A stretch of 64,000 nt of DNA. It comes from Bartonella henselae str. Houston-1 (lineage in GTDB: Bacteria; Pseudomonadota; Alphaproteobacteria; Rhizobiales; Rhizobiaceae). The stretch is taken from positions 1,833,001-1,897,000 of the forward strand of contig NC_005956.1 in the NCBI RefSeq assembly GCF_000046705.1, written 5' to 3'. The stretch's first letter is position 1. Every line of letters starts with the position of its first letter. Below, piece by piece: positions 1 to 64,000 of the stretch. The notes beneath the pieces are model-generated. The model saw only the letters and a list, made by a program, of their open reading frames with translations, was not told where the DNA came from and did not search any database. A program made the position numbers and the translations under genes.

Positions 1-682
1 GCATTTTTCTTATTTTACGCAAGCATTTTGCCATTGGTGTTTTAGATTTTGAATCAGATTGTGCAAAAAATATCCAATAAACCTATTATATAGCCCATAA
101 AATATGTTGTACCATTACACTGCCCCTTACGTGGGGTGATTATTGCGCACAAAACACATTGATTTATAATAGATAATTTAGCGTTATGCATATTGAATGA
201 GAACCCTGAATACCTTAAGATTCTCTCATTTCAAATCTCTCTATGTTGAACCAATCAAAATCATTCGCTTGCACGTTACAAACGAGATGAGCGTGTGGAT
301 AAAAAACACTAAAGAAATGACTAAAATGATCATTATTTCTTTTCTTTCTCAATAAGTATGATTTTCTCCTGAAAATTTTTTAAAAACTCTCTCTTATTGG
401 ATAAGAATTATTTATAAAGCATGCTTTATGATCTCCATCATCTAAAAAAGTAATCACATTTGAGGGAATTGAATTGTCTTACGTGCATAAGCATAAATCT
501 TTAGAAGCCTCTTATCTCCTAAAACTCAATAGCAGCTTAAAATTACAATGAAATATGAGAGATCTATACAAAAATATTTCCCCCGGACATAGTTCTAAAA
601 TGCTGCTCTTATAAAACAGAATGTGCAGTTTTTCACCTTCAGAAAAACAACAGAAAAAATTGCTATTTGTTATTTTTGCAAG
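1..682. other. Gene-poor left edge
   Basis: I see no convincing coding frame here. The stretch is AT-rich. Its only recognisable content is one leader copy of the dispersed repeat family (161-345) and a short GC-rich inverted repeat around 112-125 (CCCC, six bases, GGGG). The right end is the 3' flank of the minus-strand yhhQ gene. What lies to the left of the window is unknown. Confidence 0.6.
161..345 (+). repeat. Dispersed repeat, copy A (leader only)
   Basis: This copy shares a colinear string of blocks with the units near 4.6, 5.6, 30.2 and 51.7 kb. In order: TTGATTTATAAT, an inverted repeat AATGAGA/TCTCATT (196-230), a TTTCAAAT-CTCT block, TCAAAATCATTCGCTTGCAC and a GCGTGTGGATAAAAA block. 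The decayed ORF that follows the leader in other copies is not recognisable here. It is unknown whether the unit is transcribed. Confidence 0.65.
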
Positions 683-1354
683 TCAAAGGTGAACTTTTTT
701 TGAATGATTTTGATAAAGAGGAAGATTAAAATAGCTAAGAATTGTTCCATAAGGAATCAGCATTAAAAAACTCATGATAATTTTTATCGCAAAATCGCCA
801 AAAGCAAGCGAGAACCAAACTGGAAGCTCAAGCCCCAAGAAAACACTGTTTTCCGTGATTGAACTATTCGCGTAACCTGTCATCTGATCGATAAAGGCAA
901 AAGAGCTAGAAAAAGCAATCGCAAAAAACAAAATAGTATCCAAAGCCGAACCAACCAAGCCTGCTGCTAAAGGTGCCTTCCACCATGTTTTACGCCGCAA
1001 AGGACTAAAAACCAGAATATCGAGAAGTTGTCCAAATAAGAATGCTGAACTAGAAGCAATCGCAAGACGCGGAGTAGCCAATATCCAAGAAACAAAAAAA
1101 CCAGAGAAAAAACCAGCATAAACCACATACCGTGCGGCAGAGGGACCATAAAAACGATTGGTTAAATCGTTGATCAGAAAAGCAATCGGATAGGTAAAAG
1201 CTCCATAAGTCAGGAGCTCATTCAAACCAAACCAGTGCACAGGATACTGAACCAAAATATTAGAAATGGTTACAGCAAAACACATCGCAAGGCTAGAAAA
1301 AACAATATATTTTCTCTTTTTCTGTCCTGGTAAAGGAGCACTGACTGAGAACAT
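683..1354 (-). CDS. yhhQ: Queuosine precursor transporter, YhhQ/VUT family
   Basis: Predicted 223-residue inner-membrane protein of the YhhQ (vitamin uptake-like, formerly DUF165) family, which imports preQ0/preQ1 for queuosine modification of tRNA. The family hallmark is at residues 54-70 (TYPIAFLINDLTNRFYG). It is followed by the conserved SSAFLFGQLLDI segment (102-113) and GSALDT (135-140). About six hydrophobic segments span the chain. The ATG follows GGTTAAAAG, a modest ribosome-binding site. The gene stands alone, reading away from rpmB with about 110 nt between them. Length is normal for the family. The preQ substrate is inferred from the family only. Confidence 0.9.
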   Translation of the reverse strand: MFSVSAPLPGQKKRKYIVFSSLAMCFAVTISNILVQYPVHWFGLNELLTYGAFTYPIAFLINDLTNRFYGPSAARYVVYAGFFSGFFVSWILATPRLAIASSSAFLFGQLLDILVFSPLRRKTWWKAPLAAGLVGSALDTILFFAIAFSSSFAFIDQMTGYANSSITENSVFLGLELPVWFSLAFGDFAIKIIMSFLMLIPYGTILSYFNLPLYQNHSKKVHL

Positions 1355-1467
1355 CTTTTAACCTAGGGTATGGAACCATTTAATACAGCGATCAAAAAGT
1401 AAAAAACCAAAAACACTGCCCTCTATAATGAGAGCACACAATCCAGCCCTGCAATAAACAAAGGCGA

Positions 1468-1761
1468 TTACGCCGCTTTTTCAGCTTTTTTCTTAACAAT
1501 CTGGCGCTTTAACAAACGGGCACGTTGCGATAATTCTTTATCATCGGCTTTAACCAAAAATCCATCAAGACCACCGCGGTGCTCAACAGAACGTAAAGCG
1601 CTTGCCGAAACGCGCAAACGGTAACTTTGCTGTAACACTTCAGAAATCAATGTCACATTGCAAAGATTTGGCAAAAAACGACGACGGGTTTTATTATTCG
1701 CATGGCTAACATTATTGCCATACTGAACTGTTTTTCCTGTCAATTCGCAGGCACGAGACAT
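1468..1761 (-). CDS. rpmB: 50S ribosomal protein L28
   Basis: Ribosomal protein L28, a 97-residue component of the large subunit. The N-terminus [10 protein letters not shown] and the downstream [18 protein letters not shown] segment are diagnostic of L28, and the C-terminus is a lysine/alanine-rich tail. I chose the ATG at 1761 because it follows an AAAGGTGAAG ribosome-binding site and starts the canonical sequence. A GTG three codons upstream would lie inside that site. A good sigma70-type promoter lies about 110-140 nt upstream (1877-1905). The gene is monocistronic and divergent from the SURF1 gene. Confidence 0.97.
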
Positions 1762-1876
1762 AAACTTCACCTTTAAACTCTAAAAAAAACTCTCAAATCC
1801 CAACACTCGCAAAAGAGAATAAACGCACAATAGGCAAAAAATTCCCTTAAATAGGTAAGATTGGGAAGTTGTGTTT

Positions 1877-1905
1877 CTAATAGGGTGTCGACAACAAAAG
1901 GTCAA
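1877..1905 (-). promoter_or_regulatory. Sigma70-type promoter of rpmB
   Basis: On the minus strand TTGACC (1905-1900) and TATTAG (1882-1877) are separated by exactly 17 nt. This gives a predicted 5' leader of about 100 nt before rpmB. Both hexamers are close to consensus and the site lies where a promoter for this isolated ribosomal gene is expected. Confidence 0.6.
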
Positions 1906-1985
1906 GTCTTTTGTAAAGCCTTTTATATCCCTTATAGACTCATTCTCCTCTCTCTTCTCATAAAAAACTTACAAAATGTTTTTTT

Positions 1986-2004
1986 TTAACACTCATCGTG
2001 TTAA
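1986..2004. promoter_or_regulatory. Inverted repeat upstream of SURF1
   Basis: TTAACAC and GTGTTAA form a perfect 7-bp inverted repeat around TCATC, extendable by flanking T/A pairs. It ends 35 nt before the SURF1 start codon. No T-run follows the hairpin on either strand, so it does not look like a terminator. It could be an operator or a small leader hairpin. Confidence 0.3.
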
Positions 2005-2039
2005 AAGAATGTTTACCATCGTAAAAGGAAGCGTTAATC

Positions 2040-2825
2040 ATGAGCAAAACAAATCCCTCCATGACAGAGCTTCAACAAAAACATATCCATTTTTCTTCCC
2101 TTCTATTCGGCATATTATGTACATGTTTTTTTCTTCTCTTTAGTGCACTGGGTGTATGGCAAGTACAACGATTAAACTGGAAAACAAACCTTATCACCAA
2201 TGTTAATCAGCGTGTTCATTTACCTCCCATTAAAGCCCCTCCTCAGGATCAATGGGCGTATGTTACTTTTGAAAGAGACGAGTATCGACCTGTCGCGATC
2301 ACCGGAAAATTTTTGATCAATAAAAATATTTTGGTCACTGCTGTTGCTCAAGATACTAGTGGTTACTGGGTTTTGACCCCTTTACAAACAGCCGACAATA
2401 GTTTGACCTTTGTGAATCGTGGTTTTATCCCCATGGACGCACGCCATAACTTTCAGAATTCAGAACAATCACAAAGGAATGCCCAAATTCATCAGGATTC
2501 TGCCACAGATACAAAGCAAACTACAATCATCGGTTTGCTGCGCATGAGTGAAAAAAATGGTTTTTTTCCACGCAAAAATAATCCTGACGAAAATTTATGG
2601 TATACACGTGATCTCCCCGCTATGGCACAAAAACTTGGACTATCATCTGTTGCTCCTTATTTTATTGATGCCGGAAAAAAAACAGCCCCGAGGGAAAAAC
2701 TTCCCATTGCTGGTCTCACTGTTGTACATTTCCGAAATAATCACCTTGTCTACGCTATCACTTGGTTTATCTTAGCAGCTGGTGTTCTAGGAGCGTCTTT
2801 TTTTCTGCTACGGCAAAAAAGCTGA
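2040..2825 (+). CDS. surf1: SURF1 family cytochrome oxidase assembly protein
   Basis: Predicted 261-residue SURF1/Shy1 family membrane protein, which assists assembly of terminal haem-copper oxidases, probably in haem a insertion. The topology fits the family. There is one N-terminal transmembrane helix (about residues 20-40, ending in LGVWQVQRL), a large periplasmic loop with the family motif FVNRGFIP and a second helix near the C-terminus (about 235-257). The ATG follows AAAGGAAGCG. In many relatives the gene sits at the end of a cytochrome o/c oxidase operon. Here it is isolated, with rpmB divergent on one side and a decayed zone on the other. Confidence 0.9.
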   Translation: MSKTNPSMTELQQKHIHFSSLLFGILCTCFFLLFSALGVWQVQRLNWKTNLITNVNQRVHLPPIKAPPQDQWAYVTFERDEYRPVAITGKFLINKNILVTAVAQDTSGYWVLTPLQTADNSLTFVNRGFIPMDARHNFQNSEQSQRNAQIHQDSATDTKQTTIIGLLRMSEKNGFFPRKNNPDENLWYTRDLPAMAQKLGLSSVAPYFIDAGKKTAPREKLPIAGLTVVHFRNNHLVYAITWFILAAGVLGASFFLLRQKS

Positions 2826-3256
2826 AAACAACATAAAAAATACTCTTCACATCTTAAAATAAGATTCTGGGCGTTTTTACTTCAAAAGATGCATTTTTCA
2901 TGAAAAAGCATTGTAAGGTTTTATGCGCCTGAATTAAAAAAAGCGAGAGTAATAGGAATATTCCCTTTATAAAAAACAAGTCTTTTACCAAGAAAAAGTT
3001 TTCCTTAATAAAGTACAGAGATTGGCAAAAAATTACAGTTTACTGAGGAAAGTCTCTCAGATAATTGTGAGGGCGAAAACCTTATTCTATTCTTTTATTA
3101 AAGGCTTTCAATGTATTTTATTCAAGAACAAACGCTTCCCCTTATCTTCAAGCAATCAGGCGGTGTATACAAAACAGAAACGTCCTCTAAAAATGCCATT
3201 TTGTTGGGAATGCACGTACTTATTTTAAGCAACATATTGATTTATTAGAATAAATC
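2826..3256. other. Spacer after SURF1, no gene seen
   Basis: AT-rich spacer with no supported gene. An imperfect hairpin near 2889-2911 (ATGCATTTTTC / GAAAAAGCAT) lies about 65 nt past the SURF1 stop. It could act as a weak transcription end signal, although no T-run follows it directly. A 68-codon open frame at 3022-3228 has no ribosome-binding site and low-complexity content, and I do not accept it. Confidence 0.5.
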
Positions 3257-3541
3257 ATGGATTTGATTAATATTATACCAGCTTTACCATCAATGCTTTA
3301 CTCAATAAACGTTAATAAAAAAATCAATGCTGTGTGATTTTCTATTAAAGGAGAGAACAAAAAAGAAATAAAATTAATCATTTCAGATTTACACACTAAA
3401 AGAAAACTTTTTAGTTTCTCTGTTAGTGATAAAAATGCCTTTCGAAAAATAGTGAATATATTTTCATTTCATTTAAGTGATAAACAGTCATATTTCGAAT
3501 ACGAATTTGGCATATACAAAGATGACTTTAAGCTTAGCTAA
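3257..3541 (+). pseudogene. Small unknown gene broken by one in-frame TGA
   Basis: A single reading frame of 95 codons from ATG 3257 to TAA 3539-3541 is interrupted only by TGA at codon 27 (3335-3337), a position where TGG would give an intact 94-residue protein. The downstream part (IKGENKKEIKL, then SDKNAFRKIVN and YFEYEFGIYKDDFKLS) is lysine-, phenylalanine- and aspartate-rich and looks like real protein. I do not recognise the family. The ribosome-binding site is weak. It sits in a decayed zone beside a dead toxin-antitoxin pair, so loss of selection is the likely explanation. A chance open frame is possible. Confidence 0.4.
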
Positions 3542-4045
3542 AATTGCTATGAAAAACATAAAAAGAGAAAGAGATTATACTATCTAAATGTTTTGCGGGG
3601 AGATTTGTAAATAACCTCTTCCCCCAAAAGAAAATTATCTGACAATTTTTCTTTTTGCAACTTCTTTCGAAAGAAATATTTAAAAGCTAATAAAAGCAGT
3701 CTTTATTTTTTTTTAATGAGAGGCTACGGCCTCTCAAACTCTCCGTCCGCTCACCAAAATCATGAGATCAGACCCGCATTTAATGAGAGGACTAACAAGC
3801 CTTAGGTTTTAGGGTAAAGGAAACCCTTGCAGGGCGTCTTACGGCGTCCTTGACCAATAACCATAGCTGCTTGTTTTATTTCTCTCACACGGCTCCGAAA
3901 TCATGATTAAAGGAGAAAGGTTTTTTACTACTAAAGAAACATCTATATTATGATTATTTTAACATCATATCCTAAAAAATAAATATTTTCAATTAGTTGA
4001 TATTGACAACATAAGCAATAGTAACTATTATTATCCATGATCAAT
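3542..4045. other. Decayed spacer with a strong tetraloop hairpin
   Basis: I find no coding frame. At 3718-3735 a perfect 7-bp stem GAGAGGC/GCCTCTC encloses TACG, a UNCG-type loop that makes very stable RNA hairpins. It has no T-run on the downstream side of either strand, so it is not a canonical terminator. The stretch 3740-3890 is less AT-rich than its surroundings and may derive from a lost gene, but I could not read a frame in it. Confidence 0.4.
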
Positions 4046-4050
4046 ATAAA

Positions 4051-4242
4051 GGAAAGACTGCTTTTTCTCTACTCGTTTCAGAATTTGAAATAGCCGAGCA
4101 GGAACTTAGTTATACTGATTGGTTGCGTAACAAGGTAGCAAAGAGTCTTGCTAATCTGCATCCTGTCATTCCGCATGACGAGGTTATGGCTGAAATGGAA
4201 GCGGTAAGAGATCAGATTGTCGCCGAGCAGGAAGAGTTGTAG
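4051..4242 (+). pseudogene. Antitoxin remnant (stability-determinant/StbD-like)
   Basis: The frame ending at TAG 4240-4242 reads AFSLLVSEFE, then YTDWLRNKVAKSLANL, then PHDEVMAEMEAVRDQI. This matches the short antitoxins of the stability-determinant type that pair with RelE/ParE toxins (pattern YDxWFRxKVQxSL...IPHDEVMAEM). No start codon exists in frame. A purine-rich AAAGGAAAG stands where a ribosome-binding site should be, followed by ACT-GCT where ATG-GCT would be expected. The nearest ATG (4037) is in another frame and stops after 18 codons. The start therefore appears to have been destroyed. The left limit of the feature is approximate. Confidence 0.65.
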
Positions 4243-4529
4243 TGTTACCGATTGTCTGGTGAGATTCAGCTCGTAGTTATTTACGTCAGATTTTATCTTA
4301 CATTGCTCGTGAAAATCCATTTGCTGCGCGACGAATGAAAAAACAGCTGGAAGCGTCCGTGTTACCTTTATCCGAGCATCCATATTTGTATCAAAAAAGT
4401 GAAAGAGTATTAAAGCTAAGAGAAATTGTAGCCCATCCAAATTATCTTATATTGTATCAAGTGACCGTAAATCAAATTGAGATTGTTACTGTAGTACATA
4501 CTCGGCGTGAGTTTCCTGTTTCTCTGTGA
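4242..4529 (+). pseudogene. RelE/ParE-family toxin with early nonsense codon
   Basis: The frame begins at GTG 4242, overlapping the antitoxin stop by one base as in typical toxin-antitoxin operons. It encodes about 95 residues of a RelE/ParE toxin: VLPIVW, stop, DSARSYLRQILSYIAREN, then MKKQLEASV and the C-terminal VVHTRREFP expected of the family. Codon 7 is TGA (4260-4262). An internal ATG at 4335 could start only a 64-residue fragment lacking the N-terminal helices. The toxin is therefore inactive as read, consistent with the loss of the antitoxin start. Confidence 0.7.
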
Positions 4530-4605
4530 TTTTTTATCTTCTTAAAGGACAAGATATTTAAAATATATCTGTTTTTAGAATGATATTCTATATCAGCAAA
4601 AATGA

Positions 4606-4815
4606 TCATTTTTTAACTTGAGTGAGAACCTCAAAGACAGTAAGTTTCTCTCATCACAAACCTTCTCAGATTGAATCAATTAAAATCACTTGCTTGCATG
4701 TCACATAAGTGGGGCTAGCGTGCAGATAAAAACTGTTAAAGACAAGGAATAAAAATACCTCTTATGAATCGTCTCAATGCAAGAGCTCTCGCAACATTGA
4801 GGGCTGGCAAATAGT
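4606..4815 (+). repeat. Dispersed repeat, copy B leader
   Basis: This leader copy has the same ordered blocks as copies at 0.2, 5.6, 30.2 and 51.7 kb: the TGAGAA/TTCTC-TCA inverted repeat, an AAACCTTCTC block, TCACTTGCTTGCATGTCACA, GCGTGCAGATAAAAA, GGAATAAAAATACCTCTTATGA and ATGCAAGAGCTCTCGCAACAT. It runs directly into the decayed reading frame starting at 4816. Together with that frame it is the most complete unit of the family in the window. Confidence 0.7.
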
Positions 4816-5130
4816 ATGATGTATGATGGTGCCGCCTTATTACTTCATAAGCGTAAAGAGGGTGATGTACAACAGCTTTTACGCTATACCATTCACGAGC
4901 TTCCGTCGTAAAATGAGTTTGGGTGCGCTGATGAATGTTTGTTTAAACAGGCACTTGAATTCACAATCCAATGACATTCTATTCTTCATGAGAGATGTGA
5001 CATTATTAAAAAATGCAATAAACAAAAGCGTGAGGCAATGCGTAATCTGCATTATTTAAAAGATATTACTCTAAATACTTTTGAAAATCGTAAAGCCGAA
5101 TTAAAAGAAGATGGCAAGGCTAGGGATTAG
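4816..5130 (+). pseudogene. Repeat-associated ORF, two in-frame stops
   Basis: From ATG 4816 to TAG 5128-5130 one frame of 105 codons is kept, with only TAA and TGA interruptions. Segments read DGAALLLHKRKEGDVQQLLR, then FKQALEFTIQ, then NKQKREAMRNLHYLKD and FENRKAELKEDGKARD. Parts of the same product recur in the repeat units at 30.2, 32.2 and 51.7 kb (for example FESRKTALKED near 52.28 kb), so it descends from a real multicopy gene. The second half is charged and probably helical. I do not recognise the family; a phage or mobile-element origin is a guess. Confidence 0.6.
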
Positions 5131-5409
5131 TTTTCACCTTTACAACTTCATATTCTCCCTAAATTAGGGTGTATACCCGTTTTTCAGAGATTACCCAAAA
5201 GAGATACACAATACCCTTGCTCCTATTTAACATACAAAAGCTGCAACAAAAGAGAAAGCCCTTATCCATTTCAATCTTTGTCTCAAACATGCGGCTTTTA
5301 GATATTAATTGATAGGCAACAACAAAAGCACACGCTTTATTAGGAATAACAATGTCATAAAACCACTAATAAACCAGCAATGAATTAGAAAGATATTCTG
5401 GCTTTTAAA
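5131..5409. other. Spacer between opposite repeat copies
   Basis: Nothing recognisable. It separates copies B (plus) and C (minus) of the dispersed repeat, which face each other. Confidence 0.4.
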
Positions 5410-5745
5410 GAGACACATCTCAGGACTCCCATACCTCTTTCACGACGGTGCCCGTGAAGGGGATAATGGTAAAGCCATTATGTACACTTTTTTCCATTTA
5501 TGAAGGTGCAAGTTGGCACCATCATTTTATTGACTAGCTCAAAATATTGTGACAGCCCTTGCATGAAAGAGACATTTTTACTCCTTTCTTAAAGAATTTT
5601 TACTCACACGCCAACCCGTTTATAACGTGCAAACGAATGATTTTAATTGCCTCACTATAGGAAGGTTAAAATGAGAGCATCATACGACATTCGAAGCTCT
5701 CATGCACGTTGCAAATAGTGTATTATCATTATAAATCAATAAGTT
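5410..5745 (-). repeat. Dispersed repeat, copy C (inverted)
   Basis: Read on the minus strand, this copy holds the full leader: TTGATTTATAATGATAAT, the inverted repeat ATGAGAGC/GCTCTCAT (arms 5703-5696 and 5678-5671), AAAATCATTCGTTTGCACG and the GAGTAAAAATTCTTTAAG and AAGGAGTAAAAATG blocks. It continues into the first 25-30 codons of the decayed ORF (ATGATGGTGCC, then CTTCATAAATGGAAAAAAG). It faces copy B about 280 nt away. The distal end of the ORF is lost. Confidence 0.65.
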
Positions 5746-6594
5746 GACTCATAAAACAACCATAGCAAGGGTGCATCATTGATCAGTAAACTTTATCAAT
5801 CTTAATGGCAGAAAAGGACTTGGCATTTTGTTTTGGAAAAGCTTACCAAACAGGATAGGTTATAACGCCATATCTGTGAGAACGAATACCACCATTTCTC
5901 AAGTTCAGCCTTATGTTTGCAAACTATAGAAAACCCAACATAAGAAAAAACATTATAAAAAACAGCACGCCATGATTTGTCTCCGAAGCATCACACTAGA
6001 GTGGATACCTTAGCCTAAGCTTTATACTTTTTTCACTCTGAGAAGTTGTAGTACCGCCCCATTCCCTACCTCAACTTATTAAAGTGGGCGAAAATCAAAA
6101 ATACAGCCAACGGCTCTGCTTCAAAGATACGAAAAGAAAGACCGAGATAGCAAAACGACACGTCTATTCTTCTTTCCTGCTCCCAACAGGCAAACAAGCA
6201 GAATACCTAGTAAAGACTTCTCAAAATAATACCCACTTATCGAAGACTTCTTTCATGAATCAAAAACTCCACCCCTTTTTTCGTGATTTAATATCAATTT
6301 TCTTTTGGGATTTTGGCCTATGCCTCAATCCTTTTCTCACTTAAGAGCGCAAAAGCGAATCGCACAGAGACTTACCCGAACTACAACTCTCATGCCTTAA
6401 ATTCTCATGGCAAAATATAAAAAAAACCCCTCCTCACCTTTAAAAACGAAAAAACTCTTATCCCTTAAACATATAAAAACGCTCTCCCCCCCCCATCACC
6501 GAACTTAAAAAATTTAAGCGCCATGATCTCCTGAGCAAATACTCTGACACCATCTCAAGTGACATCTCATATAAAGGATGCTCCCAAGCTGTCA
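5746..6594. other. Gene-poor spacer
   Basis: No gene supported. A minus-strand frame of about 60 codons without a start codon (about 5815-5995, reading FYNVFSYVGFSIV and ELEKWWYSFSQIWRYN) looks protein-like and may be a gene remnant. A run of nine C lies at 6486-6494. The stretch 6117-6200 resembles 55320-55400 (shared AGATACGAAAA and AACGACA blocks), so another low-copy repeat may exist. The 86-codon frame at 6084-6344 lacks a ribosome-binding site and family resemblance. Confidence 0.4.
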
Positions 6595-6750
6595 TCAAAA
6601 CGACGACTTACGTGAACACTGCCGCGCAATAGAATCAATATCACCCCGCTGAATACCAAGGTCATTGAGTTCATACGTTGAAAGACGACTTAAGGCGTTA
6701 ACCGTCCGACGATACCGGCGCCATTTACTATAAGAATGCAAAATATTCAT
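6595..6750 (-). CDS. DUF1127 (YjiS-like) small protein
   Basis: A 51-codon gene with the DUF1127 signature: an arginine-rich start (KWRRYRRTVNALSRLS) followed by the conserved TYELNDLGIQRGDID and a short tail. Proteins of this family in alphaproteobacteria are small and basic, and some act in RNA turnover or in phosphate and carbon metabolism regulation. The role here is unknown. The ATG at 6750 follows GGAAGAGAT, a good ribosome-binding site. The length is typical. The gene stands alone in the spacer upstream of the purH 3' end. Confidence 0.85.
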   Translation of the reverse strand: MNILHSYSKWRRYRRTVNALSRLSTYELNDLGIQRGDIDSIARQCSRKSSF

Positions 6751-7030
6751 ATCTCTTCCCCAACGCTTACACTACAACTTACAGGATGCATTATAGAGCA
6801 AATAATAAAAAAGAGTCGTGCTATAAGAACATAACTGTCATGCGTCTACAACACGATTGACTACATCTTTATAGGAATAAACTAGCGGATATTAAAACTT
6901 TGGTTGTTGCTCCACCCAAAATAAATTCAATCAACATGGAAAATGCGAAACGCTTATGCAAAAGTGATCACACTCATTTTCCGTAAAATTTATCTTAGTT
7001 GAAAAGATCAACATCCCAAGAATAAAAGCA
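6751..7030. other. Spacer between DUF1127 gene and purH
   Basis: AT-rich, with no coding frame. It contains the promoter region of the minus-strand DUF1127 gene and the 3' flank of purH. No clear terminator was seen. Confidence 0.4.
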
Positions 7031-8647
7031 CTAATGACGAAAATGCCTTACACCTGTAAAAACCATAGCTAATCCCTGTGCATCGGCCGCGGCAATCACT
7101 TCTTCATCACGCATTGATCCACCCGGTTGAATAACTGCTGTAGCTCCTGCTTCAGCAACTGCCAACAAACCATCTGCAAAAGGAAAAAAGGCATCTGATG
7201 CAACAACGGACCCTTTGGTGAGAGATTCCGTTAAACCTGCTCTTTTTGCACTTTCTTCAGCTTTACGTGCAGCAATTTTTGCTGAATCAACCCGACTCAT
7301 CTGTCCAGCACCAATTCCAACTGTTGCGCTATTTTTTGCATAAACAATAGCATTTGATTTAACATGTTTTACCACACGAAAAGCAAATTGAAGATCACGC
7401 ATTTCCTCTTGACTTGGTGCGCGCTTTGTCACCACTTGCAGTTTGAGATCATCAACCACCACATTATCACGCGATTGCACCAAAATCCCGCCTGCAAGGG
7501 TTTTGGCTATAAATCCTCCACACCGTGGATCAGGAACACCCCCTGTTAGCAGCAAACGAAGATTTTTTTTACCTGAAATAATTTCACGTGCCTCCATTGT
7601 TGCATCAGGAGCAATAATCACTTCCGTGAAAATTTTGATAACCTCTTCTGCACATTCTGCATCAAGGGGTTGATTTAAAGCAATAATTCCACCAAATGCC
7701 GATACATTATCACATAGAAGAGCCTTCAAATAAGCTTCCTTTAAAGTCTGCCCTTCAGCAACCCCACAAGGGTTAGCATGTTTAATAAGAGCAACAGCAG
7801 CAGTGTTTTGTGGATCAAATTCTGCCACAAGTTCAAATGCTGCATCTGTATCATTCATATTGTTATAAGAGAGTGCTTTACCCTGTAAAAGTTTGGCTGT
7901 TGCAACACCAAAACGTTTGTCACCATTACGATAAAATGCTGCCTTTTGATGCGGGTTTTCCCCATAACGCATGACATTTTTAAGATGACCAGAAAAACTC
8001 TGCCAAGAGGGTGTTTCAATTTTTAAATTTTTTGCAAACCACGCCGCTATCGCCGTATCATAAGCAGCCGTGTGCGCATAAGCACGCATTGCTAACTGTT
8101 GTCGCATAGAAAAACTTAAACACCCATCATGCTGCTTTAATTCAGAAAGAACTGCATCATAATCACTCACCGCTGTGATAACACCAGTATACACATGGTT
8201 CTTTGCCGCCGCGCGAATCATTGCCGGTCCACCAATATCAATATTTTCAAGAATTGTTTGTCCATCAGCGCCTGATTGAACAGTTTCTTCAAAAGGATAA
8301 AGATTGACCACCAGAAGATCGATTCCATGGATGCCATACTGCTCCATAGCCACTGCGTGGCTAGGATCTTCTCTTACTCCCAAGAGAGCACCATGGATCA
8401 AAGGATGGAGTGTTTTGACGCGTCCATCCATTATTTCGGGAAATCCTGTAACTTCAGCAACATCTCTTACCGGTAAACCAGCAGCCATTAAGACTTTAGC
8501 TGTTCCTCCTGTCGAAATCAATTCAACATTATAAGTCTGAAGCGCTTGCGCAAACGCAACTATACCCGTTTTATCAGACACAGAAAGCAGAACACGACGG
8601 ACCCGATGAAGATCAGGTATGGGAAAATTTTTTGCAACAACACCCAT
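7031..8647 (-). CDS. purH: Bifunctional AICAR transformylase/IMP cyclohydrolase
   Basis: PurH catalyses the last two steps of IMP synthesis: formylation of AICAR with 10-formyl-tetrahydrofolate, then ring closure. The N-terminal MGS-like cyclohydrolase domain (about 1-150) carries [15 protein letters not shown] at 68-82. The C-terminal transformylase domain carries the catalytic KHANPCG (289-295), preceded by [12 protein letters not shown]. With the start at ATG 8647 the protein has 538 residues, the usual length, and follows TTTAGGATTTCTGTT. A TTG 12 codons further out has no ribosome-binding site. It is the last gene of the htpX-rsmB-heparinase-purH series on this strand. Confidence 0.97.
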
Positions 8648-8814
8648 AACAGAAATCCTAAAAATGAAATGGTTAAAATTCAAGAAAAACTAGCTTATAT
8701 GCATAAAACCAATTTATATATTATAGCACATGCTTTTAGCAAAATACACAAAAAGGAAAAAAGGCTTTTTAAAACACACTAAAGAACAATTCTTCACTTA
8801 CATAAAGGAGCAAA

Positions 8815-10521
8815 TCATTGCTCTAACGAACGACGGATAAAACGCCAACGAACTTTTTCCTGACATGCAGGACGAAAATATAAAACAATCTGTTGTGTGC
8901 GTTGCGGACTTGTTTGCTCAGCAAAATCAATCGAATCTTCAAGACAAATATCAGCATCAGGTGATATGAAATACCAAACTTGCCCATCGCTTACAGCTAA
9001 ACGCACACATTTACCATCATAATTGACTTCCACTTGCGGATGAAGGTGAAACCGAACAGCAACGTTATTTTGTTCTCTTTGTGCGTCTGTATTTTTCTTT
9101 GAGAGCCTCTTTTTTGGGATAAAAAAGCGATCAAAACCCTCGATCACTTTCCCATTTTTTGCCAAAATAAGACCACGTTCATGAACAAGATTAAAAGGTC
9201 GCACATAACCATTATGGCTAGCAATAAAACCAGTTTTTTCCGAATCCTCTATACGGCGTACTTTAACATCGGTTGGTCCCTCAAGCAAAAAAGTAGCACC
9301 ATTTCTTTTTTTATGAAAAACACCCACCGAACAATCATTAACTGTCGCTGTTGAATGTGCCGCGGTAACACGTCCTAAATGCCGATATTCTTCACGCCCA
9401 TAAGAATGAACACCCGTATTGATAATAAAGCGATTTCCCTGAGAAGACATTTCAAAAGACAAACACCCCGAACCAGCATACTCGGCAGCAGAGCGTGGTG
9501 GAAACTTTCCTGTATCCGCAAGCACTGTCGTTTGATTAGCTTGTAAACGCTGAAACCCTGAATAACGTGCATAACTAAAAGGATGTCCTTCTGTCTCATC
9601 AAGCTCTAAAAGTGTCGATAAGCGTTCCGATACAAGGGGACCAACCCCATTAAAATGGGCCAATGTTTGATCTTCATGGATAAAAAACCGCAAAGCCGGC
9701 AACATACGTTCAACAGAATCAATAAGAATACGCGGTGCCGCTTCATTGCTATGCACAAAAAGATGACGCAAAGACAATAAATCCGATAACAAATTCAGTA
9801 AAATGACAGGGCTACGGGAAATATGACCGCCATCAACCAAAATCTGACGTGAAAGCTCTTCGATAAGAAAGGATTGTGCTTTTTTTTTCACTGCCTCTGA
9901 AACAGGCAAAGCAAGAGATGCAAACGTCAAAGCAGCTGCTGCTTGTAAACGTTGATCATTGTTTTCCATACTACAAATCGTTATACGCAAATAACGAAAC
10001 TGGAAACCAAGTGCACGTAAAAAGCATTTTTCAAACCGCTCACTTGCCCCTTGTAACAACATTTTTGAGTTACAAATCCACGAAATCAAACGCCGTGCCA
10101 CAACCGGACTACTCCAAGCAAGTCCCTTCACCTTTTTGCCCCATTGATCAAGCCAATCTTCTAAGAGAGCACGTGCATGTGCCGCTGCTAAATCACTCTC
10201 CGCTGCTGCCATATGACGCAACCAATGAAAATCATGCAAAGCCACCTCCCATTCCGGCGTTGGTGGAACTAATGAAAAAGGAGAAACAGCACCAGAATGA
10301 ACAATATGACCTGCAAAAGGAAAACGACCATGATAAAATTCATGCGCCATCATCGGATCAGCTAAATGCAAATCAATAGGATGCGCTAAAATTTTATGAG
10401 GACGAAACCCCGAAAACCGCCAACGAAACAGTGGTCCAACCCATAAACACCGTATAAATTGATGTGCTCTATAGACAAAGTCCGCTGCCTTTATCTGAGG
10501 ACCTTTTACCGCAATCGCCAC
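8815..10521 (-). CDS. Heparinase II/III family protein
   Basis: A 568-residue protein of the heparinase II/III-like family, found next to rsmB and purH in rhizobia and Brucella. An alpha-helical (alpha/alpha toroid-like) N-terminal part runs to about residue 300. It is followed by a beta-rich C-terminal domain with the family segment INTGVHSYGREEYRHLGRV (367-385) and TAAHSTATVN (386-395). The family includes polysaccharide lyases, but the chromosomal rhizobial members have no established substrate, so a role in surface or periplasmic glycan turnover is inference. Translation most likely starts at GTG 10521, which follows TGGAGATAAGATT. No signal peptide is evident. Confidence 0.85.
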   Translation of the reverse strand: MAIAVKGPQIKAADFVYRAHQFIRCLWVGPLFRWRFSGFRPHKILAHPIDLHLADPMMAHEFYHGRFPFAGHIVHSGAVSPFSLVPPTPEWEVALHDFHWLRHMAAAESDLAAAHARALLEDWLDQWGKKVKGLAWSSPVVARRLISWICNSKMLLQGASERFEKCFLRALGFQFRYLRITICSMENNDQRLQAAAALTFASLALPVSEAVKKKAQSFLIEELSRQILVDGGHISRSPVILLNLLSDLLSLRHLFVHSNEAAPRILIDSVERMLPALRFFIHEDQTLAHFNGVGPLVSERLSTLLELDETEGHPFSYARYSGFQRLQANQTTVLADTGKFPPRSAAEYAGSGCLSFEMSSQGNRFIINTGVHSYGREEYRHLGRVTAAHSTATVNDCSVGVFHKKRNGATFLLEGPTDVKVRRIEDSEKTGFIASHNGYVRPFNLVHERGLILAKNGKVIEGFDRFFIPKKRLSKKNTDAQREQNNVAVRFHLHPQVEVNYDGKCVRLAVSDGQVWYFISPDADICLEDSIDFAEQTSPQRTQQIVLYFRPACQEKVRWRFIRRSLEQ

Positions 10522-10585
10522 AATCTTATCTCCATTTGTGCTGAATCAAGCACAATTTCAGCCATTTTAGTAAATGAACCGTTAA

Positions 10586-11929
10586 TTAAGCCACTTTTCG
10601 CAAGCGCGCTGCAAAAAAACCATCCATTCCTAAAAAAATATTTTTCTCGGCGTCAAAATTTTCATGACAAAAATCTGCAGGTGTTGTGCGCAAAATGCCC
10701 TCAACGGAGAGCAAATGCGCCATAACACCCATTTCCTCTGCAAGGATAGGCTCTAAAACAATGTCACCACGTTCTGATAAAATTCTTGTAATGAGATCTT
10801 CCCCTTCTTCTTTTGCCAATGAACAATTGGAAAAAACAATGCGCCCTCCTTTCTTCAACAAAGCAATAGCTGCGACAAGTAGATCATATTGCAACGCCGC
10901 TAATTTGATGACATCGTTCATCGATTTCGTCCATAAAATATCCGGATGACGACGTATTGTTCCTGTAGAAGAACAAGGAGCATCAAGAAGCACAGCATCA
11001 AAAAGCTGTTTAGGATGAAAATTTTTCACATCCCCCTCACAGCAGCGAACTGAAAAATGAAGTCGCTCCATATTTTCCTTCAAGCGTTTTAGCCGATTAG
11101 CAGAGAGTTCAATTGCTGTCACATCAGCCCCTTGCAAAGCTAGTTGTGCTGTTTTTCCTCCGGGGCTTGCACAAAGATCAGCAACCTGTTTACCATGAAT
11201 ATTTCCGAGTAAACAAGCAGGCAATGAGGCAGCAAAATCTTGAATCCACCAAGCCCCTTCCATATAGCCTGGTAATTCAGAAACAGAACCCTCTAAACGA
11301 CTCAACCGAACCGAACCATTGGGCAAAACAACACCCCCCAACCGTTCTGCCCATCCACGACTATCGGATTTAACTGTCAAATCAAGAGGAGGTGGGGCAC
11401 TTTGAATTTCTAAAATCTGCTCTGTTTTTTCTTTTCCATAAGTTGACACTAAAAGCTGTCCAAACCATACCGGAATGCCTTCAATATGAGGAGCTTTCTG
11501 GCGTAAAAATACTGCCTCACGTGCAACATTGCGTAAAAGAGCATTCACTCCCCCTGAAAAACGACACATACGCGGATCAAGTTTTGCCACACGCACAGCT
11601 AAATCAATGGCCGCATGATCAGGAATATCAAGGTAAAGAATTTGCGCCGCACTGATATGCAAAAGATGCTGAAGTGAAAGTGCTTGTGAAGGCAAAGGCC
11701 TTTTCAAAAAGCGCCTTAAAGCATCTGTAATCTGCCCCCGATGCCGCAACGCCGCAGCCAAAATAGCACGACACAACAAACGATCTCGCTGTGAAAGCCC
11801 TAAATATTGTGGATGTCCATATTCATTATCCGTCAAACCAGAAAGAGAGGTCTTTTTATCAAGCACCACCCCTAAAAGACGAACAGACACCTGCCGGACA
11901 GCTAATCCTGGAACATTTTTTTCGGACAT
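10586..11929 (-). CDS. rsmB: 16S rRNA (cytosine-5) methyltransferase RsmB
   Basis: RsmB/Fmu/Sun family enzyme, 447 residues, making m5C967 in 16S rRNA. It has an N-terminal NusB-like RNA-binding domain (about 10-145) and a Rossmann methyltransferase domain with DLCASPGGKT (251-260) for S-adenosylmethionine. The two conserved cysteines lie in LDAPCSSTG (Cys319) and SNCS (Cys369). Both catalytic cysteines are present, so the enzyme should be active. It lies between htpX and the heparinase-like gene on the same strand, about 60 nt from each. Confidence 0.95.
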   Translation of the reverse strand: MSEKNVPGLAVRQVSVRLLGVVLDKKTSLSGLTDNEYGHPQYLGLSQRDRLLCRAILAAALRHRGQITDALRRFLKRPLPSQALSLQHLLHISAAQILYLDIPDHAAIDLAVRVAKLDPRMCRFSGGVNALLRNVAREAVFLRQKAPHIEGIPVWFGQLLVSTYGKEKTEQILEIQSAPPPLDLTVKSDSRGWAERLGGVVLPNGSVRLSRLEGSVSELPGYMEGAWWIQDFAASLPACLLGNIHGKQVADLCASPGGKTAQLALQGADVTAIELSANRLKRLKENMERLHFSVRCCEGDVKNFHPKQLFDAVLLDAPCSSTGTIRRHPDILWTKSMNDVIKLAALQYDLLVAAIALLKKGGRIVFSNCSLAKEEGEDLITRILSERGDIVLEPILAEEMGVMAHLLSVEGILRTTPADFCHENFDAEKNIFLGMDGFFAARLRKVA

Positions 11930-11988
11930 AGGCCCCGCTTTCCCGTGTTTTAAAACAACACCTTTATGTCTTTATCCCCTGAAGAACT

Positions 11989-13026
11989 TTATGATCGAGG
12001 TCTCTTTGAATCTCCATAACGAAGCCAAGAAGGGCGTTTTTTAATACGCTGAACAGTACTTTCTTCGTTAAAGACACTTGTTTGCGCACCAGAATTCAAA
12101 TCTCTAAAGTCACTGCTTTTTTTATGTAAACCAATTTTTTCATTCCATCCCATATTTTCCACTCTTGCTCCTTTCATCTCTTCTGCTTGCCGACGAAGAG
12201 CAGCAATACGATTTGCTGTTGCGGGATGGGTAGAAAAAAGACTATCGGCCCCTTCACCACGCAAAGGATTGATAATAAACATATGTGCTGTTGCCGGATT
12301 ATGTTCTGCCTCTTCATTGTATACCGTATGCCCCCCACCTGCAATTTTACTCAATGCTGAAGCCAACCATAAAGGATTTCCGCATATTTCAGCCCCTCGC
12401 CTATCAGCAGCATATTCACGGGTGCGACTAATGGCCATTTGCACCAGCATTGCAGCAAAAGGTGCTACAAACAGGGCAAGAAGTCCTCCGATTGCCCCAG
12501 TACTATGAGAATTTTCAGAAGAATGACGCTGTCCCCCCATAAAAAAAGCGAAATTACCAAGCATTGAAATTGCCCCGGCAATCGTTGCAGTCAAAGTCAT
12601 CGTTAACGTATCACGATGCTCAATATGAGCAAGCTCATGCGCCATCACTCCAGCCACTTCTTCTGCACTCAACTGATTTAGCAATCCAGTACTTGCAGCA
12701 ACAGCTGCATTCTGAGGATTACGTCCTGTAGCAAAAGCATTTGGCTGTGCATTATCAATAATATAAACTTTTGGTTGAGGAAGAGAAGCTCTTCGCGCTA
12801 AATCGCTTACAATCTTATAATAAACGGGAGACGAATGTTGATCGACTTCACGTGCACCATACATGCGTAGAACGATTTTATCCGAATTCCAATAAGAAAA
12901 AAAGTTTAAGCCACCAGCCATCAAAAGTGCGATGACCATGCCATTGCTTCCGCCAACCAGATAACCAACTCCCATGAAAAGAGCAGTCATAAAAGCCAAA
13001 AGCATTGCTGTACGCATTATGTTCAT
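11989..13026 (-). CDS. htpX: Membrane zinc metalloprotease HtpX
   Basis: M48 family membrane protease that degrades misfolded inner-membrane proteins. It has 345 residues, with two N-terminal transmembrane helices (about 5-45) and two more around 145-200. The zinc motif HELAH is at 130-134, with the third ligand glutamate in TREYAAD (204). The C-terminus ([15 protein letters not shown], then a basic tail) carries the family's STHP motif. The start at ATG 13026 follows GGAGTTTTTTGAGTC; another ATG lies three codons downstream. It heads the minus-strand series leading to purH. Confidence 0.95.
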
Positions 13027-13110
13027 GACTCAAAAAACTCCATGATAAAATACTATTAATTCTATATGATGGGGTTTTCTTTTTACTTCTTCAATGAAGA
13101 AAGGTATAAA

Positions 13111-13326
13111 ATGGATAAAAAAGACTATAAAATAAATAAACAAAATGCCACTGCTGCTAAACAACAACCCCTTTCTCCGGCAGCACAACGTGCCCTAAAC
13201 GAAGCTGAAGAAAGGCGTAAACATGAAACAAACGAAGAAAAACCTTTAGAAAACGGTGGACGCGGCGGCAAAGACCCTTCACGTTATGGAGACTGGGAAA
13301 TTAAAGGCCGCGCCATTGACTTTTAA
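13111..13326 (+). CDS. DUF1674 / SDHAF4-like protein
   Basis: A 71-residue protein with a lysine/glutamine-rich N-terminus, a helical middle (SPAAQRALNEAEERR) and the family's C-terminal block ENGGRGGKDPSRYGDWEIKG. Eukaryotic members (SDHAF4) help assemble flavinylated succinate dehydrogenase subunit A. A matching role here is inferred. I start at ATG 13111 because GAAGAAAGG stands 6 nt before it; an ATG 15 codons upstream lacks such a site. The gene lies opposite htpX. Its 3' portion has a degenerate second copy immediately downstream (13427-13606). Confidence 0.85.
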   Translation: MDKKDYKINKQNATAAKQQPLSPAAQRALNEAEERRKHETNEEKPLENGGRGGKDPSRYGDWEIKGRAIDF

Positions 13327-13426
13327 AAAGACCACATTGATTTAAAAAATCACACACCCTTTTAAAGAGAATCAGTTTTTGACAAACAAAAACCGAGAAT
13401 CATCGTCCTTCAATATAAAAGCTTTT
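13327..13426. other. Start of the DUF1674/rpsP convergent spacer
   Basis: The original 3' flank of the DUF1674 gene, including TTTAAAGAG and CAGTTTTTGACAAAC, which recur in the degenerate copy. With 13607-13669 it completes a spacer of about 340 nt without another gene. Confidence 0.4.
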
Positions 13427-13606
13427 ACAAGACAAATATGAAATAAATGAAGACAAGTCCTTAAGAAGGTAAGTGCAGCAGCAAAAACCCATCACACTAC
13501 GGAGATTATAAAAATTAAAGCCACACCACGACTTTTAAAAAACGCATGTTGATTTAAAAAATCAACATGCTCCTTTAAAGAGGATCTGTTTTTTGTCTGT
13601 TAAAAA
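13427..13606 (+). pseudogene. Degenerate tandem copy of the DUF1674 gene 3' end
   Basis: About 180 bp can be aligned by eye, base against base, with 13223-13400. Both have ATGAAA(C/T)AAA, then the block ending AAAGACCCTTCACGTTATGGAGAC (here AAAAACCCATCACACTACGGAGAT), then AAATTAAAG and GACTTTTAAAAA, and continue past the stop codon (TTGATTTAAAAAATCA, TTTAAAGAG, CAGTTTTT/CTGTTTTT). Several in-frame stops make it non-coding. This is a partial tandem duplication that has decayed. Confidence 0.6.
13544..13570. terminator. Perfect 12-bp hairpin between convergent genes
   Basis: GCATGTTGATTT and AAATCAACATGC form a perfect 12-bp inverted repeat with a 3-nt loop, between the plus-strand DUF1674 gene and the 3' end of minus-strand rpsP. 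No strong T-run follows immediately (TCCTTTAAAGAGG, then TTTTTT 20 nt on), so rho-independent termination is plausible but not certain. The first copy of the duplicated segment (near 13345) has only a broken version. Confidence 0.45.
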
Positions 13607-13669
13607 CCAATAATAATTGCTCTTCTCCATAAAGGCTTTAACGGCAAATCTGATTATGTTTAAAAATAA

Positions 13670-14053
13670 TCATACCTCTTCTGAGATAGGAGCAGATTCC
13701 GTTTTAGCCGCAGCAGCTTCTTCAGCAGCTTGCTTTGCTGCTGCTATACGTTCTTGTGCTTTTTTGCCCGGTTCACCTTTGTGTGGGTTATTGCGGGTTG
13801 GACGTTTTTTTAATCCAGCAGCATCCAAAAACCGCAAAACGCGATCTGTTGGCTGGGCTCCCTGACCAAGCCAATATTGAATACGTTCTTCATTCAACTT
13901 TACACGTGGTCCATCTTTAGGTAACATTGGATCCCATGCACCAACACGCTCAAGAAACCGCCCATCGCGCGGACTACGAGCATCCGCAACGATAATGTGA
14001 TAATAAGGACGTTTTTTTGAGCCTCCACGGGACAAACGAATTTTCAATGCCAT
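13670..14053 (-). CDS. rpsP: 30S ribosomal protein S16
   Basis: Ribosomal protein S16, 127 residues. The N-terminal S16 fold is clear: [20 protein letters not shown], then [21 protein letters not shown] and the [16 protein letters not shown] block. An alanine/lysine-rich extension after residue 95 is normal for alphaproteobacteria. The start follows AGGAGATAAAAT, a strong ribosome-binding site. It is the last gene of the ffh-chorismate mutase-rpsP series. rimM and trmD, which follow in many relatives, are not adjacent here. Confidence 0.97.
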
Positions 14054-14069
14054 ATTTTATCTCCTATTG

Positions 14070-14402
14070 TCAGTTCTGGCTTTCGTTTAAATTTTCTTTT
14101 TTTATTTTTTGCTTTTCAGCAATGACTTCATGCTGGTGCACGACTTCTTTAATGATAAATTTTAAAAATTTCTCAGCAAAATCAGGATCAAAATGCGTGT
14201 CTATAGCTAATTTCCGCAAACGCTTTATCTGATATTGCTCACGCAGAGGATCTACCGCTGGCAAATTATAACGGGCTTTTAAGCGCCCAATTGCCTGCGT
14301 ACAACGAAACCGTTCTGCTAAAATATGAATTAACGTGATATCAAAATTATCAATAGATTGTCGTAAATACGCCAATTCACTCAATATTTTTTCCTGCATC
14401 AT
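14070..14402 (-). CDS. Chorismate mutase, AroQ class
   Basis: A 110-residue monofunctional chorismate mutase converting chorismate to prephenate for phenylalanine and tyrosine synthesis. The all-helical AroQ active-site residues are seen with correct spacing: Arg14, Arg31, Lys42 and Arg54-Glu55 match the Arg11/Arg28/Lys39/Arg51-Glu52 set of the E. coli domain. The lysine/asparagine-rich tail after residue 95 is extra. The start follows AAGGAAGT; a second ATG lies immediately after. It sits 16 nt upstream of rpsP and 21 nt downstream of ffh, so the three are probably cotranscribed. Its product feeds TyrC, encoded at 41.5 kb. Confidence 0.88.
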   Translation of the reverse strand: MMQEKILSELAYLRQSIDNFDITLIHILAERFRCTQAIGRLKARYNLPAVDPLREQYQIKRLRKLAIDTHFDPDFAEKFLKFIIKEVVHQHEVIAEKQKIKKENLNESQN

Positions 14403-14423
14403 ACTTCCTTCCCTCTTTGCATC

Positions 14424-15998
14424 TTATTTTTTCTTGAGATGCTGAGGAAAATTTACCCCTCTATCGGCAGGACCATTGGAAAAACCAGGAAATGTAGGCC
14501 CACGCCCCGGAAGACCGGGTAATACATTCCCCCCATGACCACTTTCTATCTGCTTTTGAAGTTTTGAAAGTTGCTTTGGATCAAACTCCGATAAATCAGG
14601 CAGAGCTCCAGGATCTTTTCCCAAAGCTCCCATTCCCCCAAGGCCCATTTTAGATCCAAGTGCTCCAAACATTTTTCCCATTAAACTGCTTTTCCCTTTA
14701 CCTCCTATGGCTTTCACCATATCCGCCATTTGGCGATGCATTTTTAAAAGCTTATTAATATCAGCAGCACTTGTTCCAGAGCCCTTAGCGATTCGTTGTT
14801 TACGGCTATGTTTCAACAATTCCGGATTGGCGCGTTCTAAAGGCGTCATTGACGAAATAATAGCCAATTGACGATTAAACAAACTATCATCAAGACCGGC
14901 AGCAGCAATTTGATCTTTTACCTTTCCCAAACCGGGCAACATTCCCATAATGCCCCCCATCCCGCCAAGTTTTTTCATTTTTTGCAACTGATCTGCTAGA
15001 TCATTAAGATCAAATTTTCCGGCTTGCATCTTTTTTGCAAAAGCAGCTGCCTTCTCATGATCCATTGTTTCAGCAGCTTTTTCCACCAAAGAAACAATAT
15101 CACCCATTCCGAGAATACGATCAGCAATACGAGTAGGATGAAATTCTTCCAAATCGTCTATTTTTTCCCCAATTCCGATTGCTTTTATCGGCTTTCCCGT
15201 TACAGCACGCATTGAAAGGGCGGCTCCACCGCGTCCATCACTATCCATACGTGTTAAAATAATTCCTGTAATTCCCACACGCTCATCAAAAGAACGTGCT
15301 AGATGGACAGCATCCTGACCAGTCAGGCTATCAGCAACCAACATAATTTCATGAGGACGGCAACAAGCTTTAATTTCAACTAATTCAAGCATCAAAGCTT
15401 CATCAATATGATTACGCCCTGCCGTATCAAGAAGCAGGACATCATAACCGCTAAGTTTAGCTGCCTGTACCGCACGTGTTGCGATATCGACGGGGGACTG
15501 TCCTGCAATAATGGGCAAGCTTGCAAGCTTTGCCTGTTCTCCTAATTGACGCAGTTGTTCCTGTGCTGCAGGACGACGTGTATCTAACGAGGCCATGAGA
15601 ACTTTTTTATTGTGCTTATGGGTTAAACGCTTTGCCAACTTTGCTGTTGTTGTTGTTTTTCCAGAACCCTGTAAACCAATCATCATGATAACAACAGGTG
15701 CTGGTGCGTTTAGATCACTCAGAACGCCTTCATTTCCAAGCACATGAACCAGCTCGTCATGAACGATCTTAACAACCATCTGACCAGGTTTAATTGATTT
15801 AACAATTGCAGACCCAACAGCTTTTTCACGAACCCTATCAGTAAAAGAACGTGCGACATCAAGTGCAACATCGGCCTCTAACAAAGCGCGACGAATTTCT
15901 CGCAGTGCCGCTGCGACATCCTGATCCGACAAAGCACCACGCCCTGTTAAATGAGACAGGATGAAGCCAAGGCGTTCTTGTAAGGATTCAAACATCAT
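14424..15998 (-). CDS. ffh: Signal recognition particle protein Ffh
   Basis: The SRP54-type GTPase binds signal peptides and the 4.5S RNA and delivers nascent membrane proteins to FtsY. The 524-residue protein has the N domain (about 1-95), the G domain with GLQGSGKTTT (108-117), DTRRPAAQEQLR, DTAGR and TRMDSDGRGG, and a methionine/glycine-rich M domain from about 330. The C-terminal GMGALG and proline/glycine-rich tail is somewhat long but normal for the group. The start at ATG 15998 follows GAGGTAA. A structured leader of about 200 nt precedes it. Confidence 0.97.
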   Translation of the reverse strand: MMFESLQERLGFILSHLTGRGALSDQDVAAALREIRRALLEADVALDVARSFTDRVREKAVGSAIVKSIKPGQMVVKIVHDELVHVLGNEGVLSDLNAPAPVVIMMIGLQGSGKTTTTAKLAKRLTHKHNKKVLMASLDTRRPAAQEQLRQLGEQAKLASLPIIAGQSPVDIATRAVQAAKLSGYDVLLLDTAGRNHIDEALMLELVEIKACCRPHEIMLVADSLTGQDAVHLARSFDERVGITGIILTRMDSDGRGGAALSMRAVTGKPIKAIGIGEKIDDLEEFHPTRIADRILGMGDIVSLVEKAAETMDHEKAAAFAKKMQAGKFDLNDLADQLQKMKKLGGMGGIMGMLPGLGKVKDQIAAAGLDDSLFNRQLAIISSMTPLERANPELLKHSRKQRIAKGSGTSAADINKLLKMHRQMADMVKAIGGKGKSSLMGKMFGALGSKMGLGGMGALGKDPGALPDLSEFDPKQLSKLQKQIESGHGGNVLPGLPGRGPTFPGFSNGPADRGVNFPQHLKKK

Positions 15999-16014
15999 TT
16001 ACCTCATTGCTGCA

Positions 16015-16150
16015 TAACAAACCAACCAAAGCAGCATCCGAGAACGCACCGCGCCGTCGGATGTTGACCTCTGAGATCTCTTTATACCCTTATTACACTG
16101 GGGTCTCAGTCGGTGGCTCCAAGTTAATTTTGTCACTGAAAGCTTGCCCT
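16015..16150 (-). promoter_or_regulatory. Structured 5' leader of ffh
   Basis: Between the carbonic anhydrase stop and ffh, two stable inverted repeats are visible. One is CATCCGA/TCGGATG around a GC-rich loop (about 16034-16060). The other is CTGAGA/TCTCAG around a loop of about 27 nt (about 16071-16109), flanked by the complementary bits GAGCCACCGA and AGGTC. The region is richer in GC than the other spacers, which suggests a selected RNA. I could not match it to a riboswitch or small RNA family I know. Confidence 0.4.
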
Positions 16151-16179
16151 TTCAAACAATAAAACCCACACTTTGTCAA
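16151..16179 (-). promoter_or_regulatory. Possible promoter upstream of the ffh leader
   Basis: A perfect TTGACA (16179-16174) preceded by C, as in strong alphaproteobacterial promoters, is followed at about the right distance by an AT-rich region (TTTTATTGTTTGAA). The -10 hexamer is not clear, so the downstream boundary is approximate. Confidence 0.4.
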
Positions 16180-16226
16180 GATTTATCATACAATACCTTT
16201 TATACGAAGCAAAAAGGTAGCAGACA

Positions 16227-16883
16227 TTATTCCTCAAAATTCCCCACCTCAACACGCATAAAATGACCTGTTTCCTGTTCCATACTCCATAATTCACCAC
16301 TTGAGATATCAAACCAAACCCCGTGCAACGTCAAAATACCCTGATCTTTACGCGCCTTTATCCAGGGAAATGTTTCTAAATTTTTCAACGAATGACGAAT
16401 AGAAAGTTTCTCTAATGCGGTCTGCTGCTCTGAAGGGGTCAACGACTTGTTTTCAATAATTGTTTGTGCTGCTGGTATCAAAAGACTTATCCATTGACCA
16501 ATAAAATCATTTGACGATAAAGACTTGCACGTCCCCTCAAGAGCAGTGTTCACCCCCCCACAATGGGCATGACCAAAAACAACAATATGCTTCACCTCAA
16601 GCAATTGGACAGCATATTCAATCGCTGCTGATGTTGCATGATACTGATTATCAGGAGAAAAAGGAGGAACCAAATTTGCCACGTTGCGCAGCGTAAAAAT
16701 TTCACCTGGTTTAGCATCAAAAATCGTTTCTGGTATTGCCCGCGAATCACAACAAGCAATGACCAAAATTTCAGGCTTCTGCCCCTCTATTGCTAATTGC
16801 TGATAATGTGCCGTTTTATAAAAAAAATGATTTTTTATAAAAGACCGGTAACCGCTTAAGAGTCTTTCTGGTAAACGCGTCAT
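16227..16883 (-). CDS. Beta-class carbonic anhydrase
   Basis: A 218-residue zinc enzyme interconverting CO2 and bicarbonate, which supplies bicarbonate to carboxylases such as acetyl-CoA carboxylase (accA at 56.4 kb). The beta-class zinc and dyad residues are all present: Cys44-x-Asp46-x-Arg48 (ACCDSRAIPETI) and His105-x-x-Cys108 (GHAHCGGV). RNVANLVPP (66-74) is also characteristic. No signal peptide is seen, so it is cytoplasmic. It is upstream of ffh on the same strand, but about 230 nt and a probable promoter separate them. Confidence 0.93.
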   Translation of the reverse strand: MTRLPERLLSGYRSFIKNHFFYKTAHYQQLAIEGQKPEILVIACCDSRAIPETIFDAKPGEIFTLRNVANLVPPFSPDNQYHATSAAIEYAVQLLEVKHIVVFGHAHCGGVNTALEGTCKSLSSNDFIGQWISLLIPAAQTIIENKSLTPSEQQTALEKLSIRHSLKNLETFPWIKARKDQGILTLHGVWFDISSGELWSMEQETGHFMRVEVGNFEE

Positions 16884-17097
16884 TTGATATTCACTTTCAT
16901 TTTATCTCTTTTGAAAAAACAGACTACTAACATACAAAAGCACTAAAAATGTCCTTTCATCGAGCAAAATATTTCCATAAAGCAGCAAATTATTACTGTA
17001 AAATGAAAGAAACACCTTTATCCTCTCCTAATAAAGGACTATTCTCCTTAGAAGGAAACTGTTACACTTTAAGAAATAAAGTACAACACTACAGAGA

Positions 17098-20000
17098 ATG
17101 ATAAAATGGCCTACTGCTGTAAAAGAAGAGACCTCTAAGAGCAAAAAAGGGAAGATTATTGTGTTAAAACAAAAAATATCAGAAACAAAAAACAACCAAG
17201 ATGAAATAGAAAAAATCCTTTTTGCTCATACCGATAAAGAAGATATTGCCTGTTACGAAAATACAGAACTCCAAAAAGCCACAATTACCGCCATTGAAGC
17301 TTTTAATCTTCATCAAGCAGGCAAAAGTATTATCTGTTTTGAACAAAATTTGACCCGTAATAATAAACCTATAACAGTTATCACACTGGTAAATGATAAC
17401 AAACCTTTTCTTCTTGATTCTATCTTGAATATCTTTAATCAGCATAAAAATCATATTTATTTGATTGCACATCCCGTCCTTGATTGTGCCTCCGGACAAC
17501 GCATCAGCTTGATGCAAATCCATATTGAATCCTTAAATGAACAGCAGATACAAAAGCTTAAAGAAGAGATTACCTTAGTCCTTGAACAGGTCAATGCCGC
17601 TGTGCAAGACTGGCAACCTATGCTTGAAGAAGTAAGAAAGCATATCCATGCCTATCAAACAAATCTCCCTACACACTACAAACAAGAAAGCGAAAAAGCC
17701 ATTGAATTTCTCAATTGGTTGATGGACGATAATTTCATTTTTCTTGGGATGCGCACTTATAACTTCATCAAAGACAAAGAGCCCTCAAAGGCCTTTACAC
17801 CCAGCAACATTGAACTAGGCATTCTCACTGATGCTTCTATTCGTATTATTGGCGATCCAGGTGTGAAAGAGCCTCCACAAGAAATCCTGTCCTTTATGGA
17901 AAATGATAATTTGCTTATTGTGACAAAAGCTAATAACCGCTCAAAAATTCACCGTTCTGTTTGGCTCGATTATATCGGTCTTAAAATCTTTGATAAAGAA
18001 AACAAACTCTGTGGAGAATTGCGTATTGTAGGGCTATTTACCTCCTCAGCTTATACGCGCTCTATTTTGCAAATTCCTTTCTTAAAAGAAAAAGCCAAAA
18101 CTATCATTCAACGCCTTGGACATAATAGTGCCGACTATTCTGGAAAAGCACTCATCAGTGTTTTAGAAACCTATCCAAGAGATGAAATATTTCGCTCTGA
18201 CATTGACACATTGACAGAAAATGCCAAACTCATCATGCAATTAGATGAACGTCCACGTTTGCGCGTGCTTGCTCATACGGATTCTTTTGGACGCTTTGTT
18301 TCGATACTTGTCTATGTACCCCGTGATCAATATAGTAGCAACGTTCGCGAAAAAATTGGCGAATATTTTGTTAAGCTCTATAATGGTGATTTTTTTGAAT
18401 CTCATCCGCTATTTTTGGAAAGCACACTCACACGTGTTTATTATATCATCCACCGCAAAGGGAGTGAAAGTGCTCCTCTTATTGAGCGCACCAAACTTGA
18501 ACAGCATGTACGTTTTATAGCCCAAAGTTGGGAAGAGAGTGTTCAAACCATAGCTCTTACCCGCAAAATAACAGAACAACAAACGCGCTTAGCCAGCCAA
18601 TTTCCCAACAGCTATCGTGACTTATTTTCCACTGAAGATGCCATTGAAGATGCCGGACATATTTTAAGTCTTCATGATAAAAAACCGCTTTTTGTTACGT
18701 TTTATAATACCTACAATAAAGAAAAACAAAGTATTTCTCTCCGACTCTTTCACCGCTACGAAGCACTAGCTCTTTCCAAACGCGTACCACTCCTTGAAAA
18801 TATGGGATTTAGAGTCATTGCTGAACAAACACTTGAATTACCAGATGGCAACGGACAATCTGTATATCTTCATGATATGCAACTAGAAAGCGCTTTCCAA
18901 TTTTGTATAGATTTCGAGAAAACTGGTCAAAAACATGCTGAAACATTCGAAGCGGTTTGGGCTCAAAATGCAGATAACGACGCCTTTAATGCATTAACCC
19001 AAACAGCAGAGCTTGATTGGCGTGAAATTGTCATTTTGCGCCATTATGGGCGCTATCTACAACAAGCTGGAATTCCTTATTCACAAGACCGGGTTGCCCA
19101 AACTTTAAACGCCTATCCTAACATTACCCAAGACCTTTATGCTTTGTTTCATTTGAAATTTCATCAAAGCCATACAGAAAAAGAGCGGGAAAAAAACCAA
19201 CAGATCATTCAAAAACGTATTGAAGAAAAATTACAGAAAGTATCCGGTTTAGATGATGATCTCATTTTACGCCGTTATCGTAATCTTATCGATGCAAGCT
19301 TACGCACGAATGCCTTTACCCCTCTTGCCAACGGAAGTCCACGACGTATTTTAGCAACCAAGTTAGATCCACGCCAAATTGAAGGCTTACCCGAACCGCG
19401 TCCTTATCGAGAAATTTTTGTTTATGGACCAGAAGTTGAAGGTGTTCATTTACGCTTTGGTCCTATCGCTCGTGGTGGAATCCGTTGGTCAGATCGCGCG
19501 CTAGATTACCGCACTGAAGTGCTTAACTTAGTCAAAGCCCAACAGGTTAAAAATGCGGTTATTGTTCCTGTCGGTGCCAAAGGGGGATTTTACCCTCATC
19601 GTCTTCCTCAAACAAATGATCGTGCCGTAATTATAGAAGCCGCACGTCAAGCTTATATTGACTTTATCAAGGCTTTACTTTCCATCACCGACAATCTGAT
19701 TAATGGTAAAAGAAGTGCACCCCAAAATGTCATCTGTCATGATGATAATGACCCCTATTTTGTTGTCGCTGCCGACAAAGGCACCGCAACCTTTTCTGAT
19801 ACAGCCAACACAATCAGCCAAGAAAACCACTTTTGGCTTGATGATGCTTTTGCCTCTGGAGGATCAGCAGGCTATGATCACAAAGCCATCGGAATTACAG
19901 CCAAAGGTGCATGGGAAGCAGTTAAAAGACATTTTCGAGAATCATTTAATCATGATATCCAAACAACCCCCTTCACCTGTATCGGGGTTGGCGATATGTC

Positions 20001-21870
20001 CGGTGATGTTTTTGGCAATGGAATGTTGCTTTCTAAACAAACCAAGCTTATCGCAGCCTTTGATCACCGCGATATCTTTATCGACCCAGATCCCAATATA
20101 GCTGAAAGCTACACAGAGCGTATGCGACTCTTTCAACTCCCTCGTTCCAGCTGGCAGGATTACGACCAAACAAAATTATCAAAGGGCGGTGGTATTTTCT
20201 CACGCACAGAAAAAACCATTACTCTATCACCTGAAGCAGCCAAAGCCATTGGCTTTGCAAAACAAACAGGAACGCCCTTTGAAATTATCTCTGCACTTCT
20301 CAAAGCTCCTGTTGATCTTTTATGGTTTGGCGGCATTGGTACTTATATCCGTGCAACAACAGAAACAGACGCACAAGTAGGAGACCGTGCGAATGATGCA
20401 CTCCGCATCACCGGTGAACAAGTGCGTGCAAAAGTTATTGGTGAGGGCGCTAATCTTGGCGTTACACAACGTGGTCGAATTGAATATGTATTAAACGGCG
20501 GAAGATGCAATACGGATGCCATTGATAATTCCGCAGGCGTTAATTGTTCAGATGTTGAAGTGAACATCAAAATTGTTCTGGCATCAGCACTTCGCGCAAA
20601 AACGCTTACCCGTGAAACACGCAATGAACTCTTGAAAAAGATGACTCCCCAAGTTGAGCAGTTAGTCCTACGTAACAATTATTTGCAAACACTTGCTCTT
20701 TCCTTGGCTGAAAGCCAAAGCGCTGCGGATTTACCTTATCAAATACGCTTTATGCACGATTTGGAACAGAAAAAGCTTCTGGATCGTAGAGTTGAAATTC
20801 TTCCTGATGAGCAAATTTTACACCAAAGGACAACTCAAGGACAAGGGCTTATTCGTCCAGAACTCGCTGTTCTTTTGGCTTATGCTAAGCTAACCCTACA
20901 AGAAGAAATCGCCCACAGCCCCATTGTTGATGATCGTTATTTTGATACAATTTTGTTGGACTATTTCCCAACTCAAATTCAAACAAACTTTGAGAAAGAA
21001 ATCATTCATCATCAGTTGCGTCGTAATATTATTGCAACACTGATTGCCAATGAGATTGTAAATCGAGGAGGACCGACCTTTGTTAATCGCCTACAAGATG
21101 CAACAGAACAAAAGGTAGAAAATATTATTCGTGTTTTTATCGCACTTCGTGATGGTTTTGACATTCCTCAATTATCTGATCAAATCGATACACTTGATAA
21201 TAAGATACCCGGTCTTATTCAAAACAAGTTCTACGCAGCAATAACCTCCATGCTTTTCGAGACAACCAATTGGGGCTTACGCAATATGGACCTCTCTGTT
21301 TCCTTAGAAGAACTTATAAAAACAATGAAGCAAGCCCGGGAAATTATTGAAAAACAGCTTATAAATTTAAGAGATAAAGATATTAATCAAAAAGTTCATG
21401 AAAAAGCGATACAATATAATGAAGAAGGAGCACCAGAAGCTTTAGCAAAACAATTGGCTCTCTTGGAAGCTGCTCCAATAATTTGTGATATTTCTTTAAT
21501 TGCCAAACAAAGCAACAGCGATCTTATTAAAACTGCAGAGATATATTTCTCACTTGCTCAAATCATTCGTACAAACCGCATTCATGAAGCGAGTCAAACA
21601 ATTCCTGTGCTTGATTATTATGATAATATGGCCTTAAATCAAACCAAAGCAAATATTACCGAAAGTTTACGGCAAATTGTTATGAAAATCCTAAAAAATT
21701 ATGGAGGAAAAGACAATCCGTTCGCAACCTGGAGAACAACAGAAAAGGATCATATTGACAATGTAATAAACCGTATTGGTCCCCTTATTGAAAGTGATCT
21801 CAACATTTCTCGTTTTGCCTTTGCAGCAGGGTTGATTTCACAACTTCAAAACACTGCTTTTCAAACTTAA
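17098..21870 (+). CDS. gdh: NAD-specific glutamate dehydrogenase (large type)
   Basis: A 1590-residue member of the large (about 180 kDa) NAD-dependent glutamate dehydrogenases, which oxidise glutamate to 2-oxoglutarate and ammonia. This matters in organisms feeding on amino acids. The N-terminal half contains ACT-like regulatory segments. The catalytic core starts near residue 780 with LRFGPIARGGIRWSDRA, then VKNAVIVPVGAKGGF with the substrate-binding lysine. GVGDMSGDVFGNGML and the nucleotide-binding region up to GEGANLGVTQRGRIE follow. The C-terminal helical domain completes it at normal length. The gene is intact, the only large plus-strand gene here, and its stop overlaps the convergent DUF2125 stop by 4 nt. 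Confidence 0.96.
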   Translation: MIKWPTAVKEETSKSKKGKIIVLKQKISETKNNQDEIEKILFAHTDKEDIACYENTELQKATITAIEAFNLHQAGKSIICFEQNLTRNNKPITVITLVNDNKPFLLDSILNIFNQHKNHIYLIAHPVLDCASGQRISLMQIHIESLNEQQIQKLKEEITLVLEQVNAAVQDWQPMLEEVRKHIHAYQTNLPTHYKQESEKAIEFLNWLMDDNFIFLGMRTYNFIKDKEPSKAFTPSNIELGILTDASIRIIGDPGVKEPPQEILSFMENDNLLIVTKANNRSKIHRSVWLDYIGLKIFDKENKLCGELRIVGLFTSSAYTRSILQIPFLKEKAKTIIQRLGHNSADYSGKALISVLETYPRDEIFRSDIDTLTENAKLIMQLDERPRLRVLAHTDSFGRFVSILVYVPRDQYSSNVREKIGEYFVKLYNGDFFESHPLFLESTLTRVYYIIHRKGSESAPLIERTKLEQHVRFIAQSWEESVQTIALTRKITEQQTRLASQFPNSYRDLFSTEDAIEDAGHILSLHDKKPLFVTFYNTYNKEKQSISLRLFHRYEALALSKRVPLLENMGFRVIAEQTLELPDGNGQSVYLHDMQLESAFQFCIDFEKTGQKHAETFEAVWAQNADNDAFNALTQTAELDWREIVILRHYGRYLQQAGIPYSQDRVAQTLNAYPNITQDLYALFHLKFHQSHTEKEREKNQQIIQKRIEEKLQKVSGLDDDLILRRYRNLIDASLRTNAFTPLANGSPRRILATKLDPRQIEGLPEPRPYREIFVYGPEVEGVHLRFGPIARGGIRWSDRALDYRTEVLNLVKAQQVKNAVIVPVGAKGGFYPHRLPQTNDRAVIIEAARQAYIDFIKALLSITDNLINGKRSAPQNVICHDDNDPYFVVAADKGTATFSDTANTISQENHFWLDDAFASGGSAGYDHKAIGITAKGAWEAVKRHFRESFNHDIQTTPFTCIGVGDMSGDVFGNGMLLSKQTKLIAAFDHRDIFIDPDPNIAESYTERMRLFQLPRSSWQDYDQTKLSKGGGIFSRTEKTITLSPEAAKAIGFAKQTGTPFEIISALLKAPVDLLWFGGIGTYIRATTETDAQVGDRANDALRITGEQVRAKVIGEGANLGVTQRGRIEYVLNGGRCNTDAIDNSAGVNCSDVEVNIKIVLASALRAKTLTRETRNELLKKMTPQVEQLVLRNNYLQTLALSLAESQSAADLPYQIRFMHDLEQKKLLDRRVEILPDEQILHQRTTQGQGLIRPELAVLLAYAKLTLQEEIAHSPIVDDRYFDTILLDYFPTQIQTNFEKEIIHHQLRRNIIATLIANEIVNRGGPTFVNRLQDATEQKVENIIRVFIALRDGFDIPQLSDQIDTLDNKIPGLIQNKFYAAITSMLFETTNWGLRNMDLSVSLEELIKTMKQAREIIEKQLINLRDKDINQKVHEKAIQYNEEGAPEALAKQLALLEAAPIICDISLIAKQSNSDLIKTAEIYFSLAQIIRTNRIHEASQTIPVLDYYDNMALNQTKANITESLRQIVMKILKNYGGKDNPFATWRTTEKDHIDNVINRIGPLIESDLNISRFAFAAGLISQLQNTAFQT

Positions 21871-22853
21871 AGTGGTGCAAAACGGCCAAGTTTTAAAAAC
21901 CCCAGTTTTGCCCACCCATGACTAATCAGCAAGGGAAGAACGGGGTTGCCATCTGCATTTTTAGGCATAGCGCTCAAAATAAAAAATAACGCTTGAAGAT
22001 TTCTGGCGTGTGGAGGAAACAAACGCTGCATAGTCTTCAAAAGCTCTGTGTGCTGAATAAAGGCAAGTTCAAATTCTGCTGTCAAATATCCTTCATCATC
22101 AAAAGAGAAAGGTCCGCTTATGCGCAGCATACCACCCGTATGAAAAATCAATTCAGCGCGTTTTAAAAGACCACTTTTCCCATAAAAACGATGTTTCCAA
22201 TTGTCCCCACCATTTGCATCAAACAGATTGGAAACATCATTGAGAATCCATTTTAAATTGCCATCAATTTTTGGAAAATTAATAAACTCAGGTGTAATAA
22301 ACACGGAAGCATCAAAAGCATCGAAAGTGATATGCCCCGATAAATTATTCTTCTCGTGCTTAAGATCAAGCCGCACAAATTCAGCAGTTATTTTTGGGGG
22401 AGTATTTTTTTGTTCTAACGGATTCACAATTGTATCATCAGCATCTTCTAAAAATGTCTGACTTTCAATACTTTCTTGCATAACATTTTTATCTGTTATC
22501 TGAGATTGCGGTGCTTCGTGAAATTTCTGATCTCTAAGAGATGATGCAACGGGAAAAATTTCAAGCCCTTCAGCCATAAACTTAAATGTCTTACCAGATT
22601 TCGAAGGATCTGTCCCAATCACCAAATTGTGCCAACGCGACATTATGGGATTTTTTCCAAATAAAACAATTGATGCAGGAGAATGAACTTCTACCTCTAC
22701 CCAATGAGGTACATAAATTGGTGCACTAACGGTTAAATGCGCAGTTGATAAAGAAAAACCGTACAACGGCCAAGCAAACTGAAATTGATCACAAACAACA
22801 CCGATCCGTAACGGATAACCATTCTTGCGTATATGTTCGCACATAGCTGTCAT
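21867..22853 (-). CDS. DUF2125 family protein, N-terminally disrupted
   Basis: The 328-residue open frame from ATG 22853 matches the DUF2125 proteins of rhizobia, which are single-pass envelope proteins of unknown function. The internal RKNGYPLRIGVVCDQF is the family's conserved GFPFRIGLxCD-like segment, and the body is beta-rich. Relatives begin with a transmembrane helix that this frame lacks. That helix is encoded just upstream (LCGMFCLVVILIYSSVWFFF, on the minus strand from about 23000 to 22910) but in a different phase. The phase change falls at a run of nine T. Internal initiation at 22853 would yield a protein without a membrane anchor. Confidence 0.7.
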   Translation of the reverse strand: MTAMCEHIRKNGYPLRIGVVCDQFQFAWPLYGFSLSTAHLTVSAPIYVPHWVEVEVHSPASIVLFGKNPIMSRWHNLVIGTDPSKSGKTFKFMAEGLEIFPVASSLRDQKFHEAPQSQITDKNVMQESIESQTFLEDADDTIVNPLEQKNTPPKITAEFVRLDLKHEKNNLSGHITFDAFDASVFITPEFINFPKIDGNLKWILNDVSNLFDANGGDNWKHRFYGKSGLLKRAELIFHTGGMLRISGPFSFDDEGYLTAEFELAFIQHTELLKTMQRLFPPHARNLQALFFILSAMPKNADGNPVLPLLISHGWAKLGFLKLGRFAPL

Positions 22854-23030
22854 TTCACGAGTGGATACCCTTGCAAGGACACTGGAAAGACGCTCTTCTA
22901 TTTTACGTGAAAAAAAAACCAGACTGAACTATAAATGAGTATCACAACAAGACAAAACATTCCACAAAGGAAACGGCTTAAAGAAAGATTTTTCCGGAAT
23001 GATGTCAATTGAGAGAATGTAAGCAAAACT
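22854..23030 (-). pseudogene. Out-of-frame N-terminal part of the DUF2125 gene
   Basis: On the minus strand the frame ends SSVWFFFHVK and stops at 22898, after the T9 run at 22918-22910. In the phase used by the downstream gene the same DNA reads FFSRKIEERLSSVLARVSTRE and continues without a stop into ATG 22853. A run of seven or ten T would join the transmembrane helix to the DUF2125 body. The change could be a real frameshift, a phase-variable tract or a sequencing error. The original start codon is unclear; a TTG near 23009 is one candidate. Confidence 0.6.
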
Positions 23031-23082
23031 AAAATTCTCCTTATTTCATGATAACAATCGACATAATCATAGTTCTTAACAT

Positions 23083-23829
23083 TCACACGCACACAGTTGA
23101 TACACAAAAAATTTTTTGCAATGCATTTTCAAACCATCGGCTCAAAGCCTGATCATAGATTAAACGACCTTTCAAATGTGCAGAAGCTGGCTGAGCACCC
23201 TTTTCAGTTAATTTTTGTGCTGAACGCACAACCAAACGTCGCATCATAGCCCGTGTGAATTCAGCATGAAATTGCAAGCCCCATGCATTTTTTCCATAAC
23301 GGAAAGCTTGTGTAGGATATGTATAACCCGTTGCCAAAAGCGTTGCCTCTTTAGGTAAATCATAAATACCTTCATCATGAAAATGATAAACCATTTCCGG
23401 CCACTTCATCAATGCCTTGCCTTGTGGAGTCGCTTCCAGCGGATACCAGCCAACTTCAACGGTTCCATCATTTCTTGTACAAACACGCCCACCTAAATTT
23501 CGTGCTAACATTTGTGCCCCAAGACAAATACCTAAAAAAGGCTTATTCTCTTTCAACACCAAAGAAATCCAATCAATTTCCTCACCAATATAGGCTTCCT
23601 TGTCATTCACACTCATGAGCCCCCCTAAAATGACGACACCAGCATAATGCTCTAACGTATTGGGAAGTTTCTGCCCTAAAATAGGACGGTAAATATCAAG
23701 AACAAAACCACTTTTCTGCAAAAACTTTCCTAAGCGACCAGTATAGGTAGATTGGCGATGAATAACAACGGCAATTCTTGGTTTGCTCTTTCTTTGCTTT
23801 TTATCAGGACATCTTTGCATCACAAACAT
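23083..23829 (-). CDS. Class I glutamine amidotransferase (GMP synthase-like)
   Basis: A 248-residue stand-alone class I glutamine amidotransferase domain. The triad is intact: Cys102 in GICLGAQ, and His188 and Glu190 in LQFHAEFT. The oxyanion segment GGLMSVND (69-76) is also present. Such free-standing domains occur near DUF2125 genes in rhizobia. Their acceptor is not established, and the domain alone does not prove GMP synthesis. An alternative ATG lies three codons in (23820). The stop lies just upstream of the disrupted DUF2125 gene, suggesting one transcription unit. Confidence 0.85.
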   Translation of the reverse strand: MFVMQRCPDKKQRKSKPRIAVVIHRQSTYTGRLGKFLQKSGFVLDIYRPILGQKLPNTLEHYAGVVILGGLMSVNDKEAYIGEEIDWISLVLKENKPFLGICLGAQMLARNLGGRVCTRNDGTVEVGWYPLEATPQGKALMKWPEMVYHFHDEGIYDLPKEATLLATGYTYPTQAFRYGKNAWGLQFHAEFTRAMMRRLVVRSAQKLTEKGAQPASAHLKGRLIYDQALSRWFENALQKIFCVSTVCV

Positions 23830-23919
23830 GTTTCAACCAATCACTTTTGCAGCTAAGTAAAATTTCATTTTTTAAGCATAAGAGAATAATTTCGATACAG
23901 AATATTCACTATAGTTTTT

Positions 23920-25473
23920 TTAAAACAACCGAAATTTCTTTTTCGACAAAAACGCATCTTCTTCTATTTTAACCCCTGGATCATCAACATTTAAGCGAAT
24001 TTGACTAGATTCTTCTGTATCTTGTTTATCTATCTGTGCATGATGCAAAAGATCAACTTTTACAGAAGGAGACTTTTCTAACATTTCACCTTCAACAACA
24101 GCATTTTTATCCACCTTATCTTCTTTATCTTCTTGGTCTTTTTTTGTCAGCACAAGAGTATCAGCCTCCAATGTGAGAGGGGGCATACGGGGAGGTGCTT
24201 TCCATTCAAAGCAGCCCAAACGTCCACTTATTGGAGAGATGACTGCCCAAGAAGAAAAAATAGTACCGTCACACATCCATACCGGATCACGTTCAGCACG
24301 CAGCGCCAAAGAAAGCCATTGCCGCACTGCCGCCTGATTATTACCCTGTGCTTCTTCAATATCTGCTAGCAACAAATAAACACTTTCCCGCTTATGATAT
24401 TGAAGTGCTTTTTGTGCCTGTTCCCTAGCTAATACTCTTTCACCTGCATCAAGAGCAGCTTTAGCAATAAGAAAAGTGGATTCAAATGTATCTTTATTAT
24501 AAGAAGCAAGTGTCTTAGCTTTTTTTAAGCGCCCAACGGCCCCTTCTTCTCTTTCAAGATAAAGAGCTCCCAAATCAGGATGAGGTTCTTTTTGCCAAGC
24601 AGCAACAATCATTTTATCAGCTTTGCGTGTTTCATTTAATTTATAAAGAATATCGGCGGCAATCACTGTTATAGGTATAAAATCAGGCACGAGTTTATGT
24701 GCTTTCAAAATAGCCTTACAAGCATCTACAGGATGCGTCCTCAACAGATGAAGAGCCTGCCCACTGAGCAGTAAAGCCTGTAAATGTTGACGCTCTGGAG
24801 CCAAGCGGACAGAACGCGGTAAAGCTTTTTGCGCCTGTTCAAAAACATCAAGTGCTTTATCCCAGCTCCCCTCTGCGCTCAAGCGATCAAGCACTGCTTG
24901 ATGCGCCCACAAAAGTGCTGGTGATAAAGCCTGTGCTTCTTGTGCATATTGTTGTGCTGCTTCATACGCATTGGTCTTCATAGCTTCACGAAATAAACCG
25001 TAAAGCCCAGCCAGTTTTGTCTGTTTTTCTTTTCTCATTTGCTCATAAAGACCAATGGCACGAGCAGAGTTATTCTGCAAAGATAAAGTTTGTGCTTGTA
25101 AAAGCTTAGCCAATGGCTCACGATTTCCTGCAAGATATTTTTCAACACGTGTCTGCATTTTTTGCGCTACAATAGCATCGCCAGCAAAAACTGCAAGAAA
25201 GCCCTGTGAAAGAGCTTCATAACCGTGCTTTTGACGACGTTTATAAAAATAATTGGAGAGAATGTGAGGTACGGAAAAAAGTATAGAAAAAAGCCACCAT
25301 AAAAGCGCCAAAATTCCAAGAAATAAAATGAGTAAACTTAGAGCTGTCAACAATGAAACGGAAAATCGAAAGTGCGAAAACGTTATAACAAGGACATCAT
25401 TGTAATTAGCAACCCACTCAAAAGCTAAGCCAAACAGACATACAACAAAAGTATAAATCAAAATACGTATCAT
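23920..25473 (-). CDS. hemY: HemY-like TPR membrane protein
   Basis: A 517-residue HemY_N family protein: two N-terminal transmembrane segments (about 3-22 and 40-65, LLTALSLLILFLGILALLWW), then a long TPR-type helical region (about 100-400) and a charged C-terminal tail. In bacteria with haem synthesis this gene follows hemC-hemD, and it is named for that location; its biochemical role is unclear. No hem biosynthetic gene is adjacent here. The ATG follows AGGCTAAAA and starts 11 nt after the mitofilin-like stop, so the two genes are an operon. Confidence 0.85.
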   Translation of the reverse strand: MIRILIYTFVVCLFGLAFEWVANYNDVLVITFSHFRFSVSLLTALSLLILFLGILALLWWLFSILFSVPHILSNYFYKRRQKHGYEALSQGFLAVFAGDAIVAQKMQTRVEKYLAGNREPLAKLLQAQTLSLQNNSARAIGLYEQMRKEKQTKLAGLYGLFREAMKTNAYEAAQQYAQEAQALSPALLWAHQAVLDRLSAEGSWDKALDVFEQAQKALPRSVRLAPERQHLQALLLSGQALHLLRTHPVDACKAILKAHKLVPDFIPITVIAADILYKLNETRKADKMIVAAWQKEPHPDLGALYLEREEGAVGRLKKAKTLASYNKDTFESTFLIAKAALDAGERVLAREQAQKALQYHKRESVYLLLADIEEAQGNNQAAVRQWLSLALRAERDPVWMCDGTIFSSWAVISPISGRLGCFEWKAPPRMPPLTLEADTLVLTKKDQEDKEDKVDKNAVVEGEMLEKSPSVKVDLLHHAQIDKQDTEESSQIRLNVDDPGVKIEEDAFLSKKKFRLF

Positions 25474-25484
25474 TTTTAGCCTAT

Positions 25485-26678
25485 TTACATGCTTGTTGCC
25501 TTAAAAGATCCTTGTTGTGCAGACAACAACAACTGCTGAAGAAGGTTATGAACAGCAACATATCTTTCAAGTTGGTGAACAAAGTTTACTGAAACATCTT
25601 TTGCACTTTGAGGCAATTTTTGCCATTCACTTAAAGCCTTTTCGTAATCACCTGTTTGAATAGCAACTTCCATCCGGGCCGCGATTGCTTCCAATGTCAT
25701 ACCTTCAACATTTCCAATCGGTCGCGAAACAATCAAACCTTTTATCCATGCCAAAATCCGTTCAAAAAAACCAGCATCTGACGCAACAATCTTTTGCGTT
25801 GCAACAATTGCATCGGCAATATTGGCAAAATCAGCTGCAAGTTGAACTGAACTAGGAAACCCGATAGGGGCTGTTTTTTGTAACAAATCAAGCCCCTCAA
25901 TCGAAGGCGATAATTGTTGTAATATTTTCAATTCGTTGACATAAGATCCGCCACGCTCTACAGCATTCTTCAGCGAATTAATCGCAATAAACAACGCCGT
26001 ATTTATTTTTTCCTTCCCATCACTTTTAACAGTAATTTCTTTCTGCAGAGTTTCTAAACGTTGCTGTAAAGCCGCAAGAGCACTTGCATTGCTCTGCCCA
26101 ATTAACATAGCAGCTTTCATATCTTTTGAGATACCAACTAGAGTGAGCACATACTCTTCAAGACCACTTACTTTTTCCTCTAAAGCCGTAAAAGCTTTTT
26201 TGCTTTCTTCCTGCGATGCTTCACCACTTTGAAATGTTCCAAGCTGACGTGATGAAAAAGAAGAAATTTCTGCTTTCAAGCTATCGATTTCCTGAAGCGC
26301 ATACTTCAATTGCCTTATTGTCTCTTCACTTTGAATTTTTGCAGTTTCAGCAATCTGCAAAGCATTTTCCTCTCCAGTAGGATTGCTAAGTAAAGAAAAC
26401 GAAAGCAAACCTGCCCACTGAAGACCCATAAAAATACCCAAAGCGATAAAACCACCGAAAATTCCTGAAATTGATAAGTAAAGCCACATCATACCTGATA
26501 TGGATTTACTCTGTATGCTTTGCTTCTCTACTTTACCCGCTTCTATTCTATCTGCTTCTACAGAATTTTGTGTCTTTTGCTCTGAATTATGGCCTACAAT
26601 ATCCTGTTCAATCACAGGTTTCTTACGGCGAACACCGGTGTAATGCGGTTTAACTTTCGATTTTGAAGAATCTGCCAT
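25485..26678 (-). CDS. Mitofilin-like COG4223 protein
   Basis: Bacterial relative of mitofilin/Mic60, located between hemD and hemY in other alphaproteobacteria. From ATG 26678 it has 397 residues: a lysine-rich N-terminus (KPHYTGVRRKKPVIEQDI), one transmembrane helix (about residues 65-90, MWLYLSISGIFGGFIALGIF), a periplasmic coiled coil (about 110-230) and a C-terminal helical domain. The role is probably inner-membrane shape or contact sites, by analogy with alphaproteobacterial Mic60. An upstream in-frame TTG (26756) would add 26 residues but has a poor context. hemY is next in the operon. Confidence 0.8.
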   Translation of the reverse strand: MADSSKSKVKPHYTGVRRKKPVIEQDIVGHNSEQKTQNSVEADRIEAGKVEKQSIQSKSISGMMWLYLSISGIFGGFIALGIFMGLQWAGLLSFSLLSNPTGEENALQIAETAKIQSEETIRQLKYALQEIDSLKAEISSFSSRQLGTFQSGEASQEESKKAFTALEEKVSGLEEYVLTLVGISKDMKAAMLIGQSNASALAALQQRLETLQKEITVKSDGKEKINTALFIAINSLKNAVERGGSYVNELKILQQLSPSIEGLDLLQKTAPIGFPSSVQLAADFANIADAIVATQKIVASDAGFFERILAWIKGLIVSRPIGNVEGMTLEAIAARMEVAIQTGDYEKALSEWQKLPQSAKDVSVNFVHQLERYVAVHNLLQQLLLSAQQGSFKATSM

Positions 26679-27059
26679 TTTAATCACTTTTTTGGTACTT
26701 TTTTTAACGATAAAAGAACAAAATGAAAAAATCTTTAAAAATGAAACTTTTTTCAAAAAACATAAATTATTTTACACTCTTTTTATCAAGAGTATATTTT
26801 CATAAAATTTTTCAACAATGCATCCTTCTTTAAAGTATTTATAATTATAGAGCTCAAGAAACAAGCTTTTTAAAACGACATCAGCATTTTATACTAAAAA
26901 ATATAGTTTCATTTTTAATCAAGGGAACAATTATATTCAGAAAAAATGCTAAAACGCATTTTTTCTGAAAGGAATTCATTTTAAGAGAAGTTCTTTGCAT
27001 CTTTGCCTGTCCGTGCTACCCACATATAAAAGAAGCTTAAACACAAGGTTTTGTCTGAA
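26679..27059. other. Divergent spacer between mitofilin-like gene and tsaD
   Basis: No gene. In rhizobia and Brucella hemC and hemD occupy the position next to the mitofilin gene, on the side of tsaD. Here only about 380 nt remain, containing a strong inverted repeat (26938-26967). I see no readable hemC/hemD remnant. Confidence 0.5.
26938..26967. promoter_or_regulatory. Perfect 12-bp inverted repeat upstream of tsaD
   Basis: CAGAAAAAATGC and GCATTTTTTCTG are exact inverted copies with a 6-nt loop, about 93 nt before the tsaD start. It could be a terminator-like hairpin, an operator in the divergent promoter region, or a relic of the lost upstream gene. The sequence alone does not decide. 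Confidence 0.4.
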
Positions 27060-28154
27060 ATGCGTCTGTTAGGAATAGAAACAAGTTGCGATGAAACTGC
27101 TACTGCTGTTATTGAACACACTATTGGAGGAAACAGCCAAATTCTTTCCAATATTGTTTGGAGCCAAACGGATCATCATGCACCTTACGGCGGTGTTGTT
27201 CCTGAAATTGCTGCTCGTGCCCATGTTGAAATTCTTGATGAGTTGATTCTGAAAGCTCTAAGAGACGCTCATACAAAACTGAAGGACATTGATGCCATTG
27301 CAGTCACAAATGGTCCTGGTTTGATAGGAGGACTTTTAGTAGGCGTTATGAGTGCTAAAGCACTGTCTCTTGCCACTGGAAAACCTTTTATTGGCGTCAA
27401 TCATCTGGAAGGCCATGCTTTGACAGCGGTACTCACGCATAATGTTCATTTTCCCTATTTATTGTTGTTAGTTTCAGGTGGACATACACAAACAATCCTT
27501 GTTCACGGAGTAGGCAATTACCAGCGTTTAGGAACCACTATTGACGATGCATTAGGAGAAGCTTTTGATAAAACAGCAAAACTCTTAGGCCTTCCTTACC
27601 CTGGAGGCCCAGCAATTGAAAAAGCCGCTTTATTGGGCAATAAAAACCGTATTCCTCTTCCACGACCTTTAAAAGGTGAAAAACGATTAGATTTTTCTTT
27701 TTCTGGTCTAAAAACTGCCGTTCGACAAGCCGCAACAGCTATCTCCCCTCTCACAGAAAGCGATGTTGCTGACATTGCAGCAAGTTTTCAAGCAGCCGTT
27801 ACCGATACAGTATATGATCGCGTTTATTTAGCTTTGCAACACTTTACCCAGCAGTATCCTCTTTCTCGTCATCAAGGACCGCGTCCTCCTGCTTTAGTTG
27901 TTGCAGGAGGAGTAGCAGCAAACCAAGCTATTCGATTAACACTGCAAGAACTTGCCGATCAACAGGGCTTTGAATTTATCGCTCCTCCTCTTTCCTTATG
28001 CACCGACAATGCTGCAATGATTGCTTTTGCCGGTGCACAAAGACTGGCACGAGGAGAAAAAAGCTCCCTTGACATTGCTCCTCGTTCACGCTGGCCATTG
28101 GATGAAAAATCCGCTCCCTTAATTGGAACAGGACGCCGTGGAACAAAAGCATAA
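27060..28154 (+). CDS. tsaD: tRNA N6-adenosine threonylcarbamoyltransferase TsaD
   Basis: TsaD (Gcp/Kae1 family) transfers threonylcarbamoyl to A37 of ANN-decoding tRNAs together with TsaB and TsaE. The family signature [13 protein letters not shown] opens the protein, the metal ligands His115 and His119 lie in NHLEGHA, and [11 protein letters not shown] and [19 protein letters not shown] follow. I start at ATG 27060, which matches family N-termini and gives 364 residues; a TTG three codons earlier sits too close to the AAGG. In rhizobia gpsA usually follows. Here about 1.3 kb of mostly non-coding DNA follows. Confidence 0.96.
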
Positions 28155-28440
28155 GAAAAAAAATCAACTTCTTTTATTCACAGAGCATAAAATGAACTCT
28201 CGTCATTTGGCATTTTATCTGTTACCCTTATCACCATAACTCTTGAACTTTAGGTAACTAATTTCTTGCCATTCAATGAAACCATATTGTTCAAACTTTC
28301 TAGACAAAAACTGAAAGAATAACTCAAATTGCACATGCTTAGCGACTGATCTTAAGCCTGTTTCCAAAAAAGCCAGATAACAGGAAACAAAATCAAAATA
28401 TCTTCATGTATCCTATAAAAATATCAAGGTCTTTTGCACC
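28155..28440. other. Spacer downstream of tsaD
   Basis: No gene seen. gpsA and a YCII-like gene that lie between tsaD and the EVE-domain gene in some relatives are not recognisable in this spacer or in 28693-29442. Confidence 0.4.
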
Positions 28441-28692
28441 TCACTTTCCAAGCCAGAGAATAATTAAAGTAGAAACCAGCACTCCTATAAAAAGAAGGAG
28501 ATAACACCTCAAAGTGTCTACATTTATTGTAAAGACCTTCGATAAGATAACGTGCATCGTAAAATGTTCATCATAATTCTGTACTGTTTGTCTGTTTGGA
28601 CTGAAAGAAAGGTAAGAATACAGTTTTTCTTCCTCATCCTTTCTATTATTTATGTATCTACATATCACCTCTCTGAGTAAAAATTTTAGCAT
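28441..28692 (-). CDS. Hypothetical small protein with C-terminal membrane helix
   Basis: An 83-codon frame whose ATG follows GAGAGGAAAAA, a good ribosome-binding site that most spurious frames in these spacers lack. The first 60 residues are charged and polar (NNRKDEEEKLYSYLSF, then NRQTVQNYDEHF). The last 20 form one transmembrane helix (YLLLFIGVLVSTLIILWLGK) in a tail-anchored layout. I recognise no family. It lies alone in the tsaD-EVE spacer. It may be a genus-specific gene or the survivor of a decayed one. Confidence 0.4.
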   Translation of the reverse strand: MLKFLLREVICRYINNRKDEEEKLYSYLSFSPNRQTVQNYDEHFTMHVILSKVFTINVDTLRCYLLLFIGVLVSTLIILWLGK

Positions 28693-29442
28693 TTTTTCCT
28701 CTCTTCAAAAAAGCTGAAGTTCTTGGGTAATATCAGTGTAATCTCTAGAGTGAGAAGAAAACATAAAGTTTGGCTTAAAACATCATAATACTACAGCCAA
28801 CAACACAATTTATAGCCAGCCATAAGAGTGATCAAAGACAACAGAGATATCGCCCCTCATGAGTTTCATCATCATACCCCATAGTCTTTAAAAAGCCCTT
28901 TCAAAACTTGGTGCCATCTGCCTTTAACACTAAGATTACAGGGTTTATCGATAGAAATTATGCCACTTGCCATGAACGAACATATGAATAATATACTCTA
29001 CTATGCAGTAAAAAAACTCTCATCTTTGAATCTTGGCTTTTTTTAAAAAATGAACGTCTTCAACAAAAGGACAAGGAAGGATTTTAGTTCTTACGAACAT
29101 TTGAGAAATTTATCTTCAATAAACCGTAATTTTCTGCCAATGCCCACACTTTATTGATTGGAATGTTTCTCCTCAACAGCACTCTTGTTTGTTAAAAATG
29201 AAATATTTACAAAGAGACCATTCCCATCACTCGAGTTTTACTCTTAAATTTTGATCCAAAACACTCGAAGCTAGAAAACACGGTATGCCTCTATCACAAT
29301 TTTATTATTTTGAAAAAAAGCAAAAAATAAATTGATAAGAAGCACTCTTTACTCCATTTAAAATCCAAAATCATTATTGATATGCTATATAAATTTTTAT
29401 GTTTTATAAAATGTGACATAGTCTCATGAAAAAGGAGGTCTC
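28693..29442. other. Spacer upstream of the EVE gene
   Basis: AT-rich, with no supported frame. The last 60 nt hold the EVE gene promoter region and an unusually strong ribosome-binding site (AAAGGAGGTCTC). Confidence 0.4.
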
Positions 29443-29871
29443 ATGGCTTACTGGCTTTTTAAATCTGAACCCCATAAATGGTCATGGGACATGCAGAAGC
29501 AAAAAGGTGCTGATGGCGAACAATGGGATGGTGTCCGCAACTATCAAGCCCGTAACAATATGCGCGCCATGAAATATGGCGATAAAGGCTTTTTTTATCA
29601 TTCAAATAAAGGATTAGAAATCGTAGGCATTGTAGAAGTCTGTGCTGAAGCACACCCAGACTCTACAACCGCAGATCCACGTTGGGAATGTGTAAATATC
29701 CGTGCTTTATATGATATGCCAACCCCTGTCTCATTAAAACAGATCAAAGCCAATCCAAAACTGAAAAATATGGTCTTGGTCAATGTCAGCCGTTTATCCG
29801 TACAACCCGTCACAGAAGATGAATGGAGAGAAGTCTGTTTGATGGGCAATCTTAAGAGAGCAAGAGAGTAA
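29443..29871 (+). CDS. EVE domain-containing protein
   Basis: A 142-residue single EVE (PUA-like) domain, the thymocyte-nuclear-protein-1 type. Diagnostic segments are AYWLFKSEPHKWSW (2-15), QWDGVRNYQARNNMRAMK (about 27-44), and DKGFFYHSNKGLEIVGIVEV. Such domains bind modified bases in nucleic acid; the target here is unknown. The start follows AAAGGAGGTCTC, a near-perfect ribosome-binding site. The length and C-terminus are normal. In rhizobia it lies close to tsaD, as here. Confidence 0.9.
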   Translation: MAYWLFKSEPHKWSWDMQKQKGADGEQWDGVRNYQARNNMRAMKYGDKGFFYHSNKGLEIVGIVEVCAEAHPDSTTADPRWECVNIRALYDMPTPVSLKQIKANPKLKNMVLVNVSRLSVQPVTEDEWREVCLMGNLKRARE

Positions 29872-29884
29872 TTTACAATTATAA

Positions 29885-30230
29885 TTCATCATCTTTGATA
29901 TTGCATGAGACCATTTCAATATAGTAAAATAATATTTTCGCATTTCTACCTCTCCTCTTCAGAACAAAAAATCGTTTCCTTGCGCATCACAAACAAAGAC
30001 AGTAATGAACAAAAAAACCTTTGAGAAAAGACTAAAATAACTCTTACGAATGATTGAAAGACAAGAGAAAACCCATATTCGGATCGATCAAAAACAATGA
30101 GAGCACCACTGTAGTTTATTACTTCATAAACATAAGCAAGGCGCGACTCAGTGGATTTTACCTTATACCCATCCATGTCCGATACCAACAGAAAGCATTG
30201 AATGAAAATTGAAATGCCTCTTTAAAACAA
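29885..30230 (+). repeat. Dispersed repeat, copy G (degraded)
   Basis: This copy matches the family in order: TATTGCATGAGACCATTT, CTACCTCTCCTCTTCAGAA, CTTGCGCATCACAAACA, AAAAACCTTTGAGAAAAG, CTCTTACGAATG, then AATGAGAGCACCACTGTAGTTTATTACTTCATAAAC, which corresponds to the start of the ORF in copy B. The next 50 nt (CATAAGCAAGGCGCGACTCAGTGG) continue the ORF. It is followed within 20-30 nt by copy D in the same orientation, making a tandem pair. Confidence 0.55.
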
Positions 30231-30249
30231 ATCTGTGATAAAAGATACA

Positions 30250-30640
30250 TTGTATTATAACTTGAATGAGAGATCTTAATACCGTAAGATTCTCTCATTT
30301 CAAACCCTCTTATAATGAATCAAACAAAACCATTCGCTTGCATGTCACAATCGGAATTTCCATGTGGATACAACCAGTAAAGAAAGGAATAAAAATACCT
30401 CTCATAAACCTTTTTAATGCAAGAATTGTAGCAACCTTGGAAGCTGACAAATAGTATGATGGTGCCGACTGCTGCATAATGGCTTACTCTTCTTTAGAAG
30501 AAGATGACCCTATCAAAGGAAAGCGACAAGCAAAAACAAAAGGGATGTGAATATTTTCTAATCGTTAAAACATATTACTTTGAAATGCTTTTGAAAAACC
30601 ATAAAGTAAAATTCAAGGAAAGACGATAAAAAATAAAAAT
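30250..30640 (+). repeat. Dispersed repeat, copy D
   Basis: It contains the best hairpin of the family. AATGAGAG-ATCTTA (30265-30278) pairs with TAAGAT-T-CTCTCATT (30285-30299): 14 bp with one bulged base and a six-base loop. The blocks ACCATTCGCTTGCATGTCAC, GGAATAAAAATACCTCTCAT and CAAATAGTATGATGGTGCC follow. After that only scattered pieces of the ORF survive, ending with TTTTGAAAAACCATAAAGTAA and AAGGAAAGACGA near 30586-30628. Confidence 0.65.
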
Positions 30641-30644
30641 GCTT

Positions 30645-31208
30645 TCAACCTGAAACAATAATTGTAGTCTGTCGATTAATATGTGGCAAGAGACGTTCCA
30701 TATCACGGCGAGAAAGCGCAATACATCCCTCTGTTGGTGTATAATTTTTTCGTTCTAAATGTATAAAAATGGCACTCCCTTTTGCCATTTTTCGCTCTGT
30801 AATATTCCAATCCAAAACCAAAACAATTTCATAAAGCCCATCTTTACGTTGCATTTTTTCAGCACTTTTACAATAAGGAAGACGTACCAAACGATTATAA
30901 TTGGCATCACCACTCGCATCACACCAACCATCCTGGGCTCGAATACGGCGAAAAGGTAAAACGGAACGTAGAAAAAAATCATGAAAATTACCGCAAAATC
31001 CTCTTAAAAAGCGCATCCGTGCCAACGGTGTCGCACCATCACCTTCGCGTTTAAATGCAGAAATACCAGTCCGTCCTAGAGTGCAAAAAAAATGATTCTG
31101 GCCAACACGCAAAATACCACGTGCACAATGACCTGCTTGTCGTCGAACAACCATAAAATGAACAAAAGTTTGTTTTTTATAGAGTTTCTTTTTTAATTTT
31201 CCTTGCAT
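30645..31208 (-). CDS. L,D-transpeptidase (YkuD) family protein
   Basis: A 187-residue YkuD domain enzyme. The catalytic signature is complete, with SAIFIHL (His150) and the downstream TEGCIALS with the nucleophile Cys162. Family members make 3-3 cross-links in peptidoglycan or attach proteins to it. No clear signal peptide is visible, and the N-terminus is basic (QGKLKKKLYKKQ), so export would need an atypical signal or a different start. The ribosome-binding site is weak. It is divergent from the response-regulator gene, with about 65 nt between them. Confidence 0.85.
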   Translation of the reverse strand: MQGKLKKKLYKKQTFVHFMVVRRQAGHCARGILRVGQNHFFCTLGRTGISAFKREGDGATPLARMRFLRGFCGNFHDFFLRSVLPFRRIRAQDGWCDASGDANYNRLVRLPYCKSAEKMQRKDGLYEIVLVLDWNITERKMAKGSAIFIHLERKNYTPTEGCIALSRRDMERLLPHINRQTTIIVSG

Positions 31209-31275
31209 GAGATATTACTTTTCATGAAACTACTTCGCAACAGTTAATGCATCAACAGAGCTTATAAGGAAAAAA

Positions 31276-31959
31276 ATGAATTTCTATACTCTTTTAATTG
31301 TTGAAAATGATAATGATTTGCGCCCTATTCTGATAGAGCAATTGCAAACTCATAAAGAATTTAAAATTTTCCAAGCAAAAACAGCTGAAACAGGGATAAC
31401 AATAGCTCAAGAAGAGAATGTTGATCTGGCGATTTTTGCGACTGAACTTCCTGATCTTGACGGCCATAAAGCCGTTAAAAAATTACGCACCCAAGGATTT
31501 CGTGCTCCCATTATCATGATCACGAATTATGACACAAATTGCGATACTCTTTTAGATCCTGAAACAGGTGCCAATGATTATGTGACAAAGCCCTTTCGTT
31601 TTGCAGTACTTTTGGCACGAATTCGTGCCCAATTGCGCCAATATGAACAAAATGACGATGCTGTTTTGTACATTGGTCCTTATACTTTTAAACCTGGACA
31701 AAAACTCCTCATTGATCAACAAAACAATAAAATTCGCCTCACAGAAAAGGAGGCTGCCATTCTTAAATATCTCTCTTGCACTAATGAACAAATCGTCAAT
31801 CGTGAAACACTTTTAGAACAGATTTGGGGCTATAATGAAAACGTTGTTACTCATACCTTAGAGACCCATATTTATCGTTTGCGACAAAAAATTGAAAAAG
31901 ACCCCTCCAACGCACAAATCCTCATTACAGAGCAAAACGGATATCGTCTCAACCTTTAA
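31276..31959 (+). CDS. OmpR-type response regulator with altered phospho-site
   Basis: A 227-residue protein with a receiver domain (1-120) and a winged-helix DNA-binding domain (about 130-225, [12 protein letters not shown], then [16 protein letters not shown]). The receiver keeps Thr83 and Lys105 (YVTKPF). The residue aligning with the phospho-accepting aspartate is Ala55 ([14 protein letters not shown]), and one acidic metal ligand appears as Asn11 (IVENDND). It should therefore not be phosphorylated normally. Close rhizobial relatives of the CenR type are candidates for its identity, but I cannot prove it. The start follows AAGGAAAAAA. No histidine kinase gene is adjacent. Confidence 0.85.
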
Positions 31960-32189
31960 ATTTCACAGCAGTTATTACTGCCAAAACAATTATGATGTCC
32001 ATTCATTTTTCTTCTCCGAAGGCAAAATAAAGAAGATTCAACACTTTGATCTATTTGGAAAACCAAAATACAGTAAGCTTCTTCCTACAAACCTTAGCAT
32101 TCACAAGCAGAAAAAGATCATTGCGTATATGTTCACAAGCGAAATAAACATATGGAAAGTGCTGTAAAAAGGATTGACAATTCCTCTGA
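31960..32189. other. Spacer downstream of the response regulator
   Basis: No gene recognised. It merges into a degraded repeat unit (32190-32470). Confidence 0.4.
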
Positions 32190-32470
32190 CAGTCCCTCTC
32201 AATGCAAGCATCATGAGACATATGGGAAGCCAGCCCAATAAAATGAGGGCGCCAATTTGTCCCTTTACAAGCACGGAGATTGATGGTCAGACCTTGTTTT
32301 ATACATTTCACGGACGCCATCATCGGATGGAGTTGCACTCTAGTCGAAATTGTTTCAAGAAAGCGTGTGAATTCGCACCATAATAGCATTTTTGCTTTGC
32401 GTGAAGAACTGTTCTCCCATTAAAGAACGCACTAAACAAAAGCGTGAGACAATGCATAACCTCAAAATCA
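32190..32470 (+). repeat. Dispersed repeat, copy H (ORF part)
   Basis: The leader is mostly lost, but pieces matching the ORF of copy B are clear in order: AATGCAAGCATC, GGGAAGCCAGCCCAATAAAATGAGGGCGCC, then TGTTTCAAGAAAGCGTGTGAATTC (compare TGTTTAAACAGGCACTTGAATTC in copy B) and ACTAAACAAAAGCGTGAGACAATGC (compare AATAAACAAAAGCGTGAGGCAATGC). It abuts the 3' end of the minus-strand methyltransferase gene. Confidence 0.55.
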
Positions 32471-33202
32471 AGAGGAGAGAGAGCTCTCACGCGCTTGTGG
32501 CAAAAGCGCAGGCATAAAAACACGCCGCGACTGGCGACGCTGTAGAAGCAAACCTTGATAAACACGTTTCTGAGCCTGACAGATTAAAAGGCCACCAAAA
32601 TAAGGTAAAAGATGACGTGCCACCGGTTCATAAAAAAATGAAAAAAAGCGCGATACAGAACCTGAAGACGGCATATAATGTACCACTTCTTGTATTGATC
32701 CAGAAACAAAATGTGTTTTTTCAAACAAACGAACAATTTGTTGCCGACTATAAGGTTCACCATAACCAAAGGGTGTACAAGCATTGCGCGCCCAAAGGCC
32801 AGAGCGATTAGGAACAATAACAATCAATTGGCCATTAGGAACTAAAACACGCCATATTTCATTCAATGTTTCGAATGAATTTTCTGTATATTCAAGTGCA
32901 TGTATCAATAAAATACAGTCAATCGAAGCATCGGGAAGTGGTAAATCTTCTTCAAAAACAAGAGCTGTAGCAACCTTATCAGCACAAGGCCACGGCAAAG
33001 CACCCTGACCAGCAGGCATAAAAGCCAAACATTGTTGTGCACGCATACGCAAAGCAGAAAGATAAGGAAGTGCATAACCAAAACCCATGACACGTTTACC
33101 AGTAAGATCCGGCCAACACAAATTTAACTGGCCACACAATGTCTCCTGCACACGCTTACCAAGAACAGAAGCATAAAAATCTTTAAGTGTGACTATATCC
33201 AC
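32468..33202 (-). CDS. Class I SAM-dependent methyltransferase
   Basis: A 244-residue Methyltransf_11-type protein. The SAM-binding region begins TGKRVMGFGYALPYLSAL (about 34-51), with a modified GxGxG loop. An acidic strand (VFEEDLPLPDASIDCILLIHALEY, about 82-105) and IWRVLVPNGQLIVIVPN follow. The substrate is unknown. Translation probably starts at GTG 33202. A repeat remnant lies immediately downstream on the other strand. In relatives a glyoxalase II gene is often divergent; none is seen here. Confidence 0.8.
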   Translation of the reverse strand: MDIVTLKDFYASVLGKRVQETLCGQLNLCWPDLTGKRVMGFGYALPYLSALRMRAQQCLAFMPAGQGALPWPCADKVATALVFEEDLPLPDASIDCILLIHALEYTENSFETLNEIWRVLVPNGQLIVIVPNRSGLWARNACTPFGYGEPYSRQQIVRLFEKTHFVSGSIQEVVHYMPSSGSVSRFFSFFYEPVARHLLPYFGGLLICQAQKRVYQGLLLQRRQSRRVFMPALLPQARESSLSS

Positions 33203-33464
33203 TTCAACATACCATGTAGAAAAAAATTTTAAACATCACAGATTTTCATATACCCCACTTATATGGACCTTTGCCTTTTCTCCGCAATGGCGAAAACTTT
33301 TAATATTTCATATTTTAAACCCTAATAACTCCAAAAACAGCATAGAAAGTTGTTCCAATCACTGCACTCAATGCGCTTTATCAATATTCTTTATTTTTTG
33401 AAACTTACATCCCATAAAGACTTTCCGTGGATTTTTTTTAACGTTGATAAAGAGAAAAAAATGA
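33203..33464. other. Spacer between TIGR02302 gene and methyltransferase
   Basis: No gene seen. It holds the promoter side of the minus-strand methyltransferase gene and the 3' flank of the TIGR02302 gene. Confidence 0.4.
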
Positions 33465-35900
33465 TTAATTAAAATCAAGCACCCTTTCAAGATAGTTTTT
33501 TTCTACTTCTAGAATATGCTCTTTACTAAGGCGTTTACGAATTTCTTCCAAAATCTGCCGTGCACGAATTTGATCACTTTCTTGTGGTATAGCTTCCCCT
33601 TCTTGCCCTTGAGTATTTTTTGAAGAAAGAGGACGTCCTAAGGGGTCTTGATGACCAGAAATAGTATTTTGATTATCTCCTGATTCTTTGAGGACTTCAC
33701 GCATTTTTTCTAAAACATTTTGTGCGCCTTTCCTTAACGATTCTAGAGCAGCTAGCTGTTTTTGTATAGATATCTGATGGTTTCCATGCTCAAGAGCAGT
33801 TTCTGCAGAATTCATTTTTTCTTCTGCTTTTTTTAATTCGTCACTCTGTTCAAACCCTTGTTCTGATAATTCTTTTTCTAAAGTTGATAACTCCGACTGC
33901 AACTCAGCTTGACGTTTTTGTAAAGATTTTCTTTGTTTTTCCGGCACATTTTCTCCACGTCGTTGTTCCATTTCCAACTGATGTGTTCCATTGAGAATTT
34001 CTTGCTGACGACGCATCACATCACCAAGCTGATCCATTTTTTCTTTCATTTGTGCAAATTGGTTTTTTGTCTTCTGCCCACCTTGATTACCTTTTTGAAC
34101 TTGCAAATGATCGAGGATTTGTTCAACTTCAGACAATAACTGTTCAGCTGCTAAAGAAGAGCCTGTTTTGGCCATTTCTTCAATTAAATTCAGCTTTTCC
34201 TTTAATGTCTCTTCTGAAAGATGAGAACGGCCAAGATTACTATTTTTGCCATTTTTGCTATTATTTTGTGTCTTTTCGGCCAAATTTTTAACATAATCAT
34301 CCATAGCCTGGCGTAAATCGGCCATCAATCGTTCAATTTCTGCAGTTGAAGCACCGTAACGAAGAGCATCACGCAAAGCAGCTTGTGCTTGTTTTAAATT
34401 TTTCTGAGCTGATTGGAGCTGATTGCCTTCAATGCCCAAAGCGATCTGCCATAAATAATCGACCACATTGCGCAGATCATCCTCTGTTTCTGCCATAGAA
34501 AGCCTTGTCCATGCACTCTGTAGAACAAGAAAATGTGTTGCATTTTGAAGCCCATCTTCTGGCCGCACAAGTAAAGCAGCAAGCATATCGAGTACACGCT
34601 CTTTCTTAGAAGCATCAAGGGCCAACAAATGGCGCAATTCACTCACTGCACGCGCAATAGGATTAGAAAAAACACGCTGGGGTAATGTCATAACAAAAGT
34701 TTTGCTACGCCCTTTTTGCCCAGCACCATCTTCCGCTACCAAAGTAATTTTAACCTCCGAACCAGCCCATGGATGCACTGATACATCCTGCACCGTCCGC
34801 ATTTTACCCTTTCCACCACGTGGAAGAAGAAGTGTTATTTCAGGTGCCCTATAAAGAGAAGTAGCGCTTTTGTGCTGATCAAGAAGCGATTCTATTTCAA
34901 CAAAAGCCTTTGTCACTCCATAATCATCTTCCAACTCATATTGAAGCTCTAATGAACCAGTCAAAATTCGCCCTGGTTTTTCCAACCAACGAACTTTTGG
35001 ATGCTGGTCCTTAATCATCTGCAAAGACCACTTGAGTTGCTTATGACGTGATGATACAAGCAAATCTATTGAACGTTCCAAGTGTGTTTCAAAATGAACA
35101 ATTGGATCATTTAAAGGCGTTTTTTCACTTTTCTTGGAAAACAAAACTTTATGGGCATCTTCTTCAGCGAGTGCCTTTACTGTAACACCAGGACCATTAA
35201 CAACACGCACAACCACATTACTTCCTTCAGGAACAGCAAAGTGTGTTGTCTCACCTTGTGTTAAATAAATGGGTGCCACACCGGTATAAGCAGGTGGTGT
35301 TACCCAAGCATCAATGCGCATGGATGCTTCATCGACGAGAGGACGTAAATCAAACGCATCTACTAAACGCCCTCCTAAAGAGCCAAAAGAAAAACTAAAA
35401 GCACAGACACAAAGGAGAATACATACAGTCCTAAGAGCCAAGGGATCCCAAGCCGCACTATTAGGATAAGCAACCCCAGTTTTTAGATGGTATAATTGTT
35501 TGGCCATACGACGTTGATGTTCGCGCCAAATAATTTCATGAAAATCTTCATCATCTTCAGGACATAAATGATCTGCTTGAACGCTTAAAGGCTGATTTTT
35601 GAGGCCATTTTCTTGTTCAAGACGTCGATTAACTTCCTTGAAAGTAGGCAACCGAAAGCTGACAAGAAAAAACAAACTTCCCACAGCAGAAAAAAAGATA
35701 AGGCCAAGTAAAAGTAAATGGGGCCAATATCCCAGAATACCAAAAACACCCAACCAACTAAGCGAACAAAAGAGACTGAGAACGAGAAAAAACGGCAACA
35801 ACCGTACCCATATCCGCTCAAAAAAGAGGATACACCACATCAAAATGCGCACATACAAAAGCTTTATTGCTAAAAAACTTTTGCTGTTTTCATTTTTCAT
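33465..35900 (-). CDS. TIGR02302/DUF4175 family membrane protein
   Basis: An 811-residue alphaproteobacterial protein of unknown function. Two or three transmembrane segments lie in the first 70 residues (ILMWCILFFERIW, then PFFLVLSLFCSLSWLGVFGI and LLLLGLIFFSAVGSLFFLV) and another near 155-175. A large extracytoplasmic beta-rich region follows. The C-terminal third (about 550-800) is a glutamine/glutamate/lysine-rich coiled coil ending with GQEGEAIPQESDQIRARQIL. I use ATG 35900 rather than the TTG two codons upstream. A perfect 14-bp palindrome covers the translation start region. The gene follows lysA on the same strand, as in other Hyphomicrobiales. Confidence 0.85.
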   Translation of the reverse strand: MKNENSKSFLAIKLLYVRILMWCILFFERIWVRLLPFFLVLSLFCSLSWLGVFGILGYWPHLLLLGLIFFSAVGSLFFLVSFRLPTFKEVNRRLEQENGLKNQPLSVQADHLCPEDDEDFHEIIWREHQRRMAKQLYHLKTGVAYPNSAAWDPLALRTVCILLCVCAFSFSFGSLGGRLVDAFDLRPLVDEASMRIDAWVTPPAYTGVAPIYLTQGETTHFAVPEGSNVVVRVVNGPGVTVKALAEEDAHKVLFSKKSEKTPLNDPIVHFETHLERSIDLLVSSRHKQLKWSLQMIKDQHPKVRWLEKPGRILTGSLELQYELEDDYGVTKAFVEIESLLDQHKSATSLYRAPEITLLLPRGGKGKMRTVQDVSVHPWAGSEVKITLVAEDGAGQKGRSKTFVMTLPQRVFSNPIARAVSELRHLLALDASKKERVLDMLAALLVRPEDGLQNATHFLVLQSAWTRLSMAETEDDLRNVVDYLWQIALGIEGNQLQSAQKNLKQAQAALRDALRYGASTAEIERLMADLRQAMDDYVKNLAEKTQNNSKNGKNSNLGRSHLSEETLKEKLNLIEEMAKTGSSLAAEQLLSEVEQILDHLQVQKGNQGGQKTKNQFAQMKEKMDQLGDVMRRQQEILNGTHQLEMEQRRGENVPEKQRKSLQKRQAELQSELSTLEKELSEQGFEQSDELKKAEEKMNSAETALEHGNHQISIQKQLAALESLRKGAQNVLEKMREVLKESGDNQNTISGHQDPLGRPLSSKNTQGQEGEAIPQESDQIRARQILEEIRKRLSKEHILEVEKNYLERVLDFN

Positions 35901-35901
35901 A

Positions 35902-35915
35902 GACAAATATTTGTC
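35902..35915. promoter_or_regulatory. 14-bp palindrome before the TIGR02302 gene
   Basis: GACAAATATTTGTC is a perfect palindrome ending 1 nt before the ATG at 35900. Its position over the ribosome-binding region would suit an operator or a translation-controlling hairpin. No other copy was noticed in the window. Confidence 0.3.
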
Positions 35916-36042
35916 CCCTTTTAGAGTGATGAATTACAATTATAAAATTCATACAAGACAATTTCCAGGAAATAAATTGTTTCATCAAAGTTTAGTAAAA
36001 ATAAGACCAAAAACATTGAACAATGTTCAATCTCATCTGAAC

Positions 36043-37308
36043 TCAAATCCAATCTGGAACATAATCACAGCCTATCAATTGTGCATAATCAAGACGTGGA
36101 CGAATAACCGCATAACGCGTATCCTGAACGAGAACTTCTGGCACCAAAAGTCGGCTATTATAAGTGCTTGCCATCACAGCACCGTAAGCACCAGCCTCCA
36201 TAATGGCTAAAAGATCACCTGTCGCCAAGGTCGGTACACGACGATCTAATGCTAGATAATCACCGGTTTCACAAACTGCACCAACAATATCTGCTTTCAT
36301 AAGTAATGCATCTTTTGATGCTTGTTCCACAAGTAGTACATTTTGCCAAGCATCATAGAGTGTTGGACGCATAAGATCATTCATTGCCGCATCCACAATA
36401 ACAAAATTGCGTCCATTCCCTCTTTTTAAGTAGAGAACAGAGGTCACCAACACGCCAGCATCGCCGACAATACTGCGCCCAGGCTCCAGGATAATATGAA
36501 TCCCTAAAGGCGCAATATGCTTCCTTACAAGTGCTGCATAATCAGAAAGAGATGGTACTGAATGATGTTCATTCCCATAGTCAATACCAAGACCGCCCCC
36601 AATATCGATATGGGTAAGTGCATAGCCATGACTCCTTAACTGACGCACAAAATCTGCAACAATAAGAAATGCATCTTCAAACGGTTTCAGATCACAGATC
36701 TGACTGCCAATATGCATATCTACCCCACACACCTGAATGCCTGGTAATTGAGCTGCTTTTTTATATACATCCCACGCCAAAGACAGTGGAATACCAAATT
36801 TATTTTCAGATTTCCCCGTTGTAATTTTTCTATGAGTCCTTGCATCTACATCTGGATTAATGCGCAATGAAACGCGTGCTGTTTTTGAAAGCGCAACAGC
36901 ACATACCGAAAGTTGTTCAAGTTCAGGCTCTGATTCAACGTTAAAACAGTAAATATCGTGTGCAAGAGCAAAATCTATCTCCTTTACTGTTTTGCCAACA
37001 CCAGAATAAACAATACGATGAGCAGGAATACCAGCAGCAAGTGCGCGTCGCAATTCACCTTCTGAAACCACATCAGCTCCCGCTCCGTTTGCCGCTAAAA
37101 GCCGTAACACTGCTTGATTAGAATTAGCCTTAACTGCATAAGCAATCAAGCTAGGCATATCCAGAAAGGCGTTTTGATAGTCTTTAAAATTTGTCACCAC
37201 TGCACTGGCTGAATAACAATAAAAAGGTGTTCCCACATCCTGCGCCAATGCAGAAAGAGAAAGACCTTCAGCGTGAAGGACACCCTGATTATAAGAAAAA
37301 AAACGCAT
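36043..37308 (-). CDS. lysA: Diaminopimelate decarboxylase
   Basis: PLP enzyme of fold type III making L-lysine from meso-diaminopimelate, 421 residues. The PLP lysine is Lys60 in IAYAVKANSN. HIGSQI (about 200) and the glycine-rich DIGGGLGIDYG phosphate-binding loop follow. EPGRSIVGDAGV and the CETGDYLA cysteine segment of the second subunit's active site complete it. The ribosome-binding site AGAGG overlaps the stop codon of lptM, 8 nt upstream, so the genes are translationally close. The intact gene implies that lysine synthesis is kept. Confidence 0.97.
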   Translation of the reverse strand: MRFFSYNQGVLHAEGLSLSALAQDVGTPFYCYSASAVVTNFKDYQNAFLDMPSLIAYAVKANSNQAVLRLLAANGAGADVVSEGELRRALAAGIPAHRIVYSGVGKTVKEIDFALAHDIYCFNVESEPELEQLSVCAVALSKTARVSLRINPDVDARTHRKITTGKSENKFGIPLSLAWDVYKKAAQLPGIQVCGVDMHIGSQICDLKPFEDAFLIVADFVRQLRSHGYALTHIDIGGGLGIDYGNEHHSVPSLSDYAALVRKHIAPLGIHIILEPGRSIVGDAGVLVTSVLYLKRGNGRNFVIVDAAMNDLMRPTLYDAWQNVLLVEQASKDALLMKADIVGAVCETGDYLALDRRVPTLATGDLLAIMEAGAYGAVMASTYNSRLLVPEVLVQDTRYAVIRPRLDYAQLIGCDYVPDWI

Positions 37309-37316
37309 AAAAACCT

Positions 37317-37496
37317 CTACTGTATCAATCGGTCGAGAATAAAAGGTTTATCTAATTTGTTTTTGGAAGAAAATGTCTCTTGCGTCGTTTTCTCTATCAT
37401 TGAAGAAGGCAATTCTAAGGCACCTTTCCGTCCGCATCCAACGACAACAACACTCCAAAAAAGGACAATCATCAAACTCTTTACAATAATCTTCAT
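37317..37496 (-). CDS. lptM: Small lipoprotein LptM
   Basis: A 59-codon gene directly upstream of lysA. It starts MKIIVKSLMIVLFW and carries a lipobox VVVGC with Cys21, followed by GRKGALELP, the hallmark of the LptM (formerly YifL) outer-membrane lipoproteins that help maturation of the LptD/LptE lipopolysaccharide translocon. The gene order argH-lptM-lysA is widely conserved; here argH is missing on the upstream side. The ATG at 37496 follows AGAAGG. The rest of the protein is short and polar, as in the family. Confidence 0.85.
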   Translation of the reverse strand: MKIIVKSLMIVLFWSVVVVGCGRKGALELPSSMIEKTTQETFSSKNKLDKPFILDRLIQ

Positions 37497-37968
37497 ATGC
37501 CTTCTTTTCTCATATCGGTCTCTTTTTTTATTGTTTGGTTAAAATAAAACCATTCAAATGATGATAAGACGTTTCTCCAACCAAGCAATTTGACGAAAGT
37601 CTTTTGAATACACCATAGACAAACACTCTGCTACAAAATCAATCAATTTGTTCAACAAGACCACAAATATTCATAAAAACATTTTCGGCTTTTATGAAAA
37701 AATAAATGAATTTGTTTTTATCTTTTGATGAACAATTTTTAAATCATGAGAATTTTTTTATAATCAAATTGCGAAATGTTTCTCATTTACGCTAACATCA
37801 CCGCATAAGAAAATGAACTTTCAATATCTTATAAATAAAGTCTCTGATCAAAATCAACTGAAGCATTTATCTTTTATAATTGCATCGCCCCCAGCGCTTA
37901 CCACCTCATAGTTGATTTTTAAATTTCTTATCCATTATACTTTAAAACTCTCCATAAAAAGGAAAAAA
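37497..37968. other. Spacer where argH would be expected
   Basis: About 470 nt of AT-rich DNA between minus-strand lptM and plus-strand tlpA. In rhizobia and Brucella argH (argininosuccinate lyase) lies here. No ArgH motif can be read in any frame. The stretch presumably holds divergent promoters for lptM-lysA and tlpA. Confidence 0.5.
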
Positions 37969-38670
37969 ATGATGATTCATCAAAATATCACCAGCCTTAA
38001 AAAGAAGAAGAGAAAAACACGCATCTTCATCGCATGCTTTTTTGTTGCGGTAATCTTAGTTGGTATAGGCTTATACATAACAAAAGAACCTCATGACAAA
38101 AGAACGCCTTTTTTTACCAACTTCATTTCAAGAGAAAATACCGGAAAATTACAAGAAGAAAAAATGGTAGCGATAAAAAAAGCTGCGAAAGGCTTTTTTT
38201 CCCACCTGCGTTTTGCTGATACACCCTCAGACATGAACCAACTTTCTTTTAAGGATCTACAAGGAAAAGACCATAAACTCAGCGAATTTACAGGAAAACC
38301 GATGCTCATCAATCTATGGGCTATTTGGTGCCTACCCTGCCGTACGGAAATGCCAGAATTAGCACAATTAAAACGTGAACTAGGTGGAAAAAATTTCGAT
38401 GTCATAGCTATTAATATCGATCAAGCTGCTTCTCCTGAAAAAATTCAGCAATTTTTACAGAATATTAATGCTGATAACTTGCTTTATTATCGCGATGAAA
38501 CAATGTCTATTTTCAACAACGTAAGAAAACAAGGGCTCGCTTTAGGATTGCCCATAACGTTTCTAATCGATAAAAATGGTCACCTTATTGCTTCATTTAA
38601 TGGCGCAGCCCCATGGGCCAATGACGATGCCAAAGCACTTATAAAAGCTGTCATAAAAGAAGCACAATAA
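37969..38670 (+). CDS. tlpA: Thiol:disulfide interchange protein TlpA
   Basis: Membrane-anchored periplasmic thioredoxin-fold reductant, used in rhizobia for cytochrome oxidase (copper site) maturation. From ATG 37969 (after AAAAAGGAAAAAA) the protein has 233 residues: a basic start, one transmembrane helix (about 19-37, IFIACFFVAVILVGIGLYI) and a thioredoxin domain with the active site WCLPC (Cys121, Cys124). FDVIAINIDQ and a cis-proline segment (LGLPITFLID) follow. Together with the SURF1 gene it points to aerobic oxidase assembly. It ends one base before the convergent DUF188 gene. Confidence 0.92.
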   Translation: MMIHQNITSLKKKKRKTRIFIACFFVAVILVGIGLYITKEPHDKRTPFFTNFISRENTGKLQEEKMVAIKKAAKGFFSHLRFADTPSDMNQLSFKDLQGKDHKLSEFTGKPMLINLWAIWCLPCRTEMPELAQLKRELGGKNFDVIAINIDQAASPEKIQQFLQNINADNLLYYRDETMSIFNNVRKQGLALGLPITFLIDKNGHLIASFNGAAPWANDDAKALIKAVIKEAQ

Positions 38671-38671
38671 T

Positions 38672-39166
38672 CTAATAACCGCACCTTTTTAAACGTTGTA
38701 CAGCTAAATCTAGTGCCGATAAAAAAGCAGAACGGTCTTTGCAACAAAAAGGACGGGGGCTACTTATAACTTTACCTTGTCCTCGCAAATCGTTCATAAG
38801 ATTGCGCAGCGCCAAAACGTGACCGATGGAGCTTGCATCAAAAGTACGGCCAGTTGGAGAAAGACAAACACCACCCGCACGCACAACCCGTGCGGCTAAA
38901 GGAATATCACTGGTAATAACAATACTAGCCTCCTGCACATGTTCTACAATCCAATCATCAGCAGAATCAAATTTGTCAGAAACAACTACCCTTTCAAGAA
39001 GCGCTTCATCTGGAAGAGGAAAAAAACGATTCGCTACAACAAATGTTTTAAGCTGATAACGATTCATAACACGATAAATTTCAGTTTTTACAGGACAAGA
39101 ATCAGCATCAATCAACAAAGTGATGGCTGGTTTTTTTCGTGTTTTCGTCTCTTGGCTTTCACACAA
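38672..39166 (-). CDS. YaiI/YqxD (DUF188) family protein
   Basis: A 164-residue DUF188 protein with the family start LLIDADSCPVKTEIYRV (17-33), KFDSADDWIVEH (64-75) and GVCLSPTGRTFDASSIG. The fold is PIN/NYN-like, so a nuclease role is possible but unproved. No ATG exists near the expected start. TTG 39166 is the likely initiator, although no ribosome-binding site is obvious. It lies 12 nt after the YihY gene and is probably cotranscribed with it. Confidence 0.88.
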   Translation of the reverse strand: MCESQETKTRKKPAITLLIDADSCPVKTEIYRVMNRYQLKTFVVANRFFPLPDEALLERVVVSDKFDSADDWIVEHVQEASIVITSDIPLAARVVRAGGVCLSPTGRTFDASSIGHVLALRNLMNDLRGQGKVISSPRPFCCKDRSAFLSALDLAVQRLKRCGY

Positions 39167-39178
39167 AAATAAGTTCTT

Positions 39179-40033
39179 TCATTCATCCGAATGGTGCAAA
39201 TAATTGCGATAAAACATTATCGCTGCATTTATTTCGCCTCCAAGAATAAAAATAGCGCTTAAAATGTAAAGAAAAATAATAGCAACCATAATAGATGCTA
39301 ATCCCGCATAGGTAGAAATATAATCAAACATTGTCAAATACTGCGCAAAAGCAAGAGAAGCCATAAACCACACCGACATTGTCACCACGATTCCTGGTAA
39401 AACATCTATAAATTTGCGTCGCTCCGCTGGGAGCCATTTATGAACAATCAAAAGACTTACAAATAAAACAACTGCTGCGATTATATAACGCCAAAGACGA
39501 ATAACACCAATATATTCAGTAATGAAAAAAGAATGATCTTGCATAATTTTGATGATCAAAGGTGCTAAAATCAACAAAAAGCTGATCACGACAAGACCAA
39601 AAGCCCCAAGGATCACAAAAAACAAACTTTGAAAGCGACAAAACAACAAACTACGTCGATCAACAACACGGTAAGCTTTATTCAAAGCCGTACGCAAAGC
39701 CTCTACCCCATTAGAGGCAAAATAAGCTGCCCCAATGACAGAAACCGTCAACACACCTCTTCGTTGAATAGTTAAAACATTGACAATGTCTTGAGATAAA
39801 GGCTCTGCAATAACATCTGGCAATAATTGCAAAAGCGCTTTAATTTTTTGCGGTGTATATGTAAAAGCACCAATAAAACTAGCAAGAGATGCGCCAAAAA
39901 TAAAAAAAGGAAACAACGCTAAAAGTCCTGACAGGGCGACATGGCTTGCAAAAGCACTTCCATTATCACGCCAATAATGGCTTACTGCATCCACAAGAAT
40001 ACGGTAGCTATACCAAAAGATACGTTTTAACAA
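39179..40033 (-). CDS. YihY/BrkB family inner-membrane protein
   Basis: A 284-residue member of the YihY/virulence factor BrkB family. About six transmembrane helices are visible. Characteristic segments are DNGSAFASHVALSGLLALFPF (24-44, split by a family motif), ISTYAGLASIMVAIIFLYI and the closing LGGEINAAI. Despite the BrkB name, RNase activity is not established for the family. It probably starts at TTG 40033, since no ATG precedes the conserved region. DUF188 is next in the operon. Confidence 0.88.
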   Translation of the reverse strand: MLKRIFWYSYRILVDAVSHYWRDNGSAFASHVALSGLLALFPFFIFGASLASFIGAFTYTPQKIKALLQLLPDVIAEPLSQDIVNVLTIQRRGVLTVSVIGAAYFASNGVEALRTALNKAYRVVDRRSLLFCRFQSLFFVILGAFGLVVISFLLILAPLIIKIMQDHSFFITEYIGVIRLWRYIIAAVVLFVSLLIVHKWLPAERRKFIDVLPGIVVTMSVWFMASLAFAQYLTMFDYISTYAGLASIMVAIIFLYILSAIFILGGEINAAIMFYRNYLHHSDE

Positions 40034-41204
40034 ATCTTAATACTTTCTGGAAAAATCCTTCTTTAGTCTATCCAAGCTTTATAAAAATCACCAAGGATCT
40101 AAAAAATAAACATTTTCCATGTATAAAGGGCAGTAATCCACACGGTCAAGCTTTAACTTTATATCAAAATAAAAGAGAATGAAGCAAAAAATTTTGCTCA
40201 TCAAGAACCAAAAACAATAAGATTAGTACACGCTAACTGTCGATATTTTTGATAAAACAGAGGCACGCACCTATAAACCACACCAAACGACATTTGACTC
40301 TTACCGCAAACTTGGAGATACGCCCTAAGATGTCTTTACAAGGAGTCATATTATATAAATATAAAAAATTAATATATTATATTGTTTTATTTTGTTTGAA
40401 TCCTCTTAAGAATCCACACTTTAATACGTGTTTTAATAAAAGATTGCCACATATGAACAGAACATAAAAAGCAAATCATAATGCAATTATTTGAAGCATA
40501 TAAGCATTCAAATGAAATGCAAAACAGCTATCATCATAACAGTTCATAATATATTTTATTATAAACTCGATAGTCACTGTTAAGATCTAATCTTTTGAAA
40601 TTATCAATAACATAAATCACATGTGTTCAAAGAGCACATTTTAATGATGAGATTATTAATTGTATGAAATGATAAATTTAAAGAATGGTATAGTTTTTGC
40701 TAAAAAAGTAACGAAATCTTAAGCGATCATTTTTCCAAATATTTCGCAAAATTTCTATCTTTTATAGAAACCTTAGATCACAATCTTAAGGAGATAATTG
40801 TTTGAAACTATCAATCAGATGAATTGTATATATTTAAAGAAAAATAAGGCAATATTTTTTATATGAATGAAATTACGTTATCATTTATTTTTTTTAACTA
40901 ACATTATTATAACCACAGTATTTTTTCACCGGAGTAGGAAATAAAAATGGGTAATAACAATCATAATGTTATACCTTATGAAATCTAAAGCCTTTTAATG
41001 GCATCAAAAGTAATTTCTTTCAAACGCAATAGAGATGATACATTCTCTCACACTGCAACCTATCACGTTCTTTAACAGGTACAGACCACGGATAATATCA
41101 AGACCTTTGTTCAGTCAACTCGCATACTTTCTTAAAAATATATCTTTACACACCCCTAACCTCATTTCTCAGCATTATCTATGAATCGTATAACTATAAT
41201 ACCG
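40034..41204. other. Long AT-rich gene-free stretch
   Basis: I see no supported gene. Two stretches resemble each other (near 40580-40620 and 40770-40830, sharing AATCTT and TTTGAAA(T/C)TATCAAT), so an old duplication is possible. At 40947 an ATG with an excellent ribosome-binding site (GGAGTAGGAAATAAAA) opens a frame that stops after 13 codons (MGNNNHNVIPYEI). It looks like the preserved translation start of a lost gene. Confidence 0.45.
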
Positions 41205-41345
41205 TCTGAGCTCCTCCATCCTCATGCTTATAAAAGCCAAAGACCAACGCCATTATTATAGCGTTTAACGTTTTTAGTGCTGAATGTGCTGAATGTTTGT
41301 TTCAACAAGAAAATTAATGATTTATAATGATAAATCAATAAGTTG
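41205..41345 (+). repeat. Possible remnant of the dispersed repeat, copy I
   Basis: A weak copy. It shows GCTTATAAAAGCCAAAGACCAACG and TATAGCGTTTAACG, in the position of CTTCATAAGCGTAAAGAGGGTGATG and TTTTACGCTATACC of copy B. TGCTGAATGTTTGTTTCAACAAG follows (compare TGATGAATGTTTGTTTAAACAGG), then TGATTTATAATGATAAATCAATAAG, which recalls the outer end of copy C. Assignment is by eye only. Confidence 0.35.
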
Positions 41346-41543
41346 CCTCTAAGGCATCCTATATCTTAGAGTGCCAAGTATAACCATCTGTCCGAGCCCT
41401 TGCCTACATCCAAGCAATTTCCCATTTTCTTTATCGCAATCGATAACTGAAAATAAAGTTAGCACGTTCAACACGTGAAGAGAAAACTTCTTATGGATTT
41501 CTAGAAAAAATCAGCAAAATTTAATAAAAAAAATCCCTTATTT

Positions 41544-42476
41544 TTACGTGCTTTCTTTAGAAACACTTTGACGTCCAAAATCAGGAGCATCAATTTCCTG
41601 CCCTGCCTCAATGATATTACGGCGAACAGCACGCGTACGCGTAAAAAAATTAAACAGTGTCTCCCCATCTCCCATACGAATTGCTTGTTCTAAAAAAGAA
41701 AGTCCTTCACTAAAACGGTTCAACATTTCTAAAATAGCATCCTTATTATGCAAACAAATATCGCGCCACATAACGGGATCAGAAGAAGCCAAACGGGTAA
41801 AATCACGAAAACCTGAAGCGGAATAAGCAATAACTTCTGAATTCGTCACCTTTTCTAAATCACTCGCCGTTCCAACAGTATTATAAGCAATTAAATGCGG
41901 CAAATGAGAAACAATAGCCAAAACAAGGTCATGATGTTTAGCATCCATCTTCTCAACACGCGCACCACAAGCTTCCCAAAATGCTGTCAATTGCGCTACA
42001 GCTCCAGCATCACTTTCAGCCAAAGGCGTTAAAATACACCAACGATTCATAAACAAATCAGCAAAACCAGCATCCGGTCCTGAATATTCTGTTCCAGCAA
42101 TCGGATGACCAGGAATAAAATGAACTGTTTTTGGCAATAAAGGTGCCATTTCTGCAATAACCAACGCTTTTGTAGAACCAACATCACTCACAATCGCTCC
42201 AGGTTTTAAATGATCATGAAGTGATTTTGCCACTTGCGCACTGGCTCCTACAGGAACAGAAAGAATAACCAAATCGGCTCCTTCAACAGCTTCTGCCTTA
42301 TCCGTGGTATAAAAATCCCCAAGTTGCAATTCGCGTGCTCTTATCAGCGTTTCTTGACGACGCGTTGCAATAGAAATATGAGCCGCAAGATTATTCTTTT
42401 TAATGACTCTTGCTAAAGAAGACCCAATCAGACCGATTCCAATGAGTGCTATTTTTTCAAACTGAACATCGAGCAT
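41544..42476 (-). CDS. tyrC: Prephenate/arogenate dehydrogenase
   Basis: A 310-residue NAD(P)-dependent dehydrogenase of the TyrA/TyrC family, for the oxidative decarboxylation step of tyrosine synthesis. It has the Rossmann motif IALIGIGLIGSSLA (9-22), then DVGSTKA (about 97-103) and HFIPGHPIAGTEYSG (117-131) with the catalytic histidine. HLPHLIAYNTVG and GFRDFTRLASSDPVMWRDI complete the signature. It uses prephenate made by the chorismate mutase at 14 kb. The hisC aminotransferase that precedes it in many relatives is absent from the upstream spacer. Confidence 0.92.
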   Translation of the reverse strand: MLDVQFEKIALIGIGLIGSSLARVIKKNNLAAHISIATRRQETLIRARELQLGDFYTTDKAEAVEGADLVILSVPVGASAQVAKSLHDHLKPGAIVSDVGSTKALVIAEMAPLLPKTVHFIPGHPIAGTEYSGPDAGFADLFMNRWCILTPLAESDAGAVAQLTAFWEACGARVEKMDAKHHDLVLAIVSHLPHLIAYNTVGTASDLEKVTNSEVIAYSASGFRDFTRLASSDPVMWRDICLHNKDAILEMLNRFSEGLSFLEQAIRMGDGETLFNFFTRTRAVRRNIIEAGQEIDAPDFGRQSVSKEST

Positions 42477-43042
42477 TTTTTACCTTTAAAAACTCTTTGA
42501 AAACAATAACAAAGCCACAAGTGGTCTCTTGTTTATTCAAGAGTTATGTATCAAACATTTAAAAAACCACAACCGACAAAAGAAAATGGAATAATAAAAT
42601 CATGCGCCTCCCAATCATCATCTGCGCAAGCTAGTAACAGATTCCTTTTATTTGGAAAATGTACTTCCAAATGAGTGATAAAACGTAACATCAAACTCTA
42701 AATTTTTTAATTCATTGCTTACAAGCATGCGTCACTGCATAAAATACAAATGCTTTTCATAAATTTTCAATCAATAATAATAACCACTTTGCAAAAAATA
42801 CCACCAGTTTTATTCCAAAAAATTCTCTAGAATGTAAGAAAATACCAAGCCTTTTTGGCAAAATCTTAGAATTATATCGTTTAAAAATCCTAAGGTGATG
42901 ATAATTAAAACAATTTTTTACATTCTGGAAATTTCTTTAAACACTCGTGCAAAAAGATACCGTGATTCTAAAAACATTTTTTTCTTCACTACGATGCTAT
43001 AAATCAAGCAAATATGAGGAAAATTCACTTTTCCAACCAAGT
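42477..43042. other. Spacer between holA and tyrC
   Basis: About 560 nt of AT-rich DNA without a supported gene, RNA or repeat. It should contain the tyrC promoter on the minus strand. Confidence 0.4.
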
Positions 43043-44095
43043 TCAATATTTTAAAGCAGTCATTTGGCGCCGCGCAACAATTGCTAGTCTCAACAAAGCT
43101 TGACGAATAATAGCTTCACCCAAAAGCGGATTTTTACGACTCTCTAAAACAGCATGTTGGATTCGTTCCATGGCATAAGAAATTTGTTCTCTTCCCCAAT
43201 AACTCAAAGCACGTTCAATGGTTTTTTTCCGCTGAAAAAAAATCGGCGGTTGCGCTTGAGAAATCGCTGTAAACATATTTTTACCCTCAACATCTATTTG
43301 ATAACGCAAAATCTGTAATTGCTGAAAATGTCTTTGCGCAGTACTCAAAATAAAAAAAAGTGCGCCTTGCAGTGTTGCATATCGGCTAAAATGCGCTTCA
43401 AAACCTGCCACATCTCCTAATAAAACGGTATCGATCACTTCATCTTGAGAAAGCGCACTAACATCGCTCACCACAGCTTTCACATCCTCAAGAATAATAT
43501 GTTTTTTCTCCAAGGTATAAAGACAGAGCTTTTCCAATTCACTACGCGAAACAAGATGATCCCCTCCCAAATGATGAAGCAACCACTTACGTGCATCCAA
43601 AGCAAGGGTCATCTTAAAATGACCCAAAACTTCATCAATTAACGCATCGAGAGCACGAATATCATCCGCAAAACAAGGCAGAGCCATGGCTATCGATGCG
43701 GTCTCAATAATATTTCGGAGCCCTGTTCCTTTTTTGAGATCCCCTGCCTCAATGAGAATAAAACTTTTCTCTGGTGGTTCTTTAATTAAAATCTTAAGTG
43801 CATCAAGGAAGTTTTTTTGATTAGCGCCATTAGACACCCATATCAAACGATCACCCCCCAAAAGAGATAAAGTACGTGCCTCATCTAGCAATCGAGCAGG
43901 ATCTTTATCAATTTCAGCAGCATCCAAACGAACACTGCAAAAAGGATCTTCTACAGCTATCTGCGTGAGCTTAATAAAATGTTGTACACGCTCGCAAACA
44001 AGACCGCGATCCGGTCCGTAAATAAGAACAATAGGAAAAGAACGCGAAAAACGCTTTAGAAAATGATCAACTTCATGCGCTTTTTTCTGAACCAA
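43043..44095 (-). CDS. holA: DNA polymerase III subunit delta
   Basis: The clamp-loader delta subunit that opens the beta clamp, 350 residues. The N-terminus KAHEVDHFL, then FPIVLIYGPDRGLVCERV (20-37), is the family start. GDRLIWVSNG, LIEAGDLKKG and the C-terminal collar domain (LRYQIDVEG, then ILESRKNPLLGEAIIRQ-like residues) follow. It begins at TTG 44095, with GGATTAAT from the preceding gene's end serving as the ribosome-binding site. It lies 4 nt after the ABC ATPase gene. In other Hyphomicrobiales leuS and lptE precede holA, so this neighbourhood is rearranged. Confidence 0.92.
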   Translation of the reverse strand: MVQKKAHEVDHFLKRFSRSFPIVLIYGPDRGLVCERVQHFIKLTQIAVEDPFCSVRLDAAEIDKDPARLLDEARTLSLLGGDRLIWVSNGANQKNFLDALKILIKEPPEKSFILIEAGDLKKGTGLRNIIETASIAMALPCFADDIRALDALIDEVLGHFKMTLALDARKWLLHHLGGDHLVSRSELEKLCLYTLEKKHIILEDVKAVVSDVSALSQDEVIDTVLLGDVAGFEAHFSRYATLQGALFFILSTAQRHFQQLQILRYQIDVEGKNMFTAISQAQPPIFFQRKKTIERALSYWGREQISYAMERIQHAVLESRKNPLLGEAIIRQALLRLAIVARRQMTALKY

Positions 44096-44099
44096 AATA

Positions 44100-44894
44100 T
44101 TAATCCATTAATAGTTCATCATCATCAAGGGCTTCCCCACGCACTTTTTGAAACATACCAATTAAATCGTTGACATTCAAACCTTTACGTTCTTCTTGAC
44201 ACACATCCAAAATCACTTTTCCGTCGTGCAACATCAGTGTGCGATCTCCATGATCAAGAGCTTGACGCATAGAGTGCGTCACCATAATAGTTGTTAATTT
44301 TTTCTCTTCAACGATTTTTTCAGTTAACCGCATCACAAAATCAGCCATTCCTGGATCTAATGCTGAAGTATGTTCATCAAGCAATAAAACATCTGCATAT
44401 GCTAAAGTAGCCATCACAAGACAAACTGCTTGACGTTGTCCACCGGATAAACTGTCCATAGGATTATGGATATACGCTTCAAGACCAATGCCTAATTGAG
44501 CAATTTCATCTCGGAAAAATTGCCGTTTTTCATGATTTAAAGCTGAACGCAAACCACGGCGTTTCCCGCGAAAAGCAGCAAGAGCCAAATTTTCTTCAAT
44601 TGTTAAAGAACCACAGCTTCCCATCAATGAATCTTGAAAAACACAAGCAACCTTCTCAGCTCTCTCACTGACTGATTGCCTGGAAACATTTTGTCCATTA
44701 ATCACCACTTTTCCTGTCGTAGGAAGAATTGCACCTGCCAAAACACTCAGCAAAGTCGATTTACCAGCGCCATTTGACCCAATAACAGTAACAAAACTCC
44801 CTCGATCAATCTTGAGGTTAATATCGATTAAGGCCTGTTTTTCCAACGGCGTTTGCGGTTTAAAAGTGACACCTACATGAGAAAATTCAATCAT
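44100..44894 (-). CDS. ABC transporter ATP-binding protein
   Basis: A 264-residue nucleotide-binding subunit. Walker A is GSNGAGKST (39-47), the signature LSGGQRQ (149-155), and Walker B VLLLDEH (169-175). The aspartate-to-histidine change after Walker B (DEHTSALD) is typical of this transporter type. It overlaps the permease gene by 8 nt and precedes holA by 4 nt. The group belongs to the ABC_sub_bind/TrpXYZ-like importers, some of which take up aromatic amino acids. The substrate here is not known. Confidence 0.92.
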   Translation of the reverse strand: MIEFSHVGVTFKPQTPLEKQALIDINLKIDRGSFVTVIGSNGAGKSTLLSVLAGAILPTTGKVVINGQNVSRQSVSERAEKVACVFQDSLMGSCGSLTIEENLALAAFRGKRRGLRSALNHEKRQFFRDEIAQLGIGLEAYIHNPMDSLSGGQRQAVCLVMATLAYADVLLLDEHTSALDPGMADFVMRLTEKIVEEKKLTTIMVTHSMRQALDHGDRTLMLHDGKVILDVCQEERKGLNVNDLIGMFQKVRGEALDDDELLMD

Positions 44895-45783
44895 GTTTAT
44901 GCCTCCCCCAATAGCGTGGTATTACAAGGGCTGCAACAACTAAAAGTGCAGTAATCAACTGAAGGTCCGTCGACGTATCAATACCAATCCCGTTTGCCTC
45001 AAACGCAAACTGCACAGCAACACGATAAAGGACAGATCCGACAATACAGCTCATAATAATCCAAAAAATATTGCGCGTACGAAAGAGAGTTTCCCCAATA
45101 ATAACCGCCGCTAAACCGAAAACAATCGTACCAGCTCCACCAGTAATATCGGTAGCAATGGCGGTTTGAATATAAAGGGAGCCCCCAAGCGCAACACAGG
45201 CATTGGAAAGACCCATACCAAAATACACCAATGCTGACGTATGAACCCCTTGCGCCGTAGCCATCCGTGGATTAACTCCCATTGCTCTCATAGCAAGACC
45301 TATTTCACTTTCCAAAAACCGCCAGATCAAAAATGCCACCACCAGCAATACAGTACCAACGAAAAGAGGACGCACAAAGATATCAGACAAGCCAAAAAGA
45401 TTATACAAGGGTGTTAAAGCCGTATCAGCAAGTGCCAAGTTAATATTAGACCCTCCCATAATCCCCATAATACGAAGATTAACTGTATAAAGTGCCGACA
45501 TTGTCAAAATGGAAGCCAAAAGATTCAAAATGCCAAAACGCAAATTTAGCAAAGCTGTTAATAAACCCGCTATCATACCTGCACAAAAAGCACATGCCAT
45601 AGCAATCCATGCATTAAAACCCAAAAGAATCAAAACACCACAAACACAGGATCCAAGAAGAAAGGAACCATCAACAGTTAAATCAGGAAAATCCAAAACG
45701 CGAAACGAGAGATAAACCCCTATAGCAACAAATGCATAAATAAGACCTAACTCCACAGCGCCAGAAAACGCAAATATACTCAT
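44887..45783 (-). CDS. ABC transporter permease
   Basis: A 298-residue inner-membrane subunit with about eight or nine hydrophobic segments, of the branched-chain-amino-acid-permease-like fold. Characteristic pieces are FRVLDFPDLTVDGSFLLG (27-44), GLAMRAMGVNPRMA (about 166-179) and GGAGTIVFGLAAVIIGE. It pairs with the downstream ATPase (8-nt overlap) and the upstream binding protein (64 nt away) as a complete importer. Confidence 0.92.
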   Translation of the reverse strand: MSIFAFSGAVELGLIYAFVAIGVYLSFRVLDFPDLTVDGSFLLGSCVCGVLILLGFNAWIAMACAFCAGMIAGLLTALLNLRFGILNLLASILTMSALYTVNLRIMGIMGGSNINLALADTALTPLYNLFGLSDIFVRPLFVGTVLLVVAFLIWRFLESEIGLAMRAMGVNPRMATAQGVHTSALVYFGMGLSNACVALGGSLYIQTAIATDITGGAGTIVFGLAAVIIGETLFRTRNIFWIIMSCIVGSVLYRVAVQFAFEANGIGIDTSTDLQLITALLVVAALVIPRYWGRHKHD

Positions 45784-45847
45784 TCAAAGATCATCCCCAT
45801 AAAAACTTAATGCATTTTTATTGTATCGATATTATATCAATGAAAAA

Positions 45848-46825
45848 CTATTGAAGAATCTTTGTCGCGCGTTCTATCACTGTCTGTGGAATAACAATAC
45901 CAACCTTTTGGGCTGCTTTCATATCAATTCTAATATCATTATTAGCGGCCTGCACAACATCAATATCGCCAGGTTTTTCACCCTTTAGAATACGCACAAC
46001 CAGTTTCCCAGCTTCAACCCCTACATCGTAAAAATTCACGCCCTGTGTCATGAAGGGACCGCGTCCAATAGAGTTAAAATCGACGGTAAATACAGGCACA
46101 TTTGCTTCCTGTGTAACCTTTGTTGCACCCTCTAAAACAGAAAGAACCGTATTATCAGCGGGAATAAAAATGACATCCACCTTACCAACTAAAGCCCGTG
46201 TTGCCGCTTGAACATCAGAAGGTTTAGGCGCAGATGAAGGAATGATCTCAATCCCTGCTTTACTTGCAACGTCCTTTAACATCTTAAGTGTTGAAACAGA
46301 ATTGGCTTCAGAAGCATTATAAAGATAACCAATTTTTTTCAAATCTGGTTTTACTTCCTGCAAAAGTTTAACAGTTGCTGCCACATCTATACGATCAGAA
46401 GTTCCTGTTACATTACCACCAGGTTTGGTAAGTGAAGATACTATTTTAGCTCCAACAGGGTCAGAAATTGCAGCAAAAACAATAGGGATTGTTTTTGTTG
46501 CCGCAAGCATCGTTTGTGCTGAAGGCGTGGTAATTGCTACGATAACATCGGGTTTATCACCAACAAATTTACGTGCAATTTGCGTTGCTGTAGAAATATT
46601 GCCCTGTGCCGATAAAAAAGTGAGTTCGAAATTTTCACCCTGTTTATAACCATTTTCTGCAAGTACATCCAAAACTCCTTTACGGACAGCATCAGCAGCA
46701 GGATGTGCCATAATTTGTGTCAGTGCAACTTTAACATGTTTAACTTTATCCCCCGCTTTTGCAAAACTATTCATGACAAAAATAGCTGCAATCGCGATCC
46801 ATAATATGTTGACTCTTTTCGACAC
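45848..46825 (-). CDS. ABC transporter substrate-binding protein
   Basis: A 325-residue periplasmic binding protein of the ABC_sub_bind (TrpX-like) family. A signal peptide (about 1-24, ILWIAIAAIFVMNSFAKAG) precedes the first lobe HVKVALTQIMAHPAADAVR. TTPSAQTMLAATKTIPIVFA, DPVGAKIVSSL and PGGNVTGTSD are family blocks. It starts at GTG 46825 behind AGAGGGGTAGAG. It is the first gene of the three-gene importer operon. Tryptophan/tyrosine or another small nutrient is possible; the ligand cannot be read from the sequence. Confidence 0.92.
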   Translation of the reverse strand: MSKRVNILWIAIAAIFVMNSFAKAGDKVKHVKVALTQIMAHPAADAVRKGVLDVLAENGYKQGENFELTFLSAQGNISTATQIARKFVGDKPDVIVAITTPSAQTMLAATKTIPIVFAAISDPVGAKIVSSLTKPGGNVTGTSDRIDVAATVKLLQEVKPDLKKIGYLYNASEANSVSTLKMLKDVASKAGIEIIPSSAPKPSDVQAATRALVGKVDVIFIPADNTVLSVLEGATKVTQEANVPVFTVDFNSIGRGPFMTQGVNFYDVGVEAGKLVVRILKGEKPGDIDVVQAANNDIRIDMKAAQKVGIVIPQTVIERATKILQ

Positions 46826-47018
46826 TTCACTCTACCCCTCTTTTGCAACAGTTAAAGAGTGAGTAACTTATTGAAGAGTACTTTCAAAATCAATTTTTAT
46901 TTTTATTTCTAAAAAATTCGCAAAATAAATTGAACTGAAATGTTATTTTTTTGTTGCAATTCGTTAAAGCCTACGCCATACAAGCAGCATCTGAAGCAAA
47001 TATGTTTCGAATCGGTGA

Positions 47019-47093
47019 GCGGGTGTAGCTCAGGGGTAGAGCACAACCTTGCCAAGGTTGGGGTCGTGGGTTCGAATCCCATCGCCCGCTCCA
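47019..47093 (+). tRNA. tRNA-Gly (GCC)
   Basis: A complete cloverleaf. Acceptor GCGGGTG pairs with CGCCCGC, the D arm is GCTC/GAGC, and the anticodon stem CAACC/GGTTG carries loop TTGCCAA with anticodon GCC (47051-47053). The T arm GTGGG/CCCAT-type carries TTCGAAT, and the CCA is encoded. Gene-poor DNA follows for about 1.3 kb, which makes it a candidate integration point, although no duplicated tRNA end was found. Confidence 0.97.
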
Positions 47094-47173
47094 TAATTTG
47101 TATGATTGTAGCTTGACAGCGGGTTTTGCAGCAATTTATTTTTTTTCACGGGGTTTTAAAGGGGTTCTCACAG

Positions 47174-47198
47174 GGTCTTCAAAGACCTTTAAAAGGTC
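47174..47198. promoter_or_regulatory. Two mutually exclusive hairpins after tRNA-Gly
   Basis: GGTCTT/AAGACC and GACCTT/AAGGTC are adjacent inverted repeats sharing the GACC at 47184-47187, so only one can form at a time. No T-run follows immediately. It may be an end structure of the tRNA transcript or simply a palindrome-rich relic. Confidence 0.3.
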
Positions 47199-47446
47199 AT
47201 CGAAAACCTCTTTAATGAATCCTTTTTATCTTCTCTTAAAAGTCACAATTAGTAATGAAAAACTCCCTAGCAGGAATCGCTTTATGTGAGACGTTATACG
47301 AAATAAATTATCTTCACCCTTGTATAAATTTAAATTGGCTTAAGTTTTTATCTCTCTATCTCTAATACGTCTTACAAACGATAAATGGTTTTTTATTGAT
47401 CTTCATCCATAAAACTTCAAATTCAGGTAAACACATCGTTTGTCTT

Positions 47447-47569
47447 TTAAGCTTTACAACTACCTCTTTGACCGCATTTATGGATAACCAGCATAGCATC
47501 TGCTGCAGCAAGAGCTTGTACAACGGCTCTCTTTTGTGCATCAGAAAAACACGCATTCAAATTACGCAT
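47447..47569 (-). CDS. Hypothetical 40-residue ORF
   Basis: The frame reads MRNLNACFSDAQKRAVVQAL, then AAADAMLVIHKCGQRGSCKA. It starts 20 nt after the stop of the 48-codon frame on the same strand and has GGGCGG upstream of its ATG. The helix-like middle looks more like protein than the surroundings. I do not recognise it. It may be the N-terminus of a longer lost phage-type gene, since another frame stays open downstream. Confidence 0.3.
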   Translation of the reverse strand: MRNLNACFSDAQKRAVVQALAAADAMLVIHKCGQRGSCKA

Positions 47570-47589
47570 CTCAACCGCCCATTACACTT

Positions 47590-47736
47590 TTAATATATCG
47601 GTAGTTTTTCCTCTTTAGTGATTAATGACTTTAACTCTTCTACAATGTCTTCTGCTTCATCATATGATATTGTTTTGTGCTCGCTAATTGTATCAACCAT
47701 AAATTTGTCTTGCACAATTTCCACACTGATAGGCAT
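47590..47736 (-). CDS. Hypothetical 48-residue ORF
   Basis: The frame reads MPISVEIVQDKFMVDTISEH, then KTISYDEAEDIVEELKSL and a lysine-rich end. It is acidic and probably helical, and it is paired with the 40-codon frame just downstream. The ribosome-binding site is poor. No family is recognised. A small phage-derived or antitoxin-like protein is conceivable but not shown. Confidence 0.3.
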   Translation of the reverse strand: MPISVEIVQDKFMVDTISEHKTISYDEAEDIVEELKSLITKEEKLPIY

Positions 47737-48424
47737 TTTAGCTTAAACTTTTATGATTCATTCTTTCTAAACTTTGTGCGAGATACCCTCCAGCTAAGCC
47801 ACAGAAACATCTTGACCAGCTTTTATATTACCCTTTTCATAACAAGTACTTGCGTTTCAAAAGAATATACAAAAAATTCCTCATCCCCATCGCCCTCTCA
47901 AATAATCACGATTTTAGTTCATTCACACAACTCTTCCACACGAATTTTTATTGCGTCTAATATCTGTTAGCTTATCTCTTGGTCGGTAAGTGACCATCAA
48001 CCATTTGAAGTTGTTTTTCGTCCTAACTTAACTAATATGAAACCTCCCTTATTTCTATGTATGCAATTAACAATCATTTTATCCATGAACGTTGAAACCA
48101 AAAACATGAAGAATACATAGTGGCTTAGCCAAAAGAGCCAACAATTAATGCGCAAAAAATGTATAAGCAGATAAACGAACCCACAATATACAAATTTTAA
48201 CCCATGCCATTGCGTCACAGCTTCTAAAAACTGTACCCCCACAGCTGCACAATAATGATCCAGCGGTACAAACATATAGTTTTTTGCAGTGCCTCAAGCT
48301 GAACTTGATGAGAAAAAAAGCGGCGTGACAACAATCACTTCTTGCAGCTCTAGCTATTAACCAAAGGGGAAAGTATTCCCGTGTCGCCTACCACTAAATA
48401 ACGATAACGATATTGCTCAATTTT

Positions 48425-48994
48425 TTATCCTATGATCTCTCTCTTCTGGTTTAAAAATTCGCACATTTCATCAGCAAGCCGCTCACAACGCTCCCGCACC
48501 TCTTCACTTATGATTTTCCATGTACGACCTTCATCATCCGATGCAAAATCTTGCTTAGCCGAAGTAACTTGACATTGCAGCGGATAACCATAAAGCGTGC
48601 GCACCACCGGCAATAAATGTTCACAAGGTTGTGCACATTTTTGGACTGTACTACCATGAGAGATAAGCCCAATCGGTTTTCTTAAAAAGGCATCATAGGT
48701 CAAATGATCAAGAGCATTTTTTAAAACACCCGAATAAGACCCTTGATAAAGAGGACTCGCAAGAATAACACCATCAGCCGCAGCGATTTTTTTAATAAAC
48801 TGACGTACCGCAGCGCTTGGATTATCCTCTACATGGCTATGATAATCTGGATCAACAATCGGCAAGGGCTGTTCACGCAAATCAACCCAATTAAGCGATG
48901 CATCCCGCATCAAGAGGCAATCAGCCAAGCAATGGGCTAAAGTTCTTGTTAATGATGGTTGACGTACAGACCCCAAAATAATCGTAATATTCAA
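48425..48994 (-). CDS. NADPH-dependent FMN reductase family protein
   Basis: A 189-residue flavodoxin-like oxidoreductase. The phosphate-binding start ITIILGSVRQPSLT (3-16) and ILASPLYQGSYSGVLKNALDHL (about 77-98) are the family's flavin-binding signatures. RKPIGLISHG is the third conserved strand. The ATG follows AAAGGAGAATTC. It could be an MsuE/SsuE-type FMN reductase or a quinone or azo reductase. No sulfonate monooxygenase gene is nearby, so the substrate is open. Confidence 0.87.
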   Translation of the reverse strand: MNITIILGSVRQPSLTRTLAHCLADCLLMRDASLNWVDLREQPLPIVDPDYHSHVEDNPSAAVRQFIKKIAAADGVILASPLYQGSYSGVLKNALDHLTYDAFLRKPIGLISHGSTVQKCAQPCEHLLPVVRTLYGYPLQCQVTSAKQDFASDDEGRTWKIISEEVRERCERLADEMCEFLNQKREIIG

Positions 48995-49670
48995 TAGAAT
49001 TCTCCTTTATATTTTCTCCATATTTTCTCCCGGCAAATCTAACTAAATGACTGATATAAAAACGCCATCTATCATAACAGTAATTGTGATGACATAGCGT
49101 GGTCTAAAATCAATCAACATTCACAATACTGTTGAAAAAACAAATACGAAAAAAGAACTTGGAAGTGAAATGAGAATAATAGCTCTCATAAATTCTAAAA
49201 TTCCAGACTAAGAAAGATCTACTGTCTGTATTGTATAACTAATAAAGATACTTCTATTACCAATTAATGCTTATAGAGAGCTTTGTTCATATTTGGTTGT
49301 TTTTAAAGCACATTAAATTCTTTGTTTAATTTTTTTTCAAAGGTCTTTTAAAGGCTATCTCCCGAGTTTTTTCAAACTCTTTAAAAACCTTCTTTTATTT
49401 TTGTATCAAATCCTGATCTTCGCGATTTTTTACTCTTTTTTTGATTCTTAGATATCAAAATCTATTTTAATAAAACTCTCATTGAATGATAAAAAGTAGT
49501 CATAAAAACAGGAAATGATCACCTTTTTTTTCCTCATCCCATCTTTTTCCATTTAGTAAAAAACCGCCTGTCAAACGACACTTATTTTGATTAGTTTTTG
49601 TATAACCATGGAAAGTATAACAACGAAACATACAACAGAGCAGAAAATTTTTGCTTTACAATTATTTGTT
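48995..49670. other. Spacer between thiD and the FMN reductase gene
   Basis: AT-rich, no gene. It includes several short A/T palindromes, for example GAGTTT/AAACTC near 49377. No TPP riboswitch is visible on either side of thiD. Confidence 0.4.
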
Positions 49671-50534
49671 TCATACATTCTTCCATAATTCATAAAAATG
49701 GTGAAGGGGACCACGTCCTTTCCCTACTTGTAAAGCACTTGAGGTAGATAAAGCCCCATTTAAATAGTCTTTTGCTTGTTTAACCGCATCAACCAAAGGC
49801 TTTGTAGGCAACAAAGCTGCGATGGCAGCTGAAATAGTACAACCTGTACCATGATCATGAGTGGTTATAAAACGAGGGGCTTCAAGCATGACAAGATCTT
49901 CACAATCACAATAAAGATCTGGACTAGAATAATCATAATTCGCCTCATTTGTACGAGAAAAAACGTCCAAATGCCCACCCTTCAAAAGAACTGCATGACA
50001 CCCTAGAGTCAGAAGCTGTGGACCATATTGGTACATAGCGTCTAAAGACCACTTTACCTCACATCCCAACAATAGAGATGCCTCAGGTAAATTTGGCGTG
50101 ATCAAAGTTGACATCGGCACAAGAACATCACGCATAATTTCAATCGCATCAGACTTTAAAAGGACATCGCCACTTTTTGCCACCATAACGGGATCAAAAA
50201 CAATGAAGCGCGCTTTGTGATAAGCAAGACGTTCTGCGACAGTCCGAGCAATTTGAGCATTTGCTACCATACCAATTTTAACAGCATCAACATGAATATC
50301 TTCAAAAACCGCATCAATTTGGTCAGCAACAAAAGAAGCATCCAACGCCTGAAAAGCACGTACACCTTGAGTATTTTGTGCAACCACAGCGGTCACCACA
50401 CTCATTCCATAGGTTTTCATAGCTGAAAAAACTTTCAAATCCGCTTGCATTCCAGCGCCACCAGAAGGATCTGTTCCCGCAATAGATAAAATCCGTGGAA
50501 TAAAAAGAGTGTCTTGGCTAACCTGTAATTTCAT
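49671..50534 (-). CDS. thiD: Hydroxymethylpyrimidine/phosphomethylpyrimidine kinase
   Basis: ThiD phosphorylates HMP and HMP-P for thiamine synthesis or salvage; 287 residues of the ribokinase fold. The family segments are IAGTDPSGGAGMQADLK (18-34), DPVMVAKSGD (about 128-137), LITPNLPEASLL and the anion-hole HDHGTGCTISAAIA (about 236-249). The start follows AAGGAAAAGGGTGG. The gene stands alone. Salvage of pyrimidine from the host would explain keeping it without neighbouring thi genes. Confidence 0.95.
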   Translation of the reverse strand: MKLQVSQDTLFIPRILSIAGTDPSGGAGMQADLKVFSAMKTYGMSVVTAVVAQNTQGVRAFQALDASFVADQIDAVFEDIHVDAVKIGMVANAQIARTVAERLAYHKARFIVFDPVMVAKSGDVLLKSDAIEIMRDVLVPMSTLITPNLPEASLLLGCEVKWSLDAMYQYGPQLLTLGCHAVLLKGGHLDVFSRTNEANYDYSSPDLYCDCEDLVMLEAPRFITTHDHGTGCTISAAIAALLPTKPLVDAVKQAKDYLNGALSTSSALQVGKGRGPLHHFYELWKNV

Positions 50535-50665
50535 CCACCCTTTTCCTTATATTCTAAACATCAAAAAAGAAACCATCCCCAAATTAGATATTAAAAAAAA
50601 CATAAAAGAGAGGTGTTTTCCAGTGTCAAAGTAAGTTATATAAACAATCTTCTTGTAGATATTAA

Positions 50666-51472
50666 ATGGAAAATTTAGTGCTTATCCTTCGTTCTTTTCT
50701 TTTTACCCTCGCTTTTTATACAACGACTTTTATCCAGATGATTCTTTACGCTCCCATCTATTTTTTAATGCCACGCAAAAAAGCATGGATTGTCCCTAAA
50801 ACATGGGCGCGTGTCACACTTTTTTTGCAAAAATACATTGCAGGCACAAACTATGAAATCGAAGGTTTAGAAAACCTCCCCAAAGGAGCCTACATCATCG
50901 CTCCAAAGCATCAATCTGCGTGGGAAACCTTTAGCCTTGTCCCCTATTTTGAAGACCCGGCTCTTATCCTAAAACGTGAATTAACGTGGATTCCATTTTT
51001 TGGCTGGTATATGGCAAAAACACAAATTATCCCCATTAACCGAACAACACCTATTAAAGCCTTAAAAACCATCATACAAAAAGCCAAAGAAAAAGCAAAA
51101 CAAGGGCGCCAAATTCTGATCTTTCCCGAAGGAACACGCCGACAGCCAGGTCAAGAACCAGATTATAAATCAGGAATTGTTGCTCTCTATCATGAATTGG
51201 GACTTCAAGTTGTTCCCATTGCACACAATGCCGGCTTATATTGGCCACGTAGCAATTTTCGCCGCTATCCTGGAACAATCCGCGTTCGCATTCTTCCCCC
51301 CATAGACCCAGGTTTAAGCAAGCGTGATTTTCTAGACCAACTCATCCAAAAAACAGAAAAAACCTGTGATGAATTGCTTTTATTAGCAGCACAAGACCCT
51401 ACCCCTCCACCTATGCCTCCCTGCGCTCTTAAAAAGCTTCAACAACTGAAGGACTGTAAAGCAAAAAATTGA
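50666..51472 (+). CDS. plsC: 1-acyl-glycerol-3-phosphate acyltransferase
   Basis: PlsC makes phosphatidic acid from lysophosphatidic acid at the inner membrane, 268 residues. An N-terminal membrane segment (about 8-35) precedes the acyltransferase motifs. Motif I is KHQSAWET, with Glu87 in place of the usual aspartate of HX4D, a variant known in proteobacteria. Motif III is FPEGTR (153-158), and VVPIAHNAG lies near 190. The C-terminus is proline-rich (TPPPMPPCALKK). The ribosome-binding site is weak. The gene is monocistronic. Confidence 0.93.
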   Translation: MENLVLILRSFLFTLAFYTTTFIQMILYAPIYFLMPRKKAWIVPKTWARVTLFLQKYIAGTNYEIEGLENLPKGAYIIAPKHQSAWETFSLVPYFEDPALILKRELTWIPFFGWYMAKTQIIPINRTTPIKALKTIIQKAKEKAKQGRQILIFPEGTRRQPGQEPDYKSGIVALYHELGLQVVPIAHNAGLYWPRSNFRRYPGTIRVRILPPIDPGLSKRDFLDQLIQKTEKTCDELLLLAAQDPTPPPMPPCALKKLQQLKDCKAKN

Positions 51473-51482
51473 TTTATAAAGA

Positions 51483-51640
51483 TAATCTCTCAATTTACCT
51501 TTTAAATTGAGAATATTAAATACGGTAAATTTTTTTCATTTCAAATCCTCTGATTCAGAATTAAAAAATATCTGTTTATACCTCACACGAGGAAATGATG
51601 GAGGAATATTGTTTAAAACAAAGATTCAATTATACTTTTT
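51483..51640 (+). repeat. Dispersed repeat, copy F (degraded leader)
   Basis: A diverged leader recognisable by order: TTGAGAATATTAAATACGGTAA (compare GAGAGATCTTAATACCGTAA in copy D), then TTTCATTTCAAATCCTCTGATTCAGAATTAAAA (compare CTCATTTCAAACCCTCTTATAATGAATCAAAC). A poor match to the TTGCATGTCACA block follows. It lies just upstream of copy E, giving a second tandem pair. Confidence 0.45.
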
Positions 51641-51704
51641 ATGAACTATCTTAGTAAGAGCAAGTGCTATAACATTGAGAGCCTAGAAACAAAGTGTAAT
51701 AACA

Positions 51705-52314
51705 AGATATTGATTTATAGGAATAATTTATCATTTTGCATGTTGAATGAACGACCAAAATATCATAAGATTCTCTCACCTCAAACCCTCTCATAATGAA
51801 CAAATCAAAATCATTCGCTTGCACATCACAAGCAACGTTAGCATGTAGGTAAAAACTCTTTAAGAAAGGAGTAAATATGCTTCTTATGACCCACCTCAAT
51901 GCAAGGGATATCGCAACATTTTGAACTGACAAAGAGAATGATAGCACACAGCGTTTACCTTCAAAGCATAAAGGCGGTAGTGCACAATGGCTTTATCATT
52001 ATACTCTTCACAAGCGGCCTCGTATAATGCCGACGCATCTTTTCAGTAAGAATAAATATGGTAATAACCAAGAGCTCTCCCTTGCATCAATACTGCCAAG
52101 AAATGCCATTGTCAGGAAAGTGAGCTTTTTAAGCACAACCGTAAATGAACAACAGAATAGCTTACTGTTCTTTCGTGAAAGAGGCAATCCTCTGAAAAAA
52201 GAACGCAAAAAATAAAAATGTAAGCTCCTCAGCAATATTCATGATTGAAAAGAAAATATTCTTGATATTTTTGAAAGCCGTAAAACCGCATTAAAGGAAG
52301 ATTGTAAAAAATGA
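51705..52314 (+). repeat. Dispersed repeat, copy E with decayed ORF
   Basis: The leader is full length: TTGATTTATAGGAATAATTTATCATTTTGCATGTTGAATGA, AAACCCTCTCATAATGAAC, AAAATCATTCGCTTGCACATCAC, AAGAAAGGAGTAAATATGCTTCTTATGACCCACCTCAATGCAAGGG. The ORF part continues CATAAAGGCGGTAGTGCACAATGG, CTTCACAAGCGGCCTCG, and ends in the frame FESRKTALKEDCKK with TGA at 52312-52314. The middle is frameshifted. The 5' arm of the leader hairpin has drifted in this copy. It lies upstream of the D,D-carboxypeptidase gene. Confidence 0.6.
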
Positions 52315-52450
52315 ACACTGGTTTTTACCCCCGAAGAAAAACAAATAAGTCATTAACCATTTTTCCTCGCTGATTATGGACTCAAAAGCATTGTGTGCTA
52401 AATTGAAATAATTCTAAATCACTATAATAAGAAGGAATTGGATTCACTTA

Positions 52451-53557
52451 ATGCAGCGACTCCTCTATAAATTGTTTTTGTCTTTTGTTTTAAGCTTTAC
52501 AAGCAGCCTTGCTCTAGCTCAACCCTTTATTTCTGTCGATGTTAAAACTGGACGCATTTTAGAACACAATCAAGCCTTTGAGCGTTGGTATCCTGCTTCC
52601 TTAACAAAATTAATGACCGCTTATGTTATTTTTCGCGCCATGAGTCGAGGAGAAATTTCATCCAACAAACACATCACCATTAGCGAATATGCGGCAAAAG
52701 CGCCCACATATCGTTCAGGTTATAAAGCTGGTTCTGTTCTTACACTTGATACAGCATTAAGTATCACCATGGTTAAATCGACCAATGATTTAGCCATTGC
52801 CATGAGTGAAGCAGTTGCTGGTTCACAGAAAGCCTTTGTGAAAAAAATGAATGCTGAAGCTCAACGTCTAGGGATGTTTGGAACCCATTTTGCCAATGCA
52901 AGTGGCTTACCAGATCCAAATAATTATTCCACAGCGCGTGATATTGCTCTTTTAGCAATTCAGATTCGCAGAGAATTTCCTCAATATGCCCATTATTTTT
53001 CTATTCCAGCCATTGATTTTGGTAACAAACGCAAGATCCAACCCAATTCAAATAACCTCATTGGTCGTTTTGATGGAATAGACGGTATGAAAACAGGCTT
53101 TATTTGTGCATCTGGCTTTAATCTTGTTGCCTCAGCGACCCGCAATAAACGCACAATTATTGCTGTCATTTTAGGATCTAAAAACATCAGTGAAAGAGAA
53201 AAAAAAGCTGCAAAACTGCTTGAAACAGGATTTTCGCGTCAAGGATCGTTACAATTAACACTAGAAACACTCGAGCCTTATGGCACTAAAATGACCCACG
53301 CAAGAGACATGAGACAACAAACATGCACGCCTGAAGCCGTAAAAATGAATGCGAATTCTTATGATGACCAAGGAAATATTATCCTCACTTCACCTTTTAT
53401 AGCGCCTCCACCTTCTTCTGTTCTTCCTTTACCAGTAAGACTCATTAGTACACCAAAGAAACCTAAAGTCAAAGGAAAACCACTAAAAAAAATTTCCATT
53501 CCAAGTAAAAAACACACAAATCACGCCCTGAAAAAGGCCGTACACCACACGCGATAA
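52451..53557 (+). CDS. D-alanyl-D-alanine carboxypeptidase (peptidase S11)
   Basis: A penicillin-binding protein of the DacA/DacF type that trims the terminal D-Ala of peptidoglycan stem peptides. The 368 residues begin with a signal peptide (about 1-23, ending SSLALAQ). The active site is ASLTK (Ser50, Lys53), with STN (110-112) and KTG (214-216). The C-terminal part after residue 270 is proline/lysine-rich (LPVRLISTPKKPKVKGKPLKK) and lacks a clear PBP5 C-terminal domain. The start follows AAGGAATTGG. CobW begins 5 nt downstream. Confidence 0.93.
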   Translation: MQRLLYKLFLSFVLSFTSSLALAQPFISVDVKTGRILEHNQAFERWYPASLTKLMTAYVIFRAMSRGEISSNKHITISEYAAKAPTYRSGYKAGSVLTLDTALSITMVKSTNDLAIAMSEAVAGSQKAFVKKMNAEAQRLGMFGTHFANASGLPDPNNYSTARDIALLAIQIRREFPQYAHYFSIPAIDFGNKRKIQPNSNNLIGRFDGIDGMKTGFICASGFNLVASATRNKRTIIAVILGSKNISEREKKAAKLLETGFSRQGSLQLTLETLEPYGTKMTHARDMRQQTCTPEAVKMNANSYDDQGNIILTSPFIAPPPSSVLPLPVRLISTPKKPKVKGKPLKKISIPSKKHTNHALKKAVHHTR

Positions 53558-53562
53558 TTCTT

Positions 53563-54624
53563 ATGAAAACAAAGCGCATTCCTCTCACGCTTATTACCGG
53601 CTTTCTAGGCTCGGGCAAAACGACTTTGCTCAACCGGATGTTGCGCGATCCTCTTTTGGCTGACAGCGCTGTTATCATCAATGAATTTGGTGACGTGAGT
53701 ATTGATCACCTTTTGGTTAAAAAAACAACAGAAGGGATCATTGAACTCGCTAATGGTTGCTTATGTTGTAATTTACGCAGTGATCTCATTGATACATTAA
53801 TCGATTTGATTGATCGCGTTCATACAGGACATCTCAAAAAACTCAATCGCATTATCATTGAAACAACAGGAATGGCTGATCCCGCACCTATTTTACAAGC
53901 TCTGCTAAATCATCCACTTTTAATGCAAACATTGTCCATCGACGCTGTTCTTGTAACATTCGATACATTAAACACGCTTTCCATATTCAAACGCCACCCT
54001 GAAATACACAAACAATTATCACTTGCTGACAAAATTATCCTCACAAAAACAGACCTTACTCATCCAAAAACGCTTTCAAACACGCTTCTTACCACACTCA
54101 AAGCAATTAATCCTATAGCGCAAATCATCGATGTTCATTCTGACCATTTCTGTTCAACTGCATTCATAAGTAAAATATTATGGGATGAAAAAACAGAAAA
54201 CACGCGGCTTAAACAATGCTGCTCTATTGCTCCACACGATCATACGCACCAATCGACCATTCGTGCTTTTTCTCTAGACTATGAAGAGACCATTGATTAC
54301 GCCACCCTTGATACTTTTTTAGATCTCCTAAAAAATTTTTATGGCGCAAAACTATTACGGATCAAAGCAATTATTGCATTGCATGATGATCCCCTACGTC
54401 CACTTGTGCTACACAGCGTACAAACATTTTTTCATCCACCAATAAGACTTCCAGCATGGCCAAAAGGAATTACACAAACCCGTTTTGTCATCATTGCCGA
54501 TGGTATTGAAAAAGAAGCAATACAAAAACTCTTCAATGCTCTTTTAAACAAACCAGCAATAGATACTGCAGACAAAACCGCCATATTGGAGAACCCACTG
54601 CTTATTCCAGGAATAAAATTTTAG
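53563..54624 (+). CDS. CobW/COG0523 family GTP-binding metallochaperone
   Basis: A 353-residue G3E-family GTPase. The P-loop is TGFLGSGKTT (12-21), the metal-binding motif GCLCC (65-69), and ETTGMADP (about 100-107) and the TKTD specificity strand follow. The CobW C-terminal domain carries a histidine-containing segment (PHDHTHQS). Members deliver zinc or cobalt. No cobalamin genes are nearby, so zinc homeostasis is the likelier role. It starts 5 nt after the carboxypeptidase gene with a poor ribosome-binding site, suggesting translational coupling. Confidence 0.9.
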   Translation: MKTKRIPLTLITGFLGSGKTTLLNRMLRDPLLADSAVIINEFGDVSIDHLLVKKTTEGIIELANGCLCCNLRSDLIDTLIDLIDRVHTGHLKKLNRIIIETTGMADPAPILQALLNHPLLMQTLSIDAVLVTFDTLNTLSIFKRHPEIHKQLSLADKIILTKTDLTHPKTLSNTLLTTLKAINPIAQIIDVHSDHFCSTAFISKILWDEKTENTRLKQCCSIAPHDHTHQSTIRAFSLDYEETIDYATLDTFLDLLKNFYGAKLLRIKAIIALHDDPLRPLVLHSVQTFFHPPIRLPAWPKGITQTRFVIIADGIEKEAIQKLFNALLNKPAIDTADKTAILENPLLIPGIKF

Positions 54625-55620
54625 TTTTTTCTCTAAGTTTCATATGAAGGAAAATTTTCAACCGATAGAGAGAGCAGGTTTTCAAAGAGACTCTAATACA
54701 TCCTCATTTCCATGTTTTAAGAGTTAAAATTTGAAAGCAAAGTAGAGAATTATAATGTTCCATTTGGAAAGAACAAACACATTACCTAGGTAAAATATTC
54801 CGCCAAGTGTAAAGATTGGCAAAGGATATTCCATTTAAAGAATGTTCCATTTATTGAAAATAAGTCTCTTACAAACGCGTGAAAAGGAAAAACTTTATCC
54901 GTTGTTTGTGGAGAGTGTTCACGTTACTTTTAAAGAGAAAGCTCAGGGGAAGATGAGATTTTCCTTTATGCTTAAAAAATGGCGTAATATCTTTAAACGG
55001 TATGAACTCTTGGTTTCAGAAAGTGATCTCATATCCAATTGAGGAAAAGCTTGTCAAGAAACGATAGACTATAGAGGATCAATATCACCTTTTACCCAGG
55101 CTCCTCCCTATGCTACAGTCTATAGATAAGGTCAGCATAAGTGGGAAGCATCGTGAAGAAGCAAGACAAGACTTAACCATGAAGAAGTGATGCTGTGGTT
55201 AGTATCTTAGGTCAAGTTTTATGTTGTCTTTTCATGCGGGTGATTGAAATGATATTATCCCAGCATTTTAACTTCTTGAAGAATTTAAAATACATAAGTT
55301 ATTCCTAATAAAGATTATGTTTCACAGATACGAAAAAGCGGCTGAGGAAGCATAACGACATCTCTTTCTTTTTTTGCCTTTGTTTGTCTCACAACGAAGA
55401 AAATAGCGCATAACAATGATAAATGCCTTTATAAAATGGTTTTTTAATAAACTTAAACTTTTTAGAGGGATCTCCTTGTGATTTGATAAAAAGCTTTTTT
55501 ATGGAACTCCTGATCCCTGCTTTAATTTAAAAACCAGCATAAATGTTCACATGTAACTCTTTAGAAGAACAAAACATTCTGAAAGAGGCAAAAAATCTCT
55601 ATTTTACGATAAAATAAGAC
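54625..55620. other. Decayed 1-kb spacer
   Basis: No gene is supported. The 66-codon frame at 54842-55042 has no clear ribosome-binding site or recognisable family. Two TTCCATTT-containing segments (near 54758 and 54828) and a stretch at 55320-55400 resembling 6117-6200 suggest old repeats or gene relics. Confidence 0.4.
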
Positions 55621-56364
55621 TCATGGTTTTAAGGAAACAACAGTTTTACCAGTATTAAAAACATAACGCTTTTCATAAACATCAACCGTTGGAGGCTTAC
55701 GATTCTTCTCAAAGAGATCGTAGCCTTTTTTAAGCATCATCCAGAATTGATAATGAGGGTCAGAGCTATGACGCGCCATGTTAGCATCAGTCATGCGGAA
55801 AGGAAAAGCCTGCAACTGAAATTTTCGCTGCCCACCTCTAAAAGCATCCCGTGCAAAAGCATAAATTTGTGCCATATTTTTATCGCTCATGGAATAACAA
55901 CCAGCAGAAAAGCAAGAACCGTGCACCATAAGATTGCTCCCTGTGCGACCATGAGCTTGATCATACAAGTTGGGAAATCCTATATTAAAGGAAAGATAAT
56001 ATTTCGAATAAGGATTCATTTGACTTGCACTAATAGTATAAAAACCTTCTGGTGTCTGAAAATCCCCTTCCTTATATTTAGGTCCAAGCTGACCTGACCA
56101 TTTGCAAATGTCATAGCGGGCTATCAGCACAAAAGATCCTGAACGAGACTGTTTCCAAATTTCGGCAATATTTTCTTCCTTAAAAAACCGCATCATAATC
56201 GGCGCATAAGGATCAACATTATACAAAACCATTCTATTTTGAACTTCTCGTGGAAGTGGCTGTTCAACCTTAGCACGAATAGAAGCTGGCAATCGTCCCT
56301 CACATGCTGTTAATATTCCAGTTGCAAACAAAACGTATATTATGAGGAATCTTTTGAATATCAT
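55621..56364 (-). CDS. Lipoprotein L,D-transpeptidase (YkuD domain)
   Basis: A 247-residue murein L,D-transpeptidase family protein. It starts with a lipoprotein signal (GILTAC, lipid-modified Cys21). The catalytic domain carries GDFQTPEGFYTI (100-111) and MVHGSCFSAGCYSM with His148 and nucleophile Cys156. The location next to accA and xerD is shared with rhizobia. It may anchor to the outer membrane and remodel cross-links. With the cytoplasmic-looking YkuD protein at 30.6 kb it is the second of this fold in the window. Confidence 0.9.
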   Translation of the reverse strand: MIFKRFLIIYVLFATGILTACEGRLPASIRAKVEQPLPREVQNRMVLYNVDPYAPIMMRFFKEENIAEIWKQSRSGSFVLIARYDICKWSGQLGPKYKEGDFQTPEGFYTISASQMNPYSKYYLSFNIGFPNLYDQAHGRTGSNLMVHGSCFSAGCYSMSDKNMAQIYAFARDAFRGGQRKFQLQAFPFRMTDANMARHSSDPHYQFWMMLKKGYDLFEKNRKPPTVDVYEKRYVFNTGKTVVSLKP

Positions 56365-56401
56365 CGAATAAAACTCCTATTCAACCCCTCACAAAAACAA
56401 G

Positions 56402-57358
56402 TTATGCTAGAGAACGGCCAATTTGAAGATATTTTTCCCGACGTTCTTGTTTAAGAACATCACCTTCTTTGCCAGCCATAGCCTCTAAAGCAAAAGAGAT
56501 AATATCACCGGTCGCATCAATCACAGCCTCTTTTCCTCTATGTGCTCCTCCTAAGGGCTCCGGAATAATGCCATCAATAATCTTTAACTGATAGAGATCT
56601 TGCGCAGTAATACGCATATTCATTGCCGCATCTTTGGCACGAGTTGGATCACGCCATAAAATAGAAGCTGCTCCTTCTGGAGAAATAACAGAGTAAATTG
56701 CATGCTCTAACATATAAACTTTGTTGGCCGCAGCAATTGCTATTGCACCCCCAGAACCGCCTTCCCCAATAACAACCGAAACAACAGGAACTTTTAAACG
56801 CAAAGTTGCTGCTGTTGATTGGGCAATTGCTTCTGCTTGACCGCGCTCTTCAGCACTGACACCAGGATAAGCCCCTGCCGTATCGACAAAAGTGAGTAAA
56901 GGCAAACCAAAACGATCAGCCATTTCCATAATACGTACAGCTTTGCGATACCCTTCTGGACGTGCAGAACCAAAATTGTAGCGCAAACGTGTTTGCGTAT
57001 CATGACCCTTCTCTTGACCTATGTAAGCGACTGCTTCACCTTTAAAGCGTGCGAACCCTGCTTGGATAGCCTCATCTTCAGCAAACTTGCGGTCTCCTGC
57101 CAAAGGTGTAACATCACTGAGTAACCGTGCAGAATAGTCCATAAAATGGGGACGATCAGGATGACGAGCCACTTGTGTTTTTTGCCAAGGCGATAATTTT
57201 TTATAAATATCGCGCAATGCCGTTTTAGAACGCATTTCAAGACGCGCGATCTCGTCACTCATATCAAGACTGCCTTCTTCCTGAGAAATCTTTTTTAATT
57301 CAAGAATTTTCCCATCGAGATCAGCAACTGGTTTTTCAAAATCAAGATAATTATACAT
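56402..57358 (-). CDS. accA: Acetyl-CoA carboxylase carboxyltransferase subunit alpha
   Basis: The alpha subunit of the carboxyltransferase that makes malonyl-CoA with AccD, 318 residues. MYNYLDFEKPVADLDGKI opens the family. RHPDRPHFMDY, then ADRFGLPLLTFVDTAGAYPG and IGEGGSGGAIAI, form the crotonase-like core. VISPEGAASILWRD and the ITAQDLYQLKIIDGII segment follow. I start at ATG 57358, the canonical start, rather than the TTG three codons earlier. It lies downstream of xerD with about 70 nt between them. Confidence 0.97.
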   Translation of the reverse strand: MYNYLDFEKPVADLDGKILELKKISQEEGSLDMSDEIARLEMRSKTALRDIYKKLSPWQKTQVARHPDRPHFMDYSARLLSDVTPLAGDRKFAEDEAIQAGFARFKGEAVAYIGQEKGHDTQTRLRYNFGSARPEGYRKAVRIMEMADRFGLPLLTFVDTAGAYPGVSAEERGQAEAIAQSTAATLRLKVPVVSVVIGEGGSGGAIAIAAANKVYMLEHAIYSVISPEGAASILWRDPTRAKDAAMNMRITAQDLYQLKIIDGIIPEPLGGAHRGKEAVIDATGDIISFALEAMAGKEGDVLKQERREKYLQIGRSLA

Positions 57359-57431
57359 CGCATCCAACTTATTTGGTGTAAGTTATACATTTCTAATTTG
57401 CTTTATAAAGTATTTTTCAAAAACATCTTCT

Positions 57432-58370
57432 TTACCTAGCCTTCTGCTCATCGGCAAGTGGATGATGTTCATTGACTAAACGATAAAGTCCTTCTTCCAA
57501 AACATGTGTATAAATCTGAGTGGTTGCAATATCAGAGTGACCTAACAAATGTTGAACGGCACGCAAATCAGCACCATTTTGCAAAAGATGACTAGCAAAA
57601 GCATGACGCAACACATGGGGAGAAAAACCACCACTTTTTATGCCTGCTCTTCTAGCGAGACTTTTCAAATCCCGTGCAACGACCTGACGAGCAATATACC
57701 CTGTCTCTGAACGTGCAGGAAAAAGATAAAGACTTTCAGCATATTTTCCCTGATCACGCAAGCTTAACCACTGAGAAAGAACTTGACATGCTTTTTTTGA
57801 TAACAGCACCATTCGCTCTTTTTTGCCCTTACCTCGAACCAAAATACTGTAATCTTTTCCGCGGACAGCCTGCACCGGAAGGCTCACCAACTCACTGATA
57901 CGCAGCCCTGTTGCATAAAGCATTTCAATCAACAATTGTAAACGCAATGCGCGAAAGTGACCTTTGGACCCATAATCTTCCTGATTGACTTCCAACTGCG
58001 CTAAATCGAGCAATTTCGTCACCACATTCTCACTAACAACTTTAGGCAAAGGACGCCCCTGACGCGGTGCATCAATATTATGAGACGGATCATCTGCTCT
58101 CAATCCTTCGGCATAAAGAAATTGATAAAACTGACGTAAAGTTGATAAACGACGTGCTTGCGAAGACGCCGCAAAACCAAGAGTATGCATAAGCGACAAA
58201 AGACCAATTAAATCTTCTCTTTGTGCTGAAAAAAGTGAAACAGAGTGCGAAAACAATTCGTCTTGTGCCCACTGTAAATCACGTTGATAAGCTGCAAGCG
58301 TATGCTCACAAGCCCCTCGCTCAGCACTCATCATCTCAAGAAAATGGTCTATCACAGTATTACTTTTCAT
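57432..58370 (-). CDS. xerD: Tyrosine recombinase XerD
   Basis: Site-specific recombinase resolving chromosome dimers at dif with XerC. From ATG 58370 it has 312 residues: the SAM-like core-binding domain (about 10-95, SAERGACEHTLAAYQRDL) and the catalytic domain with ATGLRISELVSLP (first arginine), the HVLRHAFASHLL box and HLLGH. The nucleophile tyrosine lies in TTQIYTHV. The location beside accA marks it as XerD rather than XerC. The start lies 4 nt after the stop of a small membrane protein gene, so the two are coupled. Confidence 0.94.
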   Translation of the reverse strand: MKSNTVIDHFLEMMSAERGACEHTLAAYQRDLQWAQDELFSHSVSLFSAQREDLIGLLSLMHTLGFAASSQARRLSTLRQFYQFLYAEGLRADDPSHNIDAPRQGRPLPKVVSENVVTKLLDLAQLEVNQEDYGSKGHFRALRLQLLIEMLYATGLRISELVSLPVQAVRGKDYSILVRGKGKKERMVLLSKKACQVLSQWLSLRDQGKYAESLYLFPARSETGYIARQVVARDLKSLARRAGIKSGGFSPHVLRHAFASHLLQNGADLRAVQHLLGHSDIATTQIYTHVLEEGLYRLVNEHHPLADEQKAR

Positions 58371-58374
58371 TTCA

Positions 58375-58533
58375 TTAATTCGCTTTTGAAGAAAGGTTCC
58401 ATGAATCCAAAGGGACATCGACATACATATCCACAGTTATCGGTTCAACCCAAACCACGAGAGCGACCATTATACTGAAAAAAACAGTAAGCAAAATGAA
58501 AAGAATCATTAAAAATCTGGTCAATGTTGGCAT
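58375..58533 (-). CDS. Small single-pass membrane protein upstream of xerD
   Basis: A 52-codon frame reading MPTLTRFLMILFILLTVFFS, then IMVALVVWVEPITVDMYVDV and a short polar end. It has one strong transmembrane helix (about 6-28) followed by an acidic extracytoplasmic tail. The stop is 4 nt before the xerD start, and the gene is divergent from aroK, as expected of a cotranscribed small gene. The ribosome-binding site (GGGGTAG at some distance) is modest. The function is unknown. Confidence 0.6.
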   Translation of the reverse strand: MPTLTRFLMILFILLTVFFSIMVALVVWVEPITVDMYVDVPLDSWNLSSKAN

Positions 58534-58628
58534 AAGACAATACTACCCCAAAATACTTTATCGCTTATCATGCCTTATAAAGATTAACAGGAATTGACTT
58601 TAAAGCGGATAAATGCCGAAATAAAACC

Positions 58629-59261
58629 ATGAAAAGTAATCGACCAAAACATATTCCGATAACAAAAATAAAGAATCAACTTTTATCGTCTCTTGATAAC
58701 CGAGCACTTGTACTTATTGGTCTTATGGGTGTAGGCAAATCGGTGATCGGAAAACGTATTGCCACCATGCTCTGTTTACCTTTCTATGATTCTGATCAAG
58801 AAATTGAAAAAGCTGCACAAATGACTATCACTGAACTCTTTAAAACTTATGGTGAATCAGAATTCCGGGCTCTTGAACAACGCGTTATTCTAAATCTCAT
58901 GAAAAACAGACCTCTTGTTTTAGCAACAGGTGGTGGTGCCTACATAAACGAAGATATCCGAAAAGCCGTTCATAAAAATGGTATATCCATATGGCTTAAA
59001 GTCGATCTTGATACCCTCATGCAACGTGTCTCAAAGCGTCCAACACGCCCACTTCTTCAAACAGAAAATCCTAAAGAAACTATGCAAAAACTCATGAAAC
59101 AGCGCTATCCTATCTATGCAAAAGCAAACTTAACAATTAACAGTCATAAGGAAAACCGTCAAACCGTAGCACAAAATGTCATACGGTCTGTACAACACTA
59201 CCTCGATACAGAAAAGAATGATAGGAATAACCAGCATGCAAACCAAAACTGTCACTGTTAA
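58629..59261 (+). CDS. aroK: Shikimate kinase
   Basis: AroK phosphorylates shikimate, the fifth step of the shikimate pathway. The 210 residues have the P-loop GLMGVGKS (31-38). [14 protein letters not shown] (about 54-67) carries the shikimate-binding aspartate, and LATGGGAYI (about 99-107) and the RPTRPLL lid (about 137-143) follow. The N-terminal 22 residues extend before the core. The 3' end overlaps aroB by 26 nt, indicating an operon. Confidence 0.95.
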
Positions 59262-60369
59262 AGTAGACAAACACTGTTACGATATCATTATTGGTTCAAG
59301 TTTGGTTGCAAAAGCTGCTTTGCAGATTAAACATTCTCTTCACAGAAAAAGTTTTCATCAAACGCGTTTAGCAATTGTTACAGATACAAATGTTGCATCT
59401 ATCCATTTAGAGATATTACAAGAAGAACTCACAAAAAATAAAATTCATACTGTTCCAATTATTGTTGAAGCAGGAGAACAATCAAAATCATTCTCAACCC
59501 TGCAAACTGTCATTGATAAAATTCTTGCTGCACGTCTAGAAAGAGGTGATTGCGTTATTGCTTTTGGAGGTGGTGTCATTGGAGACTTAGGAGGGTTTGC
59601 CGCCAGTATTATACGTCGTGGAATGAACTTTATTCAGATGCCCACAACACTGCTTGCACAAATTGACTCCTCTGTTGGGGGAAAAACAGGCATCAATAGC
59701 CAATATGGTAAAAATCTTATTGGTACTTTTTATCAACCACAATGCGTCATTACTGATACTGACCTTCTTGATACACTGCCAGCACGTGAATTTCGCGCTG
59801 GTTACGCCGAAATGGTCAAATATGGTCTCATTAACCAGCCTGATTTTTTTGAATGGCTAGAAAAAAACGGACAAAAAGTTTTTTCCAATGGTCCAACACG
59901 AATACAAGCCATTGTCCGCTCATGCCAATTTAAAGCAGACATTGTAGCGCGTGATGAATACGAAACAGGAGAACGCGCACTCTTAAATCTTGGTCATACA
60001 TTTGGACACATGCTTGAAACAGCAACCGCCTATGACCCAAATCGTTTAATTCACGGCGAAGCCGTAGCCATTGGGATGATTCTAGCGCACCAATTCTCTG
60101 CTCAACTCAATTTAATAAGTCCAACACTCATACAACGCATTAAAACACACTTTAAAGCTATGAGATTGCCTACGCAGTTAAAGGATATCCCAGGTAAATT
60201 ACCAAATGCTGAAACTCTGATGACTTTCATTGCCCAAGATAAAAAAGTTTTGCAAAATGATTTAACCTTCATCTTAATACGTGGACTTGGTCAATCATTT
60301 ATTGCAAAAAATGTCCCCCGGGAAGCAGTTTTAACCTTTCTAGAACAAAAATTAGCGGAAATTGGTTAA
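59236..60369 (+). CDS. aroB: 3-dehydroquinate synthase
   Basis: AroB cyclises DAHP to 3-dehydroquinate, NAD- and metal-dependent, 377 residues. AIVTDTNVA, then EAGEQSKSF and [16 protein letters not shown] (NAD-binding), are typical. The zinc-site segments are [20 protein letters not shown] and [13 protein letters not shown] start at ATG 59236, behind AGGAATAACC; ATGs upstream would extend far into aroK. The usual downstream CorC-like gene of rhizobia is absent, and the intron-bearing tRNA follows after about 60 nt. Confidence 0.95.
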
Positions 60370-60375
60370 TTCATA

Positions 60376-60403
60376 TTGAATATAATTGATTCGTTTTTAT
60401 ACT
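60376..60403 (+). promoter_or_regulatory. Promoter of the split tRNA-Arg
   Basis: TTGAAT (60376-60381) and TATACT (60398-60403) are 16 nt apart and end 26 nt before the tRNA 5' end. This is a good sigma70-type match in the right place. Confidence 0.6.
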
Positions 60404-60429
60404 TCTATTAAAAGAGTAAGTATGATGAT

Positions 60430-60738
60430 GTCTGCGTAGCTCAGTAGGATAGAGCACAGGATTCCTAAAGAAATTGGGCGCCTTAAGGAGAAATCCTCAA
60501 AGTGGATCTGCTCAAATTCGGGGAAAGCTTCATAGGAGACGAAAACTATATGCCAATCCCGAGCCAAACCTCTCTTGAAAGAGGAGGAAGGTGTAGAGAC
60601 TGAACGGGCAGCACCTAAAGAGCATACGCTTTACGGTGAAGAGACAGTCCAGACCACAAACAGCTTATAAAGCTGGCGGTGAAAATCGAAGTGGTATGAA
60701 TCCTGGGGCCGCAGGTTCGAATCCTGCCGTAGACACCA
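60430..60738 (+). tRNA. tRNA-Arg (CCT) interrupted by an intron
   Basis: Two exons form one tRNA: 60430-60466 (37 nt) and 60699-60738 (40 nt). Joined, acceptor GTCTGCG pairs with CGTAGAC, and the D arm GCTC/GAGC is present. The anticodon stem CAGGA/TCCTG encloses loop TTCCTAA with anticodon CCT (60464-60466). The T arm GCAGG/CCTGC carries TTCGAAT, and CCA is encoded. The exon junction falls directly after the anticodon. tRNA-Arg(CCU) is a known host of group I introns in alphaproteobacteria (first described in Agrobacterium). Simple tRNA scans can miss it. Confidence 0.93.
60467..60698 (+). ncRNA. Group I self-splicing intron
   Basis: A 232-nt intron inside the anticodon loop. The upstream exon ends in U and the intron ends in G, as group I introns require. 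The conserved core is visible. The R-like element GTGTAGAGACTGAACGGGCA (60591-60610) and the S-like element GAGACAGTCCAGACC (60641-60655) pair in P7 (GACT 60598-60601 with AGTC 60646-60649). The P/Q-like region is around CCAATCCCGAGCCAAACC. No endonuclease frame fits inside, so it is a minimal intron. Confidence 0.9.
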
Positions 60739-60781
60739 TCGTATCAGTCAAATTATTCTTTCTGCTCAGTGAGGAAGCATT

Positions 60782-61177
60782 ATGAAAAAAACTTTACACA
60801 TTTTAGGATTTTTCGCCGCTTTAAATTTATCACTCTTTAGCTCAAACAATGCCTTCTCTGGTTCTTTAATCATTGAAGTTCCAGATGATCCAGAACCAAC
60901 AACTCAGACCATTGCCTATGAGTGTAAAGCCGGAACCAATAAAAAACGTGTTGAAGCAATCTATCTAAATGCTGACAATATTTCGTTAGTTGATTTCAAA
61001 TGGAACAATGATCGCATTATCGCCACCAAAATCATTTCTAATATGGGAATAAAATATGCAGGAGCTCAGTATATATGGTGGAAGAAAAATAACGAAGTCA
61101 CACTTTATGATCTTTTGGATGATCCAGAGGAAAAAAAACCTATACTCTGTACAGATGAATCAATCTTATTATTCTAA
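60782..61177 (+). CDS. MliC/PliC-like lysozyme inhibitor, copy 1
   Basis: A 131-residue exported protein with a signal peptide (about 1-26, ending NNAFS). The MliC-type domain has a first cysteine in YECKAG, the SNMGIKYAGAQYIWWKK core (compare the family's ASGARY...WWxKG) and a last cysteine in PILC, likely a disulfide pair. No lipobox cysteine is seen, so it should be soluble in the periplasm. The family inhibits c-type lysozyme, which would suit a host-associated bacterium. The start follows GAGGAAGCATT. A close paralogue follows after 17 nt. Confidence 0.82.
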   Translation: MKKTLHILGFFAALNLSLFSSNNAFSGSLIIEVPDDPEPTTQTIAYECKAGTNKKRVEAIYLNADNISLVDFKWNNDRIIATKIISNMGIKYAGAQYIWWKKNNEVTLYDLLDDPEEKKPILCTDESILLF

Positions 61178-61194
61178 ACAACTCAGGAAATATT

Positions 61195-61587
61195 ATGAAA
61201 AAACAACCTTTTAATGTACGATTTTTCGTCGCTTTAAGTTTATCACTCTTCGGTTCAATCAATGCCTTTGCGAATTCCTTAATCATTCAGGTTCCAGATG
61301 ATCCAGAACCAACAACTCAGACCATTTTCTATCAATGCGATATGGGAACAGTTAAAGAGCGTGTTGAAGCAACCTATCACACTGCTGGTACTATTGCGCT
61401 TGTTGATTTAAAATGGAAAGATAAGCGCATCATTGGTTCCAATGTCATTGCTGCTTCTGGAGCAAAATATGTAGGAAGCGAATATATTTGGTGGGCAACC
61501 AAAAACGAAGTCATACTTTATGATCTCATTAATGATCCTAAAGAAGAAAAACCCATCCACTGTGTAGAAGAAAAAAGCACAGAGTAA
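61195..61587 (+). CDS. MliC/PliC-like lysozyme inhibitor, copy 2
   Basis: A 130-residue paralogue of the upstream gene: same signal peptide type (ending SINAFA), then the shared SLIIQVPDDPEPTTQTI, YQCDMG, AASGAKYVGSEYIWWATKNE and PIHC. The ASGAKY/WW core is closer to the family consensus than in copy 1, so this copy may be the better-preserved inhibitor. The start follows AGGAAATATT. Its stop is 17 nt before the convergent mnhG stop. Confidence 0.84.
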   Translation: MKKQPFNVRFFVALSLSLFGSINAFANSLIIQVPDDPEPTTQTIFYQCDMGTVKERVEATYHTAGTIALVDLKWKDKRIIGSNVIAASGAKYVGSEYIWWATKNEVILYDLINDPKEEKPIHCVEEKSTE

Positions 61588-61604
61588 AATAAGGCTGTTC
61601 AACT

Positions 61605-62015
61605 TCAAAAACCGCACTGGCTTTCATCGCATGATGTTTTTTCTGATTCGGACAATTTTTCTTGCGTCTGATGCAATAAGAGAGCCAGCGGTTTTTCTGA
61701 CTGATCTTCTGAATGGTGTCGATAAGCCGCTGCCTGTGAGAGCAATATAGAAGCTACCGGTGCTGTCAAAAACAAAAAAAACATCAGCAATATTTCACGA
61801 AAAGCAAAACAATAATCTACAAAAGTTGCATAAAGAAACGAAGCAATAAGAATACTGCCAACGCCCCAACTTGTAGCCACCGAAAGCATATGTAAACGCT
61901 TATAAAAACTGGAAAAACGCACCAAACCTATTGTTCCAATCAGTGTCAGTCCCGATCCTAATATTAAGAAAACAGTGATAAAAAGAGCAACTATAAGCGA
62001 TATCTCATCCTTCAT
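61605..62015 (-). CDS. mnhG: Monovalent cation/H+ antiporter subunit G
   Basis: MnhG/MrpG/PhaG subunit, 136 residues. Three transmembrane helices (about 7-28, 43-62 and 70-93) frame the family segment TLIGTIGLVRFSSFYKRLHM. The polar C-terminal tail is extended. It is the last gene of the antiporter operon; its start overlaps the mnhF stop by 4 nt. Such systems exchange Na+ or K+ for protons in pH and salt homeostasis. PhaG of rhizobia is the nearest named relative. Confidence 0.92.
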   Translation of the reverse strand: MKDEISLIVALFITVFLILGSGLTLIGTIGLVRFSSFYKRLHMLSVATSWGVGSILIASFLYATFVDYCFAFREILLMFFLFLTAPVASILLSQAAAYRHHSEDQSEKPLALLLHQTQEKLSESEKTSCDESQCGF

Positions 62016-62293
62016 TCAATAATTTCTCCGCGCATTAAAAATTTTGCCAAAGCAATACTTGAGACAGGACCTAACAGCCCAATAATAAAAGCTGCTACAA
62101 AATAAATGGTTGTTCCTGAACGGATATCGAACGTAAGAAATAAAAGAATAGTGGTTATATAAAGAGCATCCAAACCAACAACACGATCCTGCGCCCGAGG
62201 ACCACGAATCAACCGAAACAGTGCGAAGATCATCGCCAGACTTAAAAAAAACTGCGAAAGGAAAATCCCCCAATAAAGGATTACTATACTCAT
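62012..62293 (-). CDS. mnhF: Monovalent cation/H+ antiporter subunit F
   Basis: MnhF/MrpF/PhaF, 93 residues, with three transmembrane helices. The conserved LIRGPRAQDRVVGLDALYI (28-46) lies between helices one and two. It overlaps mnhE upstream and mnhG downstream by 4 nt each (ATGA-type junctions), so translation is coupled. Confidence 0.93.
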   Translation of the reverse strand: MSIVILYWGIFLSQFFLSLAMIFALFRLIRGPRAQDRVVGLDALYITTILLFLTFDIRSGTTIYFVAAFIIGLLGPVSSIALAKFLMRGEIIE

Positions 62294-62775
62294 GAGAAAA
62301 TCTCCAAAAGTAATTGCTCATACCGTTGCTTGATTAACTGTTGGTAATCATATCTGTTTTTTAAATTTAAGACATGAAGCAAAAGTTCACCATTTTTTCT
62401 ATTATAAGCAATCCAAAAAGTTCCTGGAGTTACCGAAAGGATGCAAGCTAAAAGAGCTAACGCAGTACGGCTCTCAAGCGAAAGAGGCACAACAATAAAA
62501 CCTGATTGCTGTTCTCGAGACTTTTTTGTTACAATGAACCACGCCACGGCAATATTTGAAATTATAGAATCAATAAACACATGAAAAATCAGGCGAAAGA
62601 CCGCACTCCAACTTTTAATGGTAACCTTTTCCAGTTCAAGAAGCCGCATCATCCAGCTACAAAATAAAGCAATTATAATACCTAAAAGCAATTGACCTAA
62701 ATTAAAACCATTTAAAGTCAGCCACATAAAAACAATGACTGCACTGAAAAAAGGAAATAGACAAAAATATTTCAT
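62290..62775 (-). CDS. mnhE: Monovalent cation/H+ antiporter subunit E
   Basis: MnhE/MrpE/PhaE, 161 residues. Two N-terminal hydrophobic segments (about 5-45) and the membrane-proximal domain with LLACILSVTPGTFWIAYNRK (110-129) are diagnostic of the family. It overlaps mnhD by 4 nt and mnhF by 4 nt. Confidence 0.92.
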   Translation of the reverse strand: MKYFCLFPFFSAVIVFMWLTLNGFNLGQLLLGIIIALFCSWMMRLLELEKVTIKSWSAVFRLIFHVFIDSIISNIAVAWFIVTKKSREQQSGFIVVPLSLESRTALALLACILSVTPGTFWIAYNRKNGELLLHVLNLKNRYDYQQLIKQRYEQLLLEIFS

Positions 62776-64000
62776 TGATTCATCTCCCTATTTTTGAGAG
62801 AAAAATCATCTAAAACACTTCCAATATAGTTCCGGGGTTCATACAAAGTCTTAGCAGTTTCAGACATATAATGACTAACAGGACCGGCTATAATTGTTAT
62901 AAGAACACACAAAGTAAGGAGAACAGCAATAGGTACAAATTCGATCACCTGCACACGCGGAACTGTACCTTCATGAGACACCCAAAAAGTTCGAATACCC
63001 GTTCGTGTCAGAGCAATTAAAGCTGCAAAACCAGAAATGGTAACAAAAATCACAAAAAGCCAATCATAATGAACCGGTAAAGAAGCAGCAAAATCTTCTT
63101 TATTGTGGTTTAAGATTGCCATAAACATCATAAATTTAGCAATAAAACCAGAAAAAGGTGGTAGACCAATAATCAAAATGGCACAGATACCAAAACAGAC
63201 TCCAAGAATTGCCAAAGTTACCGGCAAATAAGTACCAACTTCATCCTCTTCCTCTTCTTCATCGTCACCATAGACTTCCATTGTAACAGTTAAAACATTG
63301 GCAGCCACATCTTGACAGCGTTCAACCAACTCCACCAAAAGAAAAAAAGCACCAAAGGCTAAAGTTGAAGAAACAATATAAAAGAGTGCACCTGCTGTGA
63401 GTGCTATATTGCCGATCCCAATGGTTGCCAACAAAGTACCAGAAGAGACAAGAATGCTATAAGCCACCAAACGCACCAAAACTTGGCTCGCCAAGACCCC
63501 AATAAAACCAAAAGCCATAGTGGCAAGTCCACCATAAAATAAAACCATTTTACCAAAATGACTAAAATATTCACTTTCAGGACCAAACCATAGCAATGTC
63601 AGACGTAAAACAATATAAATACCCACCTTGCTTAAAAGTGCAAAAGAAGCTCCAACGGGTGCTGCTGCGGCACTATAAGTCGGCATCAACCAAAAATTAA
63701 GTGGCCACATACCCACTTTGAGTAAAAAAGCAATCCCCAAAAGCGCCGCGCCTATTTCAAATAAAACAATATCCGCAGAGGTTATATGTTTCATTTTTAC
63801 AGCCAAATCGGCCATATTAAGAGTACCAACGATTCCATAAATGAGTGCCGTACCAACTAAAAAAAACAACGAAGCAATAAGATTAACGACGACATAATGC
63901 AATCCTGCACGTACACGTAACTGCCCAGAGCCATGCAACACAAGCCCATAAGAAGCCGTTAACATAACTTCAAAAAACACAAATAAATTGAACAAATCAC
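62772..64000 (-). CDS. mnhD: Monovalent cation/H+ antiporter subunit D (partial)
   Basis: The C-terminal approximately 409 residues of MnhD/MrpD/PhaD, a NADH-dehydrogenase ND5/ND4-like transport subunit. The frame enters from the right window edge with DLFNLFVFFEVMLTASYGL, an internal family segment, so the 5' end is outside. Further landmarks are LLKVGMWPLNFWLMPTYSAA, containing a conserved lysine, and FFLLVELVERCQD. An unusual acidic insert (YGDDEEEEEDEVG) sits in the loop before ILGVCFGICAIL. Ten or so transmembrane helices remain. Confidence 0.93.
   Translation of the reverse strand, partial: DLFNLFVFFEVMLTASYGLVLHGSGQLRVRAGLHYVVVNLIASLFFLVGTALIYGIVGTLNMADLAVKMKHITSADIVLFEIGAALLGIAFLLKVGMWPLNFWLMPTYSAAAAPVGASFALLSKVGIYIVLRLTLLWFGPESEYFSHFGKMVLFYGGLATMAFGFIGVLASQVLVRLVAYSILVSSGTLLATIGIGNIALTAGALFYIVSSTLAFGAFFLLVELVERCQDVAANVLTVTMEVYGDDEEEEEDEVGTYLPVTLAILGVCFGICAILIIGLPPFSGFIAKFMMFMAILNHNKEDFAASLPVHYDWLFVIFVTISGFAALIALTRTGIRTFWVSHEGTVPRVQVIEFVPIAVLLTLCVLITIIAGPVSHYMSETAKTLYEPRNYIGSVLDDFSLKNREMNQ

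Follow-up and report, generated by a model that had tools for sequence, protein, structure and literature searches.

A group I intron in the anticodon loop of the tRNA-Arg(CCU) gene of Bartonella henselae Houston-1, present throughout the sampled genus and patchy elsewhere in the family

Introduction

Does the tRNA-Arg(CCU) gene of Bartonella henselae Houston-1 carry a group I intron in its anticodon loop, and is there anything special about the retention of such an intron in this genome? The question arises from a preliminary description of the window, the 64,000-nucleotide stretch of DNA analysed here, which had recognized two tRNA exons separated by a minimal intron, and had regarded both its retention and its splicing as worth testing.

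Introns of alphaproteobacterial tRNA-Arg(CCU) genes were initially described from Agrobacterium tumefaciens (Reinhold-Hurek and Shub, 1992; Paquin et al., 1999, as cited in PMC7717549), and the site is, as had been supposed, a known insertion site in this class. PMC7717549 itself describes BbgpI, the tRNA-Arg(CCU) intron of Bartonella bacilliformis, which was first noticed through its high expression across conditions, is spliced in vivo and self-splices in vitro, and the host gene of which, at c42404-42711, was unannotated. The amplicon sizes given there, 308 bp for DNA and 76 bp for the spliced product, imply that the BbgpI intron would be 232 nt long, the same length as the intron in the window. 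With ortholog and unannotated gene in print, a split tRNA-Arg(CCU) gene of this kind is already known, and the call for a splicing test is out of date for the genus.

The split gene and its detection

A tRNA finder with intron option, the check that the preliminary description had proposed, calls a split tRNA-Arg(cct) composed of the following features (window coordinates).

60430..60738, + strand: tRNA-Arg(CCU) gene, split by an intron (ARAGORN -i)
60430..60466, + strand: 5' exon, with the anticodon CCT at its end (ARAGORN -i)
60467..60698, + strand: group I intron, 232 nt, last base G (ARAGORN -i, RF00028, covariation)
60699..60738, + strand: 3' exon, CCA encoded (ARAGORN -i)

Upon removal of the 232-nt insert the exons give a full tRNA-Arg cloverleaf with the anticodon CCU, the intron sitting directly 3' of the anticodon (junction ttcct/aatcc; ARAGORN -i), and the bounds proposed beforehand prove exact to the base. 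As described, the insertion point is preceded by U and the 3'-terminal base of the intron is G. The anticodon cct resulted from 9 of 540 trial exon joins, which include the 232-base excision slid by a few bases, and it is the U.G pair at the splice site together with the terminal G that fixes the bounds at 60467-60698 among these alternatives. Dinucleotide shuffles of the window (n = 20) gave no intron-bearing tRNA call (ARAGORN -i).

The group I identity is borne out by the covariance model Intron_gpI (RF00028), which matches 60454-60663 on the + strand with 55 bits versus a cut-off of 50 (E 3.3e-11, whole window) and which has one match in the whole single-contig genome (1.93 Mb). Among the open reading frames overlapping 60430-60738 on either strand, compared by length, the longest has 56 aa, so that no endonuclease appears to be encoded there; the intron is minimal, as had been stated, and lacks the intron-encoded endonuclease by which a homing intron is defined.

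On the same strand, aroB (Pfam DHQ_synthase) is situated upstream of the split gene, which is itself followed by two tandem + strand genes (60782-61177 and 61195-61587) that both match Pfam MliC (lysozyme inhibitor). Elsewhere in the window, a match to the ffh small RNA is located at 16027-16078 on the - strand (RF01793, 50.4 bits). Two candidates were rejected: an HPnc0260 match on the - strand (60704-60836), which spans the 3' end of the tRNA and downstream sequence and reaches 33 bits, below the cut-off of 59, and a promoter-like pair at 60376-60403, which is no evidence of a promoter, as 2 such pairs were found versus 1.0 expected.

Scanned without the intron option, the window yields tRNA-Gly(gcc) only and the tRNA-Arg(CCU) gene is missed, which is what had been anticipated for intron-blind annotation. 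A further tRNA-Arg(CCU) elsewhere, which would have spoken against the reading, was not found: in the genome-wide search with the joined exons full identity occurs only at these two exons, the next best places reaching at most 83%, and no second copy is among the 37 uninterrupted tRNAs found, a list that does not cover everything, with 8 of the 158 candidates of the first look unscored and Ile-GAU and Ala-UGC missing. The uninterrupted tRNA-Arg genes found in the genome read ACG, CCG and UCU.

Fold and covariation of the intron

A P1-P9 fold was drawn by hand from the window sequence and then counted on 51 aligned pre-tRNAs, hand-picked from the genus (36 of 61 sequences) and from the confirmed sequences of the remaining family (15 of 23).

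60472..60478, + strand: internal guide AATTGGG, invariant in 51/51
60479..60504, + strand: P2 with GAAA loop, both sides change in 8/9 pairs
60508..60513, + strand: 5' strand of P3 (partner 60606-60611), 100% of cells paired
60517..60522, + strand: 5' strand of P4 (partner 60558-60563), 94.4% of cells paired
60598..60602, + strand: R element, 5' strand of P7 with the guanosine site (partner 60645-60649), paired in 51/51
60612..60638, + strand: P8, 77.7% of cells paired
60645..60649, + strand: S element, 3' strand of P7 (fold count)
60654..60694, + strand: P9 with P9a and P9b, both sides change in 10/14 pairs

The group I core P3-P9, with the pairing of R and S in P7 that had been described, is present in the window intron. 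Across the 51 sequences the whole fold is paired in 94.4% of cells, a value that falls to 31.0-43.8% when the partners are slid, although this comparison favours the fold, since it was derived from one of the aligned sequences, that of the window. Changes on both sides occur in 42 of the 89 pairs versus a shuffle mean of 27.4, and in none of 500 shuffles does any of five measures of the fold come up to what was observed. Weaker places are the closing pair of P4, broken in 17/51 sequences, and the distal part of P8, which fails in many relatives (33/51 and 35/51 at two pairs). P7 is constant and P1 changes on just one of its strands, so that neither helix can be tested by covariation of these sequences.

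In P1 the GGG of the guide pairs with the exon CCU, leaving a U.G pair at the 5' splice site which is found in 51/51 sequences (alignment columns 37/52). The exon end TTCCT is invariant in all 51 aligned relatives, as is the final base of the intron (G269 of the gene) in the alignment. A point against the group I reading is that the guide pairs with no more than three bases of the exon. By eye, a candidate P10 can be drawn between the AUU of the guide and the 3' exon AAU and, GGG-CCU and AUU-AAU taken together, the guide matches the spliced anticodon loop.

The tRNA-Ile(CAU) intron of Azoarcus, of subgroup IC3, is likewise compact and ORF-less with a GAAA loop on P2; it shares this plan with the window intron, while tRNA and lineage differ.

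Occurrence in the genus Bartonella

A split tRNA-Arg(cct) with an intron of 220-278 nt is called in 61/61 sampled genomes of the genus (ARAGORN -i), and the retention of the intron, held to be noteworthy in this genome, is therefore not special to it. RF00028 with fast filters finds the intron in 60 of the 61 genomes, above the cut-off in 51. The genome missed, G033 (L105 151-459), has its exons 230 bases apart and is called as a split tRNA by ARAGORN -i, which is a warning for covariance-model censuses.

In the same-genus genome G051, taken as B. bacilliformis, the split gene (42403-42709, minus strand) nearly coincides with the BbgpI locus given in PMC7717549, and it is 93% identical to the window gene over 300 aligned columns with 16 gap columns; its intron is 230 nt long by ARAGORN versus 232 nt in the window. 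BbgpI and the window intron share genus, host gene, insertion site and the lack of annotation of the gene, but they belong to different species, and splicing has been demonstrated for BbgpI, whereas for the Houston-1 strain we infer it from orthology with B. bacilliformis.

Over 25 of the 31 flanked loci of the genus, the six that lack a long aroB match being set aside, intron distances and aroB distances correlate with r = 0.90, a value reached in 0 of 5000 permutations and a correlation expected from vertical descent. Beside the split tRNA, aroB gives either no match or a partial one in six of the 31 flanked loci (L002, L004, L005, L006, L008 and L015), which may reflect decay of the aroB gene in some species.

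Occurrence in the family and on plasmids

Among 199 family genomes, three of them from the genus, 33 show a match at E <= 1e-12, which in G122, G128 and G254 covers the intron alone. Among the other matches, the split tRNA-Arg(cct) was confirmed by ARAGORN -i at 26 loci, three within the genus. Outside the genus this amounts to 23/196 genomes, which is a lower bound, as diverged introns may fall short of the blast threshold. In G139 (L152) the match is partial, and ARAGORN -i found no tRNA there. Intron relatives from the family's other genera are 72-78% identical over exon-intron-exon, and members of the alphaproteobacterial tRNA-Arg(CCU) family are alike in the host tRNA and the flanking CCT, as PMC7717549 has it.

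A 5' exon pattern ending in TCCTAA, compatible with intron-bearing and intronless genes, is present in at least 178/199 family genomes, and the tRNA-Arg(CCU) site is uninterrupted at 26/26 loci in 25 genomes chosen non-randomly. At one locus (L162) ARAGORN called a tRNA-Val intron, which was judged spurious, the CCU gene there being uninterrupted. The widespread pattern and the intronless loci indicate that, outside the genus, the insertion target is frequent and the intron occurs patchily, in contrast to its presence in 61/61 genomes sampled within.

Other group I introns came to light on the way. Three further family genomes with intron-only matches (L155, L156 and L157) possess a tRNA-Leu(taa) gene split by a group I intron of 204-216 nt; tRNA-Leu(UAA) introns have a related core but reside in another tRNA with another anticodon. 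Among 72,556 plasmid records, 1271 match the split gene of the window, each with an identity between 60 and 80%. The three plasmid loci examined (L032 2948-3246, L033 and L034; for example pCTX-M3, NC_004464.2) hold an intron-split tRNA gene near aac(3)-IId. The RF00028 match of the plasmid intron is 36.8 bits, below the cut-off of 50, and the host gene, with its long variable arm, is read as tRNA-Leu(UAA), the label given by ARAGORN being tRNA-Stop(tta). No report attributable to the plasmid intron by title or abstract was found.

A split tRNA-Lys-like gene in Gordonia phage Daredevil

A search of distant DNA with the pre-tRNA matched 2 of 50,697 records, both of Gordonia phage Daredevil.

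1843-2154 of locus L035, NC_048021.1: tRNA-Lys(UUU)-like gene, unannotated, interrupted by a group I-like intron of 238 nt (ARAGORN -i)

The cloverleaf has 7/7 acceptor pairs formed, the 3' exon matches mycobacteriophage records, several of them annotated as tRNA-Lys, at 87.5%, and the gene is situated near an integrase gene. One intron-bearing call arose in 200 two-base-block shuffles of the locus (4109 bases). The P4, P7 and P9 strings are by eye similar to those of the window intron; RF00028 gives nothing at E 0.1 and a weak 15.4 bits (E 0.18) in another search. Daredevil has been reported to be without a tRNA of its own, yet to integrate at the host tRNA-Lys-TTT (PMC10865867). The split gene may have been overlooked in that work, where the word "intron" appears a single time, among the references; literature searches brought up no title or abstract that describes the phage intron. 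The clear plaques of Daredevil would also fit the tRNA not being made. In an uncultured phage (LR756511.1, 595 kb; L184 801-898) about 100 bases match the Daredevil intron region at 78.8%, and ARAGORN -i found no tRNA in the 1698 bases around the match.

Discussion

The best explanation of the locus, to which we assign a probability of about 0.96, is a bacterial group I intron of the ordinary kind that sits in an anticodon loop, an ortholog of BbgpI and of the introns in alphaproteobacterial tRNA-Arg(CCU) genes. Its anatomy, its covariation, its orthology and the uninterrupted sites in relatives have been demonstrated here. The P10 step and the chemistry we infer from the pathway established for group I introns. 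The precursor would fold with the exon CCU on the guide GGG (P1) and U.G at the splice site, and guanosine bound in P7 would cut after the U at 60466; the 3' exon would then align on the guide through its AAU (P10), and the freed 5' exon would attack after the last G (60698), whereby the exons would be joined to tRNA-Arg(CCU) and the intron released. Within the genus, the intron would be inherited with the chromosome.

Selection might in addition have kept the intron as a regulatory step, acting through the splicing rate or the free intron RNA, beyond a merely tolerated insert. Occurrence in every sampled genus genome, against 23/196 confirmed others in the family, and the high expression through which BbgpI attracted attention (PMC7717549) lend this some colour; but neither a regulatory partner nor splicing that depends on conditions is known, and common descent accounts equally well for the fixation if the intron has no efficient way of being lost exactly, so that we consider it improbable.

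Still less probable is a decayed, inefficiently spliced intron that has left the tRNA-Arg(CCU) gene dead. A tRNA-Arg(UCU) can read AGG by wobble. The presence of a tRNA-Arg(tct) gene in the genome would make the loss tolerable, and the covariance-model score barely exceeds its cut-off, but the strands of the core are intact, as are the two splice sites, the exons retain a full cloverleaf, and an ortholog 93% identical splices (PMC7717549). A chance pair of tRNA-like sequences or a protein-spliced intron, for which no supporting point was found, can practically be dismissed in view of the Rfam group I match, the 0/20 shuffles, the covariation and an ortholog that self-splices in vitro (PMC7717549).

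As an ordinary group I intron orthologous to BbgpI, the locus is a clean example of an intron-split tRNA gene invisible to a standard scan. The practical lesson is to use the intron option when scanning for tRNAs, the same option having revealed the tRNA-Lys-like gene of the phage. With respect to the biology of the genus, there is a slim chance that the intron, devoid of an endonuclease, has been domesticated across Bartonella as a part of tRNA-Arg(CCU) expression, its splicing or the abundant free RNA tuning AGG decoding or another process; if true, this would explain its presence in all 61 genomes while most family genomes sampled showed no sign of it. The genus-wide presence needs no more than fixation of an intron that is not efficiently lost in an exact manner, and what emerges is a ribozyme intron found throughout the sample of one genus and patchy in the remaining family.
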